From: Beggiatoa alba B18LD
Lineage (GTDB): Bacteria > Pseudomonadota > Gammaproteobacteria > Beggiatoales > Beggiatoaceae
Assembly: GCF_000245015.1 (NCBI RefSeq)
Contig: NZ_JH600070.1
Location: forward strand, 3,083,252-3,147,251
Direction of reading: 5' to 3'
DNA: 64,000 bases
Positions 1 through 64,000 of this stretch are shown here, in pieces (positions within the stretch are counted from its first letter, which is position 1; the number at the start of each line of letters is the position of its first letter). The translations under genes were made by a program, and so were the position numbers. The notes below the pieces were generated by a model, which saw only the letters and a program-made list of their open reading frames with translations, had not been told where the DNA came from and made no database searches.

Positions 1-1088
1 TTGGGAATAGCGGGCTGTTGAACTTTATCGAGGATTAAGCGGTGAATAGTGCGTTCACACAAATACTCAGTAATTTCCTTGCGCGTGTAATACGCACCGA
101 AGGCTTTTTGATTGATATATTTCTCAAAGATATAGCCTAAAACATCGGGATTAATCTCGTTATCATCACCTGTGGGCGAATCATCCAAACTCCATGAATA
201 ACCTTGAAAAAGCTCAAACAATCGACTAAAAGCGACATCAGCAATTTGAATTTGATAGGTTTCCTCCAAATGATGCGGAAGAAATAAACCACCGTTTAAA
301 TAAGGAATTTTGCCTAAAATTTCGGCATTTTCGCGCTCATGTTCAGGTTTAGCGAAACCTTCAAAAAACAGACGTTGGAGAAAACCTTGATAAAAATTAT
401 CGGTTTTCTGTTTTTGGCTGTCTGCGAGTTTATCGAGTAAATACTCTCGATTACCGTTGTCTAAAAAGCCTTTTTTCTGCAAAAACCAGATAAACATCAA
501 CCGATTAAGCAACACCGAAGCATACCAACGACGCGCCCGCTCATCGTTAATCCCTTCAATATCAATAACAAAGTTTTCTAAAAAACTCGCAAATTCGGCA
601 TAAAACTTTTTCGTCACAGGCTCGATATCGAGAGCTTTTCTCAACCGCTCGAGAACTTCGACGAGCGGTAAATTACCTGAATCATCCAACTCAGAAAAAT
701 CGACCATCAGCGGAACGAGCTTATTCACCAGCGCGTCGCCTGACTGTCCGCGAAAATAGGTATGTTCACGTGGTAGCAGTTTATTTTTTTCACGTTTAGC
801 CCAGAAAAAAATCGCTTGCGTTTCCTTATCGGTAAAAATCAACACATGCTCGACGCTATAATTCTCCGTGATTTCCTGCGCGATAGCTTGACGTTGTTTC
901 GCGGATGGTAAGGCTTGCACCGTATAAACGGTGACTTTTCCCAAATAAGCGATGGCTTGGCAGGGATAAATTTGCGTTTCAATCTCCAGCTCAAAAACTT
1001 TCCGCGCCCGATTCCAGCCGAGTTCCTCAAACAGCGCATTAAAATTGAATTGTTGAATAGCTTGGCGTAGCGGGGGAATATTGAGCAT
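1..1088 (-). CDS. Type IIG/Eco57I-like restriction-modification methylase, N-terminal part (cut by window edge)
   Basis: An open frame runs on the minus strand from an ATG at 1086-1088 (MLNIPPLRQAIQQF...) to the left edge with no stop, giving 362 residues of a longer protein. Near residues 330-342 it reads FGAYYTRKEITEYL, the type of N-terminal segment that precedes the SAM-binding motifs of the large N6-adenine methylases found in single-chain type IIG/Eco57I-like systems. The region before it, with DERARRWYASVLLNRLMFIWFL around residues 190-215, is typical of the helical part of the same proteins. The catalytic NPPY motif and any target-recognition domain would lie outside the window, so activity and specificity cannot be judged. 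It is likely a restriction or phage-defence enzyme; a methylase of a multi-subunit system is possible. The promoter must lie within the repeat-rich 1089-1500 region. Confidence 0.75.
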   Translation of the reverse strand, partial: MLNIPPLRQAIQQFNFNALFEELGWNRARKVFELEIETQIYPCQAIAYLGKVTVYTVQALPSAKQRQAIAQEITENYSVEHVLIFTDKETQAIFFWAKREKNKLLPREHTYFRGQSGDALVNKLVPLMVDFSELDDSGNLPLVEVLERLRKALDIEPVTKKFYAEFASFLENFVIDIEGINDERARRWYASVLLNRLMFIWFLQKKGFLDNGNREYLLDKLADSQKQKTDNFYQGFLQRLFFEGFAKPEHERENAEILGKIPYLNGGLFLPHHLEETYQIQIADVAFSRLFELFQGYSWSLDDSPTGDDNEINPDVLGYIFEKYINQKAFGAYYTRKEITEYLCERTIHRLILDKVQQPAIP

Positions 1089-1140
1089 GATAGACTTCTG
1101 TAGGTTATGGATTTAAGGGGATTTTAACCTAATTAAAAGA

Positions 1141-1412
1141 TTGTCTGAATCAGAATTTTCAGGATTAAACACTGTCTGAATCAGAATTCACAGAATTAAC
1201 AGAATTAGCAGAATTAAAAACAATTAAAAACATAATTTTTTATTCTTTTAATTTTCTTGTCTTTTTAATTCTGAAAATTCTGTTAATTCTGAAAATTCTG
1301 ATTCAGACAATGTTTAATTCTGCTAATTCTGATTCAGACAAAAAAAGACCTGCTAGGTTTTCAAAACCTAGCAGGTCTCTGTTTTATTTTATAAAACTCG
1401 CCGAATTCAAGT
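1141..1412. repeat. MITE-like interspersed repeat, copy 1 (core inverted relative to copy at 29415)
   Basis: The 433-base gap between the methylase and the cytochrome c' gene is mostly repeat. It contains TGTCTGAATCAG at 1141 and 1173 and its reverse complement CTGATTCAGACA ending at 1309 and 1340. Between them are alternating AATTCTG/CAGAATT words, then a near-perfect 33-bp palindrome (1346-1378) and a right end reading AAAACTCGCCGAATTCAAGT (1393-1412). That right end matches, inverted, the left end of the copies at 12459 and 29415. No matching left terminus is visible here. The central 63 bp (1208-1270) is the reverse complement of 29475-29537 with about one mismatch, while the flanking palindrome and right end keep the same orientation. 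No ORF is present, so the element is probably non-autonomous. Confidence 0.8.
1346..1378 (-). terminator. Repeat-borne hairpin, likely terminator of the cytochrome c' gene
   Basis: The arms AGACCTGCTAGGTTTT and AAAACCTAGCAGGTCT form a 16-bp perfect stem around a single base. On the minus strand the stem is followed by a run of seven T (1340-1346), the layout of an intrinsic terminator. It lies downstream of the minus-strand gene ending at 1522. The same hairpin recurs at 12590, 29569 and 47976. Confidence 0.6.
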
Positions 1413-1521
1413 TAACCCATTTTTACGGGGTTTCATGATGGAAACGGTGGAATACGGCTTGCGCCTATTCCACCCTACAAACGAGCAAATTTAAAACATT
1501 GCACAAAAAAAGACGAGTGGT

Positions 1522-2004
1522 TTAGTGCTCGTGTTTTTCTTTAAACTCATCATGACAGCCTTTACAGGTTTTACCTACTTCGGCAAAAACGGGTTTGATA
1601 GCGTCTAAATCGCCTTTTTTGGCAACTTCCGCTAATTTTGCAGAGCCGTCTTCTAACGCCTTCATGTCTTTTTCAAAGTCTGCCCAATCTTTCCAAATTT
1701 CTGGTTTAGCCGCTGTTTTGGTTTTGGATTTGTCCATTGCGGAATCAGGTAAGTCTTTGAAACCTTCAAGCGGTAACTGGGCTAGCGTTGCAACATATCC
1801 CGCACGTTTGGCAAATTCTTCGGCATTAAATGGGATTTCTCCTTTTACCATGCCAGCCATCCGTTTGAAATTCCATGCAATCCCTGAAAACGCACCTTTA
1901 CGGTATTCAATTGCATCATGAATAGGGTCTTCAGCGGCTAATACGCTTGTGCTAATGCCAACAGCGAGTAAACCTGCAATGCTCATCTTGACCAGTTTTA
2001 GCAT
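1522..2004 (-). CDS. Cytochrome c' (class II cytochrome c)
   Basis: This 160-residue protein begins with a signal peptide ending near LAAED (residues 22-26) and carries one haem-binding motif, CKGCH, close to the C-terminus (about residue 147). That is the class II arrangement, in which haem is bound at the end of a four-helix bundle. Family members are periplasmic and bind NO or CO; they are often linked to nitric oxide tolerance. Residue R/K-x-x-CxxCH spacing and length (about 130 mature residues) fit cytochrome c'. The gene is monocistronic: the next gene on either side is more than 150 bp away, and a hairpin with a T-run lies downstream at 1346-1378. A GGAG-like Shine-Dalgarno (AAGGAGAT) lies just upstream of the ATG at 2004. 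The histidine-rich end (KEKHEH) is a minor oddity. Confidence 0.9.
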   Translation of the reverse strand: MLKLVKMSIAGLLAVGISTSVLAAEDPIHDAIEYRKGAFSGIAWNFKRMAGMVKGEIPFNAEEFAKRAGYVATLAQLPLEGFKDLPDSAMDKSKTKTAAKPEIWKDWADFEKDMKALEDGSAKLAEVAKKGDLDAIKPVFAEVGKTCKGCHDEFKEKHEH

Positions 2005-2174
2005 GAGTATCTCCTTATAATGAGTGGGATTTTTGACTGATAAGCGTCTTTTAGTATCAGCCTAACAAAGAAATAACCTTGTTTTAACTATGGGCTATTT
2101 TTTTGTTTCAAAGTCTTATTGTAAATAAAAAATGTGAATGGACTATTAAGGATTTTTAATTATCGAACATTTTT

Positions 2175-3614
2175 TTATGTAATATCCCATTGATGCACGG
2201 CTAATCCTGTTGTTTGTTGATTTAGGTAGGCTTGTGTGAGTGCGTTCATGTCACGTCCATATTTGGTGACAAATGCTCGTTGCCAACCCGCGCCATTTTG
2301 GCAACTTTTCACTCGTTCCGCGATGATTTGTAGATAGCCTTCGCTGTCGCTTTTGTCGATGCCTAGAGAAATTAAGCCTTGTTGGGCAGTGGGGAGAAAG
2401 TCTTCAAGAATAAGGCGTGTTAGGGGGAGGCGTTTATTATTCAGCCATGTCATTTGGCTGGCGAGTCCGTAGCGTGCGGCGGAATAGAAGTTGTTGCGGG
2501 TGATGCTAAAGGGGAGTTGTGTTTCTAAAGGGGTTGGTGCGTTTAGCCATGCGTGGACAAGCCCGACGAAGAATGCAAGATTTGCAATGACATCGATAAT
2601 ACTTGTTCCGCTGGACATGGTGCGGTGTTCTAGGCGTAAGTGGGGTTTTCCGTCAGCAAAGCCAATTAAGGGACGATTCCATCGCCAAATTGTGCCGTTG
2701 TGTAGGCGTAAATGTGGGAATTCGCCGACAATGCCTGTGGTCGCTAGGGGGTATAAAACGGGGTAGTGTTCTAAATTTTCGATAAAGAGTTCTTCGATGG
2801 AGTGTTGTATGTAACCAGAGCCAAAGCTAACCCGTTTTAAGTTGCCTTCGGCAAGTCCTGATACGCCTCCTAGTTCAACGGATTTTTCAAATAGGGGGAT
2901 GCGGGTCTCGTCCCACAGGTCTTTTCCGAGAAAATAGGGGGAGTTTGCAGCAATGGCAACCATGGGCGCGGAGGCTATCATCGCGGCATTGAATAGGCGA
3001 CGGCTGTGTATTGGGGCAACTTGGAGATGGACTTGTAACGCCATGGTCGATGCTTCTAATAGGACATCGTGGTGTTGTAGTAATAGGCGTTCATGTCCTT
3101 GAATGTCAACAAGTAGGGGTCTTTCGTGGCGAACTTGGAGCACTTGTTGATGTAGTCGGTAGTAACGTTGGGTCGGGGTCATGTTGGTTAGACGCAACGC
3201 GGTTTCAGGCAAGCTGGGTAGGATGCCGATAAGGAGGAGTTGGCTATTTAGTGATTGGGCGACGCTTTGGCAGGTTGCCCATGTGGCTTGTAGTTCGCGG
3301 TGCATGGTGCGCAGGGCTGAACCTGAGAGTAAACGCGGGGTATTGTTCAGTTCTATGTTAAACGTTGCAACTTCGGGGACAACATTGGCGGCGTAGTTGA
3401 GTCGGTCTAAAAAGGCTTGGTTGATACAAGCGGGTTGAAGGTTGGGGTGAATTAAGCAGGCTTCTAGTTCTAAACCGCCAATATTTTCAACGGCATCAAA
3501 CGCTCCTGCACGAAGTTGTTCATCAAGAATGGCGGTTTCTTCGCGCAAGCGATATTGAAATTCTAAATAATCTTGCCCTGTAACGTTGGGCGTGACAGAC
3601 GACGGTTCGTTCAT
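2175..3614 (-). CDS. Glutamate-cysteine ligase family protein (GCS2/YbdK-like)
   Basis: The 479-residue protein resembles the carboxylate-amine ligase family that includes plant/proteobacterial glutamate-cysteine ligases and YbdK. Supporting segments are IGGLELEACL (about 45-54), where the acidic pair would bind metal, TFNIELNNTPRLLSG (84-98), LEASTMALQVHLQV (185-198) and the substrate-loop region RLEHRTMSSGTSIIDVIANL (about 328-347). Members ligate glutamate to an amine; the real substrate of this branch is not settled by sequence, so glutathione synthesis is only one possibility. It begins 6 bp after the stop of the upstream acyltransferase gene on the same strand, so the two are likely cotranscribed. 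No signal peptide or membrane segment is visible, indicating a cytoplasmic enzyme. Confidence 0.75.
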   Translation of the reverse strand: MNEPSSVTPNVTGQDYLEFQYRLREETAILDEQLRAGAFDAVENIGGLELEACLIHPNLQPACINQAFLDRLNYAANVVPEVATFNIELNNTPRLLSGSALRTMHRELQATWATCQSVAQSLNSQLLLIGILPSLPETALRLTNMTPTQRYYRLHQQVLQVRHERPLLVDIQGHERLLLQHHDVLLEASTMALQVHLQVAPIHSRRLFNAAMIASAPMVAIAANSPYFLGKDLWDETRIPLFEKSVELGGVSGLAEGNLKRVSFGSGYIQHSIEELFIENLEHYPVLYPLATTGIVGEFPHLRLHNGTIWRWNRPLIGFADGKPHLRLEHRTMSSGTSIIDVIANLAFFVGLVHAWLNAPTPLETQLPFSITRNNFYSAARYGLASQMTWLNNKRLPLTRLILEDFLPTAQQGLISLGIDKSDSEGYLQIIAERVKSCQNGAGWQRAFVTKYGRDMNALTQAYLNQQTTGLAVHQWDIT

Positions 3615-3620
3615 TTACGC

Positions 3621-4424
3621 TTAAACACCTTCAGGATTTTGCGAGGGTAATACTTGCGCTAAACCAGTAGCGACTTGGGTCTGGCAGTGTTCGGCGAGGG
3701 CTTTACGGCTGGCAAAATCACTGCCTTTGATGGCGGGATGGATAATAATTTGTATGGTTGCTGAACGTAAGCCTGCAACGCGGAAAAAATGGGTTGTCAG
3801 TGGGGTATCGTCATACCATGCGTAGTAATCTCGTAGGGCTTGATTCATTTCGATGCCGTTGCAATGGGTGTAAGCCACTGTAATGGGGTGTACTAGGGGG
3901 GCGTTTTCGCCTTCAGTTTCTACAACCCGAAATAAAGCACTTTTGAACGGTAAAACATGGCTACCGTTGCCACTTGTTCCTTCAGGAAATAAGATTAAAT
4001 TGCGTTGGGTGTTTAATGCATTTTCCATTAAAGATAGGTGATTTTTAACTTGTAGGCTTACTCGTTCAATAAATAGGGTGTCTTGTAATTTTGCCAAACC
4101 ACCGAGCAAAAACCAGTTTGCTACTTCTGCTTTAGCAACAAAAGAGCCTCTTAAAACCCCACCTAAGATGATGATATCTAAGTAAGAAACGTGATTAGCG
4201 ATAAATAGGAGTGTTTTATTGGGTGTCGTTTCCCCTGAAACTTTTATATTCAGCCCAAGAATACGGCAACAGCCTCGATGGAAAATCATCGGTAGCCAGA
4301 GTTTATCTTTAAATTTAAAGAGCAGTAGAATAACTTGTAAACTTGCAAGGCTTAAACTCCAGATTAAAAACAGCAAAATACGAAAGCTTGCACGCAATGC
4401 TGATGGGGTGGGCTGTTGACTCAA
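3621..4424 (-). CDS. 1-acyl-sn-glycerol-3-phosphate acyltransferase family protein (PlsC-like)
   Basis: The protein has the catalytic HX4D motif of glycerolipid acyltransferases in NHVSYLD (about residues 78-84) and the acceptor-binding FPEGTSGNG motif (about 147-155). One or two hydrophobic segments in the first 45 residues would anchor it to the inner membrane. The family transfers acyl groups from acyl-ACP/CoA to lysophosphatidate, or in relatives such as OlsA to lyso-ornithine lipid; sequence alone does not choose. The start is a TTG at 4422-4424: an AAGGA Shine-Dalgarno lies 7 bases upstream and no better ATG follows before the membrane segment. It is the first gene of a probable two-gene operon with the ligase-like gene 6 bp downstream, and is divergent from the xoxF-like gene. 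Confidence 0.85.
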   Translation of the reverse strand: MSQQPTPSALRASFRILLFLIWSLSLASLQVILLLFKFKDKLWLPMIFHRGCCRILGLNIKVSGETTPNKTLLFIANHVSYLDIIILGGVLRGSFVAKAEVANWFLLGGLAKLQDTLFIERVSLQVKNHLSLMENALNTQRNLILFPEGTSGNGSHVLPFKSALFRVVETEGENAPLVHPITVAYTHCNGIEMNQALRDYYAWYDDTPLTTHFFRVAGLRSATIQIIIHPAIKGSDFASRKALAEHCQTQVATGLAQVLPSQNPEGV

Positions 4425-4830
4425 GGGAAGTTCCTTATAAAAAGCAGTGGTGAGGCGATTAATTTAATAGAAAGCCTATTTTTTTGCTATAAGCCTTTTT
4501 ATCCCATTAAAAAAACTGATAAATCATTTTTCATCCATTCAGTAGATATTATACGACGATGGGTAAGTAAATCCCCCTATATTGCAATCAAATTTTGTAA
4601 CAGGAATGTTACATAGTGTTATTTTCATTGTCTCATAGCTGGGACGACTGCTCTTGAAAGCTTTATAAGATTTTCCGCTAAAAAGTCGCTTTCATAGGGA
4701 AGTAATCGGGCATTTTGCACTTTTTACGGTATTGGCATTTATATTGCTCTTTTGGGTAAGCTCAGTCGCTCTTGTCTAAAGCCATTGGGCGATATATAAG
4801 CTACAACATATTATAAAAAAGGAGTGTAGA
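4425..4830 (+). promoter_or_regulatory. Intergenic region with candidate promoter of the quinoprotein dehydrogenase gene
   Basis: This 406-bp gap separates the divergent acyltransferase and dehydrogenase genes and holds no convincing ORF. A possible sigma-70 promoter for the plus-strand gene is TTGTCT (4772-4777) and TATAAG (4795-4800) with a 17-bp spacer, leaving a leader of roughly 25 bases. A strong Shine-Dalgarno (AAAAAAGGAG, ending 4824) sits 6 bases before the GTG at 4831. No known operator was recognised. The promoter call rests on pattern matching only. Confidence 0.35.
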
Positions 4831-6645
4831 GTGAAAATATCATTCATAAACAAAACCCTACGTTATTGTATTAGTGCTGCATTATTAACAGGTTCAATGG
4901 CATTTGGTACTCAGGTTGCTTTTGCTAAACCAGTTACTGATGAAGATATTGCCAATGATGCAAAAACAACTGACCAAATTGTTACTTATGGTTTAGGCAC
5001 ACAAGGGCAACGTTTTAGTCCCTTAACGCAAGTGAATAAAGACACGGTTGCCGACTTAGTGCCTGCATGGTCATTTTCTTTCGGTGGTGAAAAACAGCGC
5101 GGTCAGCAAGCGCAACCGTTAATTTTTGACGGTAAAATTTATGTCACTGCTTCTTATTCCCGTTTATTCGCCATTGATGCGGCAACAGGTCAGGAAATAT
5201 GGGAATACGAGCATCGTTTACCTGATGGCATTATGCCCTGTTGTGATGTGATTAACCGTGGTGCTGCGTTATACGATAACTTAATTATTTTTGGCACATT
5301 AAACGCTGAATTAGTCGCTTTAGACAGAGAAACAGGCAAAAGAGTCTGGAAAGAAGTTTTAGGCGATTATAAAGCGGGTTATTCTTTCACTGCCGCGCCT
5401 ACCATTGTTAAAAATATGGTCGTCACAGGGATTTCTGGCGGTGAATTCGGTGTTGTGGGTAAGGTAGAAGCCCGCGACGCTAAAACAGGTAAATTAGTGT
5501 GGTCACGCCCTACTGTTCAAGGACATATGGGTTATTTGAATGGTAAAGAAAACGGCATAACCGGTGGCGACTTACCCATGACGTGGGAAGGCGATATGTG
5601 GAAAACAGGGGGCGGTGCACCTTGGTTAGGTGGAACTTATGACCCTGAAACCAATTTGATTTTCTACGGCACTGGCAACCCTTCCCCTTGGAATGCGCAC
5701 ACCCGTCCCGGTGATAACCTCTTTACCTCCTCTACTCTCGCGCTTGATGCTGATACAGGCGTGATTAAATGGTTCTATCAAACTACCCCGCATGATGGTT
5801 GGGATTATGATGGTGTCAATGAGTTCATTCCTTTTGATTTAGAAAAAGACGGCAAAATCATTAAAGCGGGCGCGAAAGCTGACCGTAATGGCTTTTTCTA
5901 TATCTTAGACCGTACCAACGGCAAATTGCTCAATGCAACGCCTTTTGTCACCCAAATCGGTTGGGCAAAAGAAATCAACATTGAAACAGGTAAACCCGTT
6001 GAGACAGGCAACCGTCCTGGTAATCCTGCTGATGCTAAAGGCGATGATAAAAAAGGGACTCCCGTTTTTGCCGCCCCTTCTTTCTTAGGGGGTAAAAACT
6101 GGATGCCTATGGCATACAACCCTAATACCAAACTGTTCTATGTTCCCGCCAATGAATGGAGCATGGACTTATGGAACGAGCCGATTACCTATAAAAAAGG
6201 GGCTGCCTACTTAGGTGCAGGCTTTACCGTTAAATTACTCCATGAAGACTACATCGGCGCGTTACGTGCCATTGACCCCACCACAGGCAAGATTAAATGG
6301 GAATATAAAAACGTCGCGCCTATGTGGGGCGGTGTTTTAACCACAGCAGGCGGTTTAGTCTTCACAGGTACACCTGAGGGTTTATTTAAAGCCTTTGATG
6401 CCGAAACAGGCAAAGAACTCTGGTCATTCCAAACAGGGTCAGGCGTGATTGGTATCCCCGTCACTTGGGAAACAAACGGCGAACAGTTTATTGCCGTTAA
6501 CTCTGGTTGGGGTGGTGCTGTGCCTTTATGGGGTGGTGAAGTGGCGAAGAAAATCAAAAACTTCAACCAAGGTGGTAGTTTATGGGTTTTCAAATTACAT
6601 AAACCTGCTGCTAAACCCGCTGCTGAAAAAACAGCCGCTAAATAA
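4831..6645 (+). CDS. xoxF: PQQ- and lanthanide-dependent methanol/ethanol dehydrogenase (XoxF/ExaF type)
   Basis: A periplasmic quinoprotein of 604 residues with a signal peptide (cleavage near residue 32, AFAKP) and eight-bladed propeller W motifs such as [13 protein letters not shown] and [13 protein letters not shown]. The vicinal cysteines C137-C138 in MPCCD form the disulfide ring next to PQQ in this family. Metal ligands can be read as E205 (GGEFG), N283 (GTGNPSPWN) and the catalytic D325 in DGWDYDG. The extra Asp two residues on, D327, is the signature of lanthanide-dependent XoxF and ExaF enzymes; calcium MxaF enzymes have Ala there. Oxidation of methanol or ethanol to the aldehyde is expected, with electrons passed to a cytochrome c. 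The downstream genes encode such a cytochrome and XoxJ-like protein. Whether methanol or ethanol is preferred cannot be decided. No PQQ synthesis genes lie in the window. Confidence 0.92.
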
Positions 6646-6670
6646 ACCTGTTTAGGTAGGTCGCGATAAC

Positions 6671-6701
6671 GCGGAGATGTTCTTCACCAGAATATCTCCG
6701 C
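6671..6701 (+). other. Intergenic stem-loop between dehydrogenase and cytochrome genes
   Basis: GCGGAGATGTTC (6671-6682) pairs with GAATATCTCCGC (6690-6701) with one G-U, leaving a 7-base loop. There is no T-run after it, so it may be a 3' stabiliser or processing hairpin that raises dehydrogenase mRNA relative to the distal genes, not a terminator. Confidence 0.5.
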
Positions 6702-6777
6702 CTAAATCCCTAATATCTTGTTGACCTCAACTAAAAATCTGCCTTGTTAATTTGTTTTGATGGAGTTATTGCTTGTC

Positions 6778-7257
6778 ATGAAGAAGTTTGTAAATACCCT
6801 GAAGCTGGTACTGGCGTTCTGTGCCTTCTTACCTGCCCTGAGCTTTGCTCACGGTGATGTCACCCCACAAAAAATTGACATCACTGGTTTAAAAACCATT
6901 AAAGAAATTAACCCAGACCTCCCCGAAGGCGAATGGTTAACCGCTAACCCTTATCGAAATAATGAATCAACTACTAGAGCAGTAGAAATTGGCAAACTCG
7001 CCTATGGACAAAACTGTGCTATGTGTCACGGTTTAGAAGTTGTTTCTGGCGGTATTGCGCCTGACTTACGCCGTTTAACCCACGATGCCGAAGGTGATGA
7101 ATGGTTTACCTACCGCGTCAAAGAAGGTTCTGTTCGTGATGGTCGTGTATATATGCCTAAAATGGCAGAAAAATTAAGCCAAGAAGGTTTATGGGCAATT
7201 TGGACCTACATTGAAAGCGTTTGTACAGAACCTGATCGCGCTGACTGTGTGAAATAA
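6778..7257 (+). CDS. Cytochrome c-550, PedF/XoxG-like electron acceptor
   Basis: A signal peptide (ending LSFAHG) precedes a small monohaem cytochrome with NCAMCHG as haem motif and a distal Met likely in VYMPKMAEKL. The N-terminal mature stretch HGDVTPQKIDITGLK matches the pattern of PedF-type cytochromes that accept electrons from quinoprotein alcohol dehydrogenases. The longest frame opens at a TTG at 6757, but the ATG at 6778 gives a standard signal peptide and has a GGAG (6762-6765) upstream, though at a long spacing of 12. It follows the dehydrogenase gene in the same direction and is only 2 bp ahead of the binding-protein gene, so the natural role is the direct electron acceptor of the dehydrogenase. 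Confidence 0.85.
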   Translation: MKKFVNTLKLVLAFCAFLPALSFAHGDVTPQKIDITGLKTIKEINPDLPEGEWLTANPYRNNESTTRAVEIGKLAYGQNCAMCHGLEVVSGGIAPDLRRLTHDAEGDEWFTYRVKEGSVRDGRVYMPKMAEKLSQEGLWAIWTYIESVCTEPDRADCVK

Positions 7258-7259
7258 CC

Positions 7260-8123
7260 ATGCAAAGATATCTTGGATTACTCCTTAGCATTTGTTGCCT
7301 TGTTCTCAGTAGTGCATTTTCACAGGCTGACACACTAGAACATATTAAGGAAAAAGGCACATTACGCATTGCAGTGTACAAGGATTTTCCACCCTATTCC
7401 TATGTGGACGGCGGACAACTCAAAGGCTTTGACGTAGAGTTAGGACGCGCAATTGCAGAAAAACTCGGATTAAGCACTGATTACATGCAGATTGTTGCTG
7501 GTGAAAATACCGACGACGATTTACGCAATGCTATCTGGAAAGGACATTATTTAGGCGGTGGTACGGCGGATGTTATGCTCCGCGTCCCCTATGATGCTAC
7601 CTATGCAGAAAAAAATGACAAAGTCAGCATTTTTGCACCCTATGCGCAAGAAGAAATCGTCCTTGCCTATGACCCTGCAAAAATTCCAACCTTGTTTAAC
7701 TTACAAATTCTTACCAACCATAAAGTTGGTGTAGAAACTGACAGCATTTCCTCCTTCTTCCTTACAGGTATTATGGGAGGCATACTGACCAAAAGTGTGA
7801 CCCACTATCTGGACTTTATGGAAGCGGTTGACGACCTCAAAGCGGGCAAACTCTCCGCTGTGATGGGAATGCGCAGCCAAGTTGAAAGCCGTTTAGCCGA
7901 CAAAATGGATGCATTCAAAATTGAAGCAATCCCCATGCGTGGGATGAATAGTGCTTGGCAAGTCGGTCTTGCAGTCACCGCAGATAACAGCGAGCTTGCC
8001 AAAACCCTAACTGTCGTGATGAACACCCTCAGACAAGAAGGCGTATTAAAGACACTCGCCAATAAGTATCATGTCACTCCTGTAGAACCCAGTGAAAAAC
8101 AAGCAGCTACTACCAATAACTAA
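7260..8123 (+). CDS. Quinoprotein dehydrogenase-associated periplasmic binding protein (XoxJ/MoxJ-like)
   Basis: A 287-residue family-3 solute-binding fold with a signal peptide (SSAFSQADT). The opening LEHIKEKGTLRIAVYKDFPPYSYVDGG and GFDVELGRAIAEKLG are the usual first lobe. The segment LGGGTADVMLRVPYDATYAEKNDKV is characteristic of the branch that accompanies PQQ alcohol dehydrogenases, where members (MoxJ, XoxJ) are thought to act as chaperones or activators and not in transport; no ABC permease is nearby. It starts 2 bp after the cytochrome stop codon, which indicates translational coupling. The C-terminal tail (EPSEKQAATTNN) is disordered-looking. Assignment to this branch rests on both sequence and position. 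Confidence 0.85.
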   Translation: MQRYLGLLLSICCLVLSSAFSQADTLEHIKEKGTLRIAVYKDFPPYSYVDGGQLKGFDVELGRAIAEKLGLSTDYMQIVAGENTDDDLRNAIWKGHYLGGGTADVMLRVPYDATYAEKNDKVSIFAPYAQEEIVLAYDPAKIPTLFNLQILTNHKVGVETDSISSFFLTGIMGGILTKSVTHYLDFMEAVDDLKAGKLSAVMGMRSQVESRLADKMDAFKIEAIPMRGMNSAWQVGLAVTADNSELAKTLTVVMNTLRQEGVLKTLANKYHVTPVEPSEKQAATTNN

Positions 8124-8193
8124 GCCGCTTACATGTTAAAACCTGTTTACATTTGAGTTCTCCGATGAGATTAATTTCTCAACTCAACTTCTT

Positions 8194-8223
8194 GGTGCGT
8201 CTTATGGCGCACCTTCTTTTTAT
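8194..8223 (+). terminator. Weak hairpin with T-rich tail
   Basis: GGTGCG (8194-8199) and CGCACC (8208-8213) form a 6-bp stem with an 8-base loop, followed by TTCTTTTTATT. It lies between the XoxJ-like gene and the dihaem cytochrome gene and may partly terminate or attenuate the upstream transcript. Confidence 0.4.
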
Positions 8224-8243
8224 TTCTAAGGACTAAAAAAACC

Positions 8244-9065
8244 ATGAAACTATCACGCACGCTGTTGATTGGTTTGGTTGCAGCAAGCTCCTGTTTATTG
8301 ACAGGCACAAGCATGGCAACTGAAACGGATGAACAACAAACAGATATCCTCTTACTCATCAGCCGTAGCGGTTGCCTAAACTGCCACGACTTAACCCCCA
8401 AACCCGCCAAAGAAGCAGGCGCGTTACCCTTTGGTCCGCCCTATGTCGAAGTTGCCAAACGCTACAAAGACGACCCCAAAGCCATAGAAACTCTCTTAAA
8501 TACTGTTAAACATGGTAGTAATCCCTATAGTAGCCACTGGAAAGACAAAGTTAGTGGTATCGCTATGCCACCGATGGTCACTGTCAGCGAAGCGGATGCA
8601 AAACGCCTTTTAACATGGATTCTTGCACTTGACGACAAGACCGCCACCGCCGCTGAAGAACAACTTTCAGGACAAAAAGTCCCTGTTGTCCATAAAGAAG
8701 AAAATGAAAAAGAAATTCTTCTCCTTATCAGCCACAGCGGTTGCTTAAACTGCCACGATTTAACCCGCCAAACCACCAGCAAAGAAGGCAACCCCATGCC
8801 CTTTGGTCCGCCCTATGTCGAAGTTGCCAAACGCTACAAAGACGACCCCAAAGCCTTTGACATGCTATTAAACACCGTCAAAAATGGTAGTAATCCTTAT
8901 AAGAGCCATTGGAAAGACAAAGTCAGCGGTATCGCCATGCCGCCGATGGTCACTGTGAGCGAAGAAAACGCCAAACGCCTCTTAAAATGGATACTCTCCT
9001 TAGATGACGCAAAAGCCAGCCACGCTGAAGCCGTTTTAGCAGGTAAAGAACAACCTGCAAACTAA
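8244..9065 (+). CDS. Tandem-domain dihaem cytochrome c
   Basis: A signal peptide (TSMATETDE) is followed by two near-identical class I cytochrome domains, roughly residues 35-132 and 150-250. Each has SGCLNCHDLT as haem site and SGIAMPPMVTVSE with the probable axial Met. The repeats share long stretches such as GPPYVEVAKRYKDDPKA, and the DNA is also nearly identical there, pointing to a recent internal duplication. Its place after the XoxJ-like gene suggests a second periplasmic carrier that takes electrons from the PedF-like cytochrome towards a terminal oxidase, but a link to sulfur oxidation cannot be excluded. A hairpin at 9117-9148 follows the stop codon. Confidence 0.85.
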   Translation: MKLSRTLLIGLVAASSCLLTGTSMATETDEQQTDILLLISRSGCLNCHDLTPKPAKEAGALPFGPPYVEVAKRYKDDPKAIETLLNTVKHGSNPYSSHWKDKVSGIAMPPMVTVSEADAKRLLTWILALDDKTATAAEEQLSGQKVPVVHKEENEKEILLLISHSGCLNCHDLTRQTTSKEGNPMPFGPPYVEVAKRYKDDPKAFDMLLNTVKNGSNPYKSHWKDKVSGIAMPPMVTVSEENAKRLLKWILSLDDAKASHAEAVLAGKEQPAN

Positions 9066-9116
9066 TCTGTAACTATTAAAAATACAGCTTAATCTGGTCG
9101 TTAAAGCTGAAACTTG

Positions 9117-9148
9117 AGGCGTAAAATAGTACTAACTACTTTACGCCT
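9117..9148 (+). terminator. Hairpin downstream of the dihaem cytochrome gene
   Basis: AGGCGTAAAATAGT (9117-9130) and ACTACTTTACGCCT (9135-9148) pair with one mismatch and a 4-base loop. The following sequence TATAAGTTTAT is only weakly T-rich, so termination efficiency is uncertain. Confidence 0.5.
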
Positions 9149-9189
9149 TATAAGTTTATAATTTACAAAAGTTTACAGGATACATCCCC

Positions 9190-10310
9190 ATGCCCGCCCC
9201 CCCCCAAAGTCGCCGAAAAAACCGCGTGACAAAAGCGAGAAAAAAAAGCCCGAACACGACCCCAGCTATAAACGCTTTTTCTCCCATCCTGAGATGGTAA
9301 AAGACCTGTTAGAAGGCTTTGTCGCAGAAGAATGGGTTAAAGAACTAGACTTTAAAACCCTAGAAAAAGTCAGCGGACAATTTACCAGCCACGACCTCCG
9401 AAGCCGTGACAACGACGTAATATGGCGAATTAACTGGCGCGACAAATGGCTATACATCTACATCCTGCTAGAATTTCAATCCAGCATCGACAAATACATG
9501 TCAGTGCGCTTCATGGTTTATATCGGCTTACTCTATCAAGACTTATTAGATGCCAAACTCATTGATGGCAAACTTCCCCCTGTATTGCCTATCGTCCTCT
9601 ACAATGGACAAGCCAGATGGAATATGCCGTTAAACGTTTCCGAATTAATAGAACCTTCAACCCTTCAAAAATATCAACCTCAACTACACTATTTACTCAT
9701 AGACGAAGGGATATATAACCCCACAGAATTATCGAACTTACACAACCTTGTCGCGGCACTCTTTCGCTTAGAAAAAGCCCAAACAGAACAAGAAGTGTCT
9801 GAAGTGATTAATTTACTCGTCACATGGCTACAAGAACCCGCACAACTAGAAATCAGAAAAGCCTTTGCGACATGGTTAGGGCGTGTTTATCTCCCGCATC
9901 ATCTCCCAGAGGCAATAGTTCCAGAACTAATAGAGTTACAGGAGATAAATGTCATGTTAGCGGAACGTGTCGCAAACTGGTATGAATCAGGCATTCAAAA
10001 AGGTTTACAACAAGGCTTACAACAAGGTGTACAACAAGGGTTACAAAAAGGGTTACAACAAGGTGTACAACAAGGGTTACAAAAAGGCTTACAACAAGGC
10101 AAACTTGAAGGACTTATTGAAGGAGAAGTAAAAGGTATCAAAACCGCCTTATTAGCCATTTTAACCATGCGCTTTGGAGAAGTTTCCCCTGAAACCAAAC
10201 AAGCTATTGATGCGATTCAAAAGCTAGAACACTTAGAACAACTAATGCATCAAGCCATTATTGTTGATTCCCTAATAACCTTCCAACAACTGCTTTTTTC
10301 TACACATTGA
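9190..10310 (+). CDS. Rpn family recombination-promoting nuclease / putative transposase, out of frame at a poly-C tract
   Basis: The in-frame part (9294-10310, 338 residues) is an Rpn-type protein (PF04754, PD-(D/E)XK fold): the core reads DNDVIWRINW...LYIYILLEFQSS, giving the family's D...E-x-Q active site, and LPPVLPIVLYNGQARW follows. The expected N-terminus HDPSYKRFFSHPEMVKDLL lies upstream in the same frame, but that frame has no start codon back to the TAA at 9159. The natural start is the ATG at 9190, with AGGA 9 bases before it. It is one base out of frame because the C-run at 9197-9205 has nine instead of ten Cs. The C-terminal third is a 12-bp repeat tract (LQQG/VQQG/LQKG units) followed by a conserved end. 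Rpn proteins are DNA endonucleases linked to RecA-independent recombination and, more recently, phage defence. The gene interrupts the alcohol-oxidation cluster. Confidence 0.85.
9197..9205 (+). repeat. Nine-C homopolymer after the Rpn start codon
   Basis: The C9 tract sits two codons after the ATG at 9190. With ten Cs the gene would read continuously as MPAPPPKSPKKPRDKSEK and on into the Rpn domain; with nine it stops at TGG-TAA near 9299. Homopolymer slippage or sequencing error could both explain it. Confidence 0.75.
9941..9956 (+). promoter_or_regulatory. Internal Shine-Dalgarno and ATG in the Rpn gene
   Basis: GGAG (9941-9944) stands 9 bases before an in-frame ATG (9954) that would give a 118-residue C-terminal protein beginning MLAERVANWYESG. 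The same GGAG-ATAAATGTC-ATG sequence starts the duplicated ORF at 10339. Known RpnS antitoxins are made from such internal starts; use of this one is inferred. Confidence 0.5.
10002..10097 (+). repeat. 12-bp coding tandem repeat, eight units
   Basis: Units of the form GG-(C/T/G)-TTACAA(C/A)AA repeat eight times in frame and encode G-L/V-Q-Q/K. The downstream duplicate at 10400-10459 has five units, so unit number has changed by whole units and kept the frame. Confidence 0.85.
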
Positions 10311-10351
10311 AGATTGCACTGCTTTTAAAAAATGGTTTGGAGATAAATGTC

Positions 10352-10675
10352 ATGTTAGCGGAACGTGTCGCAAACTGGTATGAATCAGGTGTTCAAAAAG
10401 GTTTACAACAAGGCTTACAACAAGGTGTACAACAAGGGTTACAAAAAGGATTACAAAAAGGCAAACTTGAAGGGTTTATTGAAGGGGAAGCAAAAGGTAT
10501 CAAAACCGCCTTATTAGCCATTTTAACCATGCGCTTTGGAGAAGTTTCCCCTGAAACCAAACAAGCTATTGACGCGATTCAAAAGCTAGAACACTTAGAA
10601 CAACTAATGCGTCAAGCCATCATCATTGAATCTTTACCCCTATTCCAACAATTACTTTTTCTAAAAACATATTAA
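10352..10675 (+). CDS. Free-standing copy of the Rpn C-terminal region (RpnS-like)
   Basis: From an ATG at 10352 this ORF encodes 107 residues, MLAERVANWYESGVQKG to FQQLLFLKTY, almost identical to the last third of the preceding Rpn protein but with five instead of eight 12-bp repeats and a different final 20 residues. The duplicated DNA begins at the GGAG (10339-10342) that serves the internal start in the full gene, so the copy carries its own translation signal. It lies 41 bp after the nuclease stop codon. It has no nuclease domain. By analogy with intragenic RpnS proteins, which bind and inhibit the full nuclease, it could be an antitoxin; alternatively it is a leftover from unequal recombination or a spare 3' cassette. 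A longer frame opening at a TTG at 10307 has no Shine-Dalgarno. Confidence 0.6.
   Translation: MLAERVANWYESGVQKGLQQGLQQGVQQGLQKGLQKGKLEGFIEGEAKGIKTALLAILTMRFGEVSPETKQAIDAIQKLEHLEQLMRQAIIIESLPLFQQLLFLKTY
10400..10459 (+). repeat. 12-bp coding tandem repeat, five units
   Basis: Same unit as at 10002-10097. Units one to four match the first four of the parent copy, and the fifth ends in TTACAAAAA before the shared GGCAAACTTGAA. Confidence 0.8.
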
Positions 10676-10704
10676 TTTTTTAATCAATATGTTACTGCTG
10701 AAGG

Positions 10705-10738
10705 TTTTAATTCTGAAAATCCTGATTCAGACAACTTC
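10705..10738. repeat. Fragment of the TGTCTGAATCAG repeat family
   Basis: TTAATTCTGAAAATCCTGATTCAGACAA matches the right-hand half of the repeat cores at 1141 and 29454. It sits between the Rpn tail copy and the SoxYZ-like gene, at the edge of the inserted segment. Confidence 0.6.
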
Positions 10739-10772
10739 ATAAAAACAAATAAATCCCCCCAAAGGAGACCCC

Positions 10773-11531
10773 ATGCGACTAAAACACGCTATTAGCTTAC
10801 TATTCCTCCTCATTTCTCCCACACTCTGGGCAAACTCTCCCCCCCCTGATGACCCCTTAAAATCCGTGCAATGGGTCACTATGTACAACCTCTTTTTAAA
10901 CAAACACCCCGTTATTTTTGATAATCATGTTCAAATCATTGCCCCCGATTCTGCGGAAGACTCCATGCATGTCCCTGTCGTTGTCAACGTCGACGGCTTA
11001 AATGACATTCAAGAAATTCTTATTTTTGCCGATTTTAACCCCCTTCCCAAAGTCCTACGCTTTATCCCCAATAACGCCCGTCCCTACATCGGTTTTCGTC
11101 TCAAACTCCAACAAGCAACCCCTGTGCGTGCGGCAGTTCTCACATCAACAGGTTGGCATGTTGGCGGTATTTGGGTTGATGCTACTGGTGGCGGTTGCAC
11201 ACTACCCAGCACAGGACGCACCACAGGCACATGGGAAACCACACTCGGACAAATACGCGGACGCTTATGGGCAGAACGCACCCCAGCGCGGGCTAAATTC
11301 CAAATCATGCACCCCATGGACACAGGACTAGCCAAAGGTATTCCAACCTTCCATTTAGAAAAAATCACCCTAGCCCAAACCGATGGAAAAACCGCACTAA
11401 CCTTAGAACCTTTTGAACCTATTAGCGAAAACCCCATTTTTACTGTTGAACTAACCACCCCACAAACGACAATGATACTTAACGCCATTGACACCAACGG
11501 TAACGAATTCAAAGGAGAGCTAAAACAATGA
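10773..11531 (+). CDS. Quinoprotein dehydrogenase-associated SoxYZ-like carrier protein
   Basis: A signal peptide (SPTLWANSPPP) precedes a single chain that fuses SoxY-like and SoxZ-like parts. The first half ends with WVDATGGGCTLPS, where C142 lies in a Gly-rich setting reminiscent of the SoxY swinging-arm cysteine. The second half (LWAERTPARAKFQIMHPMDTGLAKG... and FTVELTTPQTTMIL) resembles the SoxZ fold, with HPMDTGL being a usual SoxZ motif. Fused proteins of this kind occur beside PQQ alcohol dehydrogenases and not with thiosulfate-oxidising Sox genes, and their precise role is not known. Strong AAAGGAG lies 9 bases before the ATG. The stop overlaps the next start as ATGA, so the pair is translationally coupled. 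An eight-C run at 10839-10846 lies within the signal-peptide end. Confidence 0.85.
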   Translation: MRLKHAISLLFLLISPTLWANSPPPDDPLKSVQWVTMYNLFLNKHPVIFDNHVQIIAPDSAEDSMHVPVVVNVDGLNDIQEILIFADFNPLPKVLRFIPNNARPYIGFRLKLQQATPVRAAVLTSTGWHVGGIWVDATGGGCTLPSTGRTTGTWETTLGQIRGRLWAERTPARAKFQIMHPMDTGLAKGIPTFHLEKITLAQTDGKTALTLEPFEPISENPIFTVELTTPQTTMILNAIDTNGNEFKGELKQ

Positions 11532-12454
11532 GAAACTATCTATTACTCATCGGTCTCATCCTCTGTAATCCGCCTGTCAACGCAGTTAATTACACCCTCA
11601 CCCCTGAAAAAATTGCCCCCGACACCTACGCTTTTATCGGCAAAACTGAAGACTTTAGCACCCAAAATGGCGGAAATATCATCAATACTGCGTTCATCGT
11701 CACCGATGCAGGCGTAATAATCATCGATACAGGCGTATCCCTGCGCTATGGCAAAGCCCAACGCACTGCTATCAGCACCATAACCGACAAACCTATTCTA
11801 AAAATCCTCCATACCAACTACCACCCTGACCGATTTCTAGGCAACCAAGCCTACAACAATGTCACCATTGCCGCCTTGCCCGCTACCATACAAGGTATGA
11901 AAGAACACGCCGAAGACTTCACTAACAATATGTACCGCATGATAGGCTCATGGATGCAAGGCACAGAAGCCCATTTCCCCACAGAAACACTACAAGCAGG
12001 CAAACTAACCATCGGCAACCATGTTTTACAACTTTATGCGTTACAAGGACATACTCCCGCTGATTTAATGATTTTTGACCAAACAACAGGTGTTTTATTT
12101 ACAGGCGGTATTGTGTTTTATCAACGAATGCCAACAACGCCCAGCGTTACCCAACTGTCTGACTGGTTAGACGAATTAGACACGGTAGAAAAAATTCCGT
12201 TTAAAGTTTTATTCCCATCGCACGGCGTAGCGACAACGGATAAACAAGCGATAATTCAAACCCGCGACTATTTACACTGGTTACAAAAAACCTTAACAGA
12301 TGCTGCGGAAGCAGGGCGTGATATGGCAGAAGTCATGCAAATACCCTTACCTGACCGCTTTATCACATGGGGCGTAGGACATCCTGAATTTGTGCGCTCT
12401 GTGGTACATCTTTACCCCACACTAGAAGTGAATAGCCTGTATTTGGAGGAATAA
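11528..12454 (+). CDS. Quinoprotein relay system metallohydrolase-like protein (MBL fold), degenerate metal site
   Basis: A secreted 308-residue metallo-beta-lactamase-fold protein (signal peptide ending PPVNA) of the type found with SoxYZ-like carriers and PQQ dehydrogenases, often called quinoprotein relay zinc metallohydrolase. Fold markers are AFIVTDAGVIIIDTGVS (about 55-71), LQGHTPADLMIFD (about 178) and LFPSHGVA (about 230). The usual HxHxDH metal motif reads TNYHPDRFLGN instead: N97 and R102 replace two histidines, while H99 and D101 remain. A two-zinc hydrolase site therefore seems damaged, so the protein may bind one metal or have lost catalysis. It overlaps the carrier gene by 4 bp (ATGA) and ends the cluster. 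Confidence 0.8.
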   Translation: MRNYLLLIGLILCNPPVNAVNYTLTPEKIAPDTYAFIGKTEDFSTQNGGNIINTAFIVTDAGVIIIDTGVSLRYGKAQRTAISTITDKPILKILHTNYHPDRFLGNQAYNNVTIAALPATIQGMKEHAEDFTNNMYRMIGSWMQGTEAHFPTETLQAGKLTIGNHVLQLYALQGHTPADLMIFDQTTGVLFTGGIVFYQRMPTTPSVTQLSDWLDELDTVEKIPFKVLFPSHGVATTDKQAIIQTRDYLHWLQKTLTDAAEAGRDMAEVMQIPLPDRFITWGVGHPEFVRSVVHLYPTLEVNSLYLEE

Positions 12455-12458
12455 AACA

Positions 12459-12642
12459 ATTCAAGTTCGACGAGTTTCTTTTATTGTCTGCATCAGGATT
12501 AGCAGGATTTAAAACCCTCAAACCAAAAAGTCAGGTGAATAACGCTTTTCAATCCTGAAAATCCTGTGAATCCTGATTTAGACAAAAAAAGACCTGTTAG
12601 GTTTTGAAAACCTAGCAGGTCTATTAGAATTAATCGAATTTT
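12459..12642. repeat. MITE-like repeat, copy 2 (degenerate)
   Basis: The left end ATTCAAGTTCGACGAGTTTC (12459-12478) is related to the terminal repeat at 29415. It is followed by TGTCTGCATCAGGATT, a shortened core ending TCCTGATTTAGACA, and the 33-bp palindrome at 12590-12622. The right terminus is poorly preserved. It fills the gap between the convergent metallohydrolase and pssA genes. Confidence 0.7.
12590..12622 (-). terminator. Repeat-borne hairpin, likely terminator of pssA
   Basis: AGACCTGTTAGGTTTT and AAAACCTAGCAGGTCT pair with one mismatch around one base. On the minus strand the stem is followed by seven T, downstream of the minus-strand pssA. Confidence 0.6.
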
Positions 12643-12666
12643 AAAAACTACTTGCAAAACTTAAGT

Positions 12667-13443
12667 TTATTCCACAGGAGGCGGTTGTTTTTGCGCCTCT
12701 CCCGCGCTCCGTTTCCCGCGTAGTAACTGTAAAACTGACATCACAACGCCAGAGAGTGCGTAGAGTAAAAAAGTCCCAAATAACATTTGTGAAGGACTGC
12801 TCGCAATCAAAACAATCACAATCACAATTAATAAAATGCTCATAAATGGCACTTTATCGCGGTCTATATCTTTAAAACTGCGAAAACGGATATTGCTGAC
12901 CATTAAAAAACTCATCGAAACGGTGATGATTAACGCTAAATAATTCAATGTTTCGCCCGCAATTTGATAATCAGTTGCAACCCACACTAAGCCCGCCATC
13001 ACTGCCGCCGAGGCAGGACTTGCCAAACCTTGAAAATAGGCTTTATCAATTTTACCCACATAAACATTAAAGCGAGCCAGACGCAACGCTGCCGCTGCCG
13101 TATAAACAAATGCCGCCAACCAGCCTAATTTGCCCAGTGATGACAATGACCATTCATACATCACTAAAGCAGGCGCAAGTCCAAAAGAGACTAAATCCGA
13201 TAAGCTGTCGTATTCCGCACCAAAATGGCTTTGTGTATTGGTTAAGCGAGCGATACGACCATCTAGCCCATCTAAAACCATCGCGATAAAAATGGCTACG
13301 GCAGCGGCTTCAAAACGGTTGTTAATCGCGGCAATAATCGCGTAGAACCCCGCAAATAATGCGGCTGTGGTGAATAAATTCGGTAATAGGTAAATACCAC
13401 GGCGACGGTGGGGAGGCGTGGGTGTTGAGGATTCTGGGGACAT
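12667..13443 (-). CDS. pssA: CDP-diacylglycerol-serine O-phosphatidyltransferase
   Basis: A multi-spanning inner-membrane enzyme that makes phosphatidylserine from CDP-diacylglycerol and serine, the first step to phosphatidylethanolamine. The CDP-alcohol phosphotransferase signature DGxxAR...G...D...D reads as DGLDGRIARLTNTQSHFGAEYDSLSD with the family's acidic residues. About eight hydrophobic segments follow the pattern of PssA. A longer frame reaches 13494, but the ATG at 13443 (MSPESSTPTPP) is preceded by GAGG at a suitable distance and gives the usual length, so it is preferred. The gene lies downstream of ilvC on the same strand, an arrangement known from several proteobacteria where pssA follows ilvIHC. 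Confidence 0.92.
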   Translation of the reverse strand: MSPESSTPTPPHRRRGIYLLPNLFTTAALFAGFYAIIAAINNRFEAAAVAIFIAMVLDGLDGRIARLTNTQSHFGAEYDSLSDLVSFGLAPALVMYEWSLSSLGKLGWLAAFVYTAAAALRLARFNVYVGKIDKAYFQGLASPASAAVMAGLVWVATDYQIAGETLNYLALIITVSMSFLMVSNIRFRSFKDIDRDKVPFMSILLIVIVIVLIASSPSQMLFGTFLLYALSGVVMSVLQLLRGKRSAGEAQKQPPPVE

Positions 13444-13534
13444 AGCGTCCTCACACGGTAGAAAAAGAAAGGAAGGGAAATAAATAAACCGCACACAGCC
13501 GAACTAACGCACTGTGTACGGTCTCAACACGGGT

Positions 13535-14575
<1,041 letters not shown>

Positions 14576-14610
14576 TTATTCTGTATCGCAATTAAGTGGG
14601 CTTGATATAT

Positions 14611-14643
14611 CCCTTGTCTTAGCGCAACAAGGCAAGACAAGGG
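14611..14643 (-). other. Stem-loop between ilvH and ilvC
   Basis: CCCTTGTCTT (14611-14620) pairs perfectly with AAGACAAGGG (14634-14643) around a 13-base loop. On the minus strand no T-run follows, so it may be an mRNA processing or stability element that sets ilvC levels apart from ilvIH. Confidence 0.45.
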
Positions 14644-14652
14644 AAAGAAAAA

Positions 14653-15147
14653 TTATAAATGCAAACTCTTGTTACCACGTCCAATGCCTAACGCGCCCGA
14701 ACGGACAACTTCAATAATCAAAGTTGGCTCTAAAGACTTGATAAACGCATCAATCTTATCGCCTGGCCCAGTCATCTGAATGGTGTAAGTTGCATCTGTC
14801 ACGTCAATGATTTGTCCGCGAAAAATATCGGTTAAGCGTTTAATTTCATCGCGTTGATTGCCTGTAGAGGCTTTAACTTTAATCAGGAGTAATTCCCGCT
14901 CAATGTGTGCGCCTTCACTCAAATCGATGAGTTTAATCACATCCACTAACTTATTCAGTTGCTTAGTGATTTGCTCAATAATATTGTCTGAACCATTAGT
15001 GACGATGGTCATACGGGAAACTGAAGGGTCTTCGGTTGGGGCAACAGTCAACGATTCGATATTGTAACCGCGTGCGGAAAATAAACCCGATACCCGAGAT
15101 AAAGCCCCTGATTCGTTTTCTAATAAAAGAGAAATCGTGTGACGCAT
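14653..15147 (-). CDS. ilvH: Acetolactate synthase small (regulatory) subunit
   Basis: The 164-residue protein starts with an ACT domain, MRHTISLLLENESGALSRVSGLF with GYNIESLTV, the site where valine binds for feedback inhibition. The second half (residues 80-160, KVKASTGNQRDEIKRLTDIFRGQIIDV) is the C-terminal domain that activates the catalytic subunit. Length is usual for IlvH. Its ATG overlaps the stop of ilvI by one base (15147), so the two subunits are translationally coupled. Confidence 0.96.
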   Translation of the reverse strand: MRHTISLLLENESGALSRVSGLFSARGYNIESLTVAPTEDPSVSRMTIVTNGSDNIIEQITKQLNKLVDVIKLIDLSEGAHIERELLLIKVKASTGNQRDEIKRLTDIFRGQIIDVTDATYTIQMTGPGDKIDAFIKSLEPTLIIEVVRSGALGIGRGNKSLHL

Positions 15148-16901
15148 TAGGCTAACTCCCTATCAGGTGCTAACACCATTTCATGTTGACCTTTACCTGT
15201 TGCAATCATTGGGTAAACGTTTTCTGATTGGTCAGTGACAAAGTTCATAAAGACTAAACGGTCTTTCATCGCAAAGGCTTCACGCAACGCGCCTTCAACA
15301 TCTTCAGGCTTGTCGATGAATATGCCCGTATGTCCATAACTCTCGGTTAATTTCACGAAATCGGGCAAAGCATCCATGTAAGAATGTGAATAACGCTTGT
15401 TATAAAACATCTCTTGCCACTGGCGCACCATTCCCATATAACGATTATTTAAATTAATAATCTTTAAGGGTAATTCATACTGTTTCGCGGTGGATAACTC
15501 TTGAATACACATCTGAATACTGGCTTCACCCGTCACACATGCAACGGTTGCATTCGGATGGGCTAATTGCACCCCAATCGCTGAGGGCAAACCAAAACCC
15601 ATCGTGCCTAAACCGCCCGAATTAATCCAACGGCGTGGCTTGTCGAATTTATAAAACTGCGCCGCCCACATCTGATGCTGACCCACGTCAGACGTAATAA
15701 ACGCATCACCGCCCGTCACTTCGTACAACTTCTCGATAACGAATTGCGGTTTAATCAATTTACTCTTACGGTCAAAATGCAAGCAATCTGTTGCACGCCA
15801 TGCGTCAATCTGCGCCCACCAAGAAGCTAATGCGTCAGAATCGGGCATTTTGCCTGTTTCGCGTAACGCCTTCAGCGTTTCCCGCAACACACGGTCAACT
15901 GCGCCCACAATCGGCACATCCACCCGCACATTTTTAGAAATAGACGCGGGGTCTATATCCATGTGAACAATTTTCGCGTAAGGGCAGAACTTTTCTAAAT
16001 CCCCTGTCACACGGTCATCAAAGCGTGCACCGATAGCGATTAACACATCACACTCGTGCATTGCCATATTCGCTTCATACGTGCCGTGCATTCCCAACAT
16101 GCCCACATACTGCGGGTCAGTAGCAGGGAACGCGCCTAACCCCATCAAGGTTAAGGTCACGGGATAACCCAATAAACGTGCAAACTCAGTCAGTTCTTTA
16201 GAACCATCGCCTAAAACCACGCCACCGCCTGCATAAATCATCGGACGTTTAGCAGACAGAATTAAATCCGCCGCTTTACGAATTTGACCCGGATGACCAT
16301 TGACAACAGGTTTATAAGAGCGCATCTCGATTTTATCGGGATAACTAAACAACGCACTATTTGCCGTGACATCCTTCGGAATATCCACCACCACAGGGCC
16401 GGGACGACCTGTAGTCGCCACATAAAACGCCTTTTTAATGGTTTCCGCTAAATTTTTAACATCTTTGACTAAAAAATTATGTTTTACACATGGGCGGGTA
16501 ATCCCGACAGAATCCACCTCTTGGAATGCATCATTACCAATAAGACTGGTTGGGACTTGACCCGTAATCACGACCATGGGAATGGAATCCATATAAGCCG
16601 TGGCGATACCCGTTACTGTATTGGTTACACCGGGGCCAGAGGTAACCAGTACTACACCGGGTTTGCCCGTTGCGCGGGCATAGCCATCAGCAGCATGAGC
16701 GGCTGCTTGCTCGTGACGGACTAGGATATGTTCAATTTTATTTTGCTTAAAAAGCGCGTCGTAGATATGTAACACTGAACCGCCTGGATAGCCGAATATA
16801 AATTCCACACCTTCTTCGGCTAAACAGCGCACAGCGATTTCTGCACCTGTCAACATTTCTTGATTACTGGGCATAGTAAATGGCCCCCCCGTGTCATACA
16901 T
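15147..16901 (-). CDS. ilvI: Acetolactate synthase large (catalytic) subunit
   Basis: A thiamine-diphosphate enzyme that condenses two pyruvates, or pyruvate with 2-oxobutyrate, in branched-chain amino acid synthesis. Domain order is normal: N-terminal pyrimidine-binding domain with the catalytic Glu in ILVRHEQAAAHAADGYAR, a central domain, and the C-terminal TDP/Mg motif GEASIQMCIQELSTAKQYELPLKIINLNN. The G-D-G usually starting that last motif reads G-E-A here, a substitution in the metal-binding motif that deserves a check. The frame opens at 16901 (MYDTGGPFTM) without a Shine-Dalgarno; an ATG at 16874 (MPSNQEMLTGAEIAV) preceded by a seven-G run is an equally likely start. First gene of ilvIHC. 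Confidence 0.95.
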   Translation of the reverse strand: MYDTGGPFTMPSNQEMLTGAEIAVRCLAEEGVEFIFGYPGGSVLHIYDALFKQNKIEHILVRHEQAAAHAADGYARATGKPGVVLVTSGPGVTNTVTGIATAYMDSIPMVVITGQVPTSLIGNDAFQEVDSVGITRPCVKHNFLVKDVKNLAETIKKAFYVATTGRPGPVVVDIPKDVTANSALFSYPDKIEMRSYKPVVNGHPGQIRKAADLILSAKRPMIYAGGGVVLGDGSKELTEFARLLGYPVTLTLMGLGAFPATDPQYVGMLGMHGTYEANMAMHECDVLIAIGARFDDRVTGDLEKFCPYAKIVHMDIDPASISKNVRVDVPIVGAVDRVLRETLKALRETGKMPDSDALASWWAQIDAWRATDCLHFDRKSKLIKPQFVIEKLYEVTGGDAFITSDVGQHQMWAAQFYKFDKPRRWINSGGLGTMGFGLPSAIGVQLAHPNATVACVTGEASIQMCIQELSTAKQYELPLKIINLNNRYMGMVRQWQEMFYNKRYSHSYMDALPDFVKLTESYGHTGIFIDKPEDVEGALREAFAMKDRLVFMNFVTDQSENVYPMIATGKGQHEMVLAPDRELA

Positions 16902-17064
16902 TTAACAAAAACTATATGCGTTATAGTAAATATAACTTATTGAACCACATTAATTACCTTTATCACTGCATGGAAAATTAAACGACGCAGTGTAAACCGT
17001 TAAACATACCAATCCCTAGATTGAAGGTCAAGCGTTATAAAAAATTGTCTCGTATATTTTTTTT

Positions 17065-17083
17065 GGGTGGGGTTGGGGTAGGG
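17065..17083 (+). other. G-quadruplex-forming motif after the CHAT gene
   Basis: Four G-runs (GGG, GGGG, GGGG, GGG) are separated by loops of 1, 2 and 2 bases, which fits a very compact G4. It begins right after eight Ts (17057-17064) and ends 7 bases before the stop codon of the CHAT gene on the other strand. It lies on the template strand for the minus-strand genes. Confidence 0.6.
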
Positions 17084-17089
17084 AAATAT

Positions 17090-20000
17090 TTAAGGCGGGG
17101 GTTGTGAATCCCCGTTAATCGAAATATTTAGAGCATTATATTTTTGCTCAACTAAGTCAGGGTGATGTTGGTGGAGGCGGGCGAGGTTTCCTACAGTGAT
17201 TTGTAAACTATATTTGTCCTGATAGTCAGCGAAAATAATAAGAGCCTGCAATAAATACTCTATCGCTTGCTCCCAATCTTCTTGCGCTTTGGCTAATAAA
17301 CCTAACTGGTGATAAGTGCTGGCTTGAGAATAGCGGTCATTGAATTCAATAGCAATGGCAAGGGCTTTTTGATAACACTCTTGGGCTTTCGCCCACTGTC
17401 TTTGTGCTTGTGCCATTCTGCCTAAATTGTAATAAGTGCTGGCTTGAGAATGGCTGTTACTGAATTTAATATAAATGGTAAGAGCTTGTTGGTAATAGTC
17501 TTGGGCTTGCTTCCAGTCTTCTTGCGTTTTGGCTAACAAACCTAACTGCCCATAAGTGCTGGCTTGTGCATGGCGGTCATTGAATTCAATCTTAATGGCA
17601 AGAGCTTGTTGATAATAGTCTTGGGCTTTCTCCCACTGCCTTTGTTCTTGTTTCACCATGCCTAACTGGTGGTAAGTACTGGCTTGAGAATAGCGGTCAT
17701 TGAATTCAATATCAATGGCAAGGGCTTGTTGATAATAGTCTTGGGCTTGCGACCACTGCCTTTGTTCTTGTGCCACCGTACCTAACTGGTGATAAATACT
17801 TGAGTTATTTCTAGTTTTTTCTGTTTCTTCAAAAATGGTTAAGTTATTGTGAATATTCAATACTTGTTGATAGGCTTGCTCTGCAAGTGCATATTGTTGG
17901 CTTTGTAAAAAACAATTAGCAATATCATTAATCACCCTTACTAATTCTGCACCTAACTGTCCTGCCAGCTTGTCAGGCGAATACTGTTTTAATTGCGTTA
18001 ATACCTGCTGTCCAAAAACTAAACCCTGTCGATGGTTTTGCGTAGCATCAAAATAATTTGATAACACACTATAACAACTAATAGAAACCTGCACAGTTAA
18101 AGCAAATTGTACCGCTCGTTGCAAATTTTCAAATTCAATACTGGCTAACAGTTGTCCTAGTTGTTTTTCTTCTGGGTCTTTGGATTCTTGGAGTTGATAG
18201 ATTTCGTCTGCAAATTGTTCATAATATAAACGAAACGCGGTTTCTATTGCCGTTTTTACTTCTGCTTTATCCTGTAGTTGCGTTTGTAGAAAATAAGGCA
18301 AGGTTGGCTGAATGGTGAGATAAAACGGGATTTCATGCTGTCCCAACAATCCCCAATTTTTCGCTTCTTGCAAAACAGTTTCCCATTTATCAAACGGTAA
18401 ATGTGCAAGTGCAGATTGTTGTTTTAAAAGTTTGGTATATTGTGGTAAATATCCAATATCAACGACTCCCACAAATGGCGCGAGACACAATAATAATTGC
18501 TGGGCATCGGGGGATAAATTGCTGTGGGAATACTCAATACAACGCAAAATACTCTGGGTTTTGTCGGTACTATTTAAATCAATCGCACTGTCGCCAGTAG
18601 TCAGTGCGGTTAAAATGTCCGTCGGGGTTTTTGAGGTTAAATTTTGCAAAACCACCTGCAACGCCAACGGATAACCCGCTAATAATTTTAATAATTTTTT
18701 AAAATCATCTTGTTGTTTATATTCTGATTTAATCTGATGTCTATTTAAAATCTCATTAACCAATTGCGAAGCCGCTTCAGAATCTAAACCATTTAAAATA
18801 AACTGATTAGTTTCAAACGTACCCGTTTTTAGCCAAGTTTCTTCGCCCCGCGACCCCAATAATACTAAACTTTCTCCGCCGACTAATGCTTGTAAAAAGC
18901 CCTGCAAGTTTTCGCGCTCTGTCGCCGTTAAAACGTGCTGGATGGCTAACGCTGAACCTGTGACCGATTCCAAATTATCCAAAATCAATAAATGCCGTGC
19001 ACTGCGTAAGGCTTTAGCTAATTTTTTCTGTTGCGCGTCCTCACTAAAAACCTGAAAACGCTGTTCATATTCCAATTTTCCCCACAATTGAATCGCCATG
19101 TCGCGCATGATTTGCTGGCGTGTCCATGCTTTTTCGTCATACCCAAAATAAAACACTTTGTCCACAAAATGCGTTGTTTGCCACCACGCGCCCAAATGTT
19201 TTAATAAAGTGGTTTTTCCTGCACCGCCCATGCCCTGAATTAATAAGCTATTTCGCTTTAAAATAGCGGTTTCAATTTCCAAAATATCCAAATCACGCCC
19301 GAAAAAGCCATAAGCCGTTTTAGGCTCTTCAAAACGATCTAGCTCATAAAAAGTACGTTCTTCTACACTAAACGCCCGCAAAGCAAACTGAACTTGTGGC
19401 ACATTCTGATAAACCACAGGCAATAACCAATCTTCTAATTTAACCACTTGATTATAATAAGCCTGCCGTTCCTTTTGCTTGTCTAACTCAAACCGCCCGC
19501 GCTGAATCGCTACCGCTAACGATGCACCTTCAAACAATTGTTCATACAACGTTTGCATAAACAATGTTGCCGCGCTCACCGTCACCGAGTACGCCATGCC
19601 GACCACCGCTTGCGTGCCTGCTTGCATCAAATAACTGGCTAAACTGGTTTCTGTGCTGGTATTTTCCTGTTTTGCCGATTGACAAGCATTTAATAACACG
19701 ACGGGCACATCATAGTTTTTTAACAATTCAGTTAAATGATATGCAGAAATGGGGGCATGTTTGCCTGTTTCCTCATGAAGTAAAAAAATAAATGCTTGCT
19801 TATCTTCAAACTTATTTATCTTTAACTTTTTATAACCCGAAAGTCTAAAATCAACATAATCCATTACCTTACCATGCACATCAAAATGGACTATGTGATA
19901 AAAACCTTTTCCTTTTGTCTCTAAGTGCTGTTTTAATGCCTCATAAGTTGGGGGACGTAAAATATCAAAATGCACATGCAAGTCTGCGCTATTTACCATT

Positions 20001-20539
20001 TCCACCAATGGACGCGAAATCGTGCGATATGCCACATCATTACGTCCATTCGGACGCGCAACAACGAGCAACACATTTAAAGTCGGAGAGATTTGCGGAG
20101 TAATAGCCTGATAACGTGCATTAAAATGCAAAGGTTTGCGCACAATTTCATGATTAAGTGCGAAAGGCTCAGGATGTTTTTCATCGCGCAAACTTTCCCA
20201 ATGCAATGCGTGAAAAGCGGGCGAACCGACAATTTCTAAGGTAAACCCCGTTTTTAAAGCATCCCGATAATCGCTATACGCATCAGGCTCATGAAAAACT
20301 TGCTTAAATAACTGTTCGCCATAAGTTTTAATACTGAGAGCAATTTCATCAAAGCTCACATTATCGGTAAACGGAAATTTTAAATATTCTTCAAAATACC
20401 ACGCTAAATTACTTTCTTGTTTCTCATCAAATGGCGGTGTAATCGTGATTTGATAATAACGATGATTAAACACTAATTCAGCACTAAAGCCATTATTACC
20501 AACGGATTTTTCAGAAATTTTAATAAGCGTGGTATTCAT
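17090..20539 (-). CDS. CHAT protease - NB-ARC-type NTPase - TPR protein
   Basis: A 1149-residue signalling protein in three parts. Residues about 150-380 form a CHAT domain (caspase-like peptidase) with catalytic H222 in HFDVHG and C286 in LLNACQSA. Residues about 405-760 are a STAND/NB-ARC NTPase with Walker A GMGGAGKTT (436-444), Walker B LLILDNLES and a following winged-helix-like region. Residues about 880-1130 hold about five 40-residue tetratricopeptide repeats (HQLGMVKQEQRQWEKAQDYY type), repeated also at DNA level (17250-17860). Such proteins are sensors: the TPR part recognises a trigger, the NTPase oligomerises and the protease cleaves a target. Several are antiphage systems, but this one is not assigned to a named type. 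A small membrane-protein gene lies 4 bp upstream and is a candidate partner or substrate. Confidence 0.85.
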   Translation of the reverse strand: MNTTLIKISEKSVGNNGFSAELVFNHRYYQITITPPFDEKQESNLAWYFEEYLKFPFTDNVSFDEIALSIKTYGEQLFKQVFHEPDAYSDYRDALKTGFTLEIVGSPAFHALHWESLRDEKHPEPFALNHEIVRKPLHFNARYQAITPQISPTLNVLLVVARPNGRNDVAYRTISRPLVEMVNSADLHVHFDILRPPTYEALKQHLETKGKGFYHIVHFDVHGKVMDYVDFRLSGYKKLKINKFEDKQAFIFLLHEETGKHAPISAYHLTELLKNYDVPVVLLNACQSAKQENTSTETSLASYLMQAGTQAVVGMAYSVTVSAATLFMQTLYEQLFEGASLAVAIQRGRFELDKQKERQAYYNQVVKLEDWLLPVVYQNVPQVQFALRAFSVEERTFYELDRFEEPKTAYGFFGRDLDILEIETAILKRNSLLIQGMGGAGKTTLLKHLGAWWQTTHFVDKVFYFGYDEKAWTRQQIMRDMAIQLWGKLEYEQRFQVFSEDAQQKKLAKALRSARHLLILDNLESVTGSALAIQHVLTATERENLQGFLQALVGGESLVLLGSRGEETWLKTGTFETNQFILNGLDSEAASQLVNEILNRHQIKSEYKQQDDFKKLLKLLAGYPLALQVVLQNLTSKTPTDILTALTTGDSAIDLNSTDKTQSILRCIEYSHSNLSPDAQQLLLCLAPFVGVVDIGYLPQYTKLLKQQSALAHLPFDKWETVLQEAKNWGLLGQHEIPFYLTIQPTLPYFLQTQLQDKAEVKTAIETAFRLYYEQFADEIYQLQESKDPEEKQLGQLLASIEFENLQRAVQFALTVQVSISCYSVLSNYFDATQNHRQGLVFGQQVLTQLKQYSPDKLAGQLGAELVRVINDIANCFLQSQQYALAEQAYQQVLNIHNNLTIFEETEKTRNNSSIYHQLGTVAQEQRQWSQAQDYYQQALAIDIEFNDRYSQASTYHQLGMVKQEQRQWEKAQDYYQQALAIKIEFNDRHAQASTYGQLGLLAKTQEDWKQAQDYYQQALTIYIKFSNSHSQASTYYNLGRMAQAQRQWAKAQECYQKALAIAIEFNDRYSQASTYHQLGLLAKAQEDWEQAIEYLLQALIIFADYQDKYSLQITVGNLARLHQHHPDLVEQKYNALNISINGDSQPPP

Positions 20540-20543
20540 TTGA

Positions 20544-20876
20544 TTAATTCTCTTCTTTAGGCAACACGATAATTAATGTTTTGCCGTCTTCGATTTTCTC
20601 AATAACAGAAAACTCTGGTTGACGCTGTCCAGAACTTTGAATGTATTCTTTTAAAACATCAGTAATAACATCTTTTGCAATATCCGCAGTCATTCCCCCA
20701 ATGAACAATAACGCTCCTACTACCCATGAAGGCATATCATATGTTGCAATTGCTTGCGAGTTTTGTACTTGTACCACCGCTTGTTGCTGTAGCTGTGGCT
20801 GACTATTCCAAAACGTTGCAAATTCATCGGGTTGAATACTCAATTCTGGCGAAAAAATCACAATATATTCAGACAT
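20544..20876 (-). CDS. Small protein with one hydrophobic segment, partner of the CHAT protein
   Basis: No family was recognised for this 110-residue protein. It has an acidic N-terminal part (MSEYIVIFSPELSIQPDEF), a Gln-rich stretch around residues 27-42, one hydrophobic segment SWVVGALLFIGGMTADIA (about 50-67) that could span a membrane, an amphipathic stretch KDVITDVLKEYIQ and a short beta-rich end (KTLIIVLPKEEN). It is the first gene of a two-gene unit: its stop lies 4 bp before the CHAT start. The tight coupling with a protease suggests that it is cleaved or released by it, or anchors it, but this is inference. Confidence 0.6.
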   Translation of the reverse strand: MSEYIVIFSPELSIQPDEFATFWNSQPQLQQQAVVQVQNSQAIATYDMPSWVVGALLFIGGMTADIAKDVITDVLKEYIQSSGQRQPEFSVIEKIEDGKTLIIVLPKEEN

Positions 20877-20997
20877 AAAACTAGTATCCCTTTTATTATC
20901 AAGTGAATGGATAGGAAGTTAATGTAACATGCTTAAATAAAAGAAGGAAACTCATTTTTTGATGCATTAGCACATCATCACTTCCATTTTTAGAAAA

Positions 20998-21016
20998 CTC
21001 ACCAAACCTTGGTGAG
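20998..21016 (-). terminator. Terminator of dusB
   Basis: CTCACCAA and TTGGTGAG (20998-21005 and 21009-21016) form an 8-bp stem with a 3-base loop. On the minus strand it is followed by TTTTCT, just after the dusB stop codon at 21038. Confidence 0.65.
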
Positions 21017-21037
21017 CTTATTAACACGGTAAGCAGT

Positions 21038-22048
21038 TTAGGATTGGTTAGGACGAGTTACACAGGTTTCTGCTAAAAAATCTTGTAGCCGTTGCAATTG
21101 TTCTTTTGCACTGGTAACAGTATTTAATTGTTGACGAAATACCCGCGCATCAGGGTGATGTTTGTCTAAATACCACGATAAATGTTTGCGTGCAATGCGT
21201 AAGCCACTGTATTCCCCGTAAAAAGCGTATAAATTGGCTAAATGCGTCGTTAAAATCTCGCCAATTTCTGCCATGGTTGGTGGTGCTAAATAGTTACCTG
21301 TCATTAAATAGTGTTGAATTTCTCGAAAAATCCATGGGCGACCTTGTGCTGCGCGTCCTATCATTAAGCCATCTACGCCTGTTTTTTCTAAGACATAGCG
21401 GGCTTTTTCTGGGCTATCAATATCGCCGTTTGCAATCACAGGAATTTGTACGCTAGCTTTTATTTGTGCGATGGTCTCATAGTCCACTGCGCCAACATAG
21501 CCACAGGTACGGGTTCTGCCATGAACGGCAAGCGATTGAATACCCGCAGATTCTGCAATTTTTGCAATCGTCACACCGTTACGATTTTCAGGATTCCAGC
21601 CAGTGCGAATTTTTAAGGTGACGGGGACGGAAACGGCATTGACGACGGCGTTTAAAATTTGTGCAACCAGTTTTTCATCGCGTAATAGGGCTGAACCTGC
21701 CATTACGTGACAAACTTTTTTTGCAGGACAACCCATATTAATATCAATGATATCTGCACCATTATCGACATTCATTTGTGCGGCTTCTGCCATTAGTTGC
21801 GGGTCTGCGCCTGCAATTTGAATGCAACGCGGTTCGACTTCGCCAAAATGGTCGGTACGTCGTTGGGTTTTGAGGGTGTGACGGAGTTGTGGATTAACGG
21901 ATACCATTTCTGATACTGCCATGCCCGCGCCTAAGCGTTTGCATAGTTGTCTAAAAGGTCGGTCGGTAACGCCTGCCATCGGTGCAACAATTAAGTTATT
22001 TATGAGGGTAAAGCGTCCAATTTGGAGCGGAGCAAGTGAATTCATCAC
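21038..22048 (-). CDS. dusB: tRNA-dihydrouridine synthase B
   Basis: An FMN-dependent enzyme that reduces uridine to dihydrouridine in the tRNA D-loop, position 17 in the DusB class. The TIM-barrel start IVAPMAGVTDRPFRQLC and the catalytic-cysteine motif NMGCPAKKVCHVMAGSALL are intact, as are the FMN phosphate segment VIANGDIDSPEKA and GRAAQGRPWIFREI. Length (336) is usual. In many gammaproteobacteria dusB is followed by fis; here a terminator follows the stop directly and no fis gene is present. Two ATGs open the frame; the second (MNSLAPLQIG) could also be used. bioD lies 40 bp upstream on the same strand. Confidence 0.93.
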   Translation of the reverse strand: MMNSLAPLQIGRFTLINNLIVAPMAGVTDRPFRQLCKRLGAGMAVSEMVSVNPQLRHTLKTQRRTDHFGEVEPRCIQIAGADPQLMAEAAQMNVDNGADIIDINMGCPAKKVCHVMAGSALLRDEKLVAQILNAVVNAVSVPVTLKIRTGWNPENRNGVTIAKIAESAGIQSLAVHGRTRTCGYVGAVDYETIAQIKASVQIPVIANGDIDSPEKARYVLEKTGVDGLMIGRAAQGRPWIFREIQHYLMTGNYLAPPTMAEIGEILTTHLANLYAFYGEYSGLRIARKHLSWYLDKHHPDARVFRQQLNTVTSAKEQLQRLQDFLAETCVTRPNQS

Positions 22049-22088
22049 AGTTTATAAAGGTAAAAATTGATAAGAAAATGCAGGATAG

Positions 22089-22775
22089 TTAAGTGGATTC
22101 AATGCAATTTAATAATTGTTCACTGAACATAATTTTTTCTACAGGTTCGTGTGGTTGTTGGTAGGGAATGGAGGCGAGTAAGGGGGCGGCAATTGTATTG
22201 CGTAGTGTATTAATCGTTGTTTGTGCAGAATATTGATTATCTATTTGATTTGCAATCCATCCTGCCAATGAAATGCCATCTTGTTGAATGCATTCTGCGG
22301 TTAGTAGTGCGTGATTAATACAGCCTAAACGTAAACCGACAACTAGAATAATGTTAGCATCCAAGTGTTTAGCAATATTTTTTAAGCTGTCGTGTTGATT
22401 AAAGGGCACACGCCAACCGCCGACACCTTCTATAATCACAACATCGGCAAGTTTTTTGATGTGTTCATAGCAGTGCAGAATGTGTGTAAGTTCGATATTT
22501 TGGCAGACGATGCTCGCGGCAATATGGGGTGCAATGGGGGGTTCAAATGCGTATGGGTTTAACCATTCATAAGGAATAGTAACATTACAGGCAGATTGTA
22601 GTTGTAAAGCGTCATCATTGCGTAAGCCTGCGGGGGTCATGTAACAGCCTGTTGCAACAGGTTTCATGCTCGCAACCCGTAAGCCTTCTTGTACCAGCAT
22701 TTGAATCAGTTTTACGCTGCAATAGGTTTTGCCAATTTCAGTATCTGTACCTGTAATAATTAACGGCTTTCTCAT
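22089..22775 (-). CDS. bioD: Dethiobiotin synthetase
   Basis: This enzyme closes the ureido ring of dethiobiotin from 7,8-diaminopelargonate, CO2 and ATP in biotin synthesis. The P-loop GTDTEIGKTY (about residues 8-17), the substrate lysine region SMKPVATGC and the acidic VVIEGVGGWRVPF motif (about 113-125) are present, and 228 residues is a standard length. It is separated from other bio genes: none is in the window. It is divergent from the sensor-kinase gene at 22837 and upstream of dusB in the same direction, with 40 bp between them and no hairpin seen, so read-through is likely. Confidence 0.93.
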   Translation of the reverse strand: MRKPLIITGTDTEIGKTYCSVKLIQMLVQEGLRVASMKPVATGCYMTPAGLRNDDALQLQSACNVTIPYEWLNPYAFEPPIAPHIAASIVCQNIELTHILHCYEHIKKLADVVIIEGVGGWRVPFNQHDSLKNIAKHLDANIILVVGLRLGCINHALLTAECIQQDGISLAGWIANQIDNQYSAQTTINTLRNTIAAPLLASIPYQQPHEPVEKIMFSEQLLNCIEST

Positions 22776-22836
22776 GGAGGCTCTTCAGAGTGAGTTAATC
22801 AATACTACGTTTTTTGTTCGGTGGTGTTAATCGTGT

Positions 22837-25575
22837 GTGAGTTTTGATATGGACGGGACTACAAGCGCAACCTCAGACCATAAACAAGCTTCTGATAAAG
22901 AGGTTATTGCGGCATTACAAGCGCAAATTAAACAGTTTCAAGACCAGCAATATGAGTTAGCAACGCAAAATGCAAGTTTACGGCAACGATTAGCAACGAC
23001 ATCGTTTTATCAGGCTATTTTAGCGCATTCACAAGAAGCCATTGCAGTGCGCGACATGAATAATCGGTTGGTTTATTACAATGCATTATATTTACAAATT
23101 TTTCAGCATACATCTACCAGCATTGCACAGTTAGATGGGCAGGCATTGGCTGAATATCCAGCAGAAACCTTGCAGTTATTGCAGCAAACAATAATCCCGC
23201 AGGTGTTGCATACGCATACATGGGTCGGAAAATTAACGCTACAAACAAGGCAACATCAAGTATTTACTGCTAATCAACGGTTTATCGCCATTACAGACGC
23301 TATCGGGCAAGTGACACATATCGCTTGTTTGACAGAAACAACACGGCTTTCTACAGCATCCTCCACCGTACAACCCACACCGTATCTGATTCACTGTTTA
23401 AATCAATTGATTCCGCAGTTTTTTTATATTTTTGATTTAAAATCTGAAAAATATATTTATTTAAATGAACGCTTAACCCAGTTTTTAGGATATGGCTCAG
23501 TGACCATTCAACAACTTGGCGGGCAATTATTTAATCAATTTGTTCATGATGAAGATTTAGCGCAATTTCAGCAAAAACGACGGGGATTAGAAACCAGTCA
23601 AACAGGAGAGATAGTTATCACGGATTATCGGATGCGTAATCCTATCTTGCAAAATCAGTGGCATTGGTTTCGTGGGCGGGAAATGGTCTTTATGCGTGAT
23701 GAGGCGGGCAACGCTACGCAGATTCTGGGTGAAATAGAGGACATTACCGCCTATAAACAGTTAGAACAAGCATTAAGTCAGCATGAAAAACGCTTTGAAT
23801 TGGCTATACGAGGAATGAATGAGGGTTTATGGGAATGGGATTTAGTTAAAAATACGCTGTGTTATTTTCCACGTTGGTTAGAAATTGTTGGTTATCAATC
23901 GGATGAATTAGCAATAGATGTCGCAACATGGCAAGCCCTGATTCATCCTGATGACCTTACAACCGTTATCCAGACATTACAAGCCTATTTACAAGGTCAT
24001 CTCCCCTACTATGAAGCGAGTTATCGTTTACACCATAAAGCAGGGCATTATGTATGGGTTTTAGACCGTGGCGTCGCTGATAGAAACACGCAAGGCATGG
24101 CGTATCATTTAGTGGGCGCAATCACTGATTTAACTGTACAACTACACGTCGAAGCAGAGTTACGCAAGGCAAAAGAAACCGCTGAAGCGGCAAATTCAGC
24201 AAAAAGTATCTTTTTAGCCAATATCAGCCATGAATTGCGTACCCCGCTCAATGCAATTTTAGGCTATGTGCAGTTTTGCGCGGCAGATAAACATTTAAGT
24301 CAAGAGCGACGGCATGATATTAATATTATTCAACGTAATGGCGAGCATTTACTGACATTGATTAATGACGTTTTAGACCTTGCTAAAATTGAATCAGGTT
24401 ATTTATCTTTAGAGCCAAATCGTTGTTATTTAGGAAAATTATTAAAAGAGACTTTAGAGATTTTCCATCTACAAGCACATCACAAAAATATTAAACTCAC
24501 CTTTACAACACATTCACATTTACCTGATATTATTCATATTGATGAAAAACGCTTACGGCAGATTTTAATCAATTTACTCAGTAACGCGCTGAAATTTACT
24601 CAAATCGGTTTTATTACCTTACAACTGGAGTTTGATAACGAAAAATTACAAATTCAGGTTAAAGACACGGGTATCGGCATTGCTCCTGAATATTTGGATA
24701 AAATCTTTTTACCGTTTTATCAAATTGGTAATAATGAAGAAATCAAGCGGGTAGAAGGCACAGGACTTGGCTTAACCATTACTAAAACCGTTGTAGAACT
24801 GTTAAAAGGAAAATTAGAGATTCACAGTGAATTAGGAAAAGGTAGCACGTTTCAAGTTGAATTACCGATTCAGAAAATTTCACAACCTTTAGATTTACCT
24901 GCAAAATCACCTGTAATTATTGGTTTTACCAATCCCTCTCCATTGATTTTAGTTGTTGATGATAATGCAACCAATCGTTTGATGTTAAAGCGATTATTAC
25001 AAGAAGTTGGTTTTAATGTTGAAGAAGCCATTAATGGCGAGGATGCCTTAATACAAGCGAATTTATTACATCCTCAAGTCATTTTTATGGATATTGTCAT
25101 GCCGATTATGAGTGGATATGAAGCCGTGCGCCGTTTGCGTCAACAAGATGAGTTTAAAAAAACGATTATTATTGCTATTTCTGCTAATGCGTTTAATGAT
25201 AGTAAAACCAATAGTTTAATTATTGGCTGTAATGATTTTATTGCTAAACCATTTCAACATGAATTACTGCTTAACTGTTTACAAAAGTTTTTAGATTTAA
25301 ATTGGATTTATGAGCCAATTTTAGAACAATCGAGTATTTCATCCTTACAACAAACCTATTCCGATACACCGAACAGGGTTGCTTTATCGCCAGAACAAGC
25401 TAAATATCTTTATGATTTAACACAGCAAGGAGACGTTTACGGCGTGATGGAATACGCTAAACAGTTGGCAGATACACAGGAAAATTTACGTGCAATTTGT
25501 GAAGAAATCGCAGAACTCGCTTTAGAATTACGAGAAGAAGAAATTTATAAACGTTTACAACCTTATTTACAGTAA
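22837..25575 (+). CDS. Soluble PAS-domain hybrid sensor histidine kinase / response regulator
   Basis: A 912-residue kinase without membrane segments. A short coiled coil (about 15-50) leads into three PAS-like domains: about 55-165, 190-305 (IYLNERLTQFLGYG, ending ILGEIEDITAYKQLE) and 315-430 (LWEWDLVKNTLCYFPRWLEIVGYQ). Then comes a HisKA domain with H465 in NISHELRTPLN, an HATPase domain with DTGIGIAPEYLD and GTGLGLTI, and a receiver domain with phospho-acceptor D752 (FMDIVMPIMSG). The last 90 residues are helical and resemble the linker before an Hpt domain, but no Hpt histidine motif is clear. The cytoplasmic layout implies an internal signal such as redox or oxygen. The start is a GTG; an ATG at 22849 is an alternative. 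The gene 60 bp downstream encodes a second hybrid kinase, so the two may act together. Confidence 0.88.
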   Translation: MSFDMDGTTSATSDHKQASDKEVIAALQAQIKQFQDQQYELATQNASLRQRLATTSFYQAILAHSQEAIAVRDMNNRLVYYNALYLQIFQHTSTSIAQLDGQALAEYPAETLQLLQQTIIPQVLHTHTWVGKLTLQTRQHQVFTANQRFIAITDAIGQVTHIACLTETTRLSTASSTVQPTPYLIHCLNQLIPQFFYIFDLKSEKYIYLNERLTQFLGYGSVTIQQLGGQLFNQFVHDEDLAQFQQKRRGLETSQTGEIVITDYRMRNPILQNQWHWFRGREMVFMRDEAGNATQILGEIEDITAYKQLEQALSQHEKRFELAIRGMNEGLWEWDLVKNTLCYFPRWLEIVGYQSDELAIDVATWQALIHPDDLTTVIQTLQAYLQGHLPYYEASYRLHHKAGHYVWVLDRGVADRNTQGMAYHLVGAITDLTVQLHVEAELRKAKETAEAANSAKSIFLANISHELRTPLNAILGYVQFCAADKHLSQERRHDINIIQRNGEHLLTLINDVLDLAKIESGYLSLEPNRCYLGKLLKETLEIFHLQAHHKNIKLTFTTHSHLPDIIHIDEKRLRQILINLLSNALKFTQIGFITLQLEFDNEKLQIQVKDTGIGIAPEYLDKIFLPFYQIGNNEEIKRVEGTGLGLTITKTVVELLKGKLEIHSELGKGSTFQVELPIQKISQPLDLPAKSPVIIGFTNPSPLILVVDDNATNRLMLKRLLQEVGFNVEEAINGEDALIQANLLHPQVIFMDIVMPIMSGYEAVRRLRQQDEFKKTIIIAISANAFNDSKTNSLIIGCNDFIAKPFQHELLLNCLQKFLDLNWIYEPILEQSSISSLQQTYSDTPNRVALSPEQAKYLYDLTQQGDVYGVMEYAKQLADTQENLRAICEEIAELALELREEEIYKRLQPYLQ

Positions 25576-25635
25576 TGGATTACAGTATTTATTCCCCTTG
25601 AACCTTTGCTGCCTATTCTCTGCTAGGTCATTTCT

Positions 25636-28600
25636 ATGAATAACCTTCGTATTGCTATTAAATTCTTTTTACTCTCGGTTATTACAATCAGTGCCTTGTT
25701 TTTTGTCGGTTTACTCGGGGTTTATCATGTGAGTAAAACCTATCATTCTTTAGGTGCTGTTTATACAACGGCTGATATTACAAACAAAGTGATGCAAGAG
25801 GTTAGCATCCCTGCGGAACAAGTGCGGAAATTGACATTATTAATTGTTTTAACCCCCGCGCTAGAACAACGCACATTTTTATATGAGCGTTATAAAGAAT
25901 TGTTAAAACTGATTGATAATAATCTAAATAAATATTTAGAATTAGCTTACGAGGAAGAAGATATTCAATTAATTGAAGAGCTGAAAACAGCGTGGCAACA
26001 ATATAAAGCGACTTCAGAAATTAGCGTTAAATATGCATTACAAGAACAACGAGAAGCGGCATATATCAACGCAAGCCAGCATGAAAGCGATATTTTTTCA
26101 GGATTGCAACAAAAATTGAGCGCGTGGCTTAATGAACAATTAGATGATGTACAAAAACTCTATATGCAATCTGATGAACAATATCAAATTATTTACTGGG
26201 CATCTTTAGGCAGTATCGCGTTTGCCGTGACCGTTGTTTTTTTCTTCAGCTTTACCGTTGCGCGAAATATCAGCATTCCGTTACACGCGGTTAAAGCCCA
26301 TTTACAAGCTATTGCGCAAGGTAATCCGCAAGTTACGCCATTATTGCATCAGGGGAAAGATGAAATTGCCGATATTGTGAGCGCGACGGAACAGTTACGA
26401 CAAACGATGGAATGGACAATTACGCAAGCGAATACCATTGCTCAAGGTAATTATTCTCAACAAATTAAACCCTTGTCCACAGAGGATAAATTAGGCACTG
26501 CCATTGCCAATATGAATGAATCCTTGCGTAAGGCAACCAGCCGTAATGAATTGCAAGATTGGCTGAAAACAGGGCAAACCGAACTCAACGACCAAATGAG
26601 TGGCGAACAAGAGTTAAGCCTATTAGCCACTAATATTATTACGTTTTTATCTGTTTATTTAAACATGCAAGTGGGATTATTTTATCTGGTTATAGAACCC
26701 AATAAACGCCAAAAAGTTCATGCACCTTATCTCACCTTATTAGCAAGTTATGCGTATCATCGGCGTAAAGAACTGGCGAATCAATTTGAATTTGGTGAAA
26801 GTATCGTCGGACAAGTTGCGTTAGAGCGTGAACCGATTATCCTAACTGAAGTGCCTGAAGATTACATGTCAATACAATCAGGCTTAGGCAAATCCGTTCC
26901 CCGCGCTATCATACTTTATCCCTTAATTTATGAAGATGTTTTAAAAGGAGTTGTTGAATTAGGCAGTTTTAAACCCTTTACGGATGCCCAATTAGAATTT
27001 TTAAAACAAGTGACACCCGCTATTGCAATTTCCATCAATACCGCCCAATCACGCCTTGTAATGCAAAATTTATTACAAGAAAGTCAACGCCAAGCAGATG
27101 TTTTACAACAACAAACTGAAGAACTACAAACGCAATCGGAAGAGTTACAAACCCAACAAGAAGAATTACGCCAAGCCAATGAAGAATTAGAAAACCGTAC
27201 CCGCGAATTGGAGTTGCAAAAAGAAGCAATTCATCAACAAAATCTTAGCTTAGAAAAAAGCCAAGAAGCCATTGAACTCAAAGCCCGCGAATTAGAACAA
27301 GCGAGCCGTTATAAATCTGAATTTCTCGCCAATATGTCGCATGAGTTGCGCACCCCTTTAAATAGCATGTTGATTTTGTCGCAGTTATTGGCAAGTAATA
27401 AAGAAAGTAATTTAACAGAAAAACAAGTTGAATACGCCCAAACTATCCGCAGCGCAGGCGCGGACTTACTTACACTAATCAATGACATTCTCGATTTATC
27501 CAAAGTAGAAGCGGGTAAATTAGAAATTCACAGCGAAGAAATTATCCTCACCGATTTGATTCACGCAACGCGCCTTAAATTTCAACATGTTGCAGAACAA
27601 AAACAACTACAGTTTCAACTTAATATTGCCCCCGACTTACCCCCAACCCTCTACAGTGATGCACAACGGATTAAACAGATTTTAAATAATCTCCTCTCCA
27701 ATGCCTTTAAATTTACCGAAAAAGGCACAGTCACCTTACGCATCACACGCCCACAAATTGATGTCAGTGCTTACCAATTAGTTGTTAATAAAGCAGTTGC
27801 GATTAGCGTTGAAGATACAGGCATCGGCATTGCTGAAGAAAAACACCATTTAATTTTTGAAGCCTTTCGCCAAGCCGATGGAACAACCAGCCGCCGTTTT
27901 GGCGGTACAGGATTAGGGCTATCTATTTCGCGTCAATTAGCCCGTTTATTGGGGGGCGAATTGGTCATTGACCGCACAACGACTGCCTTAGGTAAGGGGA
28001 GTTGCTTTGTTTTATACCTGCCTGAGCGGTTAGAGTTCAAAAACCACGATATTAACGCCAAAAACGCCTCAAACCTTCCTTACTTAGCCATCCCCCTTCC
28101 ATCATCCGTTACGATGCCAGAAACCGCTGTAAGCGAGCCAGAAAGCACTAAGGCAATACTCACATCAGAAACACCACAAGACAAACCTACGGATGACCGC
28201 GAGCATATTCAGCCAACAGATAAATTTATCCTGATTATTGAAGATGACCCCGTTTTTGCGCAATTACTCCAAGATATTGCTCAAGAAAAAGGCTTTAAAT
28301 CACTACTGGCTAATGACGGTAAAACAGGGCTACAACTCGCGCAAGACTATCAACCGCAAGCCATTATTTTAGACCTCGGATTACCGCAAATAGATGGCTG
28401 GAGCGTAATGGAACGCCTCAAAGATAACGCCAATACTCGCCATATTCCTATTCATATCATGTCTGCCACTGACCAAGACAAAGATGCGCGACAAATGGGG
28501 GCAATTGGTTATTTACTCAAACCCATCAGCATGGAAGAGCTAGGCAACTCCTTTAAATACATTGAGCATTTTATCGCTAAAACCTTGAAACAATTATTAG

Positions 28601-29391
28601 TGATTGTAGATAACGTCAAACATCGCCAAGCGATTGGCGAATCGATTGTTTTACAAGATTTACAAGTCACTTATGTCGACACCATCGCTAAAGCTTTGCA
28701 CAACCTGCAAACCTTAGATATTGATTGCGTGATTTTAGATGTTGACCTTGCTGATGGTGATGGCATTCAATTTTTAGAACAACTTAACCAAGCAGAAAAT
28801 ACGCCCTATCCCCCCGTGATTGTCTATGCTGACCGTGAATTAAGTGATGCAGAAGAACAACGTGTAACCACTTGCAGTCAACATTTAACGATTAAATCCG
28901 TGTATTCGCCCGAACGTTTATTAGACGAAGCCACGTTATTCTTACACCAAATCGCCACCCATTTGCCGCCAGAGAAACAAGCTATTTTACGCAAAATTCA
29001 CGATAAAGCCTTAATTCTCAATGGTAAAAAAGTATTAATTGCTGATGATGATATGCGCAATACTTTTGCATTAGGCACGGTGCTAGAAAAACATGCGATG
29101 CAAGTTGTGATTGCTAAGAATGGAAAAAAAGCGTTAGAAATCCTAGAAGAACAACCTGATATTGATATTATCCTCATGGATATTATGATGCCTGAGATGG
29201 ATGGATATGAAGCCATGCGCCAAATTCGTAGCCAGCCCAATTTACGCAAATTACCCATTATCGCGCTAACCGCAAAAGCCATGAAAGGCGATAAAGGTAA
29301 AGCAATAGAGGCAGGCGCGAATGATTATTTATCCAAACCTGTGGACGTAGATAAATTGATTTCACTGTTGCGAGTTTGGCTATATCGCTAA
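25636..29391 (+). CDS. Membrane hybrid sensor histidine kinase with HAMP, GAF and three receiver domains
   Basis: The 1251-residue protein starts with a transmembrane helix (about 8-30), a periplasmic four-helix-bundle sensor region with acidic segment LAYEEEDIQLIEEL, and a second helix (about 195-217). HAMP (218-270), a second HAMP-like segment, and a GAF domain (about 325-470) follow. A long Gln/Glu-rich coiled coil (480-555) leads to HisKA with H569 (NMSHELRTPLN) and an HATPase domain (DTGIGIAEEK, GTGLGLSI). Three receivers come last: D913 (ILDLGLPQIDG), D1035 (ILDVDLADGDG) and D1182 (LMDIMMPEMDG). The middle receiver lacks the usual acidic pair (VIVDNVKH) and is probably not phosphorylated normally. 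The output gene is unknown, and no DNA-binding regulator adjoins it. Confidence 0.9.
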   Translation: MNNLRIAIKFFLLSVITISALFFVGLLGVYHVSKTYHSLGAVYTTADITNKVMQEVSIPAEQVRKLTLLIVLTPALEQRTFLYERYKELLKLIDNNLNKYLELAYEEEDIQLIEELKTAWQQYKATSEISVKYALQEQREAAYINASQHESDIFSGLQQKLSAWLNEQLDDVQKLYMQSDEQYQIIYWASLGSIAFAVTVVFFFSFTVARNISIPLHAVKAHLQAIAQGNPQVTPLLHQGKDEIADIVSATEQLRQTMEWTITQANTIAQGNYSQQIKPLSTEDKLGTAIANMNESLRKATSRNELQDWLKTGQTELNDQMSGEQELSLLATNIITFLSVYLNMQVGLFYLVIEPNKRQKVHAPYLTLLASYAYHRRKELANQFEFGESIVGQVALEREPIILTEVPEDYMSIQSGLGKSVPRAIILYPLIYEDVLKGVVELGSFKPFTDAQLEFLKQVTPAIAISINTAQSRLVMQNLLQESQRQADVLQQQTEELQTQSEELQTQQEELRQANEELENRTRELELQKEAIHQQNLSLEKSQEAIELKARELEQASRYKSEFLANMSHELRTPLNSMLILSQLLASNKESNLTEKQVEYAQTIRSAGADLLTLINDILDLSKVEAGKLEIHSEEIILTDLIHATRLKFQHVAEQKQLQFQLNIAPDLPPTLYSDAQRIKQILNNLLSNAFKFTEKGTVTLRITRPQIDVSAYQLVVNKAVAISVEDTGIGIAEEKHHLIFEAFRQADGTTSRRFGGTGLGLSISRQLARLLGGELVIDRTTTALGKGSCFVLYLPERLEFKNHDINAKNASNLPYLAIPLPSSVTMPETAVSEPESTKAILTSETPQDKPTDDREHIQPTDKFILIIEDDPVFAQLLQDIAQEKGFKSLLANDGKTGLQLAQDYQPQAIILDLGLPQIDGWSVMERLKDNANTRHIPIHIMSATDQDKDARQMGAIGYLLKPISMEELGNSFKYIEHFIAKTLKQLLVIVDNVKHRQAIGESIVLQDLQVTYVDTIAKALHNLQTLDIDCVILDVDLADGDGIQFLEQLNQAENTPYPPVIVYADRELSDAEEQRVTTCSQHLTIKSVYSPERLLDEATLFLHQIATHLPPEKQAILRKIHDKALILNGKKVLIADDDMRNTFALGTVLEKHAMQVVIAKNGKKALEILEEQPDIDIILMDIMMPEMDGYEAMRQIRSQPNLRKLPIIALTAKAMKGDKGKAIEAGANDYLSKPVDVDKLISLLRVWLYR

Positions 29392-29414
29392 AAATATGCT
29401 AAAGGGTCTAATAG

Positions 29415-29635
29415 ACCTGAGTTCGGCGAGTTTCTTTTAAAAAGACAACAGTTTGTCTGAATCAGGATTTTCAGAATTGAAAAGACAAGAAAATTAAAAG
29501 AATAAAAAATTATGTTTTTAATTGTTTTTAATTCTGCTAATTCTGTGAATTCTGATTCAGACAAAAAAAGACCTGCTAGGTTTTGAAAACCTAGCAGGTG
29601 TCTATTTTATTTTATAAATATCGCCGAACTCGGGT
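29415..29635. mobile_element. MITE-like element, complete copy with terminal inverted repeats
   Basis: The ends ACCTGAGTTCGGCGAGTTTC (29415-29434) and, reverse-complemented, ACCCGAGTTCGGCGATATTT (29616-29635) agree at 16 of 20 positions. TAG occurs directly outside both ends, which may be a 3-bp target duplication. Inside are the inverted pair TGTCTGAATCAG (29454) and CTGATTCAGACA (ending 29563) flanking an AT-rich core, and the 33-bp palindrome. There is no ORF, so any movement would need a transposase elsewhere. Related copies lie at 1141 and 12459. Confidence 0.7.
29569..29599 (-). terminator. Repeat-borne hairpin, likely terminator of the secretin gene
   Basis: Stem AGACCTGCTAGGTTTT / AAAACCTAGCAGGT with a one-base centre. 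On the minus strand a T7 run follows. It lies downstream of the minus-strand secretin gene ending at 29742, and also sits between convergent genes. Confidence 0.55.
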
Positions 29636-29659
29636 TAGATTTAAATCACTTTATGGTAC

Positions 29660-29735
29660 GTTTACTATAAATCCTGTGAATCCTGATTCAGACAAGCTAT
29701 TGTCTTTTTTAAAAGAATCTCACAGAACTCAGGTA
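29660..29735. repeat. Partial repeat of the same family
   Basis: AATCCTGTGAATCCTGATTCAGACAA followed by CACAGAACTCAGGT resembles a degraded right half and terminus of the 29415 element, immediately next to it. Confidence 0.45.
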
Positions 29736-29741
29736 AATTAA

Positions 29742-31361
29742 TCAATGTCCTGTTAATCCCGTCGGGCGACTATTATCAGGCGTTAGTGTGGGCAAAAACT
29801 GCTGATAGTCTGATAAATCACCGTTTAAACTCGCTTGCTTTACCACAACAGGACGCAAGAAAATAATCAACTCTGTCTTTGAATAGGTATCATCACGATA
29901 ACTAAAGGCATCACCGACAACAGGCAAATTAGAAAGTACAGGCAAACCCGTTTTACCCTGTTCTGTCGTGTCCTGCATCAAACCGCCAATAATCGCCACA
30001 TCCCCATCATTCACTTTTAAAATCGATTCAATTTCACGTACTTGAATTTCAGGTATAGGACTCGTTACGCCCGCACTTGCCAGTTCTGGATTAGGGTCAT
30101 TCACAAAACCAATAATTCTCGAAATTGTCGGATGTACATTTAATGTGACTTGTCCCGCTTCACTAATTTGCGGTGTGACATTCATGATTAAACCGACAGG
30201 AACAGTATTAATCTTTGTTCCATATGTTGTACTAGTACGAGTTTCCGTATCATTTACCTTCACATCTACAGTGAAATACACCCGATTATCCACCACTTTT
30301 AAAATAGCGGTTTGGTTATTCAACACCATCAATTTTGGACTAGATAACACTTTAACCGTGCCAAACTCTTCCAGCATTTTCACTGTTGCTGAAATATTGC
30401 CAATAGCACTATCTGGATTTGTGTACGCAAAGGTATAAGCAGGCGCTGTTACTAAATTATCCGCTAAAAATTGCTGTGCATAACGAAAATCGCCATGAAT
30501 GCGTTGCCAATCGACACCCGCTTGATACTGATTATTCAATCGTACTTCTGCAATGGTGGTCTCAATCAACACCTGCCGTTGTGCACTATTCATCACATTA
30601 TCTAAAAACTGCTGAATATCCTGATGCTGACGATAGGTTGCACGTACCGTTAAAATGCCTGTTTCAGGATTTACCGTGATATTACTATCCCCTGCTTGAC
30701 TATTTGCATCCGATTTTTCATTTAACAAATTGCGAATATTTTCTTGCAATGTTTTCCAAAAATCATTGTTAGAAACATTTTTAATCGTTGACGTAGAATT
30801 ATTTCCTGATGTCGTTGTTGTATTCCCCTCTCCTACCGCTACTGTCCCTGTACTTGCCACTTGTGTTGCAATCGACGTTTCACTGACGACTTCCCGACTC
30901 ATATTGACGTAACTCACCTTATAAGTCCGTAACTCAGGGGTGTCAGGTCTTACGATTAATACACGGTCATTTGTAATTTCATAACGCAAATTCGCCTGTC
31001 GAGAAATACGATCAAGTAATTGCGGTAAGGTTTGGTCTAAGGCGTTTAAAGAAACCATTCCCGTAATGCCTGAATGAATATCGATATTTAAATTCGCGTC
31101 TCTTGCTAAAGCGAGTAACAACTTTTCCACAGGCACATTACTAACCGTTACTGAATAAGTTTCTAGTGCTTGAACAGCTTGAGGCGGAGGTAACGGGGGC
31201 GTTTGAATCACAGGCGGTGGAATATTCGCTCTGGGCTTAGGTAATTGCGTTGTATTCAAATGACCCTGTGAAGGGACTGGAGGTTGAGGGGCACAAGCAC
31301 TCATCGACCACACGATAAGGAATGCACAAGCCCAAAAATATTGATAAGAAGAAAATGACAT
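29742..31361 (-). CDS. Secretin of the MshL/PilQ/GspD superfamily (lipoprotein)
   Basis: A 539-residue outer-membrane secretin subunit. The signal sequence ends in a lipobox (MSAC, Cys at about 23), so it is probably a lipoprotein. A Pro-rich linker follows, then a secretin/TonB short N-terminal domain (KLLLALARDANLNIDIHSGITGMVSLNAL, about 78-108), an N-domain with VRATYRQHQDIQQFLDNV (about 234-252), and the secretin core ending IPEIQVREIESILKVNDGDVAIIGGLMQD and LIIFLRPVVVK. The short form with this order is closest to MshL, the secretin of MSHA-type IV pili. No pilus ATPase, inner-membrane or pilin genes are adjacent, so its partners must be elsewhere. Thr/Ser/Asn-rich loop at 165-200 is low complexity. 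Confidence 0.82.
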   Translation of the reverse strand: MSFSSYQYFWACAFLIVWSMSACAPQPPVPSQGHLNTTQLPKPRANIPPPVIQTPPLPPPQAVQALETYSVTVSNVPVEKLLLALARDANLNIDIHSGITGMVSLNALDQTLPQLLDRISRQANLRYEITNDRVLIVRPDTPELRTYKVSYVNMSREVVSETSIATQVASTGTVAVGEGNTTTTSGNNSTSTIKNVSNNDFWKTLQENIRNLLNEKSDANSQAGDSNITVNPETGILTVRATYRQHQDIQQFLDNVMNSAQRQVLIETTIAEVRLNNQYQAGVDWQRIHGDFRYAQQFLADNLVTAPAYTFAYTNPDSAIGNISATVKMLEEFGTVKVLSSPKLMVLNNQTAILKVVDNRVYFTVDVKVNDTETRTSTTYGTKINTVPVGLIMNVTPQISEAGQVTLNVHPTISRIIGFVNDPNPELASAGVTSPIPEIQVREIESILKVNDGDVAIIGGLMQDTTEQGKTGLPVLSNLPVVGDAFSYRDDTYSKTELIIFLRPVVVKQASLNGDLSDYQQFLPTLTPDNSRPTGLTGH

Positions 31362-32143
31362 GCCGTTTTTAGTTCCTAGAGCCTTTAGGTAAACCGCCTT
31401 GTACTTAAAATATTATGCCATAAATGAAAGGCTTAAAAATATTCATCTGCATAATTAATCAGGAAGTATGCCATTTCTCCACTTTCTAAACGTAACATCC
31501 TTTTATCATTCATAAATTCAACTTCCTTTTTTATCCATCAGCACTTCTCATCATACCGCGCTTTTCTATCCCATTTTTTACAGGGTTTTCTCTTTAACTA
31601 TTTCTTTTAATGTTTATATAGATTTTATTGTAATGATTATGTCACAAAAAACTGTGGATAACTCAGAATTTATTTTTAATATCAATTTATTAGCCTGTTA
31701 GTAACTCTGTTGGTAACTTGATTAAATTCCCTTTAACAACTCCATCTATTGGCTTTTCCCACAAAGTTATCCACAAATCACTAACAACTTTTCCACAGGT
31801 TACTAACAAGTTACTAACAGGTTTTCCACAGCTTTGCATCGTAAAGTAGGCAAAAAAACAACAAAATACCCACCCTACAAACTTAGGATAAATAACAAGC
31901 GACCAATTTGTTTTAGATAAAAAATTGATTAATAAAGATTAATCTGAGTTATCCACAGATTACTAAGCAGAAATGAGAAATGAAGGCGGGGAAAAAAACA
32001 AAAAAGAGTAAATTAAAGTAATTTTATGATTTTTAAAAAATTATCAGAGTTTTCCACAGGTATTAATAACCCTATCACCCGCTGAATAACACACAACATT
32101 TAATGCTATGCTTTAGCACACAAGATTTAACTCAGGAGTTTAT
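31362..32143. other. Non-coding region with DnaA-box cluster, candidate replication origin
   Basis: This 782-bp gap between divergent genes has no ORF of note. It contains three perfect DnaA boxes, TTATCCACA, at 31653-31661 (minus), 31767-31775 and 31949-31957 (plus), and three TTTTCCACA near-boxes at 31789-31797, 31822-31830 and 32050-32058, all plus. Between 31780 and 31830 the word ACTAACA(A/G) repeats three times next to the boxes, and inverted GTTAGTAAC/GTTGGTAAC words occur at about 31698-31720. Long AT-rich stretches (around 31600-31690 and 31900-32045) could unwind. dnaA, dnaN, gyrB and mnmG are absent nearby and GATC sites are not prominent, so this may be oriC in an unusual place, a DnaA-titration site or a regulatory region. 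Confidence 0.55.
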
Positions 32144-33088
32144 ATGTCGCGCTACATCAACCCCTACACCGATTTTGGTTTTAAAAAACTCTTTGGCGAA
32201 GAAGCGAACAAAGACTTATTAATCGACTTCTTAAACCAACTGCTCCCCGCCCACCACCAAATCCAAACCCTACAATTTAAAAATACCGAAAAACTTCCCC
32301 TCTACGCCGAAGACCGCAAAGCCTTCTTTGATGTTTACTGCACCAGTCCTAACGGCGAAAAATTCATCGTTGAAATGCAACGCGCCCGCATGGATTACTT
32401 CAAAGACCGTGCCTTGTTTTACGTCACTTTCCCCATTCAAGAACAAGCCAAAAAAGGCGTATGGAACTTTAAACTTTCTGCGGTTTACTTCATCGCTATC
32501 TTAGACTGCTTTATTGAAGAAGCGCCTGAAGCAACTGACTTTCGCCAAGATGTCAGCTTAAAAAACCAACACGGACAAATTTTCTACGACAAACTTCATT
32601 TCTGCTTTTTACAAATGCCTTTATTTAATAAACAAGCGGGGGAGTTAGAAAACCACTTTGAAAAATGGATTTACTTTTTAAAAAACCTAGCGAATTTAGA
32701 AGAGATACCGAGAATATTAAACGAACCTGTTTTTAAGAAAGCGTTTGAAATTGCGGAGCTATCGAATTTAAAACCGCGACAAGCGCAACAATATCGCCGT
32801 AGTTTAATGAATTACTGGTCAAACAATGCAGTGATAAACACCGCTTTTGAAGATGGCAAGGCAGAAGGGAAAGCCGAAGGGTTAGCGGAAGGGTTAGCTG
32901 AAGGCATCGCATTAGGGGCAACACGAGGAGAAGCCAATATATTACGCAAATTACTAGAAAAGCGTTTCGGTCAATTACCTAAACACATTCAAGAAAAATT
33001 AGCGCAAGCCTCAGCGCAACAATTGGAAGGTTGGACAGATAAACTTTTAGAAATTCAACAACTAGAAGAGCTTTTTAAACGAGAATAA
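32144..33088 (+). CDS. PD-(D/E)XK nuclease family transposase-like protein
   Basis: The 314-residue protein begins YINPYTDFGFKKLFGEEANKDLLIDFLN, the standard opening of the PDDEXK_2/Rpn-like family (PF12784). It continues with the active-site stretch AFFDVYCTSPNGEKFIVEMQRA, where D and E-x-Q are the expected catalytic residues, and YYVTFPIQEQAKKG. The tail (about 240-285) has short KAEG/LAEG repeats encoded by 12-bp units, then a conserved end KLLEKRFGQLPKHIQEKL. Members are DNA nucleases of uncertain role, often many per genome. An AGGAG lies 5 bases before the ATG. Unlike the two Rpn loci elsewhere in the window, it has no duplicated tail copy and no clear internal Shine-Dalgarno. Confidence 0.85.
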   Translation: MSRYINPYTDFGFKKLFGEEANKDLLIDFLNQLLPAHHQIQTLQFKNTEKLPLYAEDRKAFFDVYCTSPNGEKFIVEMQRARMDYFKDRALFYVTFPIQEQAKKGVWNFKLSAVYFIAILDCFIEEAPEATDFRQDVSLKNQHGQIFYDKLHFCFLQMPLFNKQAGELENHFEKWIYFLKNLANLEEIPRILNEPVFKKAFEIAELSNLKPRQAQQYRRSLMNYWSNNAVINTAFEDGKAEGKAEGLAEGLAEGIALGATRGEANILRKLLEKRFGQLPKHIQEKLAQASAQQLEGWTDKLLEIQQLEELFKRE

Positions 33089-33093
33089 TTGCT

Positions 33094-35241
33094 TTATTCT
33101 CCCCGTCGCCATGCGTGATAACGAGATAAGCGTTTTAAAAGTTTCTCAGGTTTACGCGCTTGTTTCCAACGTCCTGCGACGTATTTATTCGCTTCGGCAA
33201 AGGTTGGATAAATATGAGGAACAGCTAATAATTGATTAATTCCAATATTATGCTTCATGGCAAGCACAAATTCGCTGATGATTTCGCTCGCGTGTTCACC
33301 GACAATGCTAACTCCAAGAATTTTCGCTTTTTTAGGTGCGGTTAATACTTTTATCATGCCATAAGGCACATCATCAGCAATGGCGCGGTCTAAATCATCT
33401 AAATGATAATAAGTGACTTCATAAGGAATATTTGCCGCACGGGCTTCTTGTTCATTCAAACCCACGCGGGCAATTTCAGGGTCGGTAAAAGTTGCATGAG
33501 GGAGAAAACGGTAATCGACACGAAACTTTTTAAACGTTCCGAATAACGCATTCACACTCGCAAACCATGCTTCATGGGCGCAAACATTTGTATATTGATA
33601 AGGGTTTGCAACATCACCACACACATAAATCGTCGGATAATTCGTTGTTTGTAAAAAATCATTATGCGCTATGGTTTTATTCGAATTTAACGCAATTTGT
33701 AAATTCTCTAATCCAAAGCCTTGCGTATTTGCCACCCGACCCACCGCAATCAATAGCGCGTCAAACTCCAATGCAACCCGCTCGCCCTGATGTTCACACC
33801 ATAAGACTTGGCTACGTTCCCACTGCTCAAAATACAACGGTTGATGACTTAAACGCAGGTGAATGCTTTCTGCTTGTAACTTTTCGGCTAACAATGCCGT
33901 GATGTCCGCATCTTCTCGTGGTAACAAGCGTTCATTGGTTTGTACAATCGTGACATGGCTTCCTAAGCGGGCGAAACATTGCCCCAATTCGCAACCAATC
34001 GCCCCGCCCCCAAGAATTAATAAACGTTGTGGCTGTTCGCGTATCTGCCAAATAGTGTCTGATGTATAATAATTAACCTGTTCAATTCCTTGAATATCAG
34101 GAATAAACGGACGTGCGCCTGTTGCAATGATAATATTGCGTGTACTTAATACTTGTTCACGAATTTGCACATGGTAAGGGTCTAAAATTCGCGCTTCGCC
34201 CTGTAAACATTCCACCCCCAATGCCGTATAACGCTCAATAGAATCATGTGGTTCTATCGTTTTAATAATCCGTTGCACCCGCGCCATCACATCAGAAAAA
34301 CTAAATTCACCGACAGCACTTTGACAGCCATATTGTGCGGACTGACTTAACTGATATAAAAAGCGACAACTACGAATCAAGGCTTTAGACGGAACACAAC
34401 CTGTATTTAAACAATCCCCCCCCATTTTTTCTTTTTCTATCAACGTGACTTTTGCATTCACTGTTGCCGCAATATACGCAGAAATCAGCCCCGCCGCCCC
34501 GCCACCAATCACCACCATATCACGGTCAAAGCGTTTCGGTTTTGGATACTGCGCGTAATAACGGCGATAACGTAACAAGGTTAATAACTTCTTTGCTAAC
34601 AAGGGAAAAATCCCTAATAACGTGAAAGATAACAATAAATCTGGTGATAAAATACCCGATAAACTATCTAACTCCGCCAATTGCGTGCCTGCATTGACAT
34701 AAACAATCGTGCCTAACAACATGCCAACTTGACTCACCCAATAATAAGTCCAAAGCCGAATAGTCGTTAAACCCATGACTAAATTAATAATAAAAAACGG
34801 AAATAAGGGCACTAAACGCAGGGTAAATAAATAAAAATGTCCTTCTTTCTCTATCCCTGCGTTAATGGTATCGATATAACGGCTGAAATGCGTTTGTACG
34901 AATTCTTGTAATAAAAATCGAGCAGTTAAAAAGGCTAAGGTCGCGCCAATGGTTGAGGCAAAAGAAACAATCACAACTCCCCATACAACGCCAAATAATG
35001 CCCCGCCAAGCAAGGTTAATAATGCCGCTCCTGGTAAAGACAATGCCGTTGTAATGATGTAAATCACAGAAAATAAAAAAGTTGCTTCTATGGGATGATG
35101 GGCGGTGTAACTTTCAAATGCCAAATGCTGAGTTTTTACATAGTTCAAATTAAAATACTGATGAAAATCAAAAGAAAAAAAGCTAACAATGCAAACAATA
35201 AGCACCAAAAACACAATTAATTTTTTCATTGGTTTTCTCAA
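33094..35241 (-). CDS. TVP38/DedA-like membrane domain fused to a FAD pyridine nucleotide-disulfide oxidoreductase
   Basis: Two domains in one 715-residue chain. Residues 1-225 are a TVP38/TMEM64 (SNARE-associated, DedA-like) membrane domain with about five helices and the motif FLTARFLLQEFV and RLVPLFPFFIINLVMGLT. Residues 240-715 are a class I flavoprotein disulfide reductase: FAD site VVIGGGAAGLISAY, redox-active cysteines C277 and C282 in GGDCLNTGCVPSKAL, NAD(P) site LILGGGAIGCELGQ, second FAD motif IYVCGDVA and a dimerisation domain with H-x-Y-P-T-F (VPHIYPTF). It resembles mercuric reductase or dihydrolipoamide dehydrogenase but lacks the C-terminal cysteine pair of MerA. Membrane-tethered dithiol chemistry is likely; the substrate is unknown. 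It is convergent with the nuclease gene, 5 bp apart. Confidence 0.85.
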   Translation of the reverse strand: MRKPMKKLIVFLVLIVCIVSFFSFDFHQYFNLNYVKTQHLAFESYTAHHPIEATFLFSVIYIITTALSLPGAALLTLLGGALFGVVWGVVIVSFASTIGATLAFLTARFLLQEFVQTHFSRYIDTINAGIEKEGHFYLFTLRLVPLFPFFIINLVMGLTTIRLWTYYWVSQVGMLLGTIVYVNAGTQLAELDSLSGILSPDLLLSFTLLGIFPLLAKKLLTLLRYRRYYAQYPKPKRFDRDMVVIGGGAAGLISAYIAATVNAKVTLIEKEKMGGDCLNTGCVPSKALIRSCRFLYQLSQSAQYGCQSAVGEFSFSDVMARVQRIIKTIEPHDSIERYTALGVECLQGEARILDPYHVQIREQVLSTRNIIIATGARPFIPDIQGIEQVNYYTSDTIWQIREQPQRLLILGGGAIGCELGQCFARLGSHVTIVQTNERLLPREDADITALLAEKLQAESIHLRLSHQPLYFEQWERSQVLWCEHQGERVALEFDALLIAVGRVANTQGFGLENLQIALNSNKTIAHNDFLQTTNYPTIYVCGDVANPYQYTNVCAHEAWFASVNALFGTFKKFRVDYRFLPHATFTDPEIARVGLNEQEARAANIPYEVTYYHLDDLDRAIADDVPYGMIKVLTAPKKAKILGVSIVGEHASEIISEFVLAMKHNIGINQLLAVPHIYPTFAEANKYVAGRWKQARKPEKLLKRLSRYHAWRRGE

Positions 35242-35337
35242 TCAGTAAAGGGCAAGATAAAAGGTTAAGTGTTTACCAACTCCAACGAATAACCATTTTA
35301 TCGATAATAGATTGTCGAATTTAAAATTAATCCTAGC

Positions 35338-37170
35338 TTAATTCCCACTATTAACATGCCACTGTAAAGATTTTTCCAATACTTTTCCATCTATAGCACG
35401 ACAAGTAAGCGTCAGATTTTTTTCACCAGCCATTTTAAATTGAAAGACTTGGCTAAGATTAATCGTCATCGTATAAATGTGAAAAGGTAAATATAAACAA
35501 CCATATTCACTGATACATAATTGACAATTTTCTTGTGCGGCGGGATTTTTCGCACTCAGTATTAATAACGTTTGTCCTTGCGCTGTTTGTGTTAATTTTG
35601 CGCCAATATCCGCCTGATAATGCGTGATGACTTCACAATGTTGTTGATAAGTTGGACGATGAATATAGAAAAAATTGCCCTCATTAGGTGGATTTTCTAC
35701 CAATTTCACAGGCACTTGATAAAACCGCATTAACCAATAATAACCAGCGCAAGCCGCATTAATATTATAGTAAAAATCAAATGCTTGTCGGCGTTGACTT
35801 TGAATGCTATTTAAAAAAGCTTGTCGTTGTTCCGCATAAGCAGAACGGCGGGCAATATGTCCTGTTTCAGGATTCAATAAGATATAACCAGTTAATAATA
35901 AATAACTCATTGCAACAACAATTAATCCTCGTGCATATCGTGTTGGGAGTAAGTAAGCCAGCGCAAGAAAGCCTGCACATTGGAAATAAGCCACATATCG
36001 TCCAATAGAGACAACAGGGTCTAAGGCTAATAACAGGCAAAAAATACTAAAAACCGCGAATAATTTAAATTCACGTCGTAACCCTGTTTTTACCAAAGCA
36101 AGGAAAATAAAAAACGGGAAGGGATACCAGAGAAAACTAAAAGCACCGTGCACAGTGTCATAAACCGCTAAAACGGATAAAGATTCGGGCACTGTCCAAA
36201 AGAGGGTTATAAAACGGTGTGAATAGGTTTCTGGTTTGATGTACAACTCGGCAATGACTTTTGCAAACGCACTGTCGATAAAGGGAAAAACGAGAGTGCC
36301 AAACGTAAACCAGTTATGCAGATAGTGTAATAATGCAATACTTCCTGCAACGCCAATAAAAATGCCCGCGATGCGCCACTGTGTCCAGAAAAATCGCCAG
36401 TGTAAAACGCTATAAAATCCAAATAATCCCGCTCCCAGTAAAATACCAGTGAATTTGATATTCACTAATACGATTAAATTTAATAAAAACAGGGTTAAAT
36501 GTAATTTTGTCGCAGGACGTAACGCCAGCGTTATCAATGCCAGAATATATAAAGATTGAATTGTATCAATATAACCCGTTGTTGCTTGTGCAATATTAAT
36601 CGGATTAAGCGCATAAATTAGCCCAACCCAAGCCGCAGCAGAGACTGAAAGGGTTAATTGTCGCGCTAAACTGTAAACAATCCAAAAACTACAGGGAATG
36701 ACTAAAACACTGATTAAACCATATGCCCAAAAATAACCTGTTCCTGTCATCGCAAAGGCTTGGAGAAAATTGGCATATTTGGGATAGCCTTGAGAATAAC
36801 TATCTAAATCATAATAGGAATATTCAAAAAGATTTTGAAAAAGACTAATAGGCGTTGCAATATTTAAATGATAAAAATAGGCATCGCTAGAGTCATCAAT
36901 CCCGACAACTAAAGTAATGCTAATCAATATTAAGGTAATGAAGAATAAAACCCAGTGGATAAATACTGGAATTGTATTTATTTCAGTGAGGTAAGGGAAT
37001 ATATTGCCCTGATAACGCTGGTAAATAAAGAAGCTAATAACACTGCTACTGGCTAACCATAATAAGGGGGTTGTGAGCTGTAACGCATTAAAAATAAGTT
37101 GGTTGATAAAATAGCTCGGCGCGAAAATAAAGCAGAAAATGAGGAGAATTTGTGAAATCGTGCGCGACAT
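35338..37170 (-). CDS. Polytopic membrane protein, glycosyltransferase-like (unknown)
   Basis: A 610-residue protein with about 12 hydrophobic helices over residues 1-430 and a soluble C-terminal domain of about 170 residues. After the first helices comes a loop DDSSDAYFYHLNIATPISL with acidic residues, a position where lipid-phosphate-dependent glycosyltransferases of the GT-C type (ArnT, PMT, GT39) carry their catalytic Asp. LIYALNPINIAQATTGYIDTIQSLY is also typical of that fold. No specific family was recognised, and substrate is unknown. The C-terminal domain has several cysteines (AACAGYYW, QENCQLCISEYGC) and would face the periplasm. It stands alone, divergent from the DUF1127 gene. Confidence 0.55.
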   Translation of the reverse strand: MSRTISQILLIFCFIFAPSYFINQLIFNALQLTTPLLWLASSSVISFFIYQRYQGNIFPYLTEINTIPVFIHWVLFFITLILISITLVVGIDDSSDAYFYHLNIATPISLFQNLFEYSYYDLDSYSQGYPKYANFLQAFAMTGTGYFWAYGLISVLVIPCSFWIVYSLARQLTLSVSAAAWVGLIYALNPINIAQATTGYIDTIQSLYILALITLALRPATKLHLTLFLLNLIVLVNIKFTGILLGAGLFGFYSVLHWRFFWTQWRIAGIFIGVAGSIALLHYLHNWFTFGTLVFPFIDSAFAKVIAELYIKPETYSHRFITLFWTVPESLSVLAVYDTVHGAFSFLWYPFPFFIFLALVKTGLRREFKLFAVFSIFCLLLALDPVVSIGRYVAYFQCAGFLALAYLLPTRYARGLIVVAMSYLLLTGYILLNPETGHIARRSAYAEQRQAFLNSIQSQRRQAFDFYYNINAACAGYYWLMRFYQVPVKLVENPPNEGNFFYIHRPTYQQHCEVITHYQADIGAKLTQTAQGQTLLILSAKNPAAQENCQLCISEYGCLYLPFHIYTMTINLSQVFQFKMAGEKNLTLTCRAIDGKVLEKSLQWHVNSGN

Positions 37171-37320
37171 AGAGAATAGAATAAAGTGATGAATTAGAAA
37201 TAGTATTGCACTGCATCAATTGAGTTTTTTTTAACTGACAACCTTAAAATTATCGTTTGTCAGAAAAAGTATTGCGTTCTACAGTTTAAAGCCTCTGTAG
37301 TGGATTGTTGATGAGGTGTT

Positions 37321-37575
37321 ATGATGTTAAATCAATTAAAAGCGATTATATCGGCGCAATGGCAAACGATGGTAGAAAATCATCGGCAACGTTTAGCAAT
37401 GCGTGAGTTAATAGCGTTAGATAATCAAGCATTACGCGATTTAGGCTTAAATCGAGGCAATTTTCACAGTGTCGCGTTATATGGTCGTTATGAAACGGCT
37501 TTACCTGAATTACCCAATACACCACGAGTCGAGCAATCTGCGCCAACACTGAATTATACATTGAAACACTCTTAA
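37321..37575 (+). CDS. DUF1127 (YjiS-like) small basic protein
   Basis: An 84-residue protein whose middle, MRELIALDNQALRDLGLNRGNF (about residues 27-48), is the DUF1127 signature, LxxLDDxxLRDIGL. The N-terminal part is basic and helical. Small DUF1127 proteins in alphaproteobacteria bind RNA and influence phosphate and carbon metabolism; whether that applies here is unknown. Two ATGs open the frame (MMLNQL). A strong bidirectional terminator (37599-37638) follows. Confidence 0.8.
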   Translation: MMLNQLKAIISAQWQTMVENHRQRLAMRELIALDNQALRDLGLNRGNFHSVALYGRYETALPELPNTPRVEQSAPTLNYTLKHS

Positions 37576-37598
37576 ATTTTTAGCTTGTTCAAGCAGAT

Positions 37599-37638
37599 AA
37601 AAAAAGACGCGATAGAAATACCTATCGCGTCTTTTTTT
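37599..37638. terminator. Bidirectional intrinsic terminator
   Basis: GACGCGATAG and CTATCGCGTC form a perfect 10-bp stem with a 6-base loop, flanked by A7 on the left and T7 on the right. It serves both the DUF1127 gene and the convergent gene ending at 37649. Confidence 0.9.
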
Positions 37639-37648
37639 ATGGGTGTGT

Positions 37649-37936
37649 TTATTGACGTTTCCCCTCTGCACTGAATTGGATGGTTTCAACATCGCCATTT
37701 TCATCAGTAATTTCTGCTGTTTGCAATACACCGTTTGGATAATAATGATAACGATGTGATGATTCAATTTCACCATACACCATTTTTTCACAGAGAATTA
37801 AACGGTCTTGTGCATCATAATGAGCGCGAAAATAGGTTAAACGGTTTCCTGTATCTTCTAAAGGATTGACTAAATTTAAAGGAAGATTCATCCCTGTATA
37901 AGAGACAAAACAAGCAGTTCTGACAACATCACTCAT
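37649..37936 (-). CDS. Conserved small protein of unknown function (possibly DUF6156)
   Basis: This 95-residue soluble protein reads like a compact beta-sheet domain: CFVSYTGMNLPLNLVNPLE, then YFRAHYDAQDRLILCEKMVYGEIE and YHYYPNGVLQTAEITDENGD. Alternating YxxNGxL and DxxDRLxxCEK elements recall RHS-like or MORN-like hairpins. From memory the opening resembles a small family found in sulfur and methane oxidisers (DUF6156), which would need a profile search to confirm. No function is assigned. It is monocistronic and shares the terminator at 37599-37638. Confidence 0.6.
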   Translation of the reverse strand: MSDVVRTACFVSYTGMNLPLNLVNPLEDTGNRLTYFRAHYDAQDRLILCEKMVYGEIESSHRYHYYPNGVLQTAEITDENGDVETIQFSAEGKRQ

Positions 37937-38087
37937 GTGCGTTACTCACTGAATAGCTGGATGAAATAAAGAATTTGCTGTTAGCTGGTATAAACCAACA
38001 AGCACCTGAATACCACGATTTTTGTACGGTTATTATAATACGATGGGGTTCTGCTTGTGCAGAAGGAAACGGAGGCATTTTGTAGAA

Positions 38088-38378
38088 ATGATGCAAACAA
38101 GATTATTAGTCTGTGTCAATAAACGCTTATTAAATCAGCCTTCTTGCGCGACACGAGGCGGAGTAGAAATTGCGGAGGCATTAGAAAAAGCGATTAGCGA
38201 ACAGCAATTGCCTTTAACTGTGCAACGTTTTTATTGTTTAGGACATTGTCAAGAAGGCGCAAATGTTAAAATCGCGCCCCAAGGACAATTTTTTCATTCG
38301 GTCACTTTAGCGGATATTCCTTTGATTCTTAAGACGGCGTTGTCAACGTCGCTTTATCTAAACGGCGGAAAGTGCTAG
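38088..38378 (+). CDS. Thioredoxin-like [2Fe-2S] ferredoxin-type protein
   Basis: About 96 residues from the ATG at 38088 (MMQTRLLVCVNKRL), which follows a GGAGG at 38071-38075 with a long spacing; a longer frame from a TTG at 38022 has no support. Cysteines at CVNKRLLNQPSC and YCLGHCQEGANV give the C-x(10-12)-C ... C-x3-C arrangement of the thioredoxin-like 2Fe-2S domain (shethna/NuoE type, (2Fe-2S) ferredoxin). The role is electron transfer or metal-related chemistry; some relatives accompany cobalamin genes, and a CbiQ/CbiO pair lies 7 kb away. Its last 50 bp overlap the 3' end of the convergent membrane-protein gene. Confidence 0.7.
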   Translation: MMQTRLLVCVNKRLLNQPSCATRGGVEIAEALEKAISEQQLPLTVQRFYCLGHCQEGANVKIAPQGQFFHSVTLADIPLILKTALSTSLYLNGGKC

Positions 38379-40167
38379 GCAACAGCAGTAAGCATAAACT
38401 CAGGGCAAGCAACCAATCTACATGATTTAATAACCATATCGTCCACCTATTAGCGCGTCCAACCCCATAAGGCATGGAGAACGCAAACCAGTATTGTGGG
38501 TTTTCATCGATGGCAATGACGCTAAATGGTTTATTAGGATTTTGAATTTGATAAGTTATCCATGTTTCACGGGAAAGTTGTGTTGTTTGTAGCCAACGAG
38601 GCTCATTTTCACCTTCTACCCAAATACCTAAACGCAATCCTGTTTCACCTAAATAGCCCGCAACCGCAATTTCTATAAAAGATTGTTCAATGGTTAACGG
38701 TTCACTTAAAAATGTTCCTTCAGCATTATTCCCTTGTTGATTATAAGAGCCTAATGTTTTACTACCTTGATAAGTGCCTGTTGTTGGATAAAATCCATTC
38801 GTAATAAAGGTATTATCTGCTTTTTGATTCGTTAATAACGCAGGGTTTTGTAAACTAGGGGGTAAAAAACGGCGGATATTTGGATTACTCAATAATAAGG
38901 CTAATCTATCTGCATTAGGATAGGGAATATTTTTATTTTTTAATGTATTAATGTCTTGTGTTTGTAAAAAAGCAACGGTATTTTGTAATTGCAGAACATT
39001 ATTGTGACTTTTAGTTAATAATGCGGGTAAAACGGTCTCTTGCAGTAGTTCACACATAAAAAATACGTTACCAATAAACCACAAGGTAAAAATGCCTAGA
39101 AGCACTTGCCGTACCCGTTGTACTAACATGGGCATTAGGACAAAAAAGCTCAGTAAATTAACAAGGATAGCAATGGCTAAAATATCAACGTAGCGTGAGG
39201 CAGGCACTGCTCCGTTCGCACCCCGCGCATACGCCATACTTGCCGCTTGTAACACAATCCATACACCTAAGGTTAATAATAAGGTTTCAGCCATGGTTAA
39301 CGGACGACGTAGCCATAGAAGACGTGTTACGAAAATAAAAAAGGGAAAAAATGCTAATAAACTAAAAAATGGATGTGTAATTGCAGGAAAAGCAAGGGCT
39401 TTACTAAATGCTAAAAGAAATTGTATAAAGTCTTGAGGCTTTAAACCAGCATGATGCGGTGCAGGTACTAATAGTGCAAATTCAAGGCATAAAATAACTA
39501 AACAAATTAATAAGGTAGGAATGTATTGTTGTGCGTGATTTTTGTCTAACCAAAGCTGATAAAGTTTTACGCTAAAAATAGCGATAAAAATGAGTAATCC
39601 AGAGGCAACATTAAAAAATGCGCAAAAACCAACCAGTGCCCCAACCCACCATTGCCATTGATAGGGGGAATGTAAGACCAAGCCCCAAATGGCAATAAAA
39701 CTAAACAGTAACATGAAGTAAAATGCAGATTGAAACCCTGCAAGGGTATTTTCCCAGCCAAAGGGTAAAATCCATAACATACTGATGGTCAATAGCAGAA
39801 TATTGTCTTGTTGTTGTAACAGATAGCGACGTAGTAAAACGCTTAGGAACATTGCGGCTAGCGCGGCTAACCCTGCATTGACTACCATTTCAAACAGGGG
39901 TTGCCATTGAGATTCGTTAAGGCTAAAAAGTCCCAATGCCAGTAAGCGCGGAAAGATAATGCGATGTTCATTATGCGGCGCAAAGAGTTGTTCAATGCTA
40001 AAGTGGTTTTCTGACCATTTTAGAAATAAATCAGCGGCTAAAGAATCCCATTGATCCCAATAAGGCAGTGAACTACCAAACGCTTGGATTAGCCAAAGCC
40101 GTACTGTAAAAATTAATAAACCACAAGCGGCTAATTTTAACCAAAAGGAATCTTTAGCAACCCACAT
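38329..40167 (-). CDS. Polytopic membrane protein, unknown (GT-C-like)
   Basis: This 612-residue protein has 11-13 hydrophobic helices and a soluble insertion near residues 400-560 that looks like a beta-rich carbohydrate-binding fold (TFITNGFYPTTGTYQGS...GETGLRLGIWVEGENEPRW). The first loop has PYWDQWDSLAADLF and NEHRIIFPRL, with acidic residues where GT-C glycosyltransferases bind lipid-linked sugar. It ends a run of six closely spaced minus-strand genes for methyl transfer, sulfation, flavin chemistry and GtrA flippase, which suggests modification of a surface glycan or lipid. Its 3' end overlaps the plus-strand ferredoxin-type gene by 50 bp. Confidence 0.55.
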   Translation of the reverse strand: MWVAKDSFWLKLAACGLLIFTVRLWLIQAFGSSLPYWDQWDSLAADLFLKWSENHFSIEQLFAPHNEHRIIFPRLLALGLFSLNESQWQPLFEMVVNAGLAALAAMFLSVLLRRYLLQQQDNILLLTISMLWILPFGWENTLAGFQSAFYFMLLFSFIAIWGLVLHSPYQWQWWVGALVGFCAFFNVASGLLIFIAIFSVKLYQLWLDKNHAQQYIPTLLICLVILCLEFALLVPAPHHAGLKPQDFIQFLLAFSKALAFPAITHPFFSLLAFFPFFIFVTRLLWLRRPLTMAETLLLTLGVWIVLQAASMAYARGANGAVPASRYVDILAIAILVNLLSFFVLMPMLVQRVRQVLLGIFTLWFIGNVFFMCELLQETVLPALLTKSHNNVLQLQNTVAFLQTQDINTLKNKNIPYPNADRLALLLSNPNIRRFLPPSLQNPALLTNQKADNTFITNGFYPTTGTYQGSKTLGSYNQQGNNAEGTFLSEPLTIEQSFIEIAVAGYLGETGLRLGIWVEGENEPRWLQTTQLSRETWITYQIQNPNKPFSVIAIDENPQYWFAFSMPYGVGRANRWTIWLLNHVDWLLALSLCLLLLPSTFRRLDKATLTTPS

Positions 40168-40202
40168 GATTGATTCTCGAACTGTTGATTAAGGGAGAGA
40201 AG

Positions 40203-40856
40203 TTAAACCTTTTGTGCCACGATAAAAGCTTGTTTGCCAAGAATTTGCCACGCTAATGGAAAACGTAGATAGAGTTTGACAAAAATATCCGCTTTAGGCA
40301 GGCGACTTTTAGTGGTGTAGGGTAGAAATTTGGGATAGTTTTTCACAATTTGCATATCTAACGATTCAAGAATTTCTACCAAACTGCGATCGCTTAAAGG
40401 GACGTGATGATCAAAGAAGTCCCAATAAACATCTGCTAAAAAGCGAATATTAGGTTGTAGAATCAGCAATTTCCCACCTTTTTTTAAAATCCGTTTACTT
40501 TCTTCAATTGTTTCTAAGACTTGACGTTTATCTTGTAAATGTTCTAGAAAATTACTCATGAACACAATATCCGCACTTTCATCATCTAATGAAGCAATTG
40601 CAGTACAAGATTCGTTAATAATCTGAATATTGCCAGCAGCAAATTTTTTGACATCAGGATTTAAATCAATGGCGATTTTTTTCCCACATTGGATATTATT
40701 GATAAATTCGCAGTAACCTGCGCCAATATCAACAACTGTATCGTTTTTTCCAATGAATTGAGAGAGAAAATCATCGCAGATAATTTTCCAAATGCGATTT
40801 TTAGCAGGGAGTTCTTCTTCTAAGAAGCGGGTTGAGTAGATTTTTTGTAAGTCCAT
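40203..40856 (-). CDS. Class I SAM-dependent methyltransferase
   Basis: A 217-residue methyltransferase with motif I VVDIGAGYCEFINNIQ (about 41-56), an acidic loop at IAIDLNPDVK, motif II/III DIVFMSNFLEHLQDKRQVLETIEESKRILKKGGKLLILQPN, and a C-terminal segment characteristic of small methyltransferases in glycan loci. The substrate is unknown, probably a sugar or lipid-linked intermediate, given GtrA 12 bp upstream and a GT-C-like membrane protein downstream. No signal peptide is present. Confidence 0.8.
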   Translation of the reverse strand: MDLQKIYSTRFLEEELPAKNRIWKIICDDFLSQFIGKNDTVVDIGAGYCEFINNIQCGKKIAIDLNPDVKKFAAGNIQIINESCTAIASLDDESADIVFMSNFLEHLQDKRQVLETIEESKRILKKGGKLLILQPNIRFLADVYWDFFDHHVPLSDRSLVEILESLDMQIVKNYPKFLPYTTKSRLPKADIFVKLYLRFPLAWQILGKQAFIVAQKV

Positions 40857-40868
40857 AAGATTTATTTA

Positions 40869-41285
40869 TTAAGCGGGGCGGAAAGTGATGTATTTATGTC
40901 CCAAGTAGCTGGTGAAAACGGGGACACAAATACCGATGAAATGGGCAATTTCTTCAACTGCGCGGGTAATCCCTAATGCGGGTAGAAGGTAATGTGCCAA
41001 TAAGAGGCTAATAACAAGGGTTTGTGCAAGTCCGACAAGATTGATGAGGAAAAAGTAATAAAACTGTTCTGCATGGGAACGACGACCAACTTTATGGTTA
41101 AAAACATATAGTTTATTGAAAATAAAGGCGGTTACAATTCCTAAACAGTAAGCCAAAATAATGGCGACGGTATAGCCAACAAAGTAGCTAAAGCCAATTC
41201 GTGAGAAGAAATTAACGAGGGCAGCAAACCCACCAACCGCTAGAAATTTTAGAAACGTGGTCGAAAAGAATGCTTTTTTTAGCAT
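40869..41285 (-). CDS. GtrA family membrane protein
   Basis: A small protein with four transmembrane helices: FLKFLAVGGFAALVNFFSRIGFSYF, VAIILAYCLGIVTAFIFNKLYVF, FYYFFLINLVGLAQTLVISLLL and FIGICVPVFTSYLGHKYITF. The GtrA family moves or helps move undecaprenyl-linked sugars, or acts in related envelope glycosylation. The longest frame opens at 41327, overlapping the oxidoreductase gene, but the ATG at 41285 (MLKKAFFS) gives the normal family start and lies 7 bases after that gene's stop, so it is preferred. Confidence 0.8.
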   Translation of the reverse strand: MLKKAFFSTTFLKFLAVGGFAALVNFFSRIGFSYFVGYTVAIILAYCLGIVTAFIFNKLYVFNHKVGRRSHAEQFYYFFLINLVGLAQTLVISLLLAHYLLPALGITRAVEEIAHFIGICVPVFTSYLGHKYITFRPA

Positions 41286-41292
41286 GATAGGT

Positions 41293-42579
41293 TCATTGAT
41301 TTGCAAGTTGTGCGAGTTGTTTTCCAACTTTGACGCTTTCTGTAATGGAACGGTCTTCGGGATAGTAATAGGCGGTATCTGCCATGAAAAAGCCTGTTAT
41401 TTCACTTTGCATTGCAGGCAGTTGGGCGTAGAAATTTGGTGGACAAACCACTTGCGCGAATTCGTAGCGGGAAACGTGGCTGGCTAAAACCCAGTCTGGC
41501 TTGAAAGCGGGGTTAAGCTGTTGGAAGTATTGCAGGACTTCGTCAATAAATAATTGGCTGTCTTGGCGGTATTTGGGATGCGTTTGTGGCATGTAGAAGG
41601 GGACATAAACGATGTGTGTGCCTAATTCAGGATTGAGATTGCTGTATTCAATCACCCCTGGAATTTTCATAGAACTATCATTGATATTCATCCAAAAATT
41701 TTCGCTTAATGGTTGTTTGAGCTTAAAAATAGCGCAGGCAACACCAATATTTTTAATTTGGCGAATTTTTTCTAACGTGGCAGTGGGTAAATCAGGGGCA
41801 ATATGTGGTACGTAGGGCAAGGGAATGGTGGAGATGACTTTGTCATAAGTCCGTTGTTCGCCTTTAATTTGTAAACCTTGTACTTTTCCGTCAGCCATGA
41901 GAATTTTTTCAATGTGGCTGTTGAGTAAAATCTGCCCATTGAGGGCTTTAATACGGTTTTCCATGGCATCGAGTAGGGTATCTGACCCCCCCGTTAAATA
42001 GCCTAAGCGTTCTTCCCATAGGCTTGCGCGTGATAAGGCGATGCGTTTGATGCGTGTACCTATCCATGCTGCCGAAAGGGAATCTTTATATTCAAAAAAT
42101 TTGAGTTCAAATAGGCTATTCCATAAAACTTGGTAGGCTTTTTCGCCTATCCAGCTTTTTAGCCAGTCTGTGCAGGGGATTTTGTCGTATTTTTCCCAGT
42201 TTTGGATGTTTTTGGTGTACATCACATGCAGGGCATAGCGGAATTTAGACAGCCAACTTAAATGCGGGAAGCGTAACAGGGCGAAAGGATGTCCCCACGG
42301 GTAGAGTTTGCCTTGATAGAAAAAACCCATTTTGGTGGCTTGCCAGCGACATTTATCAGCTAATTCCAATTCATCGAGTAAAGCAAATAACGGGTCGTCG
42401 GTCGCACAAATAAAGTGGTAATAGCGTTCGATTTTTAGACCTGCAAAATCAAATGAGGCAGTCATACCACCAATACGGTTGTCGCGTTCGTATAAGTCGA
42501 CTTGATGACCTGCTTTTAATAATTCGTAGGTGCACATTAAGCCCATCGGTCCTGCACCAATTACCGCAATTTTTGACAT
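41293..42579 (-). CDS. NAD(P)/FAD-dependent amine oxidase-like oxidoreductase
   Basis: A flavoprotein with the dinucleotide site AVIGAGPMGLMCTYELLKAGHQV followed by YERDNRIGGMTASFDF, the pattern of the protoporphyrinogen oxidase/UDP-galactopyranose mutase-like group. A second segment YDKVISTIPLPYV and the C-terminal FAD contact GFFMADTAYYYPEDRSITESVKVGKQLA complete the fold. Such proteins in glycan loci are often called FAD-dependent oxidoreductases of unknown substrate; sugar ring contraction is possible. The ATG at 42579 has AGGA six bases upstream; a TTG two codons earlier is less likely. It lies 17 bp after the sulfotransferase-epimerase gene. Confidence 0.8.
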   Translation of the reverse strand: MSKIAVIGAGPMGLMCTYELLKAGHQVDLYERDNRIGGMTASFDFAGLKIERYYHFICATDDPLFALLDELELADKCRWQATKMGFFYQGKLYPWGHPFALLRFPHLSWLSKFRYALHVMYTKNIQNWEKYDKIPCTDWLKSWIGEKAYQVLWNSLFELKFFEYKDSLSAAWIGTRIKRIALSRASLWEERLGYLTGGSDTLLDAMENRIKALNGQILLNSHIEKILMADGKVQGLQIKGEQRTYDKVISTIPLPYVPHIAPDLPTATLEKIRQIKNIGVACAIFKLKQPLSENFWMNINDSSMKIPGVIEYSNLNPELGTHIVYVPFYMPQTHPKYRQDSQLFIDEVLQYFQQLNPAFKPDWVLASHVSRYEFAQVVCPPNFYAQLPAMQSEITGFFMADTAYYYPEDRSITESVKVGKQLAQLANQ

Positions 42580-42596
42580 GGTCAATCCTGTTTTAA

Positions 42597-44234
42597 TTAG
42601 CGTTTTAGCACGACATCTTTATAACGAGGGTCGCAAAACGTTTCTTGCATGGCTTGATAGAAAGGGGTTTGTTTTACGCCAAAGGTGGCTTCGGTATTTA
42701 CCCCTGTAAAACAATCGCCTGCGGTCAGGGCTTTGAGTTGGTCAGCGGTAAACGGGGGTTTACTGCTAAAGAGGGCGTAAACTTTGAGTAGGATATAAAA
42801 CAAGCTGTAAGGAATGTGCACAATGGGGGTTTTGAGTTCTTTGACTTGTTTGATGGTTTTTATAATATCCACATAGTCAATATTTTGATTACCGACAACA
42901 TCGTAAATTGTGCCTTGCGGTTGTTTTTCCATGCAATCGATAATCATTTTACAAAAATCTTTGTTATACAAAGGTTGTCGCATGTAACGACCATCACCGG
43001 GAATGGGGAAAGCGGGAACTTTTTCCATAAAACGGGAGAGCCAGCCTAAGTGTTTGGGGTCAAACCAGCCAAACATGAGGGTAGGGCGTAGGATACTGTG
43101 GGGAATACCGCTTTCTACAACTAATTTTTCTTGGGCTTTTTTGGTTTCGGTGTAGTCGTCATGTGCGACGGAGTTTACTACAGAGGAGCTGATGTGAACG
43201 ATGTAGGGGACTTTGTGTTGACGAACCGCATTTAATACTTTTTCGGTTGAAGTGATGTTATTGCGAACAAAGAGTTCGGTATTTTTGCCTGTGATTTGAG
43301 CTTGTAACATGAGTAAGCAGGCGGCTTCGGCAAAGTGTTCTGTCCATGTGCCTTCTTCCGCTAAATCGGCTAAAACGGTTTCCACTTCGGGATGGAGCTG
43401 TTTGAGTATAGAAAGGTTGTATTCATGTTTATCGATGGCAACAATATTGTAATAACCCATTTCTTTGAGTTGTACAATTAAGTTTTGCCCAACCAGTCCC
43501 GCCGCGCCTGTTACAACAATCTTATCACCAAATTTCATGATGCCCTTGTGTGGAAAGTGTCTTTTTACGTAGTCGTAAAGGAGTTTGTCTAAACGATTGT
43601 GTTTTTCAATGAGTTGTCTTGTTTTTGCGTCAATTTGTTGGGCTATTCCTGTTTCATCCGTGTTGAGTATCGGTAAAATTGTGGAGTGCCAACCTAGTTT
43701 TTCTTTTAGGATTTGTATTGATTCTTCAAAACGGTCTGACAATCCAACAAAGCCGAAACGGTTATGTAAGCGTTTGATGGCTAAATTCAGAACGTGCGGA
43801 TTATCTAAAAATCCCATTTCTTGATAACCAACAATGGTGCGTGTCATATGGTTGTTGGTTTCAAAGGTAATTTGTTTTTCTAAAAACGCATAAAGACTCA
43901 TCCCTTGTTGAATCATCGTGTGGTAGGGCGTATCAGGATGACGCGCATAATGGCTATAGAGGGAAATAACACGCTCGATGGGGTCACGTAATAGCGTAAA
44001 GTAGCGAGTTTGTTCGTGGGCGATTCCTAATGTGTTGTGAATCCAAAAAGTAATATGCCCATAGATGATTTTAGCGTGTTGCGCTTTTTGTTTGGCGATT
44101 TCAAGGGCTTCAGGACTTAAGTCGTAAATAAATACGCGCTCATCTTCTGAATACTCTTGTTCTACAATCGCACGTAAGGAAGTCCCTGCGGTTTTTGGCA
44201 GATGGATAAAAAATAGTTTTTCGTCTTGATTCAT
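42597..44234 (-). CDS. Fusion: sulfotransferase family 2 domain + NAD-dependent sugar epimerase/dehydratase
   Basis: Two enzymes in one 545-residue chain. Residues 1-230 are a sulfotransferase: the PAPS 5'-phosphosulfate loop HLPKTAGTSLR (11-21) and the 3'-phosphate motif RDPIERVISLYSHY (83-96) are clear. Residues 233-545 are an extended short-chain dehydrogenase: VVTGAAGLVGQNL (240-252) for NAD, IVHISSSVVNSVAHDDYTETKKAQEKL with a Y-x-x-x-K pair (YTETKK), and SILRPTLMFGWFD. A sulfated or rearranged sugar is the likely product, placing it with the surrounding glycan genes. An internal ATG (M233) is preceded by AAGGG, so the second domain might also be made alone. The fusion has no frameshift. 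Confidence 0.8.
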   Translation of the reverse strand: MNQDEKLFFIHLPKTAGTSLRAIVEQEYSEDERVFIYDLSPEALEIAKQKAQHAKIIYGHITFWIHNTLGIAHEQTRYFTLLRDPIERVISLYSHYARHPDTPYHTMIQQGMSLYAFLEKQITFETNNHMTRTIVGYQEMGFLDNPHVLNLAIKRLHNRFGFVGLSDRFEESIQILKEKLGWHSTILPILNTDETGIAQQIDAKTRQLIEKHNRLDKLLYDYVKRHFPHKGIMKFGDKIVVTGAAGLVGQNLIVQLKEMGYYNIVAIDKHEYNLSILKQLHPEVETVLADLAEEGTWTEHFAEAACLLMLQAQITGKNTELFVRNNITSTEKVLNAVRQHKVPYIVHISSSVVNSVAHDDYTETKKAQEKLVVESGIPHSILRPTLMFGWFDPKHLGWLSRFMEKVPAFPIPGDGRYMRQPLYNKDFCKMIIDCMEKQPQGTIYDVVGNQNIDYVDIIKTIKQVKELKTPIVHIPYSLFYILLKVYALFSSKPPFTADQLKALTAGDCFTGVNTEATFGVKQTPFYQAMQETFCDPRYKDVVLKR

Positions 44235-44249
44235 TGTACTGAGTGAAAT

Positions 44250-45122
44250 CTATAGTTTTTGCCAAACGGAAAAATATTCAAAGTGGTTTTGCTCACCTTC
44301 GCTTAAAAAACAGCAAGTTGCGGGAATATTTAAACGACTTAAGCAGGTTTGCATAAAGTCAGCAAAATGCGCACTATCCCAAACATGGGCATGTTCGCGC
44401 CGATTTTTGACGTTGGCAATGTGGATTGATAGTTGTTCAGGAGGACAATTAAAAACGTTGGGGTGAACCGCTCGCAGAAAATCGAGATAGTGTTCATCAG
44501 TCACGTCACTAACTTGTTGTTGATATTCTGCCCATAAGTGCTCGAATGGGGTTAATTCTCGCGGTTTGTCAAACGTATATAACTTATCAGGCGCGGAAAT
44601 AACAATGTAGCCGTTGGGTTTAACGATACGAAACAGTTCAGCAACAATATTGATAGGGTTGGCTACATGTTCAATAACGTGATTTAAAATCACAAAGTCA
44701 TATTGTCCATTAGCAAAAGGACTTAAGCCTTGTTTATCTAAATCGCAATAGTGATTCACAACCACAAAGTTGTTTAATTGGTTTTGTAGCTCAGGAAAGG
44801 CTTGTACTAACGTTTCCCGTGAAGCAACATCCGCATATTCAATACTGCATGGTTCAGGCAGTTGCGCAGGTTGATTTAATGCGCCGATTTCTAAGCCTTT
44901 TCCTTGCAACAGGGCGTAGCCTGCGCTACGGTGTTTTAAATGGGGTGGCGTACTTGCAACGGGCTGATTGATGGCTCGCGCTTGCCGACTTTCATACTGT
45001 CCGAATTGTTCCCAATGTAACCAACCGCCATTGGCTTTACCCTGATAAGCAGGATGATTCGCGACATCAGGATAAAGCATTAGATAATAGGCATTATCAA
45101 AGTTTTGTTCAGTTAAATTCAT
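44250..45122 (-). CDS. Class I SAM-dependent methyltransferase with N-terminal repeat domain
   Basis: The N-terminal 45 residues (FDNAYYLMLYPDVANHPAYQGKANGGWLHWEQFGQYESR) match the short YYLxxxPDVA repeat often appended to glycan-modifying enzymes. The remainder is a methyltransferase: GKGLEIGALNQPAQL with motif I, YADVASRETLV, and FVILNHVIEHVANPINIVAELFRIVKPNGYIVISAPD. The longest frame opens at 45230, but its first 36 residues look like translated promoter DNA and the ATG at 45122 fits the domain start. It would be the first gene of the six-gene minus-strand run ending at 38329, divergent from the CbiQ-like gene. Confidence 0.8.
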   Translation of the reverse strand: MNLTEQNFDNAYYLMLYPDVANHPAYQGKANGGWLHWEQFGQYESRQARAINQPVASTPPHLKHRSAGYALLQGKGLEIGALNQPAQLPEPCSIEYADVASRETLVQAFPELQNQLNNFVVVNHYCDLDKQGLSPFANGQYDFVILNHVIEHVANPINIVAELFRIVKPNGYIVISAPDKLYTFDKPRELTPFEHLWAEYQQQVSDVTDEHYLDFLRAVHPNVFNCPPEQLSIHIANVKNRREHAHVWDSAHFADFMQTCLSRLNIPATCCFLSEGEQNHFEYFSVWQKL

Positions 45123-45156
45123 CACGGATACACTTAAAGCGAGAGAAAACGCCCTC

Positions 45157-45993
45157 ATGTATGAAGTGATAGGCGTTACAATGGGCAAAATTGTACAGGA
45201 ATATAAAAGAAATAAAGAGTATCCAGACATTAAAATGCAAGCATTTTCCCATCTTTCTACGCCTTATAGTCTCATTCAATGTTTAGACCCTCGCTTAAAA
45301 ATTGTCTTAGCGGTTTTATTTTCGGTATGGATGGTTACGCAAGGACGGGTTTTAGCCCTTGTGTTGGGGTTTGGACTTGCGCTGGGAACGTTGCGGCTTG
45401 CCCGTTTATCTTGGGAAATCGTATGGGCACGGTTGCGCCCTTTGAATCTTTTCACCGTGCTTTTATGGCTAATTTTACCGTTGACGAATGGCACAACGGG
45501 AGAAATTGTTATATGGCAGGGCTTGTCGATTTATAGCGATGGGATAGCGCAAGCATTGAAAATTACGCTCACCATGAATGCCATTGCCTGCGTGTTAATG
45601 GCATTTCTCAGCACGATGGATATTGTCACAATAGGACATGCGTTATCAGGCTTAAAAGTCCCTGAAAAGTTAGTTCATTTACTCTTATTTACAGTGCGAT
45701 ATTTAACTGTTTTACATGCAAGTTATCAGCAACTTACGCAAGCAATGCGCGTGCGGGGGTTTCGGTTACAAGCAACATGGCACTGTTATCGGAGCATTGG
45801 CTTTTTATTGGGTATGTTATTAGTGCGCAGTGTCGCACGGGCAAAACGGATTGAAATGGCGATGAAATGTCGCGGATTTCGTGGACAATTTTATCTATTA
45901 ACAAGGTTTCAATGGCAAGCAAAAGACAGCTTATATTTAATTATTTGGGGACTAATTTTATTCAGCATTACCGCCATGAGCCTGTCTATTTAA
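45157..45993 (+). CDS. Energy-coupling factor transporter T component (CbiQ/EcfT-like)
   Basis: An inner-membrane protein with five or six helices and the two short conserved motifs of EcfT proteins that contact the ATPases: MRVRGFRLQ and MAMKCRGFRGQ (consensus A-R-G). LKIVLAVLFSVWMV and LNLFTVLLWLILPLT are membrane spans. ECF transporters take up vitamins or transition metals such as Co and Ni. The ATP-binding gene begins 3 bp downstream, forming a Q-O pair, but no substrate-specific S component (CbiM, NikM, BioY) is in the window. The start is uncertain: 45157, 45181 or 45235 are possible. Confidence 0.8.
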   Translation: MYEVIGVTMGKIVQEYKRNKEYPDIKMQAFSHLSTPYSLIQCLDPRLKIVLAVLFSVWMVTQGRVLALVLGFGLALGTLRLARLSWEIVWARLRPLNLFTVLLWLILPLTNGTTGEIVIWQGLSIYSDGIAQALKITLTMNAIACVLMAFLSTMDIVTIGHALSGLKVPEKLVHLLLFTVRYLTVLHASYQQLTQAMRVRGFRLQATWHCYRSIGFLLGMLLVRSVARAKRIEMAMKCRGFRGQFYLLTRFQWQAKDSLYLIIWGLILFSITAMSLSI

Positions 45994-45996
45994 GCC

Positions 45997-46689
45997 ATGA
46001 ATACACCATTATTAGAATTACGGACAATTGATTACGCTTATCAAGCCCATCGTCCTTTATTACAAGGACTGAATTTAACAGTACATCAAGGAGAACGTTT
46101 AGCCATTCGTGGTGCGAACGGCAGTGGCAAAACGACCTTGTTACATTTAATCGTCGGACTTTGTAAACCAACACGCGGCGAGATTTTTGCATTTGGACGA
46201 TTGCGCCAAACAGAAGCCGATTTTTGGGAAGTGCGTACTCAAGCAGGTTTAGTGTTTCAAGACGCAGACGACCAACTATTTTGCCCAACGGTAGCGGAGG
46301 ATGTTGCTTTTGGATTGTTTAATCTGGGAAAGACGGCGCGAGAAGTCACACAAATCACGCGGGAAACATTGGCATTATTAGGTTTAAGTGATTATGCCGA
46401 GCGGGTAACTTATCATTTATCAGGCGGTGAAAAACGCCTTGTTGCCTTAGCGACAGTATTAGCCATGCAACCCGATATTTTATTGTTAGATGAACCGACA
46501 ACAGGGCTAGATGAGCAGGCACAAGCGCGAGTTGTGCAGATTTTGCAAGGTTTACCCCAAGCGATGTTAATTGTTTCTCATGACCGTGATTTTTTAGCGC
46601 AATTAACCCCACATCAGCGATTGTTGCAGGCGGGACAGTTAAAAAATAGTTCGTTATTACAAAAACATCCCGAAAGGAATAGCAACTAA
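45997..46689 (+). CDS. Energy-coupling factor ABC ATPase (CbiO/EcfA-like)
   Basis: A 230-residue ABC ATPase with Walker A GANGSGKTTLLH (about 39-50), Q-loop FQDADDQLFCPTVAEDVAFG (typical of CbiO), signature LSGGEKRLVALATVLAMQP, Walker B ILLLDEPTTGLD and the switch His in IVSHDRD. FQDADDQLFCPTV is a strong sign of the cobalt/nickel or vitamin type. It follows CbiQ-like by 3 bp. Its 3' end overlaps the convergent ATPase gene by 33 bp, so the two transcripts are antisense there. Confidence 0.88.
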   Translation: MNTPLLELRTIDYAYQAHRPLLQGLNLTVHQGERLAIRGANGSGKTTLLHLIVGLCKPTRGEIFAFGRLRQTEADFWEVRTQAGLVFQDADDQLFCPTVAEDVAFGLFNLGKTAREVTQITRETLALLGLSDYAERVTYHLSGGEKRLVALATVLAMQPDILLLDEPTTGLDEQAQARVVQILQGLPQAMLIVSHDRDFLAQLTPHQRLLQAGQLKNSSLLQKHPERNSN

Positions 46690-47862
46690 ATTATCACTCA
46701 GTTCAATCACCATTTCCCCATTGTAAAACACAACGCCTAAACATTTTTTATCATATCTATGATTTTGAAAATCGATAATATGTTTAAAATCCTCTTTTTT
46801 TATACTACTACTTTGTTTTACTTCAATCGCTAAAATCTCATTTTCAACTTCTATTATAAAATCAATCTCTTTTTTATCATTCGTTCTATAATGATAAATT
46901 TCGTAACTTTTTTGCAAATAAGCTAGGTGTTTTTGTAGCTCACAAAATACAAATGTTTCATATAGTTGTCCGCTATAAGGAGAGCTTAACAGTTTTTCTT
47001 GAGTATTCATTTTTAACAAACTACAAAGAATGCCTGTGTCATTAAAAAAAACTTTAGGTGATTTAATAAACTGTTTACCTATATTTGCAAAATAAGGCTT
47101 TAAAAGCGTCGCTTGATAAATTCTAGTCATGATTGAAAGATAATTATCTGTCGTTATATCTTTAATACCAATATCATTACTAAGGCTTGATTTATTTAAA
47201 ATAGTCCCGCTTCGCGTTGCTAAAATATTTACAAACTTTATAAAACTGTCAATATCTCTAATATCTGCTAAAGCTCGCGCATCTCTTTCTATATACGTTG
47301 CGATATAAGATTTAAACCAAAGTTCTTTTTGTAAGCCTTTAAGATAAAGAATTTCAGGATAACCACCATCAATAATATTTTCTATAATATCATTGTTATA
47401 GTCGCTTTTCGGTAATTTAAACTCTTTATTTAAAAGCTTTTCAATAATATTTTCGTGCGGTTTATCCTTTTTTTCTTTACAACTTAAGGGATAAAGCCTT
47501 AACTCACAAATTCTTCCTGCAAGCGTATCTTTACTTTCTTTATAATCAAGAATATTGCTACTACCGGTTAGTAAATAACGTCCATTTTTTCTGTTTTTAT
47601 CAACTTCTATTTTTATATATTCCAAAATAGTAGGAACTTTTTGTATTTCATCGAGACAGATTGGTAGCTCCAAATTTTTTAAAAATCCTTTTGGATTTTC
47701 TTTTGCGTAAAGTCTTAGCTCACCATCATCAAAAGTAAGATAATTTTTAAAGTTATTCAGTGCTAGCGTTGACTTTCCTATTTGTCTTGCACCATTCAGT
47801 AATACAACGGGAAAAGTATCAAGTGCCATTTTAAGTAGTGCTTCTAATGTTCTCTTTTTCAT
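46657..47862 (-). CDS. AAA ATPase with DUF4143 domain
   Basis: A 401-residue ATPase of the AAA_14/DUF4143 group with Walker A GARQIGKSTL (about 24-33), Walker B LPICLDEIQKVP and sensor LLTGSSNI. DUF4143 follows with the PD-(D/E)XK-like end ETFVFCELQKHL, YRTNDKKEIDFIIEVENEILAIEVKQSSS. Members are common in mobile or sporadic gene sets and are suspected in defence or toxin-antitoxin roles, without proven function. Codon use here is much more AT-rich than that of the neighbouring genes (many AAA, TTA, ATA and AGA codons), which suggests transfer. A degraded repeat element lies just upstream at 47940-48008. Confidence 0.82.
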   Translation of the reverse strand: MKKRTLEALLKMALDTFPVVLLNGARQIGKSTLALNNFKNYLTFDDGELRLYAKENPKGFLKNLELPICLDEIQKVPTILEYIKIEVDKNRKNGRYLLTGSSNILDYKESKDTLAGRICELRLYPLSCKEKKDKPHENIIEKLLNKEFKLPKSDYNNDIIENIIDGGYPEILYLKGLQKELWFKSYIATYIERDARALADIRDIDSFIKFVNILATRSGTILNKSSLSNDIGIKDITTDNYLSIMTRIYQATLLKPYFANIGKQFIKSPKVFFNDTGILCSLLKMNTQEKLLSSPYSGQLYETFVFCELQKHLAYLQKSYEIYHYRTNDKKEIDFIIEVENEILAIEVKQSSSIKKEDFKHIIDFQNHRYDKKCLGVVFYNGEMVIELSDNLVAIPFGMFL

Positions 47863-47975
47863 TTTTTACTATTTTAGTGTAAAAATATTTACCATTATAC
47901 TATGTAAATTTATAAAGATTCAGTCTGATTTCAGGAATGCTTGTTCTGATTTTCATTGTTGGCACGAATGGCAAA

Positions 47976-48008
47976 AGACCTGCTAGGTTTTGAAAACTGA
48001 GCAGGTCT
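47976..48008 (-). terminator. Degenerate repeat-borne hairpin, downstream of the ATP-grasp gene
   Basis: AGACCTGCTAGGTTTT pairs with AAAACTGAGCAGGTCT with two mismatches. On the minus strand it is followed by TTTTGCC. It lies 38 bp after the stop of the minus-strand gene ending at 48046 and is the fourth copy of this hairpin in the window. Confidence 0.5.
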
Positions 48009-48045
48009 TTATTTTATCTAACGAGTTATGAATTAATAACAATCG

Positions 48046-50646
48046 CTACAATTCATTATCTTCATGTTCCGCTTCTAATTGTACTAATTGGCGCGGTTGT
48101 TCGGCATGGCTGAAATAACTATTTGTAATTGCATCAGATAAAGCAGGGATTAAATGCCATAAACGGACTAATAATTGGTCTAAATCTTTACGGAAGTTAT
48201 CGGTAAAGGTTGCAAGTGCATCGACATCGGCTAAACGAACTTGTGTTAAGGATTCTAAAATAATCCGTTCTTCCGCCGCCCGATAAGGGGTATCATCGCC
48301 ATGCCGTAATACATTGATATAACTTGATAATTGTTCTAGTTGATAGCCGATAGAGCGCGGATTTAGTTCATTTTGTAACAATAATTCAAGCGTTGCATTA
48401 ACTTGTAAATAAGAGCGATAACGTCGCCGATAAGTTAGCAAGCTATCGGTCACAATTAATAAATTCTCTAGCAGTACCGCCTCATCTTCATTGACTGTGC
48501 ATAAGGTCGCACGTAATAACTGCCCCGTGTTATAACAGCGTTCTAAACGTCGCCCAATGATTAAAAACCGCCAACCTTGACTGTGCGTCATACTCTCCAC
48601 GCTCAAACCTTCTAACGCAGATAACCAGAGGATTAAATTATCTAAAACCTGTAAGGCTTCGTTAATTTCTTTCGGGGCTTGCTGTTGTAAACGGTTTAAT
48701 TCATCCTCAATCGCACTGAATACCCGCCACATATCAGGCGATAATCTATCACGGGTAGAACGTGCCGCATTGAGTAAAAACTGCAATGTGGAGGTTAAAC
48801 TGCCTACTCGTTGACGGTCTAAAAAGACTGATAATAATTCTTCTCGGGGATTTTCTAAGCGTTGTTGTGCCCCTTCTCCGACAAAACCGGGTAAGGTTTC
48901 CGTTAAATAAGTGACTGCACGCAATAAACTTGGTAGCGCAGGATGGTCTTTCGTACTGACAAAATCATACGGGTCGGCTAAATATAATAAAACTGTGCGT
49001 AGTAAACGGATAACACCTTCAGCCCGTTCCGCATAGCGTCCCAACCAGAACATATTTTCCGCAACACGACTCGGTAATTCCCCTTGTCCATGCCCTTCAA
49101 AAATAACTAATTTTTTCTTCGTTTCAGGAATTAACGATAAATCTTTTTCAGGTTCGGAAGCAATGACCCATGTATCTTTGCTTAAACCGCCACTTTGTGC
49201 GGATACCACAGGACTGTCAGCACTTGCTGCGACGCGGGTTAATCCACCAGGCATCACCACATAATTATTTTCATTGGTGACGAGGAAACTACGCAGAACT
49301 AATTGACGCGGTTCTAGCCGTCCATTCACAAGTACAGGGGTTGTCGAGCGGATAATCTCTTCCCCACCAACGTACCAATTGGGTTGTGCCAAAATCTGAG
49401 CACGCAATAAATCTCGCTGTTTACTGCTTAATAACCGCCCGCGCACGGACACATGTCCAGGCATATTGGCAATGCGTTTAATCACTAATTTATCAATATT
49501 TTCTAGCACATACTTACAGGCAGTTTTATCTCCACACCACCATGTTTGTGGTGAAGGGATAATTAACTCTTCGCCTAAAAAGTATTTCGCTAAACTCGGT
49601 AAAAACGCATACAGTCCAGCATTTTCTAAAATACTACTGCCTAAAGGATTCGCTAAACCAACGCTACCCATCCGTAAGGATTGCGTTAACCCTGCAACTC
49701 CTAAATAAGAATCAGGACGCAACTCTAAAGGGTCACAAGCCCCATCATCAACACGGCGTAAAATCACATCAACAGGCTGTAAACCGTCTAAGGTTTTTAA
49801 CGCAATTTTCCCATCGCGCACGGTCAAATCTGCCCCTTGCACGAGGGTATAGCCTAAATATTTCGCTAAATATGCATGTTCAAAATAAGTTTCGTTCGCA
49901 GGGCCGGGCGTTAATACTACAATACGCGGGTCTTCGTGTGGTGACATACTCGCTAATGTTTGGCGTAAGGTGCGGAAAAACAGCGCGAGGCGATGCACAT
50001 GGGAATCACGGAACAAACTTGGCAAAATCCGCGAAATGACTAACCGATTTTCTAAGGCATAACCAGCCCCAGAAGGAGCTTGTGTTCTATCTGCAATTGC
50101 CCAAAATTCCCCCGTTGCAGAACGGGCTAAATCAACTGCATATAAGGGCAAACGATGCCGTTTAGGTAAAGCAACTCCAACCATTGCCCGCAAAAATCCG
50201 GGATGGGCAACAATCAATTCAATCGGGAGCAAGCCTTTACGAATCGTATCACGCGCACCATACAAATCGGCTAATAACAAACTCATTAATTCAGCCCGCT
50301 GAATTAAACCCCGCTCGATATGTCCCCACTCCTCGCTAGAAATCACATGCGGAATAGGGTCTAATTGCCATGGGCGGTCTAAACCTTGCGGGTCGCCATA
50401 CACATTATAAGTCACGCCATTATCACGTAATAAACGTCGACCTTCCTGCCAACGGCGTTCTAACTCCTCATGTCCCATTGAATGAAGAGCACGCATCAAA
50501 TATTGCCAATGCGGGCGAATTTGCTTCGTTCCCGCATACATCTCATCATAACTATTTGGTAATGTTTGATAAGTTTGGAGAATATCCGCGACCACAGCAT
50601 CTTGTACGGCGGTAGGCGTCAGCGAGTTAGAATTAGCGTTTTGCAT
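48046..50646 (-). CDS. Circularly permuted ATP-grasp protein fused to alpha-E domain
   Basis: This 866-residue protein joins two families that are usually adjacent genes. Residues about 1-480 are the circularly permuted type 2 ATP-grasp domain (YDEMYAGTKQIRPHWQYL, FWAIADRTQAPSGAGYALENR, VLTPGPANETYFEHAYLAKYLGY, ILRRVDDGACDPLEL). Residues about 520-850 are an alpha-E helical domain (SRVAENMFWLGRYAERAEGVIRLLR, MWRVFSAIEDELNRL, CYNTGQLLRATL). In other bacteria such pairs go with a transglutaminase-like protease and may make or modify a peptide; the product is not known. No transglutaminase gene adjoins here. The start at 50646 is the usual family start. Confidence 0.85.
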   Translation of the reverse strand: MQNANSNSLTPTAVQDAVVADILQTYQTLPNSYDEMYAGTKQIRPHWQYLMRALHSMGHEELERRWQEGRRLLRDNGVTYNVYGDPQGLDRPWQLDPIPHVISSEEWGHIERGLIQRAELMSLLLADLYGARDTIRKGLLPIELIVAHPGFLRAMVGVALPKRHRLPLYAVDLARSATGEFWAIADRTQAPSGAGYALENRLVISRILPSLFRDSHVHRLALFFRTLRQTLASMSPHEDPRIVVLTPGPANETYFEHAYLAKYLGYTLVQGADLTVRDGKIALKTLDGLQPVDVILRRVDDGACDPLELRPDSYLGVAGLTQSLRMGSVGLANPLGSSILENAGLYAFLPSLAKYFLGEELIIPSPQTWWCGDKTACKYVLENIDKLVIKRIANMPGHVSVRGRLLSSKQRDLLRAQILAQPNWYVGGEEIIRSTTPVLVNGRLEPRQLVLRSFLVTNENNYVVMPGGLTRVAASADSPVVSAQSGGLSKDTWVIASEPEKDLSLIPETKKKLVIFEGHGQGELPSRVAENMFWLGRYAERAEGVIRLLRTVLLYLADPYDFVSTKDHPALPSLLRAVTYLTETLPGFVGEGAQQRLENPREELLSVFLDRQRVGSLTSTLQFLLNAARSTRDRLSPDMWRVFSAIEDELNRLQQQAPKEINEALQVLDNLILWLSALEGLSVESMTHSQGWRFLIIGRRLERCYNTGQLLRATLCTVNEDEAVLLENLLIVTDSLLTYRRRYRSYLQVNATLELLLQNELNPRSIGYQLEQLSSYINVLRHGDDTPYRAAEERIILESLTQVRLADVDALATFTDNFRKDLDQLLVRLWHLIPALSDAITNSYFSHAEQPRQLVQLEAEHEDNEL

Positions 50647-51124
50647 AATATCCTATAGTGGTTTGTCAATCGCTAAATTTGCTGTTTTTGCTAACATTCA
50701 GTCACAAGCCTTCGGCTTACGCATGAAAAATAAATCAAGCAATCTAGTTTCTATTAAAGAATCAAATGAACTCAATAGCTTAATAATTATCAATGACCTT
50801 GAGTTCTCATCCGTGAATGCGAGGTCTATAAGCATACTACAGAGTGGTAATCTAACTCTATAAGCCGAGACTTTTTAGGTGTATTATCAAATTCTCCTTA
50901 CGAAAAAATACCCTGCGTAAACACTCCTTAACGCTATCCCAACCCATACATTCATTCTTTATAAAGCAGAAATAATAGTGATTTTAAACACAATGCCCTT
51001 ATAAAATAACCAGCATCATTTCTCTCCCATCATTCAGGAGTCAATGATGATTTTGTGAGGATGTTCCCTAAACCAACTTGTTAGTTTTACAAAACCAACA
51101 CCGTTCTATGAGGAAATAAACCCA
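50647..51124. other. Intergenic region, no gene recognised
   Basis: This 478-bp gap separates divergent genes. It contains a small palindrome (AAGCC TTC GGCTT, about 50706-50718) and an AGGAAAT Shine-Dalgarno before the LivK-like start. No RNA gene or repeat was recognised. A 66-codon frame (50663-50863) has no detectable homology or codon pattern and is left out. Confidence 0.4.
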
Positions 51125-52246
51125 ATGAAACCACTCAATCAACTTTTTAAAACCACCCTGCTAGCTACAAGCATAACCATTATGCCTTTTTCTAGCGCAC
51201 TTTATGCCGACGAAGAAATTAGTATAGCCGTTGCAGGTCCTATCACAGGACAATACGCCACGTTCGGACACCAAATGAAAACAGGCACAGAAATAGCCGT
51301 TGAAGACCTGAATAAGGCAGGCGGCGTGCTGGGGAAAAAGTTAAAGTTAGAAGTCGGTGACGACGCATGTGACCCCAAACAAGCTGTTGCCGTTGCTAAC
51401 CAACTCGCTAACAAAAAAGTTGCATTAGTTGCTGGACATTTCTGCTCAGGTTCATCAATTCCCGCCTCCAAAGTCTATAACGAAGAAGGCGTTATCATGA
51501 TTTCCCCCGGCTCTACCAATCCCAAACTGACAGAAGAAGGCTTATCCAACGTCTTCCGTGTTTGCGGACGTGACGACCAACAAGGCGCGGTTGCGGGTGA
51601 ATATATCGCCAAAAAATACGCCGACAAAAAAGTTGCCATCCTCCACGACAAAAGCGCGTATGGTAAAGGTCTAGCCGACGAAACCAAAAAAGCCTTAAAC
51701 GCAGCGGGTAAACAAGAAGTCATGTATGAAGCCATCACCGCAGGCGAAAAAGACTACTCCGCCATTGTCTCCAAACTCAAAAAAGAACAAATTGACGTTG
51801 TCTATTTAGGGGGATACCACACCGAAGCAGGCTTAATCATCCGCCAAATGCGTGACCAAGGCATGTCCACCATTCTCGCCGCAGGCGATGCCCTCATGAC
51901 CGATGAATTCTGGTCAATTACAGGAGCAGCAGGTGAAGGTACACTCATGACATTCAGCCCAGACCCCAGCAAAAACCCCATTGCTGAACCCATTGTTGCT
52001 ACATTCCGCGCCAAAAAAATCGAGCCTGTTGGCTACATGTTATACAGCTACGGTGCTGTACAAGCATGGGCGCAAGCCGTAGAAAAAGCAGGTACAACCG
52101 ATGCGAAAAAAGTAGAAGAAGTTTTGCGCAAAGAAACCTTTAAGACTGTTTTAGGCGATGTCAGCTTTAACGCAAAAGGCGACGTTAACGCCCCTGGTTA
52201 CGTCTTCTACGTCTGGAAAAACGGCAAATATGACTACGTAGAATAA
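51125..52246 (+). CDS. Branched-chain amino acid ABC transporter substrate-binding protein (LivJ/LivK type)
   Basis: A periplasmic binding protein of 373 residues with a signal peptide (SSALYADEE). The mature start ISIAVAGPITGQYATFGHQMKTGTEIAVEDLNKAGGVLGKKLKLEVGDDACDPKQAVAVANQL is the type I fold of LivJ/LivK, with the usual disulfide partner Cys in DDACD and in GHFCSGSS. Leucine, isoleucine or valine are expected, although family members also bind amides or aromatic compounds. No permease (LivHM) or ATPase (LivGF) gene is nearby, so it is an orphan in the window. A strong terminator follows at 52266-52300. Confidence 0.9.
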   Translation: MKPLNQLFKTTLLATSITIMPFSSALYADEEISIAVAGPITGQYATFGHQMKTGTEIAVEDLNKAGGVLGKKLKLEVGDDACDPKQAVAVANQLANKKVALVAGHFCSGSSIPASKVYNEEGVIMISPGSTNPKLTEEGLSNVFRVCGRDDQQGAVAGEYIAKKYADKKVAILHDKSAYGKGLADETKKALNAAGKQEVMYEAITAGEKDYSAIVSKLKKEQIDVVYLGGYHTEAGLIIRQMRDQGMSTILAAGDALMTDEFWSITGAAGEGTLMTFSPDPSKNPIAEPIVATFRAKKIEPVGYMLYSYGAVQAWAQAVEKAGTTDAKKVEEVLRKETFKTVLGDVSFNAKGDVNAPGYVFYVWKNGKYDYVE

Positions 52247-52265
52247 TCTACAAAGCCTTACCCCT

Positions 52266-52300
52266 AAAAAATGGCTCACCTCAACACTGAGCCATTTTTA
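52266..52300 (+). terminator. Intrinsic terminator of the LivK-like gene
   Basis: AAAAATGGCTCA (52267-52278) pairs with TGAGCCATTTTT (52288-52299) around a 9-base loop. The T-rich end completes a standard terminator, usable from both sides. Confidence 0.85.
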
Positions 52301-52328
52301 TATTGACTTTCCTAATACCAAATCTCCC

Positions 52329-53372
52329 ATGAAAAGCATTCACGATAAAGGCTATAAAAGACTGTTTTCCAATAAAACTTTTTTTCGCCAACTGATAGAA
52401 ACCTTTGTTCCAGAACCATGGGTGCAAGATATTGATTTCGAGAGTTGCGAACGCCTAGAAAAAACCTTTATTACTGACCACTACAAAGAAACCGAAAGCG
52501 ACCTTATTTACAAAGTCAAATTTAAACAACAAGAAGCCTATATTTACGTTTTACTCGAATTTCAATCGACCATTGTTTGGTTTATGGCGTTGCGCGTCCT
52601 ACACTATATCTGTAGTTTCTGGCTAGACTACGCAGAAAGTCACCCCAAAAAGAAAAAACTACCGCCAATATTTCCCGTTGTACTCTACAATGGAAAAGGA
52701 AAATGGAAAAAAAGCACAGAATTGCAGGCTATTTTAGAAAAACCTGAGTTACTAGGCGTTTATACGCCCAATTTCCGCTTTTTCAAAATTGCTGAAAACG
52801 ACTACTCACCCGAACAACTCCAACAGATACAAAATTTAGTCTCTACCCTTTTTCTTGCGGAAACTCACCCACAAGATATCAAAAAACTGGCACAACAAGC
52901 TTTAATCCTCTTTGATAAAACTGACATAGAAGCCGCATCGCTATTCCTGAACTGGTTTATGCAACTGGTTGTACATGGCAAGCGAGAAATTCAGGATTAT
53001 CAAATATTAGAAACGATTTACCATGACAAACTGGAGGCAGAAATGACACTCACACAAGCAATGGATCAAGAACGTCAAATTTCGTTCAATCTCGGACGAC
53101 AAGAAGGGGAGCTAATCGGTATAGAAAAAGGGGAGTTAATTGGCATACAGAAAGGCGAGAAGATCGGTATAGAAAAAGGGGTGAAACAAGCTAAAACTGA
53201 GACTTTAACCCAGTTACTTACGCACCGCTTTAAGCCCTTAAGCGATGAACAAAAACAGCAAATTCAACAGCTCAGTATAGAACAAATCGATGCACTGATT
53301 CTTAAACTAATTCAACCCAATATTGTAACATTCGCCGATTTCTGGCAAGAAATCAGCCTTTATTTACACTAA
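52329..53372 (+). CDS. Rpn family recombination-promoting nuclease / putative transposase
   Basis: A 347-residue Rpn-type protein (PF04754). The N-terminus MKSIHDKGYKRLFSNKTFFRQLIETFVPEPW and the active-site stretch ESDLIYKVKFKQQEAYIYVLLEFQST (D...E-x-Q) are intact, as is LPPIFPVVLYNGKGKWKKS. The C-terminal third has 24-bp coding repeats (KGELIGIEKGELIGIQKG) and a conserved tail THRFKPLSDEQKQQI. Within it, an in-frame ATG at 53043 has GGAGG five bases upstream, allowing a separate 109-residue C-terminal product. Rpn proteins are DNA endonucleases, linked in E. coli to phage defence and held in check by such internal products. A copy of the C-terminal part follows as a separate ORF 15 bp after the stop. 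The short gap and terminator at 52300 leave little room for a promoter. Confidence 0.85.
   Translation: MKSIHDKGYKRLFSNKTFFRQLIETFVPEPWVQDIDFESCERLEKTFITDHYKETESDLIYKVKFKQQEAYIYVLLEFQSTIVWFMALRVLHYICSFWLDYAESHPKKKKLPPIFPVVLYNGKGKWKKSTELQAILEKPELLGVYTPNFRFFKIAENDYSPEQLQQIQNLVSTLFLAETHPQDIKKLAQQALILFDKTDIEAASLFLNWFMQLVVHGKREIQDYQILETIYHDKLEAEMTLTQAMDQERQISFNLGRQEGELIGIEKGELIGIQKGEKIGIEKGVKQAKTETLTQLLTHRFKPLSDEQKQQIQQLSIEQIDALILKLIQPNIVTFADFWQEISLYLH
53033..53045 (+). promoter_or_regulatory. Internal Shine-Dalgarno and ATG in the second Rpn gene
   Basis: GGAGG (53033-53037) stands five bases before an in-frame ATG (53043), near optimal. The product would be a 109-residue protein starting MTLTQAMDQERQISF. 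The duplicated ORF begins with the same ATG and a slightly changed signal (AGAGG, 53378-53382). Confidence 0.6.
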
Positions 53373-53387
53373 AAACTAGAGGCAGAA

Positions 53388-53708
53388 ATGACACTCACAC
53401 AAGCAATGGATCAAGAACGTCAAATTTCGTTCAATCTCGGACGACAAGAAGGGGAGTTAATTGGTATAGAAAAAGGGGAGCTAATTGGCATACAGAAAGG
53501 CGAGAAGATCGGTATAGAAAAAGGGGTGAAACAAGCTAAAACTGAGACTTTAACCCAGTTACTTACGCACCGCTTTGAACCCTTAAGCGATGAACAAAAA
53601 CAACAAATTTCTAAATTCAGTATTGAACAACTAGACACACTACTTTTAAAACTCCTTCAACCTAATATCACAACCCTTGCCGACTTCTGGCGAGAAATAA
53701 CCCCCTAA
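53388..53708 (+). CDS. Free-standing copy of the second Rpn C-terminal region (RpnS-like)
   Basis: The 106-residue ORF begins MTLTQAMDQERQISFNLGRQEG and is near-identical to the C-terminal part of the preceding nuclease up to about residue 75. It then diverges (ISKFSIEQLDTLLLKLLQPNITTLADFWREITP against IQQLSIEQIDALILKLIQPNIV in the parent). It has its own AGAGG Shine-Dalgarno at 53378-53382, the same position as the internal signal of the parent. It starts 15 bp after the parent stop, so it would be cotranscribed. The duplicated unit starts at the internal translation start, as in the first Rpn locus. An antitoxin role by analogy with RpnS, or a recombination cassette for swapping tails, are the two readings. 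Confidence 0.6.
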   Translation: MTLTQAMDQERQISFNLGRQEGELIGIEKGELIGIQKGEKIGIEKGVKQAKTETLTQLLTHRFEPLSDEQKQQISKFSIEQLDTLLLKLLQPNITTLADFWREITP

Positions 53709-53761
53709 TATCCATTAACATTGCAATAACCCATAAAAATATATAAAGGTAATAACCAGTT

Positions 53762-55534
53762 ATGTGTGGCATCTGTGGCGAATTACGTTTCGATAATACC
53801 TCCCCGCAACTCGACAATCTCAAACGCATGACAAGCGTACTCGCTCGACGTGGCCCTGACAGTGAAGGCTACTACCAAACTGATACCGTTGCCTTTGGAC
53901 ACCGTCGCCTATCCGTTATCGACCTCTCCGAACGAGGCACACAGCCAATGGTCGACAACCAACATAATTTAATCCTTGTTTTCAACGGCACGATTTACAA
54001 CTATCGAGAACTACGCCACGAACTTATCGAAAAAGGCTACCAATTCCAATCAGAAACTGACACCGAAGTCATCCTAAAAGCCTATGCAGAATGGGGCGAT
54101 ACCTGCGTAAACTACCTACAAGGCATGTTCGCCTTCGCCATCTGGGACAAAACCCAACAACGCTTATTTCTCGCCCGCGACCGCGTTGGCATCAAACCCC
54201 TCTACTACGTCAAAACCCCCGAATTTATCCGCTTTGCCTCCACCATGCCCGCCCTGCTCGCAACAGACGGCATCAACAAACAAATAGACCCCATTGGCTT
54301 ACACCACCACCTAACCCTACACGCCGTTATCCCCGCGCCCTACACCATCCTACAAGGCATTCGCAAAGTAGAACCCGCGACAAGCCTAAGCATCAACAAA
54401 CAAGGCGACATACAACGGCGCGTTTACTGGCAACTCAACGCCACCCGACCCGCAGAAACCTACAGCGAACAAGACTGGATAGAACTCACCCACACCGCCC
54501 TAAAAAACGCCGTCAGCAGTCACCGCTCCGTTGCCGATGTCCCCGTTGGCGTACTCCTCTCAGGCGGATTAGACTCAAGCCTACTCGTTGGACTGCTTGC
54601 CGAACACTACGACGCACACAACCTGCTGACTTTCTCCGTTGGCTTTGAAGATGCCCCCGAAGAAAAAGGCAGCGAATTCGAATACTCAGACCAAATTGTC
54701 GCCCGCTACAAAACCCGCCACCACCGCTACACCATACCCAACGCCCAAGTTCTACAACGCCTCCCCGAAGCCATCCAAAACATGGCAGAACCAATGGTCG
54801 GACAAGATGCTGTTGCCTTCTACCTACTTGCCGAACAAGTGTCACAAACCGTAAAAGTCGTTCAAAGCGGACAAGGTGCGGATGAAGTCTTTGGCGGATA
54901 CTTCTGGTATCCCCTCATGAACGCCGCAACAGGCAACGACTTAGACCGCTTTCGCCCCTACTACTTTGACCGCACCCACAACGAATTTTTAGAAACCGTA
55001 CACCCCGACTACCACGGCGAAGACTACACCGCGCAAACCATCGCCAACCTTCTTGCCCAAGACAACGCCAGCGAATTCCTAGACAAAGTGCTACGCATGG
55101 ATGTCACCACCTTAATTGTTGACGACCCCGTTAAACGGGTTGATAACATGACAATGGCGTGGGGATTAGAAGCCCGTGTCCCTTTCCTAGACCAACAATT
55201 GCTTGAAACCGCTGCCAGAATGCCACCCAGCTTAAAAATGCGCGAAAATGGCAAATATCCCCTAAAAGCCATCGCCCGCAAACTCCTCCCTGCCAGCGTC
55301 ATCGACCGCCCAAAAGGCTACTTTCCTGTCCCTGCTTTAAAATACGTCCGTGGTGAATTTTTAACCTTTATGCGAGAAGTCCTACAATCCGACACCTGTC
55401 GACAACGCCAACTATTTAACCGCACCTATGTCGACAAACTCCTTGCTAATCCAGAAGCTTACATGACCCCGCTACAAGGCAGTAAACTATGGCATTTAGC
55501 CCTTTTAGAATCTTGGTTACAAACCCATCTTTAA
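53762..55534 (+). CDS. Asparagine synthase-type amidotransferase, probably N-acetylglutaminylglutamine amidotransferase
   Basis: A glutamine-dependent amidotransferase of 590 residues. The N-terminal Ntn domain starts with the nucleophile Cys2 (MCGICGE), and the synthase domain has the PP-loop VLLSGGLDSSLL (about 262-273). The synthetase part, with MVGQDAVAFYLLAEQVSQTVKVVQSGQGADEVFGGYFWYP, resembles the branch that makes the osmolyte N-acetylglutaminylglutamine amide more than classical AsnB, and the length fits. That branch normally sits beside a ligase/GNAT gene, which is not here, so the assignment is tentative. The codon use is richer in C-ending codons than the neighbours, leaving long antisense and offset frames. 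A terminator follows at 55584-55622. Confidence 0.8.
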   Translation: MCGICGELRFDNTSPQLDNLKRMTSVLARRGPDSEGYYQTDTVAFGHRRLSVIDLSERGTQPMVDNQHNLILVFNGTIYNYRELRHELIEKGYQFQSETDTEVILKAYAEWGDTCVNYLQGMFAFAIWDKTQQRLFLARDRVGIKPLYYVKTPEFIRFASTMPALLATDGINKQIDPIGLHHHLTLHAVIPAPYTILQGIRKVEPATSLSINKQGDIQRRVYWQLNATRPAETYSEQDWIELTHTALKNAVSSHRSVADVPVGVLLSGGLDSSLLVGLLAEHYDAHNLLTFSVGFEDAPEEKGSEFEYSDQIVARYKTRHHRYTIPNAQVLQRLPEAIQNMAEPMVGQDAVAFYLLAEQVSQTVKVVQSGQGADEVFGGYFWYPLMNAATGNDLDRFRPYYFDRTHNEFLETVHPDYHGEDYTAQTIANLLAQDNASEFLDKVLRMDVTTLIVDDPVKRVDNMTMAWGLEARVPFLDQQLLETAARMPPSLKMRENGKYPLKAIARKLLPASVIDRPKGYFPVPALKYVRGEFLTFMREVLQSDTCRQRQLFNRTYVDKLLANPEAYMTPLQGSKLWHLALLESWLQTHL

Positions 55535-55583
55535 AAACATATAGATAAGTATCACCTCGTTCCCCGCGAGACAGTAAGAACGA

Positions 55584-55622
55584 AAAAAAGAGGCAATCAC
55601 CCTCAGCTATTGCCTCTTTTTC
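55584..55622 (+). terminator. Intrinsic terminator of the amidotransferase gene
   Basis: AAAAAGAGGCAAT (55585-55597) pairs with ATTGCCTCTTTTT (55609-55621) around an 11-base loop. Confidence 0.85.
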
Positions 55623-55760
55623 TCTCTGATTTGCACTATTCAACAAGCGTAAAAAAACATACCTAACCATGCTTTAAAACGCTATTTTTCCATGAAAATT
55701 AAAGGCTCTTATGATAGCATTTTGTAAAATCAATCATTATCCAACAATGGATTTAACACA

Positions 55761-56945
55761 ATGCAACTTATTTTTGATGTTCTTGGCTGGATTTTCTATA
55801 AAATACTTGTCTTTGCAATAGTTTCCATCGTCTTTGTTTCTGGAACTGCCTTTTATCACTGGGTTACGACATTAGAATTACAAGACTTACCTCCCCTAAC
55901 AGAACAAACTCAACAAATTCTCAAAAAAATCCCCGTTATTGCCTTCAATGACCCTAAAGTGCAAGAAATCTGCACAGATATGTCTAAAAAAGGCAAACTA
56001 TTACAAAGTACTAGCCAAGACTTTTTACAACGTCAACAAGCTCCAAACCCTTTCCGACATCCCTTCGATTACTACATGTGGAAAACCGCAGAACAAGCGT
56101 TTATAAATACGCAAAATCAAGCGATTGCTGAGTTTGATAAAAGTGTTGCTACCTGCAATCAATACTTAATCGATGAACATGATATGGCAGAAAAACGGAC
56201 AAAAGATGAATTAGCCAGCAAAATCCAAGAAATCAGCAAAGAACAAGAAACAACGCTTGCCGTTCTAAACCTGCGGTTTGAAAAAATAAAAGAACTTGAA
56301 GCAAGACTTAACAGACTTAAAGAAACACGTCCTAATCCTGCTAATCCTTTAAATGCAGTTGCTTACTATCAATGGCGGGACGAAAAAGATGCAGTGAATA
56401 GTGAACTTAACACATTGAATTCAGAGAAAAGAGAATTAACACTTAAGCAAGTGCTACAAGCGAAAGTGATACAACACTTGCAAGACAATATGAGCTATTC
56501 CGCTGATGAATCCAGACTTCAACAAAAAATTACAGACCTCAACGCACAACTGAGCAACCTGAAAAGACAACATAATGATATTAAAAGTCAGATAAATGTG
56601 CTGAAACAAGAAGAACCTTATTGGATACAAAACCCTTTTAGTAGTTGGCTAGATAAATACGAAGCATTAATTAACCAAAAAGACACATTAATCACGCAAC
56701 AACAACAAATTATTAACGAAAAAAACCGCCTAGAAAAACTAAAAGCGGATGGTGTCGCCCAATTTTCCCCGTTAAATACCCTCCTCAACCTTAACGATGT
56801 ATTATGGAATACGTTCAAAACTTACTTATTTAGCACGTTTTTTTTAGCATTCATGATTCTTTTTGGGAACTTATTACAAAAAAGCTTTTGGTACTTCGTT
56901 ATTGCAAAACAAGCGAGCTATACCAAGCCGATTACTATCGATTGA
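55761..56945 (+). CDS. Membrane-anchored coiled-coil protein, unknown
   Basis: A 394-residue protein with one hydrophobic helix at each end (about 8-33 and 355-378) and a central part rich in heptads: about 150-215, 230-290 (KRELTLKQVLQAKVIQHLQDN; LQQKITDLNAQLSNLKRQHNDIKSQINVL) and 305-345. Two similar short segments, NPFRHPFDYYMWKTAEQAFINTQNQ and NPLNAVAYYQWRDEKDAVNSELN and NPFSSWLDKYEALINQKDTL, suggest a threefold repeat of a N-P-F/L...W/Y unit. Both ends in the membrane with a long coiled-coil between suggests a spacer or scaffold across the periplasm or in the cytoplasm. No family is recognised. It likely forms an operon with the gene 14 bp downstream. Confidence 0.5.
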   Translation: MQLIFDVLGWIFYKILVFAIVSIVFVSGTAFYHWVTTLELQDLPPLTEQTQQILKKIPVIAFNDPKVQEICTDMSKKGKLLQSTSQDFLQRQQAPNPFRHPFDYYMWKTAEQAFINTQNQAIAEFDKSVATCNQYLIDEHDMAEKRTKDELASKIQEISKEQETTLAVLNLRFEKIKELEARLNRLKETRPNPANPLNAVAYYQWRDEKDAVNSELNTLNSEKRELTLKQVLQAKVIQHLQDNMSYSADESRLQQKITDLNAQLSNLKRQHNDIKSQINVLKQEEPYWIQNPFSSWLDKYEALINQKDTLITQQQQIINEKNRLEKLKADGVAQFSPLNTLLNLNDVLWNTFKTYLFSTFFLAFMILFGNLLQKSFWYFVIAKQASYTKPITID

Positions 56946-56959
56946 GATAACAGAGAAAA

Positions 56960-57673
56960 ATGATGAACGGTAATCACACTTTAAATATTATTTTGAAACC
57001 GAATGAAACCCTGTTTGTTCACTTGGGTTGGCTACAATATTGCCCTGTCGGTATTATTAAAAAAACAAAGTTTCTATGGTCTTGGCGTTATCCTTTTTTG
57101 AGCTATCTAGCGAACTTAAAAGAAATGCAAGTTCTTAAATTACCTGACACAATGACCGAAACAAGCCTGACTTTAGGCTCAAAAGAAGACGCATATAAAC
57201 ACCTAATTGCTGTCGATTTAAATCAATATCAAGCTGTTGTTTTACATCCGCGTCATGTTATTGCCATACAAGGCGATGTTCACTTAAAAAAATGTTGGGT
57301 ATTGAATCGATTACATGGCTGGGTAACAGGACGCTTACGTTATATTATTTTTTATGGAACAGGCACTATTTACGTTTATGGACAAGGCGGGGTTCATTTA
57401 GAGCAAGTAACCTCTCAACAAGCCGTCAGAGTTGACCAATACGCATTAATCGGTAATCAAGCAAATATCCCATTTACCACCATTCGCAATGAAACTTTTT
57501 GGGGATATTTCCGCGAAAAAGAAGCTTTATTCGATTACCACTTCATGGGCGATGGCGTTGTGATTCGTCAAGCAACCGTTTCACCCAATCAAATAGCCGC
57601 ACTCAATTCGAATCCCTTTACTCGTGTTATAAATGGATTAAGCAGTATTGTTGGCAAAGTGTTAGGCTTCTAA
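56960..57673 (+). CDS. Conserved protein of unknown function, possibly AIM24-like
   Basis: This 237-residue protein lacks a signal peptide. Its middle, VVLHPRHVIAIQGDVHLKKCWVLNRLHGWVTGRLRYIIFYGTGTIYVYGQGGVHLEQV (about 93-152), with short beta strands, aromatic and Gly residues, recalls the AIM24/TRAP-like beta-helix-like proteins, but the match is weak. The end (NPFTRVINGLSSIVGKVLGF) is amphipathic and could bind a membrane. It lies 14 bp after the coiled-coil membrane protein, so the pair probably works together. A repeat fragment lies directly downstream at 57749. Confidence 0.4.
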   Translation: MMNGNHTLNIILKPNETLFVHLGWLQYCPVGIIKKTKFLWSWRYPFLSYLANLKEMQVLKLPDTMTETSLTLGSKEDAYKHLIAVDLNQYQAVVLHPRHVIAIQGDVHLKKCWVLNRLHGWVTGRLRYIIFYGTGTIYVYGQGGVHLEQVTSQQAVRVDQYALIGNQANIPFTTIRNETFWGYFREKEALFDYHFMGDGVVIRQATVSPNQIAALNSNPFTRVINGLSSIVGKVLGF

Positions 57674-57748
57674 TTTTTGCAAAAAATCCTTACTTTACAA
57701 TAAGTAAAATAGCTGGCAGTCCTTTAAAGACCGCTAACCCTAACCGCT

Positions 57749-57788
57749 TTTTAATCCTACTAACTCTGTAAATCCTAACTCAGACAAT
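57749..57788. repeat. Fragment of the TGTCTGAATCAG repeat family
   Basis: TTTTAATCCTACTAACTCTGTAAATCCTAACTCAGACAA is a diverged right half of the repeat core, ending immediately before the recD start. Confidence 0.5.
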
Positions 57789-59630
57789 ATGATAGAGACA
57801 AAATCCATGCTTCAACGTCTAGCTGTCTTACAAGAAAATGCCGTTTTATCGGAAATGGATTTACATTTTAGTCGCTTTATTGCCCGTTTAGCCCAATCAG
57901 AAGATGACAATATCCCCTTAAGTGCCGCATTAACCAGCTATATGGTTGCGCAAGGGCATGTTTGCTTAGATTTAAAACAATTTGCAGGTCAACTTTTTCC
58001 CGCTAATCCTGAAACCGAATTGCCTGAAACAGCCCGTTTACAACTTCCCGCCTTAAACACATGGTTACACAGTCTGCAACACAGTCGCGTTGTTGGACAA
58101 AAAGGCGACTATAAACCATTTATTTTAGAAGAAACCCGTTTATATCTCTATCGTTACTGGGATTATGAACAACTATTAGCGCGACAAATTCATCAACGAT
58201 TAACAGAAACTGATAGCTTAGAACAAGAACTGAATCAAGAAACCTTAAGACTGGGTTTACATGATTTATTTCATAATTCCACTCTGCCCGCAGGCGAAAC
58301 CGATTGGCAAAGAACCGTAGCATTACAAGCGGTATCAAACCGTTTTTGTATTATTTCAGGCGGGCCGGGAACAGGCAAAACCACTACAGTTGTTAAAATT
58401 CTCGCCCTATTACTCGCCCAAAAAACTGACTTACAAATTGCCCTTGTCGCGCCAACAGGCAAAGCCGCCGCCCGTTTACAAGAAGCAATTACCCAAAATA
58501 AACACCGTCTCAGTTGTTCTGTTGAAATAAAAGCAAAAATTCCACAAGAAACGTCAACGATTCATCGCTTATTAGGCAGTATTCCCAACTCTCCCTATTT
58601 TCAACGTAATGCACAAAATCCTCTACCTTATGATGTGATTGTTGTCGATGAAGCCTCTATGGTTGATTTGGCATTAATGGCAAAGCTGGTGCAAGCGATT
58701 CAGCCCCACGCCCGTTTAATTTTACTCGGCGATAAAGACCAACTGGCTTCTGTTGAAGCAGGGACAGTATTAGGCGATTTATGCGCAGTTTTAGATAATC
58801 CACCAAGTCACCCGATTTTAAACAAATTGAGTGAAAATATTGTGTTATTAAGAAAAAGTTATCGTTTTGATGATAATAGCGGTATTGGAAAAGTGGCGCA
58901 CGCGGTTAAAACAGGGAATGCACAAGGCGCGTTAAACGCACTAAAAACAGCTGATTCTAATGTGCAATGGTTCAGCTTGCCGATAAACACCCGTTTACAA
59001 ACAGCATTACGTGAGCAAGTTATCGCGGGTTTTAGCCATTATTTAAGCCTGATTAATCAACGTTCTCAAGACCCACAAAAGATATTACAAGCATTTGATG
59101 AGTTTCGTATTTTATGCGCCTTACGCAAGGGCATGTATGGCGTGGAAGCGGTAAACCGCGTGATTGAACAGATTTTAAAAGCCGAAGGGTTAATAAAGTC
59201 TTATTATCCTTGGTATGTCGGACGACCGATTTTAATCACCCAAAATGATTACACCACGCATTTATACAATGGTGATATTGGGATAGTGTTATGGAGTCAA
59301 GAATCGCGCAATGAATTGCAAGCCTATTTCCCCGCAACAGATGGCGGAGAACCTCGCGCATTTTGGCTTAACCGTTTACCAGAACATGAAACCGTTTATG
59401 CAATGACGATTCATAAAAGTCAAGGTTCTGAATTTGATAATGTATTACTGTTATTACCTGAGCAAGAATCGCCGATTTTAACGCGAGAATTGCTTTATAC
59501 AGGCATTACCCGCGCTAAAAAAACCGTGAGTATTTGGGGAAAAGAACCTGTTTTTACCAAAGCCGTACAAGCGCGGATTTTGCGTAATTCGGGGTTGGGG
59601 GAGGGGTTGATGAGTGCACACACAGGATGA
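57789..59630 (+). CDS. recD: Exodeoxyribonuclease V alpha subunit (RecD)
   Basis: The 5'-to-3' helicase subunit of RecBCD, used in repair of double-strand breaks. Motif I GGPGTGKTTTVVKI (about 190-203), Walker B VIVVDEASMVDLALM, the KDQLASVEAGTVLGD motif III and the C-terminal helicase motifs AMTIHKSQGSEFDNVLLLLP and ELLYTGITRAKKTVSIWG are intact. The N-terminal domain (1-150) is typical and length (613) is normal. recB and recC usually lie immediately upstream; here two unknown genes stand instead, so they must be elsewhere or lost. The start may be the ATG at 57789 or 57810 (MLQRLAVLQ); no strong Shine-Dalgarno decides. Confidence 0.93.
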   Translation: MIETKSMLQRLAVLQENAVLSEMDLHFSRFIARLAQSEDDNIPLSAALTSYMVAQGHVCLDLKQFAGQLFPANPETELPETARLQLPALNTWLHSLQHSRVVGQKGDYKPFILEETRLYLYRYWDYEQLLARQIHQRLTETDSLEQELNQETLRLGLHDLFHNSTLPAGETDWQRTVALQAVSNRFCIISGGPGTGKTTTVVKILALLLAQKTDLQIALVAPTGKAAARLQEAITQNKHRLSCSVEIKAKIPQETSTIHRLLGSIPNSPYFQRNAQNPLPYDVIVVDEASMVDLALMAKLVQAIQPHARLILLGDKDQLASVEAGTVLGDLCAVLDNPPSHPILNKLSENIVLLRKSYRFDDNSGIGKVAHAVKTGNAQGALNALKTADSNVQWFSLPINTRLQTALREQVIAGFSHYLSLINQRSQDPQKILQAFDEFRILCALRKGMYGVEAVNRVIEQILKAEGLIKSYYPWYVGRPILITQNDYTTHLYNGDIGIVLWSQESRNELQAYFPATDGGEPRAFWLNRLPEHETVYAMTIHKSQGSEFDNVLLLLPEQESPILTRELLYTGITRAKKTVSIWGKEPVFTKAVQARILRNSGLGEGLMSAHTG

Positions 59631-59778
59631 AATAAAAATTTTTGTGATGTCTTAAAAAGCCTTACTAGCGTCTTAAATGCTAGCGGGTTTATGCTTTAAA
59701 TGGGGAAAACCATGCAATAAGTTGTCTTGTTACGTTATTCGATAAATTACGGTTTAGATATAAAAACGAAAGGTTTGT

Positions 59779-60141
59779 ATGGAAACAAGAGAGCATGTCA
59801 TTTTATTAAGTACCTGCCCCACAATGGAAGTTGCGCAGTCTATCGCAACAACGTTGGTCGAGGAACGTTTGGTTGCGTGCGTTAATATTTTTCCTGCCTT
59901 GCAGTCAGTGTATTTGTGGGATGGGACAGTACAGCAGGAAACAGAAGTGTTGTTGATGATGAAAACCCGCCGTTTTTTGTATGCACAAGTTGAGCAGGTT
60001 TTACAAGCGTTACATCCTTATGAAGTGCCTGAATTAATTATGTTACCTATTGTTGCAGGATTACCCAGTTATTTGCAGTGGATTAATGAAGTAACCCTTG
60101 CGCATTCATTCGTTGACGGCGGATTGTCCAAACCAGAATGA
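59779..60141 (+). CDS. cutA: Divalent-cation tolerance protein CutA
   Basis: A 120-residue PII-like trimeric protein. Conserved elements are VILLSTCPTMEVAQSIATTLVEERLVACVNIFP, YLWDGTVQQETEVLLMMKTR and LHPYEVPELIMLPIVAGLPSYLQWI, the standard CutA signature. It is linked to copper tolerance and cytochrome c maturation in E. coli, but the molecular role remains unclear. It is monocistronic, with recD 149 bp upstream. Its last 36 bp overlap the 3' end of the convergent sensor-protein gene. Confidence 0.93.
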   Translation: METREHVILLSTCPTMEVAQSIATTLVEERLVACVNIFPALQSVYLWDGTVQQETEVLLMMKTRRFLYAQVEQVLQALHPYEVPELIMLPIVAGLPSYLQWINEVTLAHSFVDGGLSKPE

Positions 60142-61068
60142 AAGGTCTTTGCTTAGGAATACATCAACAGGGAGGTATTGTGAGCCTTCGGTTGAGAAGC
60201 TGAGTCCAACCATACCATTCATGATGTTGATAGAGCCTGAGCGTAAGTAAATTCTTTCGTGGGCAAGGCGCAGGGTACGAAAGCGGTCTAGGACTGTGCG
60301 AATATTCTTCGCGGGGAGTTGTGCTTGTGGTGGGTAGGGACTCAGCGGATAGTTCATGATGGTTTCTGAGTCAAAGAGTTGTTCTATGGTAAATAGGCGG
60401 TATTGGTAGGGGTCGTAAACATGCCAGAGCATGACTTGTGCGCTGGAGTAGTGCAGGGTGCAGTGAAATATACCATATTGTTTTATCAGTCGTTCTAGGA
60501 CTTCGTTGATTTCGTGAATATGTTGGTCTAGGGGGCTGATGGTGCGTGCTTGTACGACGCGGGATGCTTGACCATTGGTTGCGGGATTGCGCATTTCTTT
60601 GGGGGTAAGCAGGGATGTGCTTTGTGTTGATGCCATTGAAACGGGAATTTCTGCAATATCGAAGTCTGCGACGAGAAAGCCAAGAAATTGTTGTTCGTCA
60701 ATAATGGGTTGTACAGCACTGATACAGGGGCGACCTGTGGTATTGCTGATATAGACGGAGGACAGCATAAAGTGTCGTTTGGGGTAGAGGCTGACGGAGT
60801 AGGGACGGCGCGAGAGGTCTTGTCCACGAAAATCCATGTCTATTTGTTGGTTTGCACGGATATTTGAGCTGATTTGTTTGCCCATTTTGTCGATGACGTA
60901 AATCAGGTGACAATGGGGTACTGTGGTAAATTGCGTGTTTAACAGTTGGTCTAAGGCGTTGACATCTGTCCATGCGGAAACGCACAGTTTGGACAAATTT
61001 AGCATTGGTGGTTCAAGCAAGGATGTTAGGACTTTGCGTTGTTCACCAATGGTTTGTTTAATCCACAT
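60106..61068 (-). CDS. PDC/Cache-like sensor domain protein without membrane anchor
   Basis: About 320 residues from the ATG at 61068 (MWIKQTIGEQRKVL), which has GGGGGA seven bases upstream; a longer frame opens at 61101. Residues about 20-165 look like a PDC (PhoQ-DcuS-CitA) sensor domain: HCHLIYVIDKMGKQISSNIRANQQIDMDFRGQDLSRRPYSVSLYPKRHFMLSSVYISNTTGRPCISAVQPIIDEQQFLGFLVADFDI. Unusually, there is no signal peptide or transmembrane helix, so a normally extracytoplasmic sensing fold seems to act in the cytoplasm. The remaining 160 residues resemble no known output domain. It is convergent with cutA and lies 146 bp downstream of relA on the same strand. Confidence 0.6.
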   Translation of the reverse strand: MWIKQTIGEQRKVLTSLLEPPMLNLSKLCVSAWTDVNALDQLLNTQFTTVPHCHLIYVIDKMGKQISSNIRANQQIDMDFRGQDLSRRPYSVSLYPKRHFMLSSVYISNTTGRPCISAVQPIIDEQQFLGFLVADFDIAEIPVSMASTQSTSLLTPKEMRNPATNGQASRVVQARTISPLDQHIHEINEVLERLIKQYGIFHCTLHYSSAQVMLWHVYDPYQYRLFTIEQLFDSETIMNYPLSPYPPQAQLPAKNIRTVLDRFRTLRLAHERIYLRSGSINIMNGMVGLSFSTEGSQYLPVDVFLSKDLSFWFGQSAVNE

Positions 61069-61247
61069 GATGATTTCCCCCATCTTGATGGTGTTAGACA
61101 ATGTGGAGTCGCGCCCGTCGTAGCGCGACCATTAAAAATGCGGGTGAATTGTATCAGATTCTAGCAGTTTGCATGGTGTTGCATTTTTTGGATTTGCGTT
61201 GTGTCGGGTTAATTCTGTTAAGTCTTTTTGTTGTGAGCCATTTTTAT

Positions 61248-63452
61248 TTATATCTTGCGGTAGGCTTCAATGACGTTGGGTAGGTTGTCTATACGTGCCA
61301 AAATATTGCTTAATTCTTCTAAGTTGCTTACTTCTAAGGTAAATTGCATTCTTGCCATGTGTTCTGCTTTGTTGCTGATGGTGTTGACTGCGATGATGTT
61401 GATGTTTTCGTTAGCGGCGATAACGGTAATGTCGCGGAGTAGTCCTGTACGGTCATAGGCATGAATTTGAATATCTACAGGGAAAACGGGTTTTGTTTGT
61501 GCATCTTGTCGACTCCATGTGACTTCGATCAGGCGTTCGTTTTCTTCGTCTTGCCAGTGTACCGCGTGGGGGCAGTCACGGCGGTGAATGGCAACGCCTC
61601 GCCCTTTGGTGATGTAGCCAATAATGGGTTCGTAGGGGATGGGGTTGCAACAGCGGGCGGTGTAGCTGAGTAATCCGCCAACGCCTTTGATGATGATGCC
61701 GTCGGTTTTATAGGGTTGGGTGGTAACAGGGTAAATCGGGGTTTTTTCGGGAAATACTTGTTCGTTGAGTGCGTGGGCGATTTGTTGTAGGGTTAAATCA
61801 CCACGCCCTAAGGCAAGCATGAGTTGTTCAGCGTTTTCTAGTTTAAAGCGTGTTGCGAGTTTGTCGTAGTTGACTTCGTGTAAATTCAGCCGTCGCAGTT
61901 CGCGTTCTAATAGGGTACGTCCATCGCGGAGATGTTGTTTTTCATCTTGTTTTTTCAGCCATTGTTTGACTTTAGAACGCGCCCGCGAGGTTTTTAAATA
62001 GTTGAAATGAGGTACAAGCCAGTCGCGGCTGGGGCGTTCGTCTTTGGCGGCGAGAATTTCGACTTGGTCGCCACTTTTTAAAATGTAGTTGAGTGAAACA
62101 ATGCGGTTGTTGATTTTCGCGCCACGGCAACGATGTCCAAGGCTGGTGTGGATATGGTAGGCGAAATCGAGCGGGGTTGAGCCTGTGGGCAGGTCTAGGA
62201 CTTTGCCTTGTGGGGACATAACATAGACGCGGTCATCTAAAATTTCGGATTTAAATTGGTCGATAAAATCGACATCCCCTTCGGTATTTTCCTCTTTCAT
62301 TTTGAGGACTTTGCGAAGCCAGCCAATTTTTTGCTCGAAATTTTTATCGTAGCCTAAGCTATTTTCTTTATATCGCCAGTGTGAGGCAACGCCTAATTCG
62401 GCGTGGTGGTGCATGGCTTCTGTTCTAATTTGTACTTCAAAGACTTTATCTTCAGGACCATAAACGGCGGTGTGTAATGATTGGTAGTTATTTGGTTTAG
62501 GATTGCTGATGTAGTCGTCAAATTCGCTGGGCAGGTGTTTCCATTTGCTGTGTATCAGTCCTAGGGCTAAATAGCAGTCGTGAACATTGTGAACGAGCAC
62601 GCGCACGGCGCGGATGTCGTAAATGCGGTCAAAATCTAAGTTCTTTTTTTGCATTTTGCGCCAAATGCTGTAAATGTGCTTAGGTCTCCCCATCACATCG
62701 CCTTTTATCCCAGCTTGGCGGAGTTCTTCTTGTAAGATTTGAATCACTTGGGCGATATAACGCTCTCTATCGACGCGCTTTTCATCCAGTTTACGTGCAA
62801 TTTCTTGGTATTCATCAGCATGTAAGTAGCGTAGGGCAAGGTCTTCTAATTCCCATTTTATTTGCCAAATGCCTAAGCGGTTTGCTAAGGGGACGAAAAT
62901 ATCAAGGGTGTCTTGGGCAAAACGTTTTTGGACATCAATCGGTAAATGTTTGAGGGTGCGCATGTTGTGCAAGCGGTCAGCAAGTTTGATGAGCACAACG
63001 CGCACATCTTCGACCATTGCCAATAACATTTTGCGCAAGCCTTCAGCTTCTTGAGATTCTTCAGAAAATTTTTGATATTCAATGAGGTTATCAATAAAAC
63101 GCATTTTATTGACACCGTCTAATAAATTGGTGACGACTTTACCAAAGCGGTTTTGTATCGTTTCTAGGGAAAAATGTTGATCTAGGGCTTCATGCAGGAT
63201 AGCTGCAACTAATACATCTGTATCCATGCCTAAATCTGCCAAAATATCGGCAACGGTTAAGACATGTATTAAATAAGGTTCTCCCGATGGGCGGGTTTGT
63301 TCTTGATAAATTTCGCAGGCGAATTGATACGCTTGTTGAATAGCCTGTTGTTCAGACGCGGAGCGACCTTTCATGATGAGTGTCAACCAGTTGTTGACAT
63401 TGAGTGTATTCCCCATAACGGGCAATAAAAGCGGGTCTTTAACGCTTACCAT
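61248..63452 (-). CDS. relA: (p)ppGpp synthetase RelA, with altered hydrolase motif
   Basis: A 734-residue stringent-response enzyme. The synthetase domain has the acidic EFDD in HLPSEFDDYISNPKPNNYQSLHT and EVQIRTEAMHHHAELGVASHWRYKE, where the E-x-D-D form marks monofunctional RelA (SpoT has RxKD). The N-terminal hydrolase region reads AAILHEALDQ (about 84-92), where active hydrolases have HDVIED, so degradation of (p)ppGpp should be lost. TGS (VYVMSPQGKVLDLPTGSTPLDFAY), a helical region and a C-terminal ACT domain (VDIQIHAYDRTGLLRDITVIAANENINI) complete the chain. RelA binds stalled ribosomes and makes ppGpp on amino acid starvation. A SpoT enzyme must be elsewhere. The start may be 63452 or the ATG 12 codons on (MGNTLNVN). 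Confidence 0.93.
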   Translation of the reverse strand: MVSVKDPLLLPVMGNTLNVNNWLTLIMKGRSASEQQAIQQAYQFACEIYQEQTRPSGEPYLIHVLTVADILADLGMDTDVLVAAILHEALDQHFSLETIQNRFGKVVTNLLDGVNKMRFIDNLIEYQKFSEESQEAEGLRKMLLAMVEDVRVVLIKLADRLHNMRTLKHLPIDVQKRFAQDTLDIFVPLANRLGIWQIKWELEDLALRYLHADEYQEIARKLDEKRVDRERYIAQVIQILQEELRQAGIKGDVMGRPKHIYSIWRKMQKKNLDFDRIYDIRAVRVLVHNVHDCYLALGLIHSKWKHLPSEFDDYISNPKPNNYQSLHTAVYGPEDKVFEVQIRTEAMHHHAELGVASHWRYKENSLGYDKNFEQKIGWLRKVLKMKEENTEGDVDFIDQFKSEILDDRVYVMSPQGKVLDLPTGSTPLDFAYHIHTSLGHRCRGAKINNRIVSLNYILKSGDQVEILAAKDERPSRDWLVPHFNYLKTSRARSKVKQWLKKQDEKQHLRDGRTLLERELRRLNLHEVNYDKLATRFKLENAEQLMLALGRGDLTLQQIAHALNEQVFPEKTPIYPVTTQPYKTDGIIIKGVGGLLSYTARCCNPIPYEPIIGYITKGRGVAIHRRDCPHAVHWQDEENERLIEVTWSRQDAQTKPVFPVDIQIHAYDRTGLLRDITVIAANENINIIAVNTISNKAEHMARMQFTLEVSNLEELSNILARIDNLPNVIEAYRKI

Positions 63453-64000
63453 TGTTGAAACTCGGTGTAGGAAAGAACACGGAAAACATTAAGCCTGTCG
63501 GATAGCGCGTATCCAGTCTAAATACGTTGTTAGCACTATAAGGGTGAATTGTTCGTTGAAAAGGGGAAATCCCTATTTACGATGATTTGTTTTCTATTGC
63601 CCCAAAATGGGATTGCATCTAATTTTGTGTCGTGAGATAACATCATACTAATATTTTGATATGTATAGTATAATTGCTAAGTTTAACAGGGTGATCAGCA
63701 TATGATACCAAAAGCGATATAGGGATTACAGTAATCGTGCCAACATTTGTCGGTATGATTTTTGACTTGCTTTATAAGCAAATGTTTGGGGGAGGGTCTT
63801 TGTCGCAGGCGGTTGAAAATGGTGCTGTGTGTATCGGAATCAATCACAGACTTTTCTTGTCGGAATTTTTGCAACCGATGATTATAAAAAATTTGTAGGC
63901 ATCTTTTTAAAAAAACTCTTAGAATACACAAGACCTATCAATTATCTAAAATTCAAACTTCAAGTATTTTCTTCGCTTAATATATTTATCTGCTAAAAAC
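63453..64000. other. Right-edge region without a recognised gene
   Basis: This 548-bp stretch upstream of relA is AT-rich towards its right. It must hold the relA promoter; TTGATA-TGTATAGTATAATTG around 63656-63676 contains a TATAAT-like box. TTGTCGG(T/A)AT(G)ATTTTTG occurs twice (63749 and 63861 regions), possibly a worn repeat. The 78-codon minus frame (63695-63931) has no recognisable family and unusual composition, so it is not called as a gene. Confidence 0.4.

What the first reader, a model, noticed from the sequence alone, without database searches (positions are those of the whole stretch)
52329..53708. Second, unrelated-sequence Rpn locus shows the same tail duplication at the same functional boundary
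This Rpn gene has a different tail, yet it too has a near-optimal internal start (GGAGG, 5 bases, ATG 53043). The duplicate (53388-53708) begins at that same translation start, 15 bp after the parent stop. Two independent events sharing a boundary at an internal ribosome-binding site are unlikely by chance and argue for selection. In both loci the shared part is near-identical and the last 20-30 residues diverge, so the free protein could neutralise a different partner or diversify the tail.
Basis: partly seen in the sequence, partly recalled or inferred. Interest (0 to 1): 0.86.

Follow-up and report, generated by a model that had tools for sequence, protein, structure and literature searches.

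The report
Free-standing antitoxin copy beside Rpn toxin
A bacterial DNA-cutting toxin gene is followed by a second, separate copy of its own built-in antitoxin; this is an already described kind of arrangement, seen here in another bacterium, and it may allow the toxin to swap its tail.

Summary
Confirmed: Rpn gene 52329-53372 is followed, 15 bp after its stop, by ORF 53388-53708 (106 aa), a copy of its C-terminal tail. DNA identity starts at 53028 = 53373, five bases before the internal Shine-Dalgarno. The copy is identical through the repeat helix (60/60 residues) and diverges at the end (20/32). Best explanation: a free-standing RpnS antitoxin gene, a kind already described in E. coli (ypaA beside rpnE; PMC10327210). 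The internal start is family-wide (136 of 142 genes fetched here; control stretch 4 of 142). In 9 of 18 tail-copy events homology starts within 20 bp upstream of that start, more than chance; the other nine start 39-257 bp upstream. A fossil in the same genome and gene order in the sister species suggest the copy is the rest of a second full rpn gene rather than a tail-only duplication. Synonymous divergence jumps from 0.14 to 0.64 along the copy, which points to gene conversion. In E. coli, about 42% of genomes with rpnE show no parent-type end, as recombination between the two tails would leave it; three such loci were read. New member of a known kind.

The parts
52329..53372 (+). Parent rpn gene (RpnL): PD-(D/E)XK nuclease, PF04754, 347 aa
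   Evidence: Pfam PF04754 E 3.2e-29, residues 5-198. D6, D58, E77, Q79, R89 match in spacing the RpnA residues D11, D63, E82, Q84, R94 tested in PMC5350276.
52500..52595 (+). Stretch with the codons of the conserved residues D58, E77, Q79, R89
   Evidence: Alignment A1: D58 and E77 invariant in 14 Rpn domains, Q79 and R89 at 90% or more; all four invariant in A2, 9 sequences.
53033..53045 (+). Internal Shine-Dalgarno GGAGG, 5-base spacer and ATG of the intragenic RpnS
   Evidence: Sequence. An SD plus ATG/GTG in this part in 136 of 142 distinct Rpn genes, against 4 of 142 in a control stretch of the nuclease domain.
53043..53372 (+). Intragenic RpnS ORF of the parent (109 aa)
   Evidence: DUF4351 at parent residues 282-327.
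53028..53372 (+). First unit of the 345-bp direct repeat
   Evidence: aligned part 53028-53353.
53373..53698 (+). Second unit of the direct repeat; starts at the first base after the parent stop codon
   Evidence: 89.9% identity over 326 bp.
53378..53390 (+). Shine-Dalgarno AGAGG, 5-base spacer and ATG of the copy
53388..53708 (+). Free-standing RpnS-type ORF, 106 aa, DUF4351
   Evidence: DUF4351 E 1.6e-7, 31.7 bits against cut-off 25. AlphaFold2 model: helix 3-63 and three short helices, mean pLDDT 89, pTM 0.59.
53439..53540 (+). Four-residue repeat helix of the copy (approximate limits; counterpart in the parent 53094-53195)
   Evidence: Length from start to the RF motif 60 in both, 60/60 identical.
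53610..53708 (+). Diverged C-terminal end of the copy
   Evidence: 20/32 residues identical; pS 0.64 against 0.14 in the N part, Fisher p 4.5e-5 on rounded counts.
9294..10675 (+). Locus 1: another rpn plus tail copy with the same anatomy (copy ATG 10355, identity from 10339)

Best explanation
The copy at 53388-53708 is a free-standing RpnS-type antitoxin gene, 15 bp behind and in the same direction as an Rpn toxin gene that carries the same antitoxin inside it. Most likely history (inferred): two full rpn genes lay side by side; the downstream one lost its nuclease part, and the loss stopped where the internal ribosome-binding site had to be kept. The RpnS part then stayed near-identical to the parent's by DNA-level gene conversion, while the last 30 or so residues kept an older divergence (the jump in synonymous divergence is shown, the process is inferred). 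Likely action (inferred): the extra RpnS pairs helix to helix with the parent's RpnL or RpnS and holds the nuclease in check, adding antitoxin dose. At this locus the four-residue repeat number is the same in both, so the copy should be cognate, judging by the E. coli RpnC repeat experiment in PMC10327210. As a side effect the direct repeats allow recombination that would give the toxin the copy's C-end while it keeps a matching internal antitoxin; E. coli rpnE genomes show a pattern that fits this.
For: PF04754 and DUF4351 matches. Catalytic residues conserved. Internal start in 136 of 142 Rpn genes, control 4 of 142. E. coli rpnE/ypaA has the same anatomy: homology from 14 bp upstream of the ATG, copy start 12 bp after the stop, N part 30/31, last part 6/11; RpnES from ypaA was detected as a protein (PMC10327210). 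Boundary statistics: 9 of 18 events within 20 bp. 20 of 21 copies end within four residues of the parent's end; pooled pN/pS 0.030/0.216 in the N part and 0.088/0.272 in the C part. Fossil in the same genome: the downstream tail in L005 is preceded by a 49-bp match to the nuclease domain and resumes near position 660 of the paralogue L004. In the sister species G005 an intact rpn (L029) follows the orthologue of the livJ-like gene and another intact rpn (L025) precedes the orthologue of asnB, the two neighbours of this locus.
Against: No expression or activity data and no antitoxin test of this protein. Foldseek gave no match for the copy's model at E 0.001 or better and did not list 7TH0. The G005 arrangement could itself be derived, and gene order between the two species is scrambled there, so the direction of change is not proven. 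Repeat number is not kept equal in other parent-copy pairs (equal in 1 of 21), which speaks against a general backup role. The jump in synonymous divergence is not general: the C part is higher in 11 of 21 pairs. Tail copies are frequent in G000 and G005 but few elsewhere.
Confidence: 0.62

Rival explanations
1. Tail-switch cassette: the copy's main role is as a donor. Recombination in the near-identical part deletes the parent's own end and fuses the toxin to the copy's end, changing specificity while the internal antitoxin changes with it.
For: E. coli: rpnE nuclease domain found in 5371 of 5426 genomes, ypaA-type end in 5363, parent-type end in 3101. The 3 single-tail records read (L199, L206, L210, of 12 fetched) carry rpnE 5' context with the ypaA-type end. 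L021 shows recombinant ends in two tandem copies. [quoted passage not shown]
Against: No strain-level data for the window species. Switching is a foreseeable by-product of direct repeats and need not be selected. The E. coli 42% is inferred from absence of the parent-type end in a search of 65 bases; a strongly diverged parent end would be missed.
Confidence: 0.3
2. Non-cognate antitoxin: the free copy neutralises other Rpn proteins (paralogues or those of incoming elements) rather than its parent.
For: Helix length differs from the parent's by a non-zero multiple of four residues in 20 of 21 pairs and in 10 of 10 E. coli two-tail records, 7 distinct pairs. One extra repeat stopped RpnCS from countering RpnCLS (PMC10327210).
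Against: This locus is the one pair with equal length. Shuffling lengths among pairs gives 0.52 equal pairs on average, so mismatch is not more than chance and is no sign of selection for mismatch.
Confidence: 0.15
3. Decaying remnant of a tandem duplication without function.
For: Full tandem rpn genes, head-only scraps and tail-only copies all occur, as expected from random duplication and loss. Broken tails exist too: two in L095 and a third partial one in L009.
Against: 20 of 21 tabulated tail copies are open and end within four residues of the parent's end (the table required the internal start). Pooled pN/pS is 0.14 in the N part and 0.32 in the C part. The two copies upstream of L010 stay open at pS 0.64-0.77.
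Confidence: 0.15

Closest known systems
E. coli ypaA (RpnES) downstream of rpnE; RpnCS downstream of rpnC in some strains (Zhong et al. 2023, PMC10327210)
   Same: Separate gene for the RpnS tail just behind its parent; for rpnE/ypaA also the boundary at the internal SD, near-identical first part and diverged end. rpnC was not looked at here.
   Different: Here the tail has a DUF4351 end and equal repeat number; E. coli K-12 ypaA has one more repeat than its parent. Expression was shown for RpnES, not here.
Intragenic RpnS / RpnL toxin-antitoxin (PMC10327210; nuclease work in PMC5350276)
   Same: Nuclease with conserved catalytic residues, internal SD and ATG, four-residue repeats in the first helix.
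   Different: An additional antitoxin ORF outside the toxin gene.
Orphan toxin/immunity tails of Rhs and CdiA loci (recalled, no call)
   Same: Displaced 3' ends behind a parent gene that can be recombined into it.
   Different: Those tails encode the toxin domain with a separate immunity gene; here the tail is itself the antitoxin and the toxin acts inside the cell. It may work somewhat like it; it is not a member.

Membership tests
Rpn nuclease (PF04754, YhgA-like) | Pfam PF04754 over its gathering score | tested here: met
   102.4 bits against 21
Rpn nuclease (PF04754, YhgA-like) | NCBIfam TIGR01784 over its cut-off | tested here: not met
   45 bits against 52.1; a family match, but below the curated cut-off
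Rpn nuclease (PF04754, YhgA-like) | Catalytic D, D, E, Q, R as in RpnA | tested here: met
   D6, D58, E77, Q79, R89 with the same spacing as D11, D63, E82, Q84, R94
Rpn nuclease (PF04754, YhgA-like) | DNA cleavage and toxicity | not testable with these tools
   -
Intragenic RpnS | Internal SD and start codon near residue 240 | tested here: met
   GGAGG-5-ATG at 53043; 136 of 142 genes, control 4 of 142
Free-standing RpnS (ypaA/RpnES kind) | Separate ORF homologous to the tail of the adjacent Rpn, with its own SD | tested here: met
Free-standing RpnS (ypaA/RpnES kind) | DUF4351 (annotation that the paper names for some species) | tested here: met
   31.7 bits against 25
Free-standing RpnS (ypaA/RpnES kind) | Four-residue repeats in the first helix | tested here: met
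   helix 3-63 in the model
Free-standing RpnS (ypaA/RpnES kind) | Fold of RpnAS (PDB 7TH0) | tested here: inconclusive
   Long first helix and three short helices, but no Foldseek match at E 0.001 or better, and 7TH0 is not among the 4 sequences listed
Free-standing RpnS (ypaA/RpnES kind) | Protein made in cells; neutralises RpnL | not testable with these tools
   -
Known anti-phage defence models (PADLOC) | Match to a model | tested here: not met
   0 families for parent and copy at E 0.01

The most novel reading that the evidence does not exclude
Rpn loci carry a spare, separately translated tail that serves two ends at once: antitoxin dose now, and a donor for one-step tail switching later. 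Because the antitoxin lies inside the toxin gene, a switch changes toxin and antitoxin together and never leaves the toxin without a partner. Concerted evolution of the helix part keeps the switch possible, while the ends stay diverged and so make the switch worth something.
Probability: 0.3. Interest if true: 0.72.

Novelty: new member of a known kind. Interest (0 to 1): 0.48.

Why it matters
The rpn-plus-free-tail arrangement known from E. coli is found here in distant bacteria, often with the same boundary and the same pattern of identity. That makes two things testable: how a gene-within-a-gene antitoxin becomes a separate gene, and whether toxin tails are switched by recombination without breaking the toxin-antitoxin pairing.

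Tried and rejected
Considered and set aside. (1) Simple tail-only tandem duplication: possible for this locus, but it does not explain the nuclease scrap in L005 or the two intact rpn genes at the matching neighbours in G005. (2) Protein-level selection alone for the identical helix: rejected for this locus, since synonymous sites show the jump too. The jump is not general: the C part has higher pS than the N part in 11 of 21 pairs. (3) Selection for repeat mismatch: not supported, shuffled pairs are equal just as rarely. (4) A sigma-70-like promoter or an intrinsic terminator between parent and copy: none found on the plus strand of 52200-53850 by a consensus scan, which does not cover other promoter types. 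(5) Fold search against the PDB: no useful match.

Rows dropped or adjusted; of the 79 matches, one (G038:C42) had no fetched locus, and six outside G000 and G005 could not be tested (no downstream sequence or a fragment under 60 aa). Weak repeat-only hits in L082 and L084, a weak hit in L063, the scrambled L141 and L147, two truncated copies in L095 and a third partial copy in L009 are not in the table of 21. In one search I collapsed 21 copies to 18 events by hand (the pairs in L021, L023 and L095 counted once) and entered 48 bp for L073, where one search gave 13 because of a 3-bp gap; L187 is cut by a contig end. In some searches the parent helix of L202 and L204 was counted by hand. The E. 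coli records were 12 chosen from 40 listed, plus MG1655.

Full report
What is there. The window holds an Rpn gene at 52329-53372 (347 aa; PF04754) whose tail is repeated as a separate ORF at 53388-53708 (106 aa; DUF4351). DNA identity begins at 53028 and 53373, that is at the first base after the parent stop and five bases before the Shine-Dalgarno core. The parent keeps the residues tested in E. coli RpnA: D11, D63, E82, Q84, R94 there, D6, D58, E77, Q79, R89 here, with equal spacing (of PMC5350276 I saw passages). The parent is therefore predicted to be an active nuclease; this was not tested.

Already known. PMC10327210 (Zhong et al. 2023, preprint; I read parts 1 to 3 of 4) reports that RpnS, made from an internal start, blocks RpnL, that RpnS can also be a separate gene (annotated DUF4351 in some species), and that ypaA downstream of rpnE and a second RpnCS downstream of rpnC are such genes with separate origins. 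The finding is thus of a published kind. In the listings (20 of 386 shown; 40 of 533 shown; 7 of 7) I saw no other paper whose title or abstract treats such copies; the library holds open-licence papers only.

The internal start is general. Among 142 distinct closed Rpn genes of 270-420 aa fetched here, 136 have an SD plus ATG/GTG at residues 222-262 from the start of the domain match; 4 of 142 do in a control stretch at residues 100-140.

How common are tail copies. In the two genomes of the genus, 5 of 11 PF04754 genes of G000 (L002, L005, L009, L010, L011; for L010 the copies lie upstream) and 5 of 12 of G005 (L019, L021, L023, L027, L028) have at least one tail-only copy beside them. L027 is a disordered case: its copy lies about 1.1 kb downstream, after rpn scraps, and runs on 18 residues past the parent's end. 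In the other family genomes 2 of 55 matches do (L070, L073); six of the 55 could not be tested. In the wide set of 94 genes, in which E. coli rpnE was chosen on purpose, 5 do (L079, L095, L109, L118, L187). Full tandem genes (for example L007/L008) and head-only scraps (for example L037, L094) also occur.

Boundaries. Counting one event per leader, 9 of 18 events have the 5' boundary of homology within 20 bp upstream of the internal ATG; the other nine lie 39-257 bp upstream. Uniform breakpoints over 720 bp would give this with P about 4e-10, over a 120-bp linker about 1e-3. The events are not fully independent, as paralogues of one genome are among them. The table was built from copies that have the internal start, so breaks inside the RpnS ORF are under-counted; three such broken tails were seen (two in L095, one in L009). 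The copies of L021 have lost the GGAG of the SD, and the copy of L118, whose homology begins at the ATG, seems to take its SD from the end of the parent gene.

Origin. In L005 of the same genome the downstream tail is preceded by a 49-bp match to the nuclease domain and resumes near position 660 of the paralogue L004, so that tail looks like what is left of a fuller second copy. In G005 an intact rpn (L029) follows the orthologue of the livJ-like gene (88% identical protein) and another intact rpn (L025) precedes the orthologue of asnB (87%), the same neighbours that flank rpn plus tail here. The parent's nuclease domain matches both at 77% of residues (184/238 and 183/238), the tail at 42-43%, and blastn identity stops 35 bp past the internal ATG. 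I read the copy as the positional counterpart of the 3' end of a full rpn. Gene order around it is otherwise scrambled between the two species, so the reverse direction is not excluded.

Evolution of the copy. Synonymous differences per site are 0.14 in the N part and 0.64 in the C part at this locus (Fisher p 4.5e-5 on rounded counts), 0.12 and 0.43 at locus 1 (p 0.016), 0.12 and 0.77 at E. coli rpnE/ypaA (p 1.7e-4). A jump at silent sites points to DNA-level homogenisation. It is not seen in every pair: pS is higher in the C part in 11 of 21. Protein identity of the N helix exceeds that of the C-end in 18 of 21 pairs, is lower in one and equal in two. Low pooled pN/pS (0.030/0.216 and 0.088/0.272) and ends within four residues of the parent's in 20 of 21 copies (lengths) suggest that copies are kept as proteins.

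Repeat register. The paper reports that one added repeat stops RpnCS from countering RpnCLS. Helix length from the internal start, measured to a motif chosen per family, differs between parent and copy in 20 of 21 pairs, each time by a multiple of four; this locus is the exception. In E. coli, 10 of 10 two-tail records (7 distinct pairs) differ too. Shuffled pairs are equal just as rarely (0.52 expected, 1 seen), so the register is simply not kept, and mismatch is no sign of selection.

Tail switching. Of 5426 E. coli genomes, 5371 have the rpnE nuclease domain, 5363 the ypaA-type end and 3101 the parent-type end. About 2260 therefore seem to lack the parent-type end, and few lack the other. 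Of 12 records fetched, nine have two tails and three one; the three carry rpnE's own 5' context joined to the ypaA-type end, which is what recombination between the two repeats would leave. The ends are so diverged (pS 0.77) that the two-tail state should be older than these strains; this is inference, and no tree was made. For this locus the same outcome is a prediction.

Verdict. A free-standing RpnS-type antitoxin gene, new member of a known kind.

Noticed in passing
window 9190-9294 (locus 1): The upstream ATG at 9190 is out of frame with the rpn ORF that starts at 9294; a run of nine C (9197-9205) lies between (read). The ORF from 9294 lacks the region of the first conserved aspartate. 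Phase variation or a sequencing error are both possible.
   Followed up: no
L005 (G000:C2:2799813-2803403): The rpn frame ends after residue 201, while both its own tail and a downstream tail copy remain open; a nuclease-domain scrap precedes the second tail.
   Followed up: partly
L010 (G000:C2:1494831-1498427), 813-1091 and 1133-1459: Two tail-only copies lie upstream of a full rpn gene, open at pS 0.64-0.77.
   Followed up: partly
L095 (class genome G176): An rpn gene flanked on both sides by tail copies, some fused to a new N-terminal stretch.
   Followed up: partly
L007/L008 (G000): Two full rpn genes in tandem, the stop codon directly followed by the next ATG; they too diverge most in about the last 30 residues.
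   Followed up: partly
window 46657-47862, minus strand: ATPase-like protein with a strong match to PADLOC PDC-S01 (E 3.5e-123), a candidate defence protein.
   Followed up: no
window 32144-33088: Third Rpn-type gene (TIGR01784, 85 bits, over cut-off); no tail ORF follows it in the list, and a convergent ORF ends 5 bp past its stop.
   Followed up: no
window 1259-1308 and elsewhere in G000: A dispersed repeat of about 50 bp: 47 of the 57 matches listed fall on one 80-bp stretch of the query (only 40 of 435 candidates were scored).
   Followed up: no
L016 (G000:C2:1893402-1896563): A lone 77-residue DUF4351 ORF; no Rpn gene seen in the roughly 1.4 kb upstream that was translated.
   Followed up: no
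window 53388-53705 and 10355-10672: The repeat helix gives matches to FliH profiles, far below their cut-offs, as might be expected of GxxxG-like repeats.
   Followed up: no
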